Positions 1-36,676 of a stretch of 36,676 nucleotides of DNA are shown one piece after another. Position 1 is the stretch's first letter, and every line of letters begins with the position of its first letter. The DNA comes from Pyrinomonadaceae bacterium (GTDB lineage Bacteria > Acidobacteriota > Blastocatellia > Pyrinomonadales > Pyrinomonadaceae). The DNA lies in the NCBI GenBank assembly GCA_022843305.1, contig JALHNX010000034.1, positions 1 through 36,676 of the forward strand. Reading direction: 5' to 3'. The position numbers and the translations under genes were made by a program. The notes beneath the pieces are model-generated. The model was not told where the DNA came from. It worked only from the letters and a program-made list of their open reading frames with translations, and made no database searches.

Positions 1-2
1 GC

Positions 3-659
3 GAAATCGGCGGTATCGCGGTCGCGGTTCAGCAGGGGCGTTTTCATTTTTACGAAGGCTATGAAATGTCGCAGGTCATTTTTCCGATGCGCGTTTTCGG
101 TCTTTTGGGAATTGAAAAGGTGATTTTGACGAATGCGGCGGGCAGTGTGCGGACGAGTATGAAGCCGGGAAATCTGATGCTGATCCGCGACCATATCAAT
201 TTGATGGGCGTTAATCCTCTGCGCGGCGCGAACGACGAGCGTTTCGGTCCGCGCTTTCCCGATATGACGCAGATTTACGATAAAGAATTGCAGGACATCG
301 CCTACAACGAAGCCGAAGCGATTGCCAAAGAACGTTTTGAAAAGGGTTGGGAAGAAGAAACGCCGCATTTTATGTGGCGCGGCGTTTACTGCGCGCTTTC
401 GGGTCCGACTTACGAAACGCCCGCCGAAATTCGGATGCTCCGGCTTTTAGGCGCGAACGCGGTCGGAATGTCAACCGTGCCGGAAGCCGTCGCGGCGCGG
501 CATCAGGGAATGAAGGTTATGGGAATTTCCTGCATCACGAATCTCGCGGCGGGCATGAGCGACGGATTGATAAATCACGAAGAAGTGATGGAAACCGGCG
601 CGCGTGTGGCGGAAATTTTCAAAGAATTGTTAAGACGCATAATACTCAGAATAAATTAA
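3..659 (+). CDS. Purine nucleoside phosphorylase, 5'-truncated by window edge
   Basis: Frame is open from base 3, upstream of the listed ORF at 66 (EIGGIAVAVQQGRFHFYEGYEMSQVIFPMRVFGLLGIEKVILTNAAGS). QGRFHFYEGY, TNAAG and SGPTYETPAEIRM motifs are typical of PNP family 2. Confidence 0.95.
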   Translation, partial: EIGGIAVAVQQGRFHFYEGYEMSQVIFPMRVFGLLGIEKVILTNAAGSVRTSMKPGNLMLIRDHINLMGVNPLRGANDERFGPRFPDMTQIYDKELQDIAYNEAEAIAKERFEKGWEEETPHFMWRGVYCALSGPTYETPAEIRMLRLLGANAVGMSTVPEAVAARHQGMKVMGISCITNLAAGMSDGLINHEEVMETGARVAEIFKELLRRIILRIN

Positions 660-1297
660 TGATTATAGGAATTTGCGGGGGAACTGGCTCGGGGAAAACG
701 ACTTTGGCGCGGCGGATCATCGAATCGGTCGGGCGCGAAAAGGTGATTCTGGTCGAACAGGATTCGTATTATCGAAATCTGGCGGATATGCCGCTCGACG
801 CACGGCATCAGGCGAATTTCGACCACGTTGACGCTTTCGACAACGGAATGCTCGTCAATCATCTGAAACGTTTGAAACAGGGGCAATCTATCGAAATGCC
901 GGTTTACGATTACAAAAATCACGTCCGCAGTGAGGAAACAATTCATCTCGAACCGAAACCGGTGATCATTCTCGAAGGCATCCTGATTTTTGCCGAACCG
1001 CTGATTTTGGATTTATTGGATGTCCGCGTTTTTGTTGACACGCCCGACGACATCCGTTTTATTCGCCGCCTTGAGCGCGATATTATCGAGCGCGGGCGGA
1101 CGGTTGATTCGGTCATCGCGCAGTATTTTGCGACCGTCCGACCGATGCACCAGGAATTTGTCGAACCGTCGAAACGCCACGCCGACATCATCATTCCCGA
1201 ACGCGCGAACACCGACATCGGCATCGAATTTATTTGCAGTAAGATCCGCGAGGAAATCAGCGGCAACGGCAAGGTTGAAAAGGAAATATTTGTTTAA
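659..1297 (+). CDS. udk: Uridine kinase
   Basis: MIIGICGGTGSGKTTLARRI P-loop, VILVEQDSYYRN and PVYDYKNHVRS motifs. ATG overlaps the PNP stop (TAATG). The ORF-track start at 347 is an upstream extension. Confidence 0.93.
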   Translation: MIIGICGGTGSGKTTLARRIIESVGREKVILVEQDSYYRNLADMPLDARHQANFDHVDAFDNGMLVNHLKRLKQGQSIEMPVYDYKNHVRSEETIHLEPKPVIILEGILIFAEPLILDLLDVRVFVDTPDDIRFIRRLERDIIERGRTVDSVIAQYFATVRPMHQEFVEPSKRHADIIIPERANTDIGIEFICSKIREEISGNGKVEKEIFV

Positions 1298-1304
1298 AGG
1301 TTCA

Positions 1305-1389
1305 TTGCCCACGAAACACACGAAAGAAACGAAATATAAACAAGTAATTAAAACTTTTTTTTCGTTTCTTTCGTGTGTTTCGTGGGCAA
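1305..1389. repeat. Perfect 30-bp inverted repeat between udk and cdd
   Basis: TTGCCCACGAAACACACGAAAGAAACGAAA (1305-1334) and its exact reverse complement at 1360-1389, with a 25-nt loop. Confidence 0.95.
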
Positions 1390-1401
1390 CAAGTTGATTT
1401 A

Positions 1402-1800
1402 ATGGAAAATTTTGAAAAAGAATTGGTCGAAGCCGCCCGCGAAGTGCGTGAACGCGCGTTTGCACCTTACTCGAATTTTAAGGTTGGGGCGGCTTTGCGC
1501 ACGAAAAGCGGGAAAATTTACACGGGCTGCAATGTCGAATCGGCAAGCTACGGGCTGACGGTCTGCGCCGAACGCGTCGCCATCTGGAAAGCCGTTTCGG
1601 AAGGCGAAACGGAATTTGTCGAGATCGCCGTCATCACCGGCACCGAAGAACTGACGCCGCCGTGCGGAGCGTGCCGCCAGATAATCTGGGAATTCTGCCA
1701 CGACATTCCCGTTATTCTGGCAAACTTAAAAGACGACACGGAAATCGTCCAAATGAGCGAACTTCTGCCGCGCGCATTTGATACGAAGTTTTTGAAGTGA
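1402..1800 (+). CDS. cdd: Cytidine deaminase
   Basis: MENFEKELVEAAREVRERAFAPYSNFKVGAALRTKSGKIYTGCNVESASYGLTVCAER...PPCGACRQ: zinc-binding CAER and PCGACRQ motifs. Confidence 0.95.
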   Translation: MENFEKELVEAAREVRERAFAPYSNFKVGAALRTKSGKIYTGCNVESASYGLTVCAERVAIWKAVSEGETEFVEIAVITGTEELTPPCGACRQIIWEFCHDIPVILANLKDDTEIVQMSELLPRAFDTKFLK

Positions 1801-1811
1801 TATGAAAAATT

Positions 1812-2723
1812 ATGGCTATCCCTGATTATCAAACTATTATGCTTCCGTTATTGCGATTTGCAGAGGATAAACAAGAGCATACTTTGCGCGAAGCAACTGA
1901 TATTTTGTCGGTTCAATTTAATCTTAGCCAAGAAGAAAGGGAACAGCTTTTGGCAAGCGGACGAAAACCGATATTTTATGATAGAGTCGGTTGGGCAAAA
2001 ACATACTTGGGACAGGCTAAACTTTTAGAATCTCCAAAACGTAGGTTGTTTAGGATAACCAAGCGCGGAACTGATTTGCTTAAACAAAATCCACAAACAG
2101 TAAACGATAAAACTTTACAGCAATTTCCAGAGTTTAAAGAATTTGTAAGCCGAAAAAATAAGAAATCAGAAAAAATCGTTATTCAAAGTAATGAAGAAAT
2201 ATTAAATACTCCGGAAGAATCTTTAGAAACTGCTTATCAAACGATTCGCAACACTTTAGCAACCGAAATTTTAGACAAAGTTAAATCCTGTTCGCCGGCA
2301 TTTTTTGAAAGATTGGTTGTCGAACTTCTTGTCGCAATGGGTTACGGCGGAACTTTGCAGGATGCGGGAAAAGCGGTCGGGAAAAGCGGCGACGGCGGAA
2401 TTGACGGAATTATCAAAGAAGACCGTTTGGGTTTGGACGTGATTTATTTGCAGGCGAAGCGTTGGGAAGGAAATGTCAGCCGACCCGAAATTCAGAAGTT
2501 TGCGGGCGCATTGCTCGGCAATCAAGCGCGAAAAGGGGTTTTTATAACGACTTCGGATTTTACGAAAGAAGCCAAAGATTATGTGAAAACCATCAGCAGC
2601 AACATCATTTTGATAGACGGCGAAGAGCTTGCGGAATTGATGATTGATTACAATGTCGGCGTTTCCGTAGCGACAACTTACGAAATTAAAAAGATTGACT
2701 CGGATTATTTTTCGGAGGACTGA
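1812..2723 (+). CDS. mrr: Mrr-type restriction endonuclease (Mrr_N + Mrr_cat)
   Basis: N-terminal winged-helix-like IPDYQTIMLPLLRFAEDKQEHTLREA; C-terminal PD-(D/E)xK-type SGDGGIDGIIKEDRLGLDVIYLQAKRW. Confidence 0.92.
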   Translation: MAIPDYQTIMLPLLRFAEDKQEHTLREATDILSVQFNLSQEEREQLLASGRKPIFYDRVGWAKTYLGQAKLLESPKRRLFRITKRGTDLLKQNPQTVNDKTLQQFPEFKEFVSRKNKKSEKIVIQSNEEILNTPEESLETAYQTIRNTLATEILDKVKSCSPAFFERLVVELLVAMGYGGTLQDAGKAVGKSGDGGIDGIIKEDRLGLDVIYLQAKRWEGNVSRPEIQKFAGALLGNQARKGVFITTSDFTKEAKDYVKTISSNIILIDGEELAELMIDYNVGVSVATTYEIKKIDSDYFSED

Positions 2724-2724
2724 A

Positions 2725-3351
2725 TCAGCCTTTTTCAGTCGGCAAAAATTCATCTGCCGACAAAGAAATATCGGGAAAAGCGACTAAATTGAACTGTTGT
2801 CCGGCGCGGTAAGTTTGTTTTGAACGAAATCCGTCCGCGCCTGGTTCGCGGTAATCTTCGAGAAGTTTTTCCGGCACGTTCAGGACGATATATTGACGAA
2901 TTCCGGCGCGCGCGTAAGCCTCGCCTTTGGTGTTTCGGTCGTATCCTAACGTCGAGTCGGAAACTTCGACAATCAAATAAATTTCAGGCGGTTTCGGATG
3001 AGCATCAAAATATCTCTCAAACGGCGGTTCAACCAAAACTATATCAGGTTCAGGTTCTGAAAATTCATCTAACCAAATCGGATTTTGATTTCTGACACAA
3101 ACCTTATCACCTAATTTTTGGATAAGTCGGGTTGCAATAATATCATTAAAAGTGGCATGGTTGGTTCCTTTTGGCATCTTTTCTACAATCGCTCCGTTTA
3201 ACAGTTCAACTTGTTCATCTTCGTCAAAAACGCCGTTTTTTATCATCACGTCGTATTCTTCGACCGTGATCCGGCGAAGTTTGAGATTTTGACCGTTGAA
3301 ATTGCCGATCAGGGGCGGTGTCGAAGCCGAAATTTCCGGTATGGTTGGCAT
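2725..3351 (-). CDS. Uma2-family (DUF820) putative endonuclease
   Basis: VTVEEYDVMIKNGVFDEDEQVELLNGAIVEKMP...EPEPDIVLVEPP...PPEIYLIVEVSDSTLGYDRNTKGEAYARAGIRQYIVLNV is the characteristic Uma2 pattern. Confidence 0.92.
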   Translation of the reverse strand: MPTIPEISASTPPLIGNFNGQNLKLRRITVEEYDVMIKNGVFDEDEQVELLNGAIVEKMPKGTNHATFNDIIATRLIQKLGDKVCVRNQNPIWLDEFSEPEPDIVLVEPPFERYFDAHPKPPEIYLIVEVSDSTLGYDRNTKGEAYARAGIRQYIVLNVPEKLLEDYREPGADGFRSKQTYRAGQQFNLVAFPDISLSADEFLPTEKG

Positions 3352-3437
3352 AGTTTTTACCTCGTAAGAATTCTAAATCATTTTCCCTTTTTTGTGAATT
3401 ATTTGCCTTTGCCGGTGGTTCTGTAGTAAATTCAGCT

Positions 3438-4868
3438 ATGGAAAAGTTGAAAATTTATTTTATCGTTTTTATTTCATTTCTTTTAATCTTCCCGCAAACC
3501 CTTTTTGCCCAGAAAACTAAAACTTTGCCAAAGCCTATTCAATCAGCGGATTTGTTGATTGTCGGCGGCACGGTCGTGACGATGGATAAAGAGCGCCGCG
3601 TGATCGAGAACGGCGCGGTTTTCGTCAGCAAAGGCAAGATCGCCGCGGTTGGCACGACTGACGAGCTGACGAAAAAATATCCTGCCAAACAAACCATCAA
3701 CGCGCAGGGCAAAGTTGTCATTCCGGGTTTGGTCAACACGCACACGCACGTTCCAATGACTCTTTTCCGCGGCATTGCCGACGATCTGGATTTGCAGGAA
3801 TGGCTCACGAAATACATTTTTCCGGCGGAAGCGAAAAACGTGAACGAAGCGTTTGTCCGCGCCGGCACGCGTTTGGGTTTGGCAGAATTTATTCGCGGCG
3901 GCACGACGACCTTTTGCGATATGTATTATTTCGAGGACGCGATCGCCGACGAAACCGCGAAAGCCGGAGTTCGCGCCGTTCTGGGCGAAACGCTCATAGA
4001 TTTTCCCGCGCCGGACAACAAAACATTTGACGAAGCTCTGGTTTACACGGAAAAATTCGTCAAAAAATGGCAGGGACATTCTTTGATAATTCCGGCGGTC
4101 GCGCCGCACGCGCCTTATACCGTTTCGGAAGAACATCTTCTGAAAACCCGCGCTTTGTCCGACCGGCTGAACGCGCCGCTCGTCATTCATCTCGCCGAAG
4201 CCGAAACCGAAACCGCTTTTATACAGCAGAAACACAAAGGAATGCGCCCGATCGAATACGTCGAGAAGATCGGTTTTCTGAGCGATAAAACGATTGCCGC
4301 GCACGTCGTTCAGGCAAACGAAGCGGAGCTCGAAATTTTGAAGCGGCGCGGTGTCGGCATCGCGCATAATCCGCAGTCGAATATGAAATTGGCGGCGGGC
4401 GTTGCGCCGGTTCCGATGATGCTCGCCAAAGATATGCGGCTCGGTTTGGGAACGGACGGCGCGGCTTCGAACAACGATCTGAGCCTCTGGGAAGAGATGG
4501 ACACGGCGGCAAAACTTCACAAGGTTTTCTCGAAAGACCCGAAGGTCGTCTCTGCCGAACAGGCTTTTATGATGGCGACGATCGGCGGCGCGCGCGCACT
4601 TCATCTGGAAAATCTGATCGGCTCGCTCGAAGTCGGGAAACGCGCCGACATCGTGATCGTTGATTTCGATAACCTTAATCAAACGCCGTCTTACAACATT
4701 TATTCGAGTCTCGTTTACGCGACGAAATCCGGTAATGTGCGCCACGTCGTCATTGACGGACGGATTGTAATGCGCGACAAGCGTTTGCTCACGCTGGACG
4801 AAAATGGTATAAAGAAAGACGCAAACCTCTATCGTCAAAAAATCATCAATAGTTTGTCAAACAATTAG
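3438..4868 (+). CDS. Amidohydrolase family (MtaD/SAH-deaminase-like), with signal peptide
   Basis: N-terminal hydrophobic signal, then HTHVPMTLFRGIADDLDLQEWL, APHAPYTVS, GTDGAASNNDLSLWEEM. Confidence 0.9.
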   Translation: MEKLKIYFIVFISFLLIFPQTLFAQKTKTLPKPIQSADLLIVGGTVVTMDKERRVIENGAVFVSKGKIAAVGTTDELTKKYPAKQTINAQGKVVIPGLVNTHTHVPMTLFRGIADDLDLQEWLTKYIFPAEAKNVNEAFVRAGTRLGLAEFIRGGTTTFCDMYYFEDAIADETAKAGVRAVLGETLIDFPAPDNKTFDEALVYTEKFVKKWQGHSLIIPAVAPHAPYTVSEEHLLKTRALSDRLNAPLVIHLAEAETETAFIQQKHKGMRPIEYVEKIGFLSDKTIAAHVVQANEAELEILKRRGVGIAHNPQSNMKLAAGVAPVPMMLAKDMRLGLGTDGAASNNDLSLWEEMDTAAKLHKVFSKDPKVVSAEQAFMMATIGGARALHLENLIGSLEVGKRADIVIVDFDNLNQTPSYNIYSSLVYATKSGNVRHVVIDGRIVMRDKRLLTLDENGIKKDANLYRQKIINSLSNN

Positions 4869-4964
4869 TTCAAGTTGAAAAGAGCTTGCTTTTTTGATTT
4901 TTTGGAGTTTGTTTGGAAAGTTAGACGGGTCGCACAAGTGAGCCTTCATAGGTATGTAGTTCGC

Positions 4965-4994
4965 TTGACCTTTACGGAAAATTTAAGTCATAAA
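4965..4994 (+). promoter_or_regulatory. Candidate sigma70-type promoter upstream of TonB-family gene
   Basis: TTGACC (4965-4970), 18-nt spacer, CATAAA (4989-4994). The start ATG at 5010 is preceded by AGGAGG. Confidence 0.35.
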
Positions 4995-5009
4995 TTAGGA
5001 GGACTGAAG

Positions 5010-6341
5010 ATGCCGCTAAATGTCAGAAGGTTGTTCGCTTCATTATTTTTAGTAGTATTTAGCTTTATCATTATCAACGCGCAGCAGACCGCCCCGACTT
5101 CGGGCGACGTTATGCGCGGAAGAATCTCGAAGGCGAAAGCCTTTATCGCGGTCAAAAATTACAACGCCGCGATCTTCGAACTCGAAAACATTCGCCGCGA
5201 AACGAACGATCAAACCGTTCACGGAGTTTTGAACGTGCTTTTGATGAATTGTTATCTCGAACAGGGAGATTACAAACGCGCACAGGATTTTCTCGCCACG
5301 CTTTTCAACGACATCAAGTTAAACAAACCGAACGCCGCGACGAATTATTACTCGGCGGCGGGACAGATCATCAAAGGCGCGCGCAATCAATCGGAACGTT
5401 ACAAGGCATTGGGTTTAATGGTTTCCGACCGCAATCTGCCGACGGAAGCCGCGACCGATCTCGAAAAAATGCGCGAAACGCTTGAAAAGGTCGCCGAGCA
5501 GTCGAAGACTTTGGGCAAAGACGCGAAGCAGACATCGAACGCTTCGATGCTTTTGGAAGAAACTTCGAGCGCGCGAAGCCTTTTGGCGCGCGACGATTAC
5601 GACGCGAAACGCTGGAAAGATCAAGTTGCCGATTCGCGCGAAATGCTTGTCAATTCGCGCAGCACGGTTTTGAACGCGACCAACGAAGTGATGCCCGAAA
5701 CGACGACCGTTTCAAACACGACGGTGGCTTCAAATATGCCGACCAACACTTTGCCGATTCCGACCAATACGAAACCGGAAGAAACCGTCACCACTTTTCA
5801 GCCCGTCAAGGAAACGAAAACCAACCCTGATTTAACGGCAAAGAACGACAAACCGGTTATCAACGAACCCGTCAGGGAAACTCCGAAACCGGCAGAAGAA
5901 GTAAAGAAAACCGAAGAAACGACGAAGACCGTCCCCGACAGCACGGTTGCCGCTAATCAAAACCAGCCGAAACGCGAACGGCTCGTTAATAATAAACCAG
6001 ACGAAAACAAAGAAGCTAAAAAAGAAGAAACGCCCGTTAAAACCGAAACGGTGGACGTAAATTCGCCGCTTAATGTCGGTTCGCTGCTTGAATTTGCGGT
6101 GCTGAAATCGAATCCGGTCTATCCGCCGACGGCGCGGACTCTGCGGCAGACGGGCATTGTGCGCGTCGAAGTCATCGTGGACGAAGAAGGCAAAGTTACC
6201 GAAGTGCAGAAACTTTCGGGACCGGCACTGCTGCAAACGGCGGCGCGGGATGCAGTGCGAAAATGGAAGTTCAAGCCCTTCACGCGCGACGGTCAGCCGG
6301 TTAAGGCGACGGGTTTTTTGAGCTTCAACTTTAATTTGTAA
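5010..6341 (+). CDS. TonB-family (energy transducer-like) protein with long Pro/Thr/Lys-rich linker
   Basis: Start at 5010 has a good RBS (AGGAGGACTGAAGATG) and signal-like N-terminus. C-terminal NPVYPPTARTLRQTGIVRVEVIVDEEGKVTEVQKLSGPALLQTAARDAVRKWKFKPF is a TonB_C pattern. Confidence 0.85.
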   Translation: MPLNVRRLFASLFLVVFSFIIINAQQTAPTSGDVMRGRISKAKAFIAVKNYNAAIFELENIRRETNDQTVHGVLNVLLMNCYLEQGDYKRAQDFLATLFNDIKLNKPNAATNYYSAAGQIIKGARNQSERYKALGLMVSDRNLPTEAATDLEKMRETLEKVAEQSKTLGKDAKQTSNASMLLEETSSARSLLARDDYDAKRWKDQVADSREMLVNSRSTVLNATNEVMPETTTVSNTTVASNMPTNTLPIPTNTKPEETVTTFQPVKETKTNPDLTAKNDKPVINEPVRETPKPAEEVKKTEETTKTVPDSTVAANQNQPKRERLVNNKPDENKEAKKEETPVKTETVDVNSPLNVGSLLEFAVLKSNPVYPPTARTLRQTGIVRVEVIVDEEGKVTEVQKLSGPALLQTAARDAVRKWKFKPFTRDGQPVKATGFLSFNFNL

Positions 6342-6495
6342 ACGGCAAGCGAACAATTTTATGAACTCCGGGCAGGCACTTTGATAAAAAGCGTCTGCCC
6401 TTTGTTTTTGCCCGCGATGCAGCCGTCCGCGTGTCTGGCGCAACCAAGTTTAAAGAATAGAACACGGTCAAATCAATTTTCGCGACAGCACCCCA

Positions 6496-6528
6496 AAAAT
6501 TCCTCTCCTTTTTAAGGAGAGGAATTTT
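6496..6528. terminator. Perfect 15-bp hairpin, possible terminator or dispersed palindrome
   Basis: AAAATTCCTCTCCTT-TTT-AAGGAGAGGAATTTT, located between the TonB-family and aminopeptidase genes. Confidence 0.5.
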
Positions 6529-6568
6529 GATTACTTTTATCAAATAAATTCGGTAAGATTGAATAAAT

Positions 6569-9508
<2,940 letters not shown>

Positions 9509-9537
9509 ATTTTTTTATGTTGAATCACCGAAATCTT

Positions 9538-9628
9538 TAAATTGCCACGCCGCTTTAGCGCGTGGTCAATATAGTCAAGAATCTTAAGATTTTCAAAATC
9601 TCTTACGCTAAAGCGGCGTAGCAATTTA
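9538..9628. repeat. Intergenic inverted repeat (22/23 match)
   Basis: TAAATTGCCACGCCGCTTTAGCG (9538-9560) and CGCTAAAGCGGCGTAGCAATTTA (9606-9628). Confidence 0.92.
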
Positions 9629-9650
9629 TTTTAGGCAGAAATATTGATAA

Positions 9651-11036
9651 ATGCTCAAACTCAAATTCGATTCGGGAACATTAATACTCGAAGGCGCGGA
9701 CGAAAGCTCGATTGTGCCGAAAGCCTTCGTTTGGGACACGCGCACGAGAAATTTTCGCGCTCCGGCGTATCTTTACCGCGATGTCATCAAAGAATTTATC
9801 CGCACGAAAACGCCTTACGAGGACGAAGCGAAAAATTACGCCGTCTTTGATTTCAAGCAAAAATACCACGTCGAACCGCGCCATTATCAAACCGATTCGA
9901 TTGAAAAATGGCGCGAAAACGAACGCTGCGGCGTGATCGTTCTGCCGACCGGCGCGGGCAAAACGCACGTTGCGACAATGGCAATCGAGATATGCAAACG
10001 GCAGACTCTGGTTGTCGTGCCGACGCTCGATCTGATGAATCAATGGTATGACTTGCTCATTTCGACCTTTAACGCCGAAATCGGTTTAATCGGTGGCGGT
10101 TTTTACGAAATCGGCGCGATCACCGTCACGACCTATGCTTCGGCTTTTCGGCATCAGGAACGCATCGGAAATCAATTCGGCTTAATAATTTTCGACGAAG
10201 CGCATCATCTTCCCGGCGAAGGTTACAAATACGCGGCGGAATTTGCGATCGCGCCGTTTCGTCTGGGCTTGACGGCAACGCCCGAACGCACCGACGGCGG
10301 CGAAGAATTTTTAGAAAACCTGATCGGAAAATTCGTCTTTCGCCTCGAAGCGCAGGAACTCGCGGGCGAATTTCTGGCGGATTACACGATCGAGCGCATC
10401 GAGGTCGATCTGTCCGACGAAGAGCGTGAATCATATCAAAAAGAAAGACAAATTTACACCGATTTTCGCCGCGCTAAAAATCTTCCTTACGGGCAGGAAG
10501 GCTGGCGAATGTTTCTCATTTACAGCGCGAAATCCGAGGACGGTCGCCGCGCGATGAAAGCCTATCGCAATTACAAAAAAATCGCGCTCGGCACGGAATC
10601 AAAAATCCACGTTCTGCAGGATTTGCTGATTCGCCATAAACACGACAAAGTTCTGATCTTCACCGCCGAAAACGAGATGGTTTACCGCATCTCGAACGAT
10701 TACCTGATTCCCGCGATCACGCACGAAACCAATGTCAAGGAACGCAAATTCTGGCTCGACGCTTTCAACAACGGCGACGTTTTGGCTCTGGCAACTTCGA
10801 AAGTTTTGAACGAAGGCGTCAATATTCCCGACGCGAGCGTCGCGATAATTCTTTCGGGTTCGGGATCGAGCCGCGAACATATTCAGCGGCTCGGCAGAAT
10901 CTTGCGCAAGAAGGGCGATAAACAAGCCGTTTTGTATGAAGTCGTGACGCGCGACACGACAGAAGAATACACTTCGCAAAAACGCTCGGACGCGCGGCAG
11001 TTTCACGACGCAAAATTTAACCGCGAAACACGCTAA
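9651..11036 (+). CDS. XPB/Rad25-like SF2 DEAD/DEAH helicase
   Basis: GVIVLPTGAGKTHVA (Walker A), IIFDEAHH (Walker B), LGLTATPER, and SSREHIQRLGRILRKKG (motif VI) in XPB-like arrangement. Confidence 0.88.
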   Translation: MLKLKFDSGTLILEGADESSIVPKAFVWDTRTRNFRAPAYLYRDVIKEFIRTKTPYEDEAKNYAVFDFKQKYHVEPRHYQTDSIEKWRENERCGVIVLPTGAGKTHVATMAIEICKRQTLVVVPTLDLMNQWYDLLISTFNAEIGLIGGGFYEIGAITVTTYASAFRHQERIGNQFGLIIFDEAHHLPGEGYKYAAEFAIAPFRLGLTATPERTDGGEEFLENLIGKFVFRLEAQELAGEFLADYTIERIEVDLSDEERESYQKERQIYTDFRRAKNLPYGQEGWRMFLIYSAKSEDGRRAMKAYRNYKKIALGTESKIHVLQDLLIRHKHDKVLIFTAENEMVYRISNDYLIPAITHETNVKERKFWLDAFNNGDVLALATSKVLNEGVNIPDASVAIILSGSGSSREHIQRLGRILRKKGDKQAVLYEVVTRDTTEEYTSQKRSDARQFHDAKFNRETR

Positions 11037-11082
11037 ACATACGAAATATTTTTAGCTTATTTCGTGTATTTCGCGGTTTATA
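11019..11082. repeat. Imperfect palindrome spanning the helicase stop codon
   Basis: AACCGCGAAACACGCTAAACATACGAAATA pairs with TTATTTCGTGTATTTCGCGGTT apart from about 9 extra nt. Shares a CCNCGAAACAC motif with the repeat at 1305. Confidence 0.75.
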
Positions 11083-12274
11083 AAAATTTTCCCGCCGTTT
11101 CGATTAGCAAAAGCGGTTCGATTTTGGTTTTGTATAAAATCACGTTCGGGCTTTCCGCCAAAAATTCTTCGCGGCTGCCGCGCAGTTCGTTTGAAGCGGC
11201 GATGATGAATTTCGTGTAATTTGCCGAAGCGAATTCTTCGAGGCGTTTCTGCAAACTTTTAGGTGTCCAAAAACCTAAAATGTCGAGATAAATTTTCTCT
11301 TTTTTCGGCGAAATCAAAACCAGATCAGGCACGAAAGCGGTTTTGCCCAAATCAATCACTTCGCGGTTTTGCGTTAATTGCCAATCGGTTGAGAACTTTT
11401 CCCAGTTTTTTTGAAGTCGCTGAATATCGGGATTTTGGTATGGCGTTTCGTCAAAGCGGTTTGAAACGATTTCGGTTTGTTCGCCCGAAAGTTCAAAGAA
11501 AAGATTTTTGCCTTTTTTCTGCGCGATCTCGGCGCGAAATTTCCAGTTTTTACACAGAAGAAGCGCGGGCAGAAAAACCGCCATCTGAATCCCGTATTTC
11601 TGCGAACGGTGAAAAAGCGAAGCCGCGCCCGTCAGCGTAATTTCGTAGCCGTTCGCGGCGTTTCCGATAACCGAATGAATCAGACCGAAATGTTTTATCC
11701 AGCCGAAGATCGCGCGGTAATTGTTTAAATCAGACGGCGCGACGCGGATTTTCATTTCGAGAGAGCGGTAAAGAAGCGCCTGCGCCTGCGCGAGATTGTA
11801 AAGGTCGAGCAGATCTTCGGGCGTGATCGGATCGAAGGAAATGAGATGCTGCTGTGCGGGCAGATCGGCGTAAAGATTCGCCATTATCGCGTTTTTCTCG
11901 CTTTGAAATTCTTCCGCAACGCGTTCCAAAACTTTATCTTTTTGCTCTGAATCAGGAAAGACCGGATGCGATTTTCGCGCTTCGAGAAAAACTTTTTGAC
12001 GAATCTCGACAGGTTCGGCAGGCGCGTTCGTTTCAAATTTACATCTGTCAGTTAATAATTTAATCAACCCGCGCATTATTTTGTAATCCGTTCCGGTGCC
12101 GATAAATTCTTCGAGTTCGCGCTCAATCGCACCGCGGGTTTCGCCCGTGAACGCCTCGAAAATCTCGATCAAATTCGCCGCATCGCGCAGATAGCCGGGA
12201 TTGTCGGTTGCAATCAGATAAGGAAAAATTTTGTCGCCGCGCCGAAAGCTGACGGCTAAATCGGATGTCAGCAT
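11078..12274 (-). CDS. DUF790 / Bax1-like nuclease, putative partner of XPB-like helicase
   Basis: MLTSDLAVSFRRGDKIFPYLI N-terminus; TAFVPDLVLISPKKEKIYLDILGFWTPKSLQKRLEEF, a PD-(D/E)xK-like core typical of DUF790. Confidence 0.82.
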   Translation of the reverse strand: MLTSDLAVSFRRGDKIFPYLIATDNPGYLRDAANLIEIFEAFTGETRGAIERELEEFIGTGTDYKIMRGLIKLLTDRCKFETNAPAEPVEIRQKVFLEARKSHPVFPDSEQKDKVLERVAEEFQSEKNAIMANLYADLPAQQHLISFDPITPEDLLDLYNLAQAQALLYRSLEMKIRVAPSDLNNYRAIFGWIKHFGLIHSVIGNAANGYEITLTGAASLFHRSQKYGIQMAVFLPALLLCKNWKFRAEIAQKKGKNLFFELSGEQTEIVSNRFDETPYQNPDIQRLQKNWEKFSTDWQLTQNREVIDLGKTAFVPDLVLISPKKEKIYLDILGFWTPKSLQKRLEEFASANYTKFIIAASNELRGSREEFLAESPNVILYKTKIEPLLLIETAGKFL

Positions 12275-12325
12275 TTGTTATACTTTTATTTTCGTTCAAC
12301 GGCTAACTTTCAGCAACCTGCGGAA

Positions 12326-12416
12326 ATAATCAGTATAGTGAGCGGTAGCGAGTCTGTTTCATATTCAAAATTTTCGGTTAACGAACGTGTTCGCTACCGC
12401 TCACTATACTGATTAT
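12326..12416. repeat. Inverted repeat, 26-bp perfect arms, in the divergent Bax1-like/ackA intergenic region
   Basis: ATAATCAGTATAGTGAGCGGTAGCGA (12326-12351) and TCGCTACCGCTCACTATACTGATTAT (12391-12416). Confidence 0.95.
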
Positions 12417-12427
12417 CTTTTTTCATT

Positions 12428-13660
12428 ATGAATATTCTGGTTTTAAACTGCGGCAGTTCGTCGCTCAAATTTCAACTGATTGCGACCGATCTCGAACGCA
12501 TCGAGCAGAACGCCGACCAAAGATTGGCGCACGGGATGATCGAACGCATCGGCGGCGCGGCGATCCTGAATTTTGCGGTCGAAGGCAAAACGGCGGAAAA
12601 AAGCGCTGCGCCGATCCGCGATATTCCGTCGGCTCTCGAGGCGGTAATCCGTTGGATTTCGGCGCAGTCTATCGAAGGCGTAAATAATCTGGGCGATATT
12701 GACGCGGTCGGGCATCGCGTCGTTCACGGCGGCGAATATTTTTCGCAGTCGGTTTTGATTAACGACGAGGTTTTACGCGCCATCGAAGACTGCATCGAAC
12801 TTGCGCCGCTGCATAATCCGGCGAACATCAAAGGGATTCAGGCGGTTAAAGAAATTTTCGGCAAGGCAATTCCGCAAGCGGCGGTTTTCGACACGGCGTT
12901 TCATCAAACCCTGCCCGAAAAAGCGTTTCTTTACGCGATTCCTTATCAGCTTTACCGGCGGCATAAAATCCGCCGCTACGGTTTTCACGGAACTTCGCAC
13001 CGTTATATCGCTTACCGCTACCGCACGACAAATCATATTCCGCGCGAGCGCGTTAATGTAATTACTTTGCATCTCGGCAACGGCTGTTCAATCGCCGCGA
13101 TCAAGAACGGCAATTCGATTGATACTTCGATGGGTTTAACGCCGCTCGAAGGGCTGGTGATGGGAACGCGTTCGGGCGATCTGGACGCGGCGATCCTCGA
13201 ACTTGTCGGCGCGAAGGAAGGTTTGACGATTCACGAAACCGTGATGCTGCTCAATAAACAATCGGGACTTCTCGGAATTTCGGGTTTGACCAACGATATG
13301 CGCGAGCTGCTCGCCGAAGCGGAAGAATCCGACGACCGCCGCGCTAAATTAGCAATCGAAATTTTCTGTTACCGCGTCGGCAAATACATCGGCGCTTATT
13401 TAGCCGCGATGAACGGCACGGACACGATAATTTTCGGCGGCGGCATCGGCGAAAATTCGGCGAAAATTCGTTCGCTGATTTGCGAAAACTTAAAATGGTT
13501 CGGCATCGCGCTCGATGAAACAGAAAATTCCGCGCACGTCGGCGGACGCGAAGGCACGATCAGCACCGAAGATTCGCGCACGAAAGTCTGCGTTATTCCG
13601 ACGAACGAGGAGCTTTTGATCGCTCGCGACACCGTCCGGCTGATTCACGGCAAAATCTGA
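12428..13660 (+). CDS. ackA: Acetate kinase
   Basis: MNILVLNCGSSSLKFQL, GHRVVHGG, VFDTAFHQTLPEKAFLYAIP, RRYGFHGTSHRYIA, LHLGNGCSIAAI, DTSMGLTPLEGLVMGTRSGDLD. Confidence 0.97.
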   Translation: MNILVLNCGSSSLKFQLIATDLERIEQNADQRLAHGMIERIGGAAILNFAVEGKTAEKSAAPIRDIPSALEAVIRWISAQSIEGVNNLGDIDAVGHRVVHGGEYFSQSVLINDEVLRAIEDCIELAPLHNPANIKGIQAVKEIFGKAIPQAAVFDTAFHQTLPEKAFLYAIPYQLYRRHKIRRYGFHGTSHRYIAYRYRTTNHIPRERVNVITLHLGNGCSIAAIKNGNSIDTSMGLTPLEGLVMGTRSGDLDAAILELVGAKEGLTIHETVMLLNKQSGLLGISGLTNDMRELLAEAEESDDRRAKLAIEIFCYRVGKYIGAYLAAMNGTDTIIFGGGIGENSAKIRSLICENLKWFGIALDETENSAHVGGREGTISTEDSRTKVCVIPTNEELLIARDTVRLIHGKI

Positions 13661-13696
13661 AATTGCAGATTTAAATAAATCAACCCGCGTAAAATC

Positions 13697-13969
13697 TCAG
13701 CGTTCGGAATATGCCAATTCGTCCAATTCGCCGCGGCAGCCGTCGCAGACAAAAGGGTTGTCGAAACCTTCGCGGAATGCATGGCTGACCTTTTCAAAAG
13801 TTATTTCGTCAACAAAGAAAACTTCTCCGCACATATCGCAAAACACTTCAAACTGAGTTTTTTCGGTCGGATACTCCGAAACCTGCATTATGGATTCCGT
13901 CCGGTCTGCATCAAATTCTTCTCTTAATCTCACCATAAACGCCTCCCGATTTCTTAAAATTGATGACAA
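13697..13969 (-). CDS. Small hypothetical protein with two CxxC motifs (zinc-ribbon-like)
   Basis: FCDMCGEVFFVDEITFEKVSHAFREGFDNPFVCDGCRGELDELAYSER. Confidence 0.7.
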   Translation of the reverse strand: MSSILRNREAFMVRLREEFDADRTESIMQVSEYPTEKTQFEVFCDMCGEVFFVDEITFEKVSHAFREGFDNPFVCDGCRGELDELAYSER

Positions 13970-13971
13970 AG

Positions 13972-14334
13972 CTATGCCGTTTGAACTTCGGCGCGTTCAA
14001 AACTCAAAAGCGTTTTTGTGCCGTCCGCCGAGACGAATTCGACCGCGCGTTCGAGATTATCACTTCCGCTGAGCGTCATAATCGTGTTGACGTTCAAAAT
14101 CGTGTGCGTCAGGTAATCAATCTCTTTTGCCGATATACCGCCAAGCAAAATCTCGACACGCGGCGCGTTTTCCCCCGCCAACTCAACATAAATTCCCGCT
14201 AAAGGCAATTTTTTTACCTGTTCCAGCGCGCCCAGTTCGCCGAAGGTTTCAAGTTTTACGGGACGCTTAAAGTTTTTTACCGAAAAGTCTTTGAAATAAT
14301 TTGTCCAATTTGTTACTTCGATCGTGTCCGACAT
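13972..14334 (-). CDS. Hypothetical protein, possibly DUF5335-like
   Basis: 120-aa ORF in the gap between neighbours on the same strand. Family guess from overall pattern (TNWTNYFKDFSVKN...VELAGENAPRVEILLGG). Confidence 0.6.
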   Translation of the reverse strand: MSDTIEVTNWTNYFKDFSVKNFKRPVKLETFGELGALEQVKKLPLAGIYVELAGENAPRVEILLGGISAKEIDYLTHTILNVNTIMTLSGSDNLERAVEFVSADGTKTLLSFERAEVQTA

Positions 14335-14371
14335 ATTTTTTCTCCTTATAATAAATTAAAATTTTTGCCTT

Positions 14372-14833
14372 TTACTTTTCGGAATCCGACCGCGCTACGA
14401 GAACCGAACACGGCGCGTGATGCACAATCGCGTCCGAAACCGAACCGAGCGTCAAACGTCCCCAAAATCCGCGCCCGTGCGAACCGACGACGATCAAATC
14501 GGCGTTCCAATCCCTGGCTTCGTCAACAATAACCCGCGCCGGCGCGCCTAATCTGACTTCGGTTTCGATACTGGAAATTGACTCGGGAAACATTTTTTTG
14601 ATTTGCTCGACGGAATCATTCGCAAAGGTTTCGCATTGTTTTCGCGCCAAATCCATCATTTCCTGATAATACTGCGCCGAAATCGCAAACGGTTCGGCTG
14701 CCATCGGTGCCATCTGTTCGTAAACCGAAATGATTTTTATCTGCGGGTTTTCAAACAGATTCAGCATTCGGGAGCATTTTTCAACCGCCGCGCGGCTGAA
14801 TTCCGAACCGTCTGTTGCTATTAAGATTTTCAT
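14372..14833 (-). CDS. Universal stress protein (UspA family)
   Basis: MKILIATDGSEFSRAAVEKC...DLIVVGSHGRGFWGRLTLGSVSDAIVHHAPCSVLVAR: G-x2-G-x9-G(S/T) ATP-binding pattern. Confidence 0.95.
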   Translation of the reverse strand: MKILIATDGSEFSRAAVEKCSRMLNLFENPQIKIISVYEQMAPMAAEPFAISAQYYQEMMDLARKQCETFANDSVEQIKKMFPESISSIETEVRLGAPARVIVDEARDWNADLIVVGSHGRGFWGRLTLGSVSDAIVHHAPCSVLVARSDSEK

Positions 14834-15043
14834 AAATTCGTCCTCCTCATCGGATATGGATTGATTAGTGCAAAAGCCGTTCCCGACACAAAACGGCGGT
14901 TTGCACAGTTAATACAACAAAATAATTATCGGAATTGGGAAAAATTTCGCGGTCGGTGCGTAGATTTACTTAGCTGTCCGAATCGTCGTATCTTGTCTAA
15001 AGGTCGGGAGAAAAATTATAAATCGGAAATTTCCGATAAATTT

Positions 15044-16036
15044 ATGAATGATTGGGCAGAAAATGATTTGAACGAATTTTTGTTTCGCACGGGTTTGTTA
15101 AAGCGCGGCGAAAAAGCCGTTTGGACACCGCTTGCGGGCGGCGTTTCGAGCGACATCTGGCGAGTGGATTTGCCGGATAAAACGATCTGCGTCAAACGTG
15201 CGCTGGCGCATCTCAAAGTCAAAGCCGATTGGCAAGTGCCGACCGAGAGAAACATTTACGAATGGGAATGGTTCAGGTTTGTTCACAAAAACTTCCCCGG
15301 AATCGTGCCGCTTCCGGTCGCGCACGACCGCGAAATGCAAATGCTGGCGATGGAATTTCTCGCGCCCGAAGATTTCAAGGTTTGGAAAACCGCCTTGTTA
15401 GAAGGCGAAACCGATGCCGGCTTTGCCGCGAAAGTCGGCGGCTTGCTGGGAAAAATCCATGCAAAAAGCGCGTTCGATAAAGAAATTGCCGAAGCCTTTG
15501 CGACCGATAAACTTTTTTACGCTTTAAGAATCGAGCCTTACTTGCTGGCAACTGCCAAAAAACACGCTGAAGCCGCGCCAAACATAAGAGAGATTGCCGC
15601 GCGAACTTTGTCGGCAAAGATCGCGCTCGTTCACGGCGATGTCAGCCCGAAAAATATTCTGATCGGGCGCGAGAATCCGGTTTTCCTTGATGCCGAAACC
15701 GCCTGGTTCGGCGATCCGGCGTTCGATCCGGCGTTTTGTCTGAATCATTTTCTGCTCAAATCCGCACATCGCCCGCAGTTCGCCGAAGGTTATAAGAATT
15801 GCTTTGTGTCGTTTGCCGAAAGTTATTTAAGTCAGGTTGATTGGGAACGCCGCGAAGAGATCGAAGCCCGCACAGCGCGGCTTTTGCCGGTTTTGTATCT
15901 GGCGCGCGTGGACGGCAAATCGCCCGTCGAATACATTACGGATGAAAAAACCAAAAACAATATTCGTCAAACTGCATTACGCCTTATCTTAAACCCGAAA
16001 TCCCGGTTGTCGGATTTTATTCAGGATTGTTTTTGA
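15044..16036 (+). CDS. Aminoglycoside phosphotransferase (APH) family kinase-like protein
   Basis: ALVHGDVSPKNILIG (catalytic loop) and PVFLDAETAWFGDPAFDPAFCLNHFLLK. The most likely start is ATG 15044, not the ORF-track start 14861. Confidence 0.82.
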   Translation: MNDWAENDLNEFLFRTGLLKRGEKAVWTPLAGGVSSDIWRVDLPDKTICVKRALAHLKVKADWQVPTERNIYEWEWFRFVHKNFPGIVPLPVAHDREMQMLAMEFLAPEDFKVWKTALLEGETDAGFAAKVGGLLGKIHAKSAFDKEIAEAFATDKLFYALRIEPYLLATAKKHAEAAPNIREIAARTLSAKIALVHGDVSPKNILIGRENPVFLDAETAWFGDPAFDPAFCLNHFLLKSAHRPQFAEGYKNCFVSFAESYLSQVDWERREEIEARTARLLPVLYLARVDGKSPVEYITDEKTKNNIRQTALRLILNPKSRLSDFIQDCF

Positions 16037-17681
16037 GTTCAAGCCATTTGGTTTTGAGCCGCGTGTAAATCTCGTAATACGGCGATTCCGGACTATCCGG
16101 TTTCGGCACGTTAAAAGGGGGATCGTGTTTTTGCGCTTCTTTTTCTTCGGCTTCCCATTTTTGCCAGAGATATTTGAGCAAGCTGAAGCAAGTCGTCGAG
16201 CGTCCGCAGGCGATCAGAATTTCGAATTGCTCTTCGTTCATCCAGAGCGTCGTCGGAACGGTTTCGGCTTTCGCCGAAATCTCTTTCATCTCCGGCGTCG
16301 GTCTCAGTTCCGGGTCGAGTTTCCATAACCACGTGCGGTCTTTGGTCGGGTTGAGCGAATAAATAAGATTGAACGAAACGAGCCGGGCGCGTGAATCGGG
16401 ATTCATCAGGTTATTAAACTGCAATTGCCGGATGCGTTTCATAAAGACGTTCGAGGTCATCGCCAATACGGAACTGACACGCGATTTAATGATTTCGATC
16501 GCATCGGGCACCGCCATTTTTTTGAAGTAATGCCAGAGCCGGAATTTAGCACCCGAAATATTAAGCGTTTCAAACCGGCTAAACTGGCTGTAAGCCCAGA
16601 TCAGCACGCCGATTAGAAGAAAGGCGGGCGCGATTGAAACGACGTAAGCAACAATGATCTGCCAGTCGGCAAAGCGGTTCGGCTCGTCTGCTTTGAAGAA
16701 CGAATAGCCGATAATGCCGATGGCGGTCAGGCAGACGATCAGCAAAGCGACCGCGCACCAAAACAAGGTTTCGAGCGAAACCCAGCCGCGCCGCGGACTC
16801 GTGTCCGGCAGATTGAGAATGTCATCTTCGCGCGGGCTTGTGTCGGTCACCAGAAATAACCCGAAACTATTATTTCTGTCCGCCATGACGGCGTTTGAAA
16901 TCCCCTGATTGTCGTAAATTCCGCCGTCCATCAGCGGCAGCGGAATACATTTTTCGCCAACATTGAAGCCGTTCGGGTAAACGGGCGGATCGGCAAACGG
17001 GTTTTCCACATCTTTTATCAATTTACCGCGAATTGCCGCAAGCGGACTTTGCCAGTAGAAATCGTCGGGAAAGCGGATCGGCTCGAACGCGCCCGGAAAA
17101 CACGACGAAGCGGCGACGATGTCGGCAAGATGAATTTCTTCAGCAACGTCTTTCGGGACGGCGAAATTCTGATTGCCGATAAAAACCGTTTTGTCCCAAC
17201 TGGCGCGAAAACGAAACGAATTGCCTTCGCGAAACTCGGTCGCGTTGAAAATTAACTCACGAAAACGCCCGTCTTTCTTGGCGATTTTCATCAGCTGCCG
17301 AAAGGTTCGTTCGCCCAAAAGAGAATCTGCGTAAGATTTTGCCGCCGAGCGAATCAGGCTGAGATCGGTCGAACCGGAAGGCGAAGGCGTCGTGTAAAGA
17401 TCATCGAGGGCTTTATCAATCGCGTTCGTAGTTTTCAGATAATTGCTGAAATCTCTATAAAATTCGTCAAAGGTTTTCCCTTCGCTTTGCCACGTCGCGT
17501 AGAGCAAACCCGTAAAAGTTCCGCCCGAAACGGTGGACAAAAGTTTTACGTCATCAAGCAAATTCAATTCGTCGAGCATCGCAAGCGTTCCGAGCGCGTA
17601 AGTCGCAGCGCGGTAACCGCCGCCCGAAAGACACAAAGCAATATCTCCGAATGGTTTATTTGCGGCAGAGTCTGGGGACAT
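16017..17681 (-). CDS. Patatin-like phospholipase family protein with two predicted TM segments
   Basis: DIALCLSGGGYRAATYALGTLAMLDELNLLDDVKLLSTVSGGTFTG and PLMDGGIYDNQG; hydrophobic segments LFWCAVALLIVCLTAIGIIGYSF and WQIIVAYVVSIAPAFLLIGVLIWAY. Confidence 0.88.
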   Translation of the reverse strand: MSPDSAANKPFGDIALCLSGGGYRAATYALGTLAMLDELNLLDDVKLLSTVSGGTFTGLLYATWQSEGKTFDEFYRDFSNYLKTTNAIDKALDDLYTTPSPSGSTDLSLIRSAAKSYADSLLGERTFRQLMKIAKKDGRFRELIFNATEFREGNSFRFRASWDKTVFIGNQNFAVPKDVAEEIHLADIVAASSCFPGAFEPIRFPDDFYWQSPLAAIRGKLIKDVENPFADPPVYPNGFNVGEKCIPLPLMDGGIYDNQGISNAVMADRNNSFGLFLVTDTSPREDDILNLPDTSPRRGWVSLETLFWCAVALLIVCLTAIGIIGYSFFKADEPNRFADWQIIVAYVVSIAPAFLLIGVLIWAYSQFSRFETLNISGAKFRLWHYFKKMAVPDAIEIIKSRVSSVLAMTSNVFMKRIRQLQFNNLMNPDSRARLVSFNLIYSLNPTKDRTWLWKLDPELRPTPEMKEISAKAETVPTTLWMNEEQFEILIACGRSTTCFSLLKYLWQKWEAEEKEAQKHDPPFNVPKPDSPESPYYEIYTRLKTKWLELKNNPE

Positions 17682-17851
17682 ATTTTTATCTCCTGAAAAT
17701 TTTTGGGTTTAAGACGAAAACAACAGAACTTTACACCTTTTAAAGAGGATTTTCAATTATGCTCCGGTTTCATTTTATATCTTAAGATTTTTACTTTTCG
17801 CGTTTACCGGCAAAGCGTGAAATTAAAGACAATTCCGACCAATCAACAATC

Positions 17852-17900
17852 TTGACAGAAAAGTAAAGATTTGAGATTCTATTAACTAAAGTATTGAGAA
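17852..17900 (+). promoter_or_regulatory. Candidate promoter/operator of the SUF locus regulator
   Basis: TTGACA at 17852, followed by a near-direct repeat TAAAGATTTGAGA (17864) / TAAAGTATTGAGA (17887) spaced 23 bp, just upstream of the Rrf2 start. Confidence 0.4.
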
Positions 17901-17922
17901 ATCTTTAACCCGGGTAAGAACA

Positions 17923-18402
17923 ATGAAAATATCGGCACAGGAAGAATACGGGCTACGTTGTTTGGTGCAGCTGGCGACTTTGGCGGACGGCGAATCCTTA
18001 ACTTTGCCGCAAATCGCTGACCGCGAGGGGATTTCCCCGGCGAACGCAGGAAAATTGATGTGGCTTTTGAACAAAGCCGGATTCGTGCAGGCGATTCGCG
18101 GCACGAAAGGCGGTTACAGTTTGGCGCGACCGGCGCAGGAAATTCACTTGAACGAAGTCATCAAGGTTTTGGATGCCGATGTTTTGAACAAGCATTGCGA
18201 AAGCTATACGGGCGTGCTTGATTCGTGCGTTCACAAAGGCGATTGCGGCATTCGTCCCGTGATTGTCGGCTTGCACGAGATCGTCGAAAACGCGCTTTCG
18301 CAGATCACGCTCGCGCAGCTCGTCGGTTCGGAAAGTTCGGTTGACGCGACGTTTCATCAGATTCAGGGAATTCACCGGACAATCGAACCGCAGAGAATAT
18401 GA
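17923..18402 (+). CDS. Rrf2-family transcriptional regulator (IscR/SufR-type)
   Basis: MKISAQEEYGLRCLVQLA...TLPQIADREGISPANAGKLMWLLNKAGFVQAIRGTKGGYSLARP. HCESYTGVLDSCVHKGDC supplies three conserved-looking Cys residues. Confidence 0.93.
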   Translation: MKISAQEEYGLRCLVQLATLADGESLTLPQIADREGISPANAGKLMWLLNKAGFVQAIRGTKGGYSLARPAQEIHLNEVIKVLDADVLNKHCESYTGVLDSCVHKGDCGIRPVIVGLHEIVENALSQITLAQLVGSESSVDATFHQIQGIHRTIEPQRI

Positions 18403-18403
18403 A

Positions 18404-18467
18404 CATTTATCATTTACCGTTTATCGTTAATTTTTCTGGTAAATACGTAAATGGTAAATGATAAATG
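18404..18467. repeat. AT-rich inverted repeat between the Rrf2 gene and sufB
   Basis: CATTTATCATTTACC (18404-18418) / GGTAAATGATAAATG (18453-18467), followed by further ATAAATGGTAAATG repeats. Confidence 0.85.
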
Positions 18468-18491
18468 ATAAATGGTAAATGAATAAAGATT

Positions 18492-19931
18492 ATGTCAACA
18501 GCAGCAGAATTATTAACGAACAGGGAATATAAATACGGTTTTACGACCGACATCGAAACGGAAACGATTGCCAAAGGCTTGTCGGAAGATACGGTGCGTC
18601 TGATTTCATCAAAGAAAAACGAGCCGGAATGGCTTTTGGATTTTCGTCTGAAAGCGTATCGCCGCTGGCTGGAAATGACGCAGCCGGACAATTGGGCGAA
18701 TTTTGATTATCCGAACATAGATTTTCAAAATATTTCGTATTATTCCGCGCCGAAACAAAAGGCAAAAAAACAGAGCTTGGATGAAGTTGATCCCGAACTT
18801 CTGCGGACTTTTGAAAAATTGGGAATTCCGCTGACCGAACAAAAAATGCTCGCAAATGTCGCGGTTGACGCGGTTTTCGATTCGGTTTCGGTGGCGACAA
18901 CGTATAAGAAAAAACTGCTCGAAGCGGGCGTGATTTTTTGCTCATTTACCGAAGCAGTTGCCGATTATCCCGAACTGATTCAAAAATATCTCGGCTCGGT
19001 CGTGCCTGTTTCGGACAATTATTACGCAGCACTCAATTCGGCAGTTTTCTCGGATGGTTCATTCGTTTTCATTCCGAAAGGCGTGCGTTGTCCGATGGAA
19101 CTTTCGACGTATTTTAGAATAAACACGCAGGAATCAGGACAATTTGAACGGACGTTAATTGTTGCCGAAGAAGGTGGTTACGTTGCATATAATGAAGGTT
19201 GCACCGCGCCGCAGTTTGATACGAATCAGCTTCACGCGGCGGTCGTCGAATTGGTTGCTTTGGACGATGCGGAAATTAAATATTCGACAGTTCAGAATTG
19301 GTATGCAGGCGACGAAAACGGGAAAGGCGGAATTTATAATTTTGTTACGAAACGCGGCGCGGCACGTGGCAGAAATTCAAAAATCTCTTGGACGCAGGTT
19401 GAAACCGGAAGCGCGATCACCTGGAAATATCCGTCGGTGATTTTGCAGGGCGACGGTTCCATCGGCGAATTTTATTCGGTCGCGCTGACCAACAATGCGC
19501 AGATCGCCGATACCGGAACGAAGATGATTCACATCGGCAAAAATACGAAATCCACGATTATTTCAAAGGGAATTTCTGCCGGGAAATCGAATAATTCGTA
19601 TCGCGGTCTGGTCAAAATTATGCCGAAAGCGACCGGTGCGCGAAATTATACGCAGTGCGATTCGATGCTGATCGGCGACCGTTCGGAAGCAAACACTTTT
19701 CCCTACATCGAGGTGATGAACAACACGGCGCGTGTCGAACACGAAGCGACGACTTCAAAGATCAGCGAGGATCAGCTTTTTTATCTCCAACAACGCGGCA
19801 TCTCGCAGGAAGACGCGGTTTCGCTCATCATCAACGGTTTCTGCAAAGAAGTTTTCCGCGAACTGCCGATGGAATATGCAGTCGAAGCGACGAAACTTTT
19901 GGGGTTGAAATTGGAAGGAAGCGTAGGTTAA
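18492..19931 (+). CDS. sufB: Fe-S cluster assembly protein SufB
   Basis: [63 protein letters not shown]...[24 protein letters not shown]. Confidence 0.97.
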
Positions 19932-19933
19932 TT

Positions 19934-20443
19934 ATGAGTAAATCAGTTTCAAAATTCTTATTTGTTTTAACTTTTATTTTTCTGTTTGGAATAAATAGTT
20001 TCGCTCAGTCTGAAAAGCAAAATAAACCAGAATTTTCTGTTTTTAATTTATTCGGAAATGGAAAACCAATTGTTTATGCAAAAGAAAATGATGGATTGCC
20101 AAACAAAATAAAAGCAAAAGGTGAAATCATTGAAGCAAGCGTTTCGGGAACTTATTGCGGAACAATAGCAGCTGGCGGAACACTAAAAATTAAACTTGCC
20201 GAGAAAATAAAAAATTACAACAACGACTATTTGTATGTGGTTGTTCTTTGTTTGGCGGGTGAAGAAAACGAAAATTTGGAAGGCAAAAACATAGAAATTG
20301 AAGTTAAAAAGATGACAGAGTTTCCTTATAAATTTGGAGTTTTATTATCAAATGGAATTGATTCAAGTGGAACTCCTTTTTATCTCTCAATAGCTGATGG
20401 AGTTGGCGGATTAATGAAGAAACTTGAAAAATCCACAAAATAA
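19934..20443 (+). CDS. Hypothetical secreted/exported protein inserted between suf genes
   Basis: Signal peptide MSKSVSKFLFVLTFIFLFGINSFAQS. AT-rich relative to sufB. Start corrected from 19655 to ATG 19934. Confidence 0.75.
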   Translation: MSKSVSKFLFVLTFIFLFGINSFAQSEKQNKPEFSVFNLFGNGKPIVYAKENDGLPNKIKAKGEIIEASVSGTYCGTIAAGGTLKIKLAEKIKNYNNDYLYVVVLCLAGEENENLEGKNIEIEVKKMTEFPYKFGVLLSNGIDSSGTPFYLSIADGVGGLMKKLEKSTK

Positions 20444-20521
20444 ATCCATGAATTTAGCTTCAGCCAAAAAAGAAAGGATCATCAAGATTTGCGAGGTCTG
20501 TTAGAAGATAAAGAGGTTTTT

Positions 20522-20767
20522 ATGACAATGAAAACATTAAATGATTCAGCCGTTTGGAAGGAATTTGAAACCGAGGCTAAAAAGCGTCGGCGCAATCCGG
20601 TTAAAATTTTGAGCGATTATATGAAGGAATGTCTCGAGATTTGGCAGCACGAACGGCTCGACGAAGAAATTCGTCAGGAAGCGCAAAAAAGCGGCTACAC
20701 GGAAGACGATGCGGTTGAATTAGTCCGCCGATACCGGCGCGAGAAAAAAGAAAATGCCGCCGCGTAA
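20522..20767 (+). CDS. Putative antitoxin of PIN-type TA pair
   Basis: Small charged ORF (MTMKTLNDSAVWKEFETEAKKRRRNPVKILSDYMKECLEIWQ...) overlapping the downstream PIN gene by 14 nt. Confidence 0.65.
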   Translation: MTMKTLNDSAVWKEFETEAKKRRRNPVKILSDYMKECLEIWQHERLDEEIRQEAQKSGYTEDDAVELVRRYRREKKENAAA

Positions 20768-21200
20768 AAAGCGAATCGCCGTCGTTTTGGATACGAACAT
20801 TCTGATTGCTTTTTATCTGAGTCGGAATTCCAAATCGGCGGTTTCAAAAATAATTCGTTTGTGGCGTAATGAACGAAAATTGCAGCTGATTGTCAGCCGT
20901 GAAACGATTTCCGAATATCTCGAAATTCTTGAAAGAATCGGCATTAGTGAAAAAAGGATTGAAAAGTTAAACGAAATTTTGGAAACATACGGAACGGTTA
21001 CAAAAGTTTCGCTCGGCAAAATTCCGACGGAAAGCCGCGACGCGGACGATAATTTAGTTTTGGCAACAGCGGTTTCGGGAAAAGCGAGTTTTTTGATAAC
21101 CAATGATAAAGATTTGCTCGATATTTCGGACAGGGACAAAAAGAAATTTAAGTTTCGGATTGTTACGCCGTTTGAATTTTTAAGTTTGATTGAAGAATAG
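20754..21200 (+). CDS. Putative toxin, PIN domain family
   Basis: IAVVLDTNILIAFYLS...ESRDADDNLVLATAVSGKASFLITNDKDLLD: the PIN acidic residue pattern. Confidence 0.88.
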   Translation: MPPRKKRIAVVLDTNILIAFYLSRNSKSAVSKIIRLWRNERKLQLIVSRETISEYLEILERIGISEKRIEKLNEILETYGTVTKVSLGKIPTESRDADDNLVLATAVSGKASFLITNDKDLLDISDRDKKKFKFRIVTPFEFLSLIEE

Positions 21201-21276
21201 GAAATAAAATGAATTTAGCAACAGCCGAAAAAAGAAAAGATCGTCGAGATTGAAATTAAAAGGAATCGCTAGATAA

Positions 21277-21531
21277 ATGATAATTGACAGCATCGGTTGG
21301 ATCGGGGCATTGCTGATTTTGATTGGTTATGCGTTGATCTCGTTCAAGAAAATCGAAGGAAATTCGCTGAAATTTCAGTTGTTGAATATTTTCGGAAGCG
21401 TATTTCTGGCAATAAATACATATTATTACGGCGCGATTCCTTCGACTCTGGTCAATGTAATTTGGGCGATAATCGCCGTTGTTGCGATTTTTGCGATCGT
21501 TAAAAGTTATGGAAAAAATTCAACCCGCTGA
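21277..21531 (+). CDS. Small membrane protein (CBU_0592-like)
   Basis: MIIDSIGWIGALLILIGYALISFKKIEGNSLKFQLLNIFGSVFLAINTYYYGAIPSTLVNVIWAIIAVVAI: hydrophobic, and the pattern resembles this family. Confidence 0.65.
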   Translation: MIIDSIGWIGALLILIGYALISFKKIEGNSLKFQLLNIFGSVFLAINTYYYGAIPSTLVNVIWAIIAVVAIFAIVKSYGKNSTR

Positions 21532-21901
21532 AATGCCTGTGCCGAAAGGTCATTATTCGCCAGCCGTTGTGCATAACGGCTTGATTTTTGTGTCGGGGCA
21601 GCTGCCCATAAATCACGCAGACGGAAAGGCGGAAACAGGCGCGATTGAATTGCAGACCGAACTCGCTTTGCGGAATGTCGAAGCGGTTTTGCTTGCGGCT
21701 GGCAGCGATTTGAATCACGTTTTGCAGATGACGATTTACGTTTCGGAAATGGAACTCTGGGATAAAGTGAACGAAGTTTATGCGCGGATTTTGGGCGAAC
21801 ACAAACCGGCGCGGGCGATTGTTCCGGTGAAGGATTTGCATTTCGGCACGAAGATCGAAATTCAGGCGATTGCGGCGGTTATTGAGAATGATGAAGTTTG
21901 A
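21509..21901 (+). CDS. RidA family protein (YjgF/YER057c/UK114)
   Basis: GHYSPAVVHNGLIFVSGQLPIN...LRNVEAVLLAAGSDLNHVLQMTIYVSEMELWDKVNEVYARILGEHKPARAIVPVKDLHFGTKIEIQAIA. Confidence 0.93.
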   Translation: MEKIQPAEMPVPKGHYSPAVVHNGLIFVSGQLPINHADGKAETGAIELQTELALRNVEAVLLAAGSDLNHVLQMTIYVSEMELWDKVNEVYARILGEHKPARAIVPVKDLHFGTKIEIQAIAAVIENDEV

Positions 21902-21930
21902 ATGATGAATTTGTTTTTATTCATCATTCA
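21899..21930. repeat. Short perfect palindrome at the ridA/phzF junction
   Basis: TGAATGATGAAT (21899-21910) / ATTCATCATTCA (21919-21930). Confidence 0.85.
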
Positions 21931-21949
21931 TCGTTCCGCATTTAAATTT

Positions 21950-22738
21950 ATGAATTTGACGATTTATCAGGTTGACGCATTTACGAAGGAAGTTTTTAAG
22001 GGAAATCCGGCGGCGGTTTGTCCGCTTGAAAGTTGGCTTCCCGACGAAACGATGCAACGCATCGCGCTTGAAAACAATTTGGCGGAAACGGCGTTTTTTG
22101 TTAAAACGGGCGACGTTTACGAGATTCGCTGGTTCACGCCGCTAATCGAGGTCAATCTTTGCGGGCACGCGACCTTAGCGAGCGCGTTCGTGATTTTTGA
22201 ATGTTTGGGCGAAACGACAACGACGATCAAACTTCATTCGCATCGCAGCGGCGATCTGAGCGTCGAAAAGCAGGGGACGCGTCTGATTCTGGATTTCCCG
22301 AGTTACGGCTTGAACGAAATCGAAATTGACGCGCGGCTCGTCGAAGCCGTCGGCAAACGTCCGCTACAAACTTGGGAAACGCAAGGGAATATGGTCTTTA
22401 TGCTGTTTGAAAAGGAAAGCGACATTGCGGGAATCGCGCCCGAAATGTCGGCGCTCGCGAAAATTCCGTTCGACGAAGTAATCGTTACAGCAAAAGGCGA
22501 TTCGGCGGATTTTGTCTCAAGAATGTTCGCGCCGCGCATCGGCATTCCCGAAGACCCCGTAACCGGTGCGATTCATTGCAGTTTGATTCCGTTTTGGGCG
22601 GAACGGTTGGGCAAAACTGAACTTTTTGCCAGACAAATTTCGGCGCGCGGCGGCGAAATTTTTTGCGAATTAAAGAGCGACAGAGTAAAAATCGGCGGCA
22701 ATGCGGTTTTGTATTTGAAGGGCGAAATTTATGTCTAA
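21950..22738 (+). CDS. PhzF family phenazine-biosynthesis-like epimerase/isomerase
   Basis: IYQVDAFTKEVFKGNPAAVCPLESWLPDETMQRIALENNLAETAFFV...LCGHATLASAFVIFE...DPVTGAIHCSLIPFWAERLGK. Confidence 0.94.
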   Translation: MNLTIYQVDAFTKEVFKGNPAAVCPLESWLPDETMQRIALENNLAETAFFVKTGDVYEIRWFTPLIEVNLCGHATLASAFVIFECLGETTTTIKLHSHRSGDLSVEKQGTRLILDFPSYGLNEIEIDARLVEAVGKRPLQTWETQGNMVFMLFEKESDIAGIAPEMSALAKIPFDEVIVTAKGDSADFVSRMFAPRIGIPEDPVTGAIHCSLIPFWAERLGKTELFARQISARGGEIFCELKSDRVKIGGNAVLYLKGEIYV

Positions 22739-23213
22739 GATTTTGAAAATATTCGGATTAGCGGTTTGTGCGGCGACTTTGGTTTTTTGGTTTGTTCTGC
22801 CGACAACGAGCGACGCTTCCGACAAAGCGAAGAAAAAAGCGGTTGAAAGTTCGGACGCGCCGAAGGCGATCGGACCTTATTCGCAAGCCGTGGTCGCGGG
22901 TGATTTTGTTTTTCTCGCGGGACAAATCGGAATTGACCCGAAAACCGGAAATCTGGTCGAAGGCGGCATCGAAGCCGAAACCGAACAGGTTTTGAAAAAT
23001 CTCGAAGCGGTTTTGAAAGCCTCGAAAAGCAATTTTGATAATGTATTGAAAACGACGATTTTTCTGGCGGACATCAACGATTTTGCGAAAGTCAATGAGA
23101 TTTACGCCCAAAAATTCAAAGCCCCGTTTCCGGCACGTTCAACCGTGCAAGTCGCTCGTTTGCCGAGAGAAGCAAAAATTGAAATCGAAGTTACGGCATT
23201 GGTGAAAAAATGA
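22731..23213 (+). CDS. RidA family protein with N-terminal signal/TM segment
   Basis: Hydrophobic N-terminus, then SSDAPKAIGPYSQAVVAGDFVFLAGQIGIDPKTGNLVEGGIEAETEQVLKNLEAVLKA...FPARSTVQVARLPREAKIEIEVTAL. Overlaps the phzF stop. Confidence 0.93.
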   Translation: MSKILKIFGLAVCAATLVFWFVLPTTSDASDKAKKKAVESSDAPKAIGPYSQAVVAGDFVFLAGQIGIDPKTGNLVEGGIEAETEQVLKNLEAVLKASKSNFDNVLKTTIFLADINDFAKVNEIYAQKFKAPFPARSTVQVARLPREAKIEIEVTALVKK

Positions 23214-23821
23214 AAATTGCGATTGTTATTTTTGATAAATTTACGGACATTGATTTGTTTTTGATGTGGGATTTGCTCAATCGCGTCCGCGTTGCCGATT
23301 GGGAAGTCAGGATTTTGGGCGAACGGGACGTGCATCTTTCGGCAACGAATATCGAGATCAAAACGCACGGGCGAATTGAAGAAGCAAACGACGCGGACGC
23401 GGTTTTGTTTGTCAGCGGACAAGGCACACGCGATCGAATCATTGATGAAAACTGGCTCGCAAAATTCAAATTAAACGCGGAAAAACAGTTTATCGGTTCG
23501 ATTTGTTCGGGAAGTTTGATTCTGGCGCGGCTCGGACTTTTAGAAGGAAAAACCGCCACAACTTATCCGACATCCCGAAAGGTTTTGGAAAGTTTCGGCG
23601 TTGAAATTGTCGAAAAACCGTTCGTCGCGCACGGGCGCATTGCGACCGCCGGCGGTTGTCTCGCCCAGCAATATTTAATCGGTTGGGTGATCGAAAATTT
23701 GGCAGACGCGGATTGGAAAAATCTGGTTTTGAAATCAATTCAACCGGTCGGCGAAGGTTTATTTTTTGATGATGCGGAAGATTTAACGAAACTTTACGCG
23801 CCTTTAGCGAAAACAGTTTGA
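23210..23821 (+). CDS. DJ-1/PfpI family protein
   Basis: KIAIVIFDKFTDIDLFLMWDLLNRV...FIGSICSGSLILARLGLLEGKTATTYP; nucleophile-elbow Cys in GSICSGS. Confidence 0.93.
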   Translation: MKIAIVIFDKFTDIDLFLMWDLLNRVRVADWEVRILGERDVHLSATNIEIKTHGRIEEANDADAVLFVSGQGTRDRIIDENWLAKFKLNAEKQFIGSICSGSLILARLGLLEGKTATTYPTSRKVLESFGVEIVEKPFVAHGRIATAGGCLAQQYLIGWVIENLADADWKNLVLKSIQPVGEGLFFDDAEDLTKLYAPLAKTV

Positions 23822-23824
23822 GAT

Positions 23825-24388
23825 ATGAAGCAGAAAACGCCACAAGAAAAAAAGACTTTGAGTTACGCTAAAGATAAGCGAAATGTTTATGGCGCAAATG
23901 ATAAAGCATCTAGAAAAAGCATTCCGCTTCGCAAAGCATTACAAAATCGAGCTTACAGAAAAAATGTAAATCAGTTGTTCGATAAAGTGCCAAGCGAAAT
24001 TAACTTAGAAGAAATTGATGTAATTGAAAGTGAAGTGCGAAGCATCAAAAAAGGAAACTGGAATAAATATCCTGATGCTCCACTTGGAAAAGTTGTTGAG
24101 GAAAAACTTGAAAATAGAAAAGCAAAAACCGGAAAAGGCAAGACGGCAAGAAAAAAGGAAAGAGAAATTGTTGAATCAATGAAAATTGAAACTTGTCAGG
24201 AAGCAGAAGACGTTTGGATTGCAGATATTATTGGATTCCGTAATTTAAGGGCAAAAGGCAGAACAGAAAAAGAAGCCATCGGAAAAGTCAAAACTTTAGC
24301 AAAAGTTGCGGCTCAAAATGCTTCGGGTTTAGATGTTCAGATTTTGATAGACGGAAAATTAATAAAACCAATTTTAGAGAAGGGTTAG
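23825..24388 (+). CDS. Hypothetical Lys-rich protein, AT-rich ORF upstream of sufC
   Basis: 187-aa ORF filling the gap between the PfpI gene and sufC; strongly basic N-terminal half. Confidence 0.7.
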   Translation: MKQKTPQEKKTLSYAKDKRNVYGANDKASRKSIPLRKALQNRAYRKNVNQLFDKVPSEINLEEIDVIESEVRSIKKGNWNKYPDAPLGKVVEEKLENRKAKTGKGKTARKKEREIVESMKIETCQEAEDVWIADIIGFRNLRAKGRTEKEAIGKVKTLAKVAAQNASGLDVQILIDGKLIKPILEKG

Positions 24389-24400
24389 AAAAATATAAAA

Positions 24401-25153
24401 ATGTTATTAGAAATCAAAGATTTACACGCCGCGATTGACGGCAAAGAGATATTAAAAGGCTTGAATTTGCAGGTAAATAAAGGCGAAGTTCACGCGATAA
24501 TGGGACCGAACGGTTCGGGAAAATCTACGCTGGCGAAAGTTTTGGCAGGACATCCTTCTTTTGAAGTAACAAAAGGCGAAGTCCTTTACGAAGGCAAAAA
24601 TTTGCTTGAACTCGAACCTGACGAACGTGCGCGTGAGGGCATTTTTCTGGCGTTTCAATATCCGGTCGAAGTTCCGGGCGTTTCAAATTCGCAGTTTTTG
24701 CGCCTTGCTTACAACGAAAAGATGAAACATCTCGGCGAAGAAGAACTCGATCCGCTCGAATTTAACGATTATTTGACGGAAAAAGCGAAGATCGTCGAAA
24801 TGGACAAAGCCTTTTTCAAGCGTTCGGTCAACGAAGGCTTTTCGGGCGGCGAAAAAAAGCGCAACGAAATTTTACAGATGGCGGTGCTTGATCCGAAGCT
24901 CGCCGTTTTGGATGAAACCGATTCGGGTTTGGATATTGACGCACTGCGAATCGTCGCCGAAGGTGTCAACAAATTGCGCGGCGCGGACAAAGCGATCATT
25001 CTCGTCACGCATTACCAGCGGCTTTTGAATTATATCGAGCCAGATTTCGTACACGTTCTCGCGGGCGGCAAGATCGTCAAGGAAGGCGGCAAGGAACTCG
25101 CGCTCGAACTCGAAGAAAAAGGCTACGATTGGGTCAAAGCGGCAGGAAATTAA
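24401..25153 (+). CDS. sufC: Fe-S cluster assembly ATPase SufC
   Basis: [54 protein letters not shown]...[47 protein letters not shown]. Confidence 0.98.
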
Positions 25154-25158
25154 ACTGA

Positions 25159-25761
25159 ATGGAAGAATTCTTACGAATAATTTTGCCCGTTTATCTGGTT
25201 GTTTATTTCGCCGTCGCGTTTGTCTGGCGGTCGGTCGTGGTTTACAAAACGACGGGAATAAATCCGTATGTTTTGGGCGGCAGCGATAATGCTTACGATT
25301 ATATCGGCGTTATTTTTCGGCTGACGTTTCTGGCGGTCGTCGGCGTGATTATTCTGTTTTCCGGGTTTTCGTCCGTTTATGATTACGCCGCGCCGATTGT
25401 TTGGCTGGAGCGCGATTTTATTCGTTGGTTCGGGCTGGTTTTGCTCATCGCATCGCTCGTTTGGACGGCGACGGCGCAGTTTCAGATGGGCGCGTCGTGG
25501 CGCATCGGAATTGACAAAAAGAACCGCACGGAATTGGTTGAAAAAGGACTTTTCGGGGTTTCAAGAAATCCGATCTTTCTCGGAATGCGGTTTGCGCTCG
25601 CCGGATTTTTTCTGACGATTCCGAACGCGGTTACTTTATTGACGCTCGGTTTGGGCGACGTTTTAATGCAGATTCAGGTGCGGCTCGAAGAAGAACATTT
25701 ACGGAATCTGCACGGCGAAAAATACGCGGAATTTTGTAAAAAAGTGCGCCGTTGGATTTAA
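25159..25761 (+). CDS. Isoprenylcysteine carboxyl methyltransferase (ICMT)-like membrane protein
   Basis: Multi-TM; LVEKGLFGVSRNPIFLGMRFALAGFFL...EEEHLRNLHGEKYAEFCKKVRRWI, an ICMT/PEMT-like C-terminal motif. Confidence 0.85.
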   Translation: MEEFLRIILPVYLVVYFAVAFVWRSVVVYKTTGINPYVLGGSDNAYDYIGVIFRLTFLAVVGVIILFSGFSSVYDYAAPIVWLERDFIRWFGLVLLIASLVWTATAQFQMGASWRIGIDKKNRTELVEKGLFGVSRNPIFLGMRFALAGFFLTIPNAVTLLTLGLGDVLMQIQVRLEEEHLRNLHGEKYAEFCKKVRRWI

Positions 25762-25772
25762 GAAACATTTAT

Positions 25773-26912
25773 ATGACTTTAGCAGTGAAAGAAACAATTT
25801 ATCAACAGGATTTTCAAGCGAAATTAGAAAACGCGAATCAGCCCGCATGGCTGAAAGATTTGCGCGAAAAGGCGTTTGCCTATTTTACGGAAAACGGTTT
25901 TCCGACACCGAAAAATGAAGAGTGGAAATATACGAATATCGCGGAGATTTCAAATTTCAAATTTCAGATTTCAAATTCAAAGGCGGAAAGCCAAACGGGC
26001 GAACTTTTAAAAGAGTTTAATTTTGAACGAAATGGTCTTACGGCTTTGCATCTGGCGTTTGCAGATTTCGTTCTGGTGACGATTCCGAAGGAAACTTCGG
26101 TCGAAAAGCCGTTTGAATTTAATTTCAAAGCCGCCGAAAACGAAGCGAATTTTCCGCACATTATTGTCGTTGCCGAAGCGGGAAGCAAGGCGACGATCAT
26201 CGAGAATTACGAATCCGACGCAAAAAGTTTTACGAATTCGGCGATTCAGATTTTTGTTGAAGATAACGCGAACGTAACGCATTACCGGGTTCAAAAAGAA
26301 TCAGCCGAAGCGTTTCATATCGGCACGACCGAAATTACTTTGAAGCGCGGCAGTTTTTATAATTCGACGAATATCAATCTCGGCGGCAGATTGTCGCGCC
26401 ACGATATTCATCTGAAATTTACCGGCGAAGGCGGCGAAGCGTTTGTGGACGGGCTTTATATGCTTTCGGGCGCACAGCACGCCGACACGCATTCGACGAT
26501 TGACCATACTGTTCCGAACTGCACGTCGCATCAAACTTACAAAGGCGTTTTGAACGACCGTTCGCGCGGAGTTTTCAACGGCAAGGTTTTTGTCCGCGAA
26601 AACGCCAGCGGCACGGACGCGCAACAATCGAACAAAAACCTGTTATTATCAAATGATGCGCGTGTTGACACCAAACCGCAACTCGAGATTTACAATGACG
26701 ATGTCAAATGCGCGCACGGCGCAACGGTCGGGCAATTGGAAGAGGAAGAATTGTTTTATTTGCTGAGTCGCGGGTTGAACGAATCGTTGGCGCGAAATCT
26801 TTTGACATACGGTTTTGCCGAGGAAATCGTCAACAAGATCGGAATAGAATCAATTAAAAAAGAGTTGGACGAAGCGGTTTTAAATCGTCTGCAAACCATT
26901 TTAGAGGCATAA
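25773..26912 (+). CDS. sufD: Fe-S cluster assembly protein SufD
   Basis: GFPTPKNEEWKYTNI...HTHSTIDHTVPNCTSHQTYKGVLNDRSRGVFNGKVFVRENASGTDAQQSNKNLLLSNDARVDTKPQLEIYNDDVKCAHGATVGQLEEEELFYLLSRGL. Confidence 0.96.
   Translation: MTLAVKETIYQQDFQAKLENANQPAWLKDLREKAFAYFTENGFPTPKNEEWKYTNIAEISNFKFQISNSKAESQTGELLKEFNFERNGLTALHLAFADFVLVTIPKETSVEKPFEFNFKAAENEANFPHIIVVAEAGSKATIIENYESDAKSFTNSAIQIFVEDNANVTHYRVQKESAEAFHIGTTEITLKRGSFYNSTNINLGGRLSRHDIHLKFTGEGGEAFVDGLYMLSGAQHADTHSTIDHTVPNCTSHQTYKGVLNDRSRGVFNGKVFVRENASGTDAQQSNKNLLLSNDARVDTKPQLEIYNDDVKCAHGATVGQLEEEELFYLLSRGLNESLARNLLTYGFAEEIVNKIGIESIKKELDEAVLNRLQTILEA
25946..25978 (+). repeat. Microsatellite-like ATTTCAA repeat within the sufD CDS
   Basis: GATTTCAAATTTCAAATTTCAGATTTCAAATTC, coding ISNFKFQISNSK. 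Confidence 0.85.
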
Positions 26913-26916
26913 AATT

Positions 26917-27123
26917 ATGAGAGTTAGAACAAATTTAATCATCGAAGAAAGTTTACTGAAAAAAATTGACGCAATCGCCGGCGATAAAAACAAACGCGCC
27001 GCCGTCATCGAAACCGCTTTAACAGAATTCATCGCCCGCGAAGAAATCAAAGAAGCGAATAACCCGAAAACGGAAGTCGTCGGCGAACGAGCCGGTGCCG
27101 GAAATAGACGTGCCGGAGTTTAG
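26917..27123 (+). CDS. Ribbon-helix-helix (VapB-like) antitoxin-type protein, possibly frameshifted at C-terminus
   Basis: MRVRTNLIIEESLLKKIDAIAGDKNKRAAVIETALTEFIARE. The +1 frame would give EPVPEIDVPEFSQQF* after VVGE. Confidence 0.72.
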   Translation: MRVRTNLIIEESLLKKIDAIAGDKNKRAAVIETALTEFIAREEIKEANNPKTEVVGERAGAGNRRAGV

Positions 27124-27125
27124 CC

Positions 27126-27170
27126 AGCAGTTTTGACGTTAATAAAATTCGCGCGAATTTTCCCGTTTTG
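27126..27170 (+). pseudogene. Duplicated fragment of the sufS 5' coding end
   Basis: AGCAGTTTTGACGTTAATAAAATTCGCGCGAATTTTCCCGTTTTG versus sufS 27471-27515 AGCAGTTTTGATGTCAATAAAGTTCGCGCGGATTTTCCCGTTCTG (40/45 by eye). Confidence 0.85.
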
Positions 27171-27193
27171 TTTTGTGCATTTTACAAATAATT

Positions 27194-27481
27194 ATGGAAA
27201 CAGCAAAAAAAATATCAGTTACGTTACCGCAGGATTTATTGAAAAGCGTTGATGAAATTGTTGGGAAAACCCGAAAGCGTTCAAAAATTATCGAAAAGGC
27301 TTTGCGCGAATATGTAGCTAAGGAAAATCGCAAAGAATTGAACCGGCGCGACATCGAAATTATCAACAAAAACGCGGATTTGATAAATAAACAAGCATTG
27401 GAAACTTTGGATTTCCAAGCAGATTCAATAAAGGATTTTTTGGAAAATGAAAACAGCAGTAAAAGAAATGAGCAGTTTTGA
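27194..27481 (+). CDS. Ribbon-helix-helix protein (CopG/Arc-like)
   Basis: METAKKISVTLPQDLLKSVDEIVGKTRKRSKIIEKALREYVAKENRKELNRRDIEIINKNADLINKQALETLDFQ; overlaps the sufS start. Confidence 0.8.
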   Translation: METAKKISVTLPQDLLKSVDEIVGKTRKRSKIIEKALREYVAKENRKELNRRDIEIINKNADLINKQALETLDFQADSIKDFLENENSSKRNEQF

Positions 27482-28691
27482 TGTCAATAAAGTTCGCGCG
27501 GATTTTCCCGTTCTGTCGCAAGAGGTAAACGGCAAACCGCTGGTTTATCTGGATAACGCGGCTTCGTCGCAGGTTTCGAATCTGGTGATCGAGCGCGGTT
27601 CAAAATATCTCGCAGAAGAACATTCGAATATTCATCGCGGCGTTCATTATCTTTCGCAGCACGCGACGAGCGCGTATGAAGCGGCGCGGGAAAAGGTCAA
27701 ACGCTTTATCAATGCGCGGGAAGCGAAAGAATGTATCTTCGTGCGCGGCTGCACCGAAGGCGTTAATCTCGTGGCTTATTCCTACGGGCGGAAATTCGTC
27801 GGCGCGGGCGACGAGATCATTCTTTCACAGATGGAGCATCACGCTAATATCATCCCGTGGCAGGTTCTGGCGGAAGAAAAAGGCGCGAAGATTCGCGTTA
27901 TTCCGATGAACGAGCGCGGCGAATTAATAATCGAGGAATACGAAAATCTTCTGAACGAACGGACGAAGATCGTCGCAATTTCGCACGTTTCAAACTCTTT
28001 GGGAACGATCAATCCGGTCAAAGAAATGATTGCGACGGCGCATAAATTCGGCGTTCCCGTGCTGATTGACGGAGCGCAAGCCGTTCCGCATTTTCCGGTT
28101 GACGTGCAGGATTTGGACGCGGATTTTTATACTTTTTCGGGTCATAAAATGTTTGCGCCGACCGGCTCGGGCGTGCTTTACGGCAAACGCGAATGGTTAG
28201 ACAAAATCCCGCCGTATCAAACCGGCGGCGGAATGATCCGCACCGTCAGTTTTGAAAAAACGACTTACGCGCCGATTCCCGAAAAATTCGAAGCCGGAAC
28301 GCCCGCAATTGCCGCCAACATCGGACTCGGCGCGGCGATTGATTACTTAAATTCGATTGATTTTGAAGCCGCCGCCGCTTACGAACACGAACTGCTCGAA
28401 TACGCGACCGAAAAACTTTCCGCTATCGAAGGCGTTCGCATTATCGGCACGGCGCGTGAAAAAGCGTCGGTGCTTTCATTTGCCATCGAAAACGTTCACC
28501 CGCACGACATCGGCACGATTCTCGACCAATCGGGCATCGCCATCCGTGCCGGACATCACTGCGCCCAGCCCGTCATGCAGTTTTTCAACGTGCCGGCGAC
28601 CGCACGTGCGAGTTTCGCGTTTTACAACACGCGCGAGGAAGTCGAAAAATTGGCGGAAGCGGTGCAAAAGGTAATCGAGGTTTTTGCGTGA
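27447..28691 (+). CDS. sufS: Cysteine desulfurase SufS
   Basis: VRADFPVLSQEVNGKPLVYLDNAASSQ...EHHANIIPWQ...DADFYTFSGHKMFAPTGSGVLYGK...IAIRAGHHCAQPVMQFF. The alternative start is M27468. Confidence 0.97.
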   Translation: MKTAVKEMSSFDVNKVRADFPVLSQEVNGKPLVYLDNAASSQVSNLVIERGSKYLAEEHSNIHRGVHYLSQHATSAYEAAREKVKRFINAREAKECIFVRGCTEGVNLVAYSYGRKFVGAGDEIILSQMEHHANIIPWQVLAEEKGAKIRVIPMNERGELIIEEYENLLNERTKIVAISHVSNSLGTINPVKEMIATAHKFGVPVLIDGAQAVPHFPVDVQDLDADFYTFSGHKMFAPTGSGVLYGKREWLDKIPPYQTGGGMIRTVSFEKTTYAPIPEKFEAGTPAIAANIGLGAAIDYLNSIDFEAAAAYEHELLEYATEKLSAIEGVRIIGTAREKASVLSFAIENVHPHDIGTILDQSGIAIRAGHHCAQPVMQFFNVPATARASFAFYNTREEVEKLAEAVQKVIEVFA

Positions 28692-28698
28692 TAATTTT

Positions 28699-29118
28699 AT
28701 GGATGCTTCGGGAAACAACAAATCAAATGATTCAACAGAATGGAAAACGCCATTAGCATTGAAAGTTTGGTTTTATGAAGCAGAAATTTCAGAATCAATT
28801 TATAGATTTTGGTGTCGAATAACAGGTCATAAATTTGAAAGAAGAATAAAAGAAAGACAAAATTCTTGCCTTTTAGTAACTAAACGAGGTTTTCATTTAT
28901 TTTCAAACTTGCTTTCTCGAAACATAGATATTGCGCCAAGGACATTGGAAGTTTATCAAATGAGTTGTCCCGAGAAAGTTCCATTCGGACTTGGGAAAAC
29001 AGCGTATAATTATAGTTTTTTGAAGAATAGTAATTGTAACTATTGCGGAAGATGTTATGAAGTTCAAGAAGGCGACAAGAAAATTGTCGGAAAATTTTTA
29101 ATAAATGGGAAAAGTTAA
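28699..29118 (+). CDS. Hypothetical AT-rich ORF between sufS and cupin, CxxC motif near C-terminus
   Basis: ATG at 28699; CNYCGRCYEVQEGDKK. No recognised family. Confidence 0.65.
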   Translation: MDASGNNKSNDSTEWKTPLALKVWFYEAEISESIYRFWCRITGHKFERRIKERQNSCLLVTKRGFHLFSNLLSRNIDIAPRTLEVYQMSCPEKVPFGLGKTAYNYSFLKNSNCNYCGRCYEVQEGDKKIVGKFLINGKS

Positions 29119-29467
29119 TCTAGCCGAAAAATTTGCTTTGATTTCGGAGCATTGGCGACCGAAAGTGGTTGGCGAATTGAACGGTCAGGAAATTAAGCTC
29201 GTCAAATTTCAGGGCGAATTTCCGTGGCATCATCACGAAGCGGAAGACGAAATGTTTCTGGCGGTGAAGGGAAGTTTCTGCATTGAATTTCGTGATAAAA
29301 CAGTTGAATTGGCGGAAGGCGAATTCGTCATCGTGCCGCGCGGTGTCGAGCATCGTCCGGTTGCTGATGAGGAAGTCGAAGTTTTGCTTTTCGAGCCGAA
29401 AAATGTTTTGAACACGGGCAATATTGAAGACGAGAAATTTACCGCGCCGGTCGGTGATAAGATTTAG
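29105..29467 (+). CDS. Cupin-domain protein
   Basis: FQGEFPWHHHEAEDEMFLAVKGSFCIEFRDKTVELAEGEFVIVPRGVEHRPVADEEVEVLLFEP. Confidence 0.94.
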   Translation: MGKVNLAEKFALISEHWRPKVVGELNGQEIKLVKFQGEFPWHHHEAEDEMFLAVKGSFCIEFRDKTVELAEGEFVIVPRGVEHRPVADEEVEVLLFEPKNVLNTGNIEDEKFTAPVGDKI

Positions 29468-29577
29468 AGAATTTCGGTTTTATTGAAAAGCGAATCAGCC
29501 GTTGAAAGCCGAAAGAGTTTAAACTTCTGATTTGCATTGATAATTAAAAAAATTGTTCGGGTAAATGATAAATCGCG

Positions 29578-29820
29578 CATTCCGTAGAAAAGATGCGCAT
29601 TCCGAAGAAAAATCGGTCATTCCGATACACAAGCCGCTCATTCCAGAGAAAAATCGGTCATTCCGATACACGAGCGGCTCATTCCGCGTGAAAATTGCTC
29701 ATTCTGAAGTGAAAGCCGCATATTCCGCGCGAAAATCGCTCATTCCGTAAATTTCTTGCGGTTGAGAAAAGAAAATCGTTTATTTGAACAAAATCTGGAA
29801 TATTCAGAGCGAAAAACGTG
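29578..29820. repeat. Degenerate tandem array, about 12 units of 20-21 bp, consensus approximately CATTCCGnnnnnAAAAnCGnt
   Basis: Well-conserved unit starts at 29578, 29598, 29618, 29639, 29659, 29680, 29700, 29721, 29741. Weaker units at 29761, 29781, 29801. A 41-bp higher-order repeat is visible (29598-29638 versus 29639-29679). Confidence 0.88.
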
Positions 29821-29846
29821 CCGCTTGGCGATAAGATTTAACGGCA

Positions 29847-29880
29847 ATCCAAAATCCGAAATCTAAGATCCAAAATCAAA
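29847..29880. repeat. AATCCAAAATC-type short repeat immediately upstream of sufU
   Basis: AATCCAAAATCCGAAATCTAAGATCCAAAATCAA, adjacent to the start codon. Confidence 0.7.
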
Positions 29881-29882
29881 AT

Positions 29883-30332
29883 ATGTCAGAATTAAGCGAT
29901 TTATATCAGGAAGTTATTTTAGACCACAACAAAAATCCGCGAAATTTCCGCGAGATCGAAACGGCGACGCAGACGGCGGACGGCAATAATCCGCTCTGCG
30001 GCGACGCGCTTCGTGTCTATGTCGAGATGGAAGACGATTTGGTAAAAGATGTCGCCTTCAAAGGTTCGGGTTGCGCGATCAGCAAAGCGTCGGCTTCGAT
30101 GATGACGCAGGTCGTCAAGGGCAAAACGCGCGAAGAGGCGGAAGTTTTATTCGATGAATTTCACAAAATGGTAACGGGCGAACTCGACGCGGAAGAGGAC
30201 GAAAATCATCTTGGCAAGCTGAAAATTTTCGCCGGCGTGCTGGAATTTCCGGCGCGTGTCAAATGCGCGTCATTAAGCTGGCACACGCTTCACGCCGCGC
30301 TCAATGAAGAAGAAATCGTTTCGACGGAATAA
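29883..30332 (+). CDS. sufU: SufU-type Fe-S cluster assembly scaffold
   Basis: LYQEVILDHNKNPRNFREIETATQTADGNNPLCGDALRVYVEMEDDLVKDVAFKGSGCAISKASASMMTQVVKGKT...RVKCASLSWHTL. Confidence 0.96.
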   Translation: MSELSDLYQEVILDHNKNPRNFREIETATQTADGNNPLCGDALRVYVEMEDDLVKDVAFKGSGCAISKASASMMTQVVKGKTREEAEVLFDEFHKMVTGELDAEEDENHLGKLKIFAGVLEFPARVKCASLSWHTLHAALNEEEIVSTE

Positions 30333-30380
30333 ACGATTTACCGCGCAAACGGCAAAAAAACATAATCGAAATTCTATTTA

Positions 30381-30564
30381 ACGTGAATATTGGATAAGGA
30401 AATTGCCCGACGGAACGCCGTCATCGCGGGCGGCACAGCGTTTGAAAAACGCTCAAAATGTTTGGTTATCTGACAAGTTTTAAGAAAATCACGGCAAATT
30501 ACACCGCTTTCAGCGGCGTGTGCCGTCAAGATGACGGCGTTCCGCTCTTATCCAATATTGACGT
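30381..30564. repeat. 184-bp imperfect palindromic element, MITE-like
   Basis: Outer arms ACGTGAATATTGGATAAG / CTTATCCAATATTGACGT; inner GACGGAACGCCGTCAT...GGCACA / TGTGCC...ATGACGGCGTTCCG. Confidence 0.88.
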
Positions 30565-30637
30565 TATTTGTAAAATAGCGGACGGATGTGGCAAAATCCC
30601 GAAAATCCTGTAAGCTGAAACTGTTTCGCTAAGACAA

Positions 30638-32143
30638 ATGCCAATCGCACAAAGAATTCAAAAAGGCTTTTTCGGGGCTGACCTGCCTTTTATCATCAAA
30701 ATCGGAGTCGGAATTTTAGGGGTTTTACTGGTTTCGATTATTATTTCGCGGCTTGTCTATCCGTTCGACATCGGGCATCAGGAAGCCTTTAACTGGATGC
30801 CCGCGACGCATCTTCTCGAAGGAAAAAATCCTTATTCGTTCGCCTTTACGCCGCCCTTTAGTATGTCGCCTTACGGCATTGTCTATTATGCTTTGCTGGC
30901 GGTCGGCGTAAAGTTTTTCGGTCTTCAATTATGGTGGGGAAGATTCTTATCGGTTCTCGCGTTTGCCGTTTGTGTTTGGGCAGTCGTAAAAATCACGAAA
31001 AAACTGACAAATAGTAAAGAAGCGTGTTGGTCGGCGGGTTTGGTCGGTCTGGCTTTGTTTCCCGCGCAGATATGGCTCTCGCAGGTGCGTTCCGATTTTA
31101 TCGCCCTCGCTTTCGGGTTCGCCGCAGTGTGTTTGGTTTTTACGATCAAAGAAGACGAGCGGATGAGTTTCGGTCGTCTGACGGCGGTGAGCTTATTGTG
31201 CGCCGCCGCTTTTTTTACCAAACACACGGTTTTATTGGCGGTCGGTATTATCGCGCTTCGTTTTTTGCAGTTAAATAAATGGCGCGAAATCTTCGCTTTC
31301 AGTTCCGCGTTTTTACTCTTAACGATTGGCGGAATGTTTTTGCTGAATCAAACTTCCGACGGCGGTTATCTGTGGCAGCATTTTACGCACGCGCAGAAAC
31401 TTCCTTTCAGCTTCGACAAACTGGCGGAAGGAATTTTGCAAATGATAACCGCGCCGACGACCATCGTTTTCGGCATTTTTCTGTTGATCTTCGCTTATAA
31501 AAAACGCGAATTGCTTGATCGAAAAGACCGCGACGAGCTGATAAATCTGTTAAGATCGCCGAAATTTCTGATTCTGTTCTATCTTTTTCTGTCGTTTACG
31601 GCGGCTTCCGTTTCGGGCGGCAGAGTCGGCGCAAATATCAATTATTATCTTGAAAGTTCTTTTATCATTGCGATAATCTGCGGTTTGATCTACGAGGATT
31701 TCAGGCAAAAAGCGTCGCTGAAATTGGCTTCGGCGATGATTGTTTTATTTATTCTCGGCGGAGTTTTTCAGATGGTACGAATCGGGCGCGGCGAATATTT
31801 TCGCTGGCAGGCGCGGTCATATTATCAGGAAATATCGGACACGGCGGCAAAATACGCACCGCCGGGAAGCGTCTGTTTCAGCGTTTACGTGGAATTGGTC
31901 GCGCACAGCGGCTGCGCGTTTTATTTTGACGATTACGGCGAATACACGACCGGCTGGACACCGGAACTGACGGCTGTTTTTGAAAGAGAAGTAAGAACCG
32001 GAAAATTTGCGCTGATTATCTGGAGCAGCGACCGCTTTCAGGAAAAATTTCCTAATTACGAATTGCTGCCGATGTCGCAGAATATACCGGAAAGATTTTT
32101 CCCCGTGTATCTTTATGTGCGGAAAACCGAAGCCGCTCGATAA
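30638..32143 (+). CDS. Multi-pass membrane protein, glycosyltransferase family 39 (ArnT/PMT)-like
   Basis: About ten hydrophobic segments; N-terminal FDIGHQEAFNWMPATHLLEGKNPYSF is typical of GT-C-like proteins. Confidence 0.7.
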   Translation: MPIAQRIQKGFFGADLPFIIKIGVGILGVLLVSIIISRLVYPFDIGHQEAFNWMPATHLLEGKNPYSFAFTPPFSMSPYGIVYYALLAVGVKFFGLQLWWGRFLSVLAFAVCVWAVVKITKKLTNSKEACWSAGLVGLALFPAQIWLSQVRSDFIALAFGFAAVCLVFTIKEDERMSFGRLTAVSLLCAAAFFTKHTVLLAVGIIALRFLQLNKWREIFAFSSAFLLLTIGGMFLLNQTSDGGYLWQHFTHAQKLPFSFDKLAEGILQMITAPTTIVFGIFLLIFAYKKRELLDRKDRDELINLLRSPKFLILFYLFLSFTAASVSGGRVGANINYYLESSFIIAIICGLIYEDFRQKASLKLASAMIVLFILGGVFQMVRIGRGEYFRWQARSYYQEISDTAAKYAPPGSVCFSVYVELVAHSGCAFYFDDYGEYTTGWTPELTAVFEREVRTGKFALIIWSSDRFQEKFPNYELLPMSQNIPERFFPVYLYVRKTEAAR

Positions 32144-32148
32144 TTTTT

Positions 32149-32868
32149 ATGTCAAATAACTTGCGTCCGGGCATCAGCGTTTTTTTTCCGGCTTACAACG
32201 ACGCGCATTCAATCGGCAAGCTGGTCGAAGACGCATTGAAAATATTGCCGGATTTAACCGACACTTACGAGGTGATCGTCGTCAATGACGGAAGCGCCGA
32301 CGAAACGCAGAATGTTCTCGACGAATTAACATCGAAACATCAGGCGTTGCGCATTGTTCGTCACGAAACCAACAAAGGTTACGGCGGCGCACTGCAGAGC
32401 GGTTTTCGGGCGGCGGTTAATGATCTGGTTTTTTACACCGACGGCGACGGGCAATATGACGTGCGCGAATTGGTGAAACTGCTTCCGCTTTTAGGCGAAA
32501 ACGTTGATGTCGTCAACGGTTACAAACTCGAACGCACCGATAAAATGAACCGCAAAATCGTCGGCGGTTTTTACAATCGTTTGGCGCATTTTATGTTTTC
32601 TTTGCCGATTCGGGACGTTGACTGCGATTTTCGCTTGATTCGGCGGGAGATTTTAGGCAAAATAAGCCTACATTCTACAAGCGGCAGCATTTGTGTCGAA
32701 CTCGTTTACAAACTCCGCAAAGCCGGAGCGAACTTCGAGGAAATCGGTGTCAACCATTATGCGCGGCAACACGGAAAATCACAGTTTTTTACCGTCCGGC
32801 GCGTGTCAAAAACTTTGTTGGATTTTTTTCTCCTCTGGTTAAGACTTATCGTATTGAGAAAAAACTAG
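32149..32868 (+). CDS. Glycosyltransferase family 2 (DPM1-like)
   Basis: ISVFFPAYNDAHSIGKLVEDAL...YEVIVVNDGSADETQNVLDEL...GYGGALQSGFRAAVNDLVFYTDGDGQYD. Confidence 0.94.
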   Translation: MSNNLRPGISVFFPAYNDAHSIGKLVEDALKILPDLTDTYEVIVVNDGSADETQNVLDELTSKHQALRIVRHETNKGYGGALQSGFRAAVNDLVFYTDGDGQYDVRELVKLLPLLGENVDVVNGYKLERTDKMNRKIVGGFYNRLAHFMFSLPIRDVDCDFRLIRREILGKISLHSTSGSICVELVYKLRKAGANFEEIGVNHYARQHGKSQFFTVRRVSKTLLDFFLLWLRLIVLRKN

Positions 32869-32916
32869 CCGAAATCCTTCGGGATCAAAGCTGATTTCAA
32901 GTATCCGGGGATTATT

Positions 32917-33963
32917 ATGATTTTTGAAAAATACAAGGGACGTTCGATTTTAATTACAGGCGGGTTGGGTTTTATCGGCAGTAATCTCGCGCATCGTCTG
33001 TCAAAAATCGAAGACGTTGATATTTCCATCATCGATTCACTCGCCGAGGGACAGGGCGGCAATTTATACAACATCGAAAGCATTAAAGACCGCGTTAAAT
33101 TAAACGTCGCGGATATGAGCGACAGTTGGGTTATCAATCATCTGGTCGGCGGGATGGATTATATTTTTAACCTCGCGGGCAGCGTCAGCCATATTGATTC
33201 GATGAAGATGCCGCACAATGACCTGCATTTCAACTGCGAAGCGCATCTTTCCCTGCTCGAAGCCTGCCGGATGTTTAACCCCGGCGCGAAAATCGTTTTT
33301 ACAAGCACGCGGCAGGTTTACGGCAAACCGGCGTATTTGCCGCTCGACGAACATCACCGCATTCAGCCGACCGACATCAACGGCATTAATAAACACGCGG
33401 CGGAAATGTATCATTTATTGTATGAACGCGCTTACAGTCTGCGAACCGTCGTTTTGCGGCTGACCAACACATACGGCGAACGCCAGCAGTTGAATCATAA
33501 CCGGCAGGGCTTTATTTCGTGGTTTGTCCGTCAGGCGATGGAAGGCGAAACAATCGAACTTTTCGGCGACGGACGGCAGCGCCGCGATCTGAATTATGTT
33601 GACGACGTTGTTGACGCATTGCTTTTAGCGGGCTTGAGCGAGGAAGCCGAAGGCGAAATTTTTAATCTCGGACATCCGCAACACGTCAGTCTCGCGGAAA
33701 TCGCCAACGAGCTTATTGCGCTGACCGGACGCGGAACGGTTCTCGGCGTTCCTTTTCCGCCCGAGCGTCAATTGACCGATGTCGGCAACTGCTATTGTTC
33801 ATCGAAAAAGATCGAACAGCTTCTCGGCTGGCAGCCGAAAACCGATTTGAAAGACGGTCTGAAACGGACGATCGAATTTTATCAACAAAACCGGGAGCAT
33901 TACTGGAGTGCGAATGAAAATACCGTTTCTGAATCTTACACGGCACTCTCACAAATTGCTTAA
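32917..33963 (+). CDS. NAD-dependent epimerase/dehydratase (extended SDR)
   Basis: ILITGGLGFIGSNLAHRLS; YGERQQLNHNRQGFISWFVRQAMEGETIELFGDGRQRRDLNYVDDVVDALLLA. Confidence 0.94.
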   Translation: MIFEKYKGRSILITGGLGFIGSNLAHRLSKIEDVDISIIDSLAEGQGGNLYNIESIKDRVKLNVADMSDSWVINHLVGGMDYIFNLAGSVSHIDSMKMPHNDLHFNCEAHLSLLEACRMFNPGAKIVFTSTRQVYGKPAYLPLDEHHRIQPTDINGINKHAAEMYHLLYERAYSLRTVVLRLTNTYGERQQLNHNRQGFISWFVRQAMEGETIELFGDGRQRRDLNYVDDVVDALLLAGLSEEAEGEIFNLGHPQHVSLAEIANELIALTGRGTVLGVPFPPERQLTDVGNCYCSSKKIEQLLGWQPKTDLKDGLKRTIEFYQQNREHYWSANENTVSESYTALSQIA

Positions 33964-35008
33964 GGAAACAACCCAAGCCGCGGCGCGTGTTATCGAGCGC
34001 GGAAATTTTATTCTCGGCGAAGAAGTCCGGGAATTTGAAAATGAATGGTCAAAGTATTGCGAAACCGTCGGCGCGGTCGGAGTTGCGAACGGCACGGACG
34101 CGATAACTCTGGCTTTGATCGCTTCGGGCGTTGGACAAGACGACGAAGTTATCACGACACCTTTAACCGCCGCTTATACTTCTCTCGCAATCGTCAATGC
34201 GGGCGCGAAACCCGTCTATGTTGACATTGACGAAAAAACCTTCAACTTAAATCCCGAAAAAATCGAACCAGCCGTTACGCCGCGCACCCGCGCCGTTGTT
34301 CCCGTTCATCTTTACGGACAGTCAGCCGATATGCGGGCGATTGCCGAAATTTCCGAATGTCATAAATTATTGGTCATCGAAGACGCGGCGCAGGCGCACG
34401 GCGCGCGTTTTGACGGAAAACCGTGCGGGTTTTCGAGCCTTGCCGCAACGCACAGCTTTTACCCGACAAAAAATCTCGGCGCGTTCGGCGACGGCGGCGC
34501 GATCGTTTCGAGCGACGAAGATTTTCTCAACAAAGCAAGCATTTTACGGCAGGGCGGACACGCGGACGCTTTTGAGTTGAATTTAATCGGCAGAAATTCA
34601 CGGCTCGATGAAATGCAGGCAGCAATTTTGCGCGTCAAACTAAAATTCCTTGACGAATGGACGCGGCGGCGGCGCGAATTGGCGGAAATTTATTTTGAAA
34701 GATTAAAGAATTTTCCGCGTCTGCAAATGCCTTTTGTCCGCGAAAAATCGGTTTTTCATCTTTTCGTCATTCGTCATCCCGACCGCAACGGGCTGAAAAA
34801 TCATCTTGCCGAAAAGGGCATCGAAACTCTCATTCATTACCCGTATCTTTTGCACGAACAGAAGATTTTTCGCGGCGACGGACAAAAATCTTTGCCCGTT
34901 GCCGAAAAAATTGTTAAGGAAATTTTATCTTTGCCGCTTTATCCCGAGCTGGAAACTGCGGAGATCGAAGCGGTTTGCGCGGCGATTGAAGAATTTGAAA
35001 ACAAATGA
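33914..35008 (+). CDS. DegT/DnrJ/EryC1/StrS family aminotransferase
   Basis: VGVANGTDAITLALIASGV...VIEDAAQAHGARFDGKPCGFSSLAATHSFYPTKNLGAFGDGGAIVSSDE. Start overlaps the epimerase 3' end by 50 nt. Confidence 0.95.
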   Translation: MKIPFLNLTRHSHKLLKETTQAAARVIERGNFILGEEVREFENEWSKYCETVGAVGVANGTDAITLALIASGVGQDDEVITTPLTAAYTSLAIVNAGAKPVYVDIDEKTFNLNPEKIEPAVTPRTRAVVPVHLYGQSADMRAIAEISECHKLLVIEDAAQAHGARFDGKPCGFSSLAATHSFYPTKNLGAFGDGGAIVSSDEDFLNKASILRQGGHADAFELNLIGRNSRLDEMQAAILRVKLKFLDEWTRRRRELAEIYFERLKNFPRLQMPFVREKSVFHLFVIRHPDRNGLKNHLAEKGIETLIHYPYLLHEQKIFRGDGQKSLPVAEKIVKEILSLPLYPELETAEIEAVCAAIEEFENK

Positions 35009-35057
35009 ATCAAGTGCCGGAAATGGATAAGAAAAACTACTGAAATCTAAAAAACAT

Positions 35058-35143
35058 CAGTAGAGCGAGCGGTTGCGAGTCTGACTCACTAGCGATTGTC
35101 TATCAGTGAAGCAGACTCGCTACCGCGCTCGCTCTACCGATTG
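35058..35143. repeat. Inverted repeat of the same family as 12326-12416
   Basis: CAGTAGAGCGAGCGGTTGCGAGTCTG (35058-35083) / CAGACTCGCTACCGCGCTCGCTCTACCGATTG (35112-35143). Confidence 0.88.
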
Positions 35144-35215
35144 CCGACAGATTGAGATTCGTTTATTTCTGCCCGACTGCTTATCAATTATTTCAGTGGA
35201 AAGTTTTATCGTGAA

Positions 35216-35977
35216 TCAACCTTTTCGCACGACGCAAACGGCTGACAAACCGAACGGCAGTTTTCGGTTTTGCCCTTTCAAAAAACGCGCTTCCAAAAAC
35301 ATCGCCCGCGTAAAAATCCGGTTTAACCATTCGAGCGACGGCGGAAACGGTTTAACGTCCGAACCCGATTCCGCGAGACCGATTTTTTTCAAAACCAACC
35401 GCCTGAAAACCGCCGCCGGAAACAACATCGTGTTGGCGTAGGTTTTTCTCAAAATCGTGAAACCCGCGTTTTCGAGCTTTTGCGATAATTCGGGCAGATT
35501 ATAGCGGCGTTGCGTATTGACGGCAACATCGTGACCGCTGAACATCCATCGGTAAGCAGCGGCGCGGACAAACGCGATGCCGCCGGGTTTTAAAATGCGA
35601 AACATTTCCGCAATTGCCTGTTCGTCGGCTTTCTCGCCCGGAATCTGCACCAGCACATCAAAGCTCGTTATTAAATCAAAATACTCTTCGGGAAACGGCA
35701 AATCGGTCGCCGAAGCTTGAACCAGATGATTAGTCCCGCGCTCGCGGCAAAAATTCAGGGCGACCGCTTCGAGATCGAGACCTTTGATAGAATGCGCCGC
35801 GCCGTAACGCTTGAGCCATTCGAGATTCAAACCCGTGCCGCAGCCGATGTCCAGAATGCTCTCGAAATCTTTCGGGCAAAATTCGTCCAAAAGCGCGGCG
35901 GAAATCTCGCGCATTCCGGCAAACCACCACATTTTTTCTTCCGTGTAGTAAAGGTCTTCAAAATCTTTCGCCTGCAT
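35216..35977 (-). CDS. Class I SAM-dependent methyltransferase
   Basis: ILDIGCGTGLNLEWLKRYG...YFDLITSFDVLVQIPGEKADEQAIAEMFRILKPGGIAFVRAAA. Likely start is M at 35977; the ORF extends to 36067. Confidence 0.92.
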   Translation of the reverse strand: MQAKDFEDLYYTEEKMWWFAGMREISAALLDEFCPKDFESILDIGCGTGLNLEWLKRYGAAHSIKGLDLEAVALNFCRERGTNHLVQASATDLPFPEEYFDLITSFDVLVQIPGEKADEQAIAEMFRILKPGGIAFVRAAAYRWMFSGHDVAVNTQRRYNLPELSQKLENAGFTILRKTYANTMLFPAAVFRRLVLKKIGLAESGSDVKPFPPSLEWLNRIFTRAMFLEARFLKGQNRKLPFGLSAVCVVRKG

Positions 35978-36165
35978 ATTTTTTATATTGTGTGCGATAA
36001 GCCCGTAAGAAGCAAAACCGAAACCATCCGCCGTTAAAATTTGATTTAAATAATTATTTCCCGTCAAGCAACTTAAACGGTTCTCGAAGAATCCTTAAGG
36101 CATAGGTTTACCAAAACTTGCTTTCCCCGATTGTTGAAAAGTTTCAAAAATTAAGGAGAAAAGTG

Positions 36166-36676
36166 ATGAAAGTTGTTCGTTTTAGCGGATTTTTATTCGT
36201 TTTGGGCGGAGTGTTTTTGTGTTTCGGAATAAATATTTCGGCACAGCAGAGCGGCTCGTCGGCTTCGGTTTCGCAAAGCCGCGCGATTACAAATAATTCA
36301 AACCCGCAAACTACCAATTCGAGAAATACGAGTTCGAGAAATACGAGTTCGGGAACTACGAATTATTATTCGCCGGTGGTTAGTTTCAGAGCGCCCGACG
36401 AGGTCGCGGTCGAAGAGTTCGTCAATTATCACAAACATCGTCTGGCACTGCCGAAAATCGGGCAGTCGGTCGCGCTGGACACGCGCTGGGGAAATAACGA
36501 AACTTCGCCCGCACAGCGCGAAGCCGTTTTGCAGATCGGTTTTACGACCGCCGAAGTGACGGAGCGAACCGATCTCCGCCCGCTCAATCTGGCACTCGTG
36601 ATTGACAAAAGCGGTTCGATGGCGGAAAGCGATAAAATGTCGCGGGTCAAAGAATCTCTGCGCACGTTGGTCGGCA
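36166..36676 (+). CDS. VWA-domain (YfbK-like) protein, 3'-truncated by window edge
   Basis: ATG at 36166 behind AAGGAG RBS; signal peptide; AVEEFVNYHKHRLALP; LNLALVIDKSGSMAESDKMSRVKESL (MIDAS DxSxS). Absent from the ORF track because it runs off the end. Confidence 0.9.
   Translation, partial: MKVVRFSGFLFVLGGVFLCFGINISAQQSGSSASVSQSRAITNNSNPQTTNSRNTSSRNTSSGTTNYYSPVVSFRAPDEVAVEEFVNYHKHRLALPKIGQSVALDTRWGNNETSPAQREAVLQIGFTTAEVTERTDLRPLNLALVIDKSGSMAESDKMSRVKESLRTLVG

Follow-up and report, generated by a model that had tools for sequence, protein, structure and literature searches.

The Locus

The stretch of DNA that was analysed, here called the window, comprises 36,676 nucleotides, one contig in the genome of a member of the Pyrinomonadaceae in the phylum Acidobacteriota. 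The closest relatives that bear a name are MAGs from this family. An array of nine head-to-tail units of 20–21 bp with a dimer period of 41 bp was located at 29578–29750 (no strand assigned) by Tandem Repeats Finder (TRF), autocorrelation and unit alignment. The surrounding genes are two SufB/SufD-type genes, a class-V aminotransferase gene (SufS-like), a small cupin gene and sufU. The features that flank the array are all on the plus strand. Its upstream neighbour is the intact cupin gene (29105–29467; Cupin_2, 120 amino acids), which matches Pfam PF07883 with an E value of 5e-13 and has homologues in the family that are 83–89% identical. An AT-rich stretch (29468–29577) separates this gene from the array. 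Downstream follows a decayed duplicate of the cupin 3' end (29771–29841), recognized by its local score against genome chunks and by spacer comparison, which includes what is most likely the ancestral stop codon (29839–29841). A 41-bp heptamer-like spacer (29842–29882), most likely the ancestral cupin-sufU spacer, leads to sufU itself (29883–30332; NifU_N domain, PF01592, E 2e-27). An open frame of 61 amino acids (29565–29750, plus strand) spans the array and was judged not to be a gene. Small genes of the VapB-like, ribbon-helix-helix and PIN-domain types are interspersed with the SUF genes (26917–27123, 27173–27481 and 20754–21200 of the window).

Structure of the Array

The first-pass annotation had described helically phased units upstream of sufU and had proposed TRF as a check. 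TRF reported a repeat at 29570–29747 with a period of 41, 4.4 copies, 77% matches and a score of 152. The autocorrelation peaked at lags 41, 82, 61 and 20, reaching 0.71 for the 41-bp lag and 0.52 for the 20-bp lag, compared to a mean of 0.26. Block-shuffled genome DNA yielded no array at the same threshold. Thus, the 41-bp higher-order unit was confirmed, as were the unit starts at 29578, 29598, 29618, 29639, 29659, 29680, 29700, 29721 and 29741 with their steps of 20, 20, 21, 20, 21, 20, 21 and 20 bp (mean 20.4 bp), a spacing close to two helical turns. These head-to-tail direct repeats fall within the range of about 10–100 bp that characterizes minisatellites, one of the identities suggested for the array.

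The annotation had all nine units begin with CATTCC. This holds exactly for seven of them; the unit at 29700 starts with CATTCT and that at 29721 with TATTCC. Within the unit, positions 1–7 (CATTCCG) are nearly invariant, positions 8–11 vary freely and positions 12–15 form an A-run, each A of which is present in 6–7 of the nine units. Three weaker in-phase units had additionally been placed at 29761, 29781 and 29801. These are not credible, as 29771–29841 resembles the 3' end of the cupin gene. The autocorrelation peaks over 29748–29830 are weak and indistinct. The 3' limit of the array lies near 29750.

A Decayed Copy of the Cupin 3' End

The similarity of 29771–29841 to the cupin 3' end reached a local score of 44, compared to a background maximum of 39 among 4160 genome chunks. 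It includes an ungapped block of 24 bases, 20 of which (83%) match the corresponding bases 374 bp away in the intact cupin copy. In two loci from other genera than that of the window genome, L087 (Pyrinomonadaceae TGS_ACI4) and L085 (Acidobacteria 28-1), the cupin stop codon precedes sufU by exactly 41 bp, as does the stop of the relic in the window. The spacers of these loci, near-identical in L087 and similar in L085, match the bases that follow the relic (scores 73 and 60) and not those that follow the intact cupin gene (10 and 11.5). Heptamer-like repeats such as this spacer occur widely in these genomes, so its position and length weigh more as evidence than its letters. The 41-bp position together with the spacer match indicates that the ancestral cupin stop most likely survives in the relic and that the present cupin gene, 374 bp upstream, would be a second copy.

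The intact gene measures 363 bp, close to its displacement of 374 bp from the relic end, which suggests a tandem duplication of the whole cupin gene. The 5' part of the decayed copy would be expected where the AT-rich stretch upstream of the array now lies. The similarity of the supposed 5' part to the cupin gene is, however, not significant (score 25; background mean 20.8; 12% of the chunks equally good), and a multi-species DNA profile (nhmmer) did not detect the relic. The evidence for the duplicate therefore covers its 3' end. The array would lie within this decayed tandem duplicate or next to it. Cupin sequence was rejected as a source of the units, as the array scored 15.5 against the cupin gene, below the background mean. 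The first-pass annotation had named loss of the phasing in related strains and a decaying coding gene as observations that would speak against its reading. The array is indeed not kept in relatives and a decaying gene copy borders it, but its units do not stem from that gene.

The spacer 29842–29882 is near-identical in another genus where the flanking proteins are just 83–85% identical. Its heptamer pattern also matches cyanobacterial plasmids (89–94% over 32–37 bp). A mobile origin of the array was dismissed, as no phage match was obtained and the plasmid matches are limited to this spacer.

Predicted Curvature

Curvature was calculated with a wedge model using Bolshoy-type wedge values; the following values are predictions only. 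The window array attained a curvature of 120 compared to a genome median of 40, corresponding to the 99.7th percentile of the genome. It also exceeded a null of column-permuted arrays (44.5 ± 21.3; P 0.0035). The A-tracts at unit positions 12–15 recur at a spacing of 20/21 bp and thus in helical phase, as in curved DNA. The proposed bending array is in line with this strong predicted curvature. Most other arrays of the class described below showed ordinary predicted curvature, including the 20-bp arrays L203, L205 and L278. Therefore, curvature was rejected as a common property of the class and does not explain it; it plausibly belongs to the window array as a physical property. A strong intrinsic bend is the likely physical effect of the array according to the model and is probably incidental.

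A Class of 20–21 bp Arrays within the Family

The scan for non-coding arrays with units of 13–67 bp covered about 2.5 Mb of sequence drawn from six Pyrinomonadaceae sets, coding status being assigned by a simple codon-usage gene finder made for the scan. A period of 19.5–21.5 bp was found in 13 of 23 non-coding long-unit arrays, a count that includes stretches sampled because they contained an array. When array-selected stretches were left out, nine of 19 arrays had a 20–21 bp period. This excess corresponds to P 7e-9 against a uniform period distribution of 13–67 bp and to P 2e-5 against one of 13–35 bp. Six of these nine arrays come from a single genome, the congener G001, so the counts are not fully independent. 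No non-coding long-unit array was detected in 476 kb from other phyla. We define the class as non-coding arrays of at least about four units with a period of 19.9–21 bp, and the window array falls within it as an intergenic array of the Pyrinomonadaceae. A literature search for tandem repeats in this family retrieved nothing.

Further members were found by sequence searches. A search of 119 genomes of the family gave a match in G016, which belongs to another genus (E 8e-6). It consists of 4–5 units of CATATTCCGCGTGAAAAATT with a period of 20 at an unrelated intergenic site. A pattern search for pairs of CCGCGNGAAA gave four matches in the 119 genomes; two of those outside G001 fall within arrays (L278 and L279). 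This search led to a 20-bp array between convergent genes in G025 and a 21-bp array in G100, that is, in two further genera. Many additional ones are present in the congener G001. The members of the class are alike in period, intergenic position and degeneracy and unlike in sequence, and their gene context is mixed.

A CCGCGTGAAAA-like core is common to the window unit and two arrays of G001, L203 on the same side of a cupin gene and L205 elsewhere. Neither column-profile comparison nor blastn showed significant homology between the window unit and these G001 arrays. The array at L203:19221–19451 is, like the window array, a 20-bp array downstream of a cupin gene and has a different unit, which may be a coincidence or reflect a shared prone site.

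Strongly dyad-symmetric units occur in six of 13 arrays examined (P < 0.02 against column permutation); the units of the window array are not strongly dyad-symmetric. Intergenic 21-bp arrays of this kind in G001 lie at L208:145–571, L215:6073–6516, L221:2577–2777, L222:12078–12300, L226:2422–2749 and L231:6048–6286. Several of them carry inner segments in both orientations with the 21-bp phase kept. A dispersed inverted-repeat family, GAGTTCCGCCTTCAGGCGG, is present on both strands of G001 (L225:2541–2781, L205:15359–15479 and L210:8997–9173). Tandem repeats of 7–9 bp form a second common repeat class in these genomes; they are abundant, for instance at 18400–18492 of the window and at many intergenic sites in G000–G003. 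In TRF alignments the 20/21-bp arrays averaged 1.1% indels compared to 1.8% in other long arrays. This difference is too small and too alignment-dependent to serve as proof of selection.

Origin of the Array and Alternative Explanations

With moderate confidence, and on the basis of sequence comparison, we consider the array a lineage-specific non-coding minisatellite which would have arisen by local 20/41-bp duplication and would have no role specific to sufU. Such a role is probably absent. On this reading the array is young and probably bent, and it is of a type to which the family is prone. A tandem duplication would have copied the 363-bp cupin gene with about 11 bp more, and the downstream copy would have decayed. 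In this unconstrained DNA a 20-bp sequence may have acquired a head-to-tail duplicate, after which the copying of 20+21-bp dimers via slippage or unequal exchange may have enlarged the array. Such dimer copying would produce both the 41-bp period and the alternation of 20 and 21 bp. At this locus the empty state is known, as relatives carry the same genes 6–124 bp apart.

Two features go beyond this scheme. The near-invariant CATTCCG next to the variable positions 8–11 resembles the pattern of a binding site and counts against a minisatellite formed by slippage. Furthermore, pure slippage does not explain the preferred unit of 20–21 bp, and a process in the lineage may favour units of about two helical turns. 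Either duplication proceeds in a two-turn step or a protein assembles at two-turn steps. We rank the duplication step higher because the unit sequences are not shared and the window array is missing from close relatives. Period clustering without a common sequence points to duplication measured by the helical turn or to a protein that recognizes spacing and not sequence. Either option would tie the geometry of DNA to the birth of repeats in a testable way.

The binding-site pattern leads to the likeliest alternative, in which CATTCCG would be bound by a putative protein every two turns, always on the same face of curved DNA. The array would then be a nucleoid or bridging site, and other arrays would serve the same or similar proteins. 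The seven-base core that stays near-invariant amid drift at the other unit positions, the curvature above the periodic null, the dyad symmetry in six of 13 arrays and the common period of the class all argue for such a platform. Nevertheless, we regard it as unlikely, since the class has no common unit sequence, no curvature is predicted for the 20-bp arrays L203, L205 and L278, the gene context is not fixed and close relatives have no array. For the class as a whole, a putative architectural protein that assembles at two-turn steps might hold the unit length while the sequence drifts, with the window array as a young member; this we consider unlikely.

A local operator array or transcription attenuator for sufU or the cupin gene appears quite improbable. 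The array does lie directly upstream of sufU, and on the minus strand T-runs come after small hairpins (ATCGG-TCATT-CCGAT). Nine relatives from the genome_contigs set with neighbouring cupin and sufU genes have gaps of 6–124 bp between them, 6 bp in one congener, and none of these contains a 20-bp array. In the remaining congeners the sequence upstream of sufU differs. The array has no second copy elsewhere in its genome, and searches of three congeners gave no significant match. RNA folding is unremarkable, and promoter-like sites occur at chance frequency. Consequently, the array is not conserved upstream of sufU, and its absence from relatives in which the two genes are still adjacent makes the SUF-specific element considered in the first-pass annotation unlikely.

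A non-coding RNA or CRISPR-like repeat RNA, the former also suggested in the annotation, is very improbable: repeats run head to tail and form some local hairpins, but fold z-scores were −1.74 and −1.00, no Rfam match was obtained and the repeats are not divided by separate spacers. A genuine CRISPR array was likewise rejected, as degenerate units follow one another with no unique spacers between them. A plasmid iteron or centromere array was rejected as well, since its neighbours would be replication or partition genes and not cupin and sufU.

A decayed coding repeat is scarcely credible despite the 61-amino-acid frame and other 21-bp arrays in the genus that look coding (L178, third-position bias), because the period of 20.4 is not a multiple of three, the frame has no Pfam match and was not called by the codon-usage gene finder, and a codon-usage signal is absent, which bears out the earlier view of the array as non-coding. 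The array at L178:287–577 (own genome, C16) has a 21-bp period, about 12–14 units and variation that is greatest at each third base (10/13/28). Translated as EI(V/A)(I/M)G(Q/R)R, it is likely to be a coding heptad repeat and lies not far from a DNA methyltransferase-like ORF.

Comparison with Known Repeat Systems

Our preferred reading, a minisatellite, places the array next to bacterial minisatellites and VNTR loci, with which it shares head-to-tail non-coding units, locus-specific sequence and higher-order dimers. In contrast to these, the arrays of the class concentrate, in several genera, at a period of two helical turns. The comparison between species covered one genome of each, and the congeners lack the window array. 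Phased A-tract curved DNA (PMC3940949) likewise has an A-run per about two turns and a strong predicted bend, whereas most arrays of the class have no such predicted bend. Heptameric simple repeats (PMC4692102) are also abundant and intergenic in the genus of the window; their unit is 7–9 bp, however, and neither of the array periods of 20 and 20.4 bp is a multiple of seven.

The nearest published description that we found is that of the tandem repeats of Borg elements, which are archaeal. Their intergenic arrays arise independently and almost all have unique units, and one consists of 20-nt units followed by a 21-nt unit (PMC9879509). Intergenic position, locus-specific units and the 20-nt/21-nt array are thus common to Borgs and to the window array and its class. 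Borg repeats are described as perfect or nearly so and are extrachromosomal (PMC9879509), whereas the arrays described here have units of 20–21 bp that are about 77% alike and lie on bacterial genome contigs; with 77% matches, the window array was rejected as a repeat of the Borg type. The window array is real and locally ordinary. It leads to a more interesting pattern at the level of the family, a little-noticed class of between-gene 20–21 bp arrays in the Pyrinomonadaceae to which it belongs.
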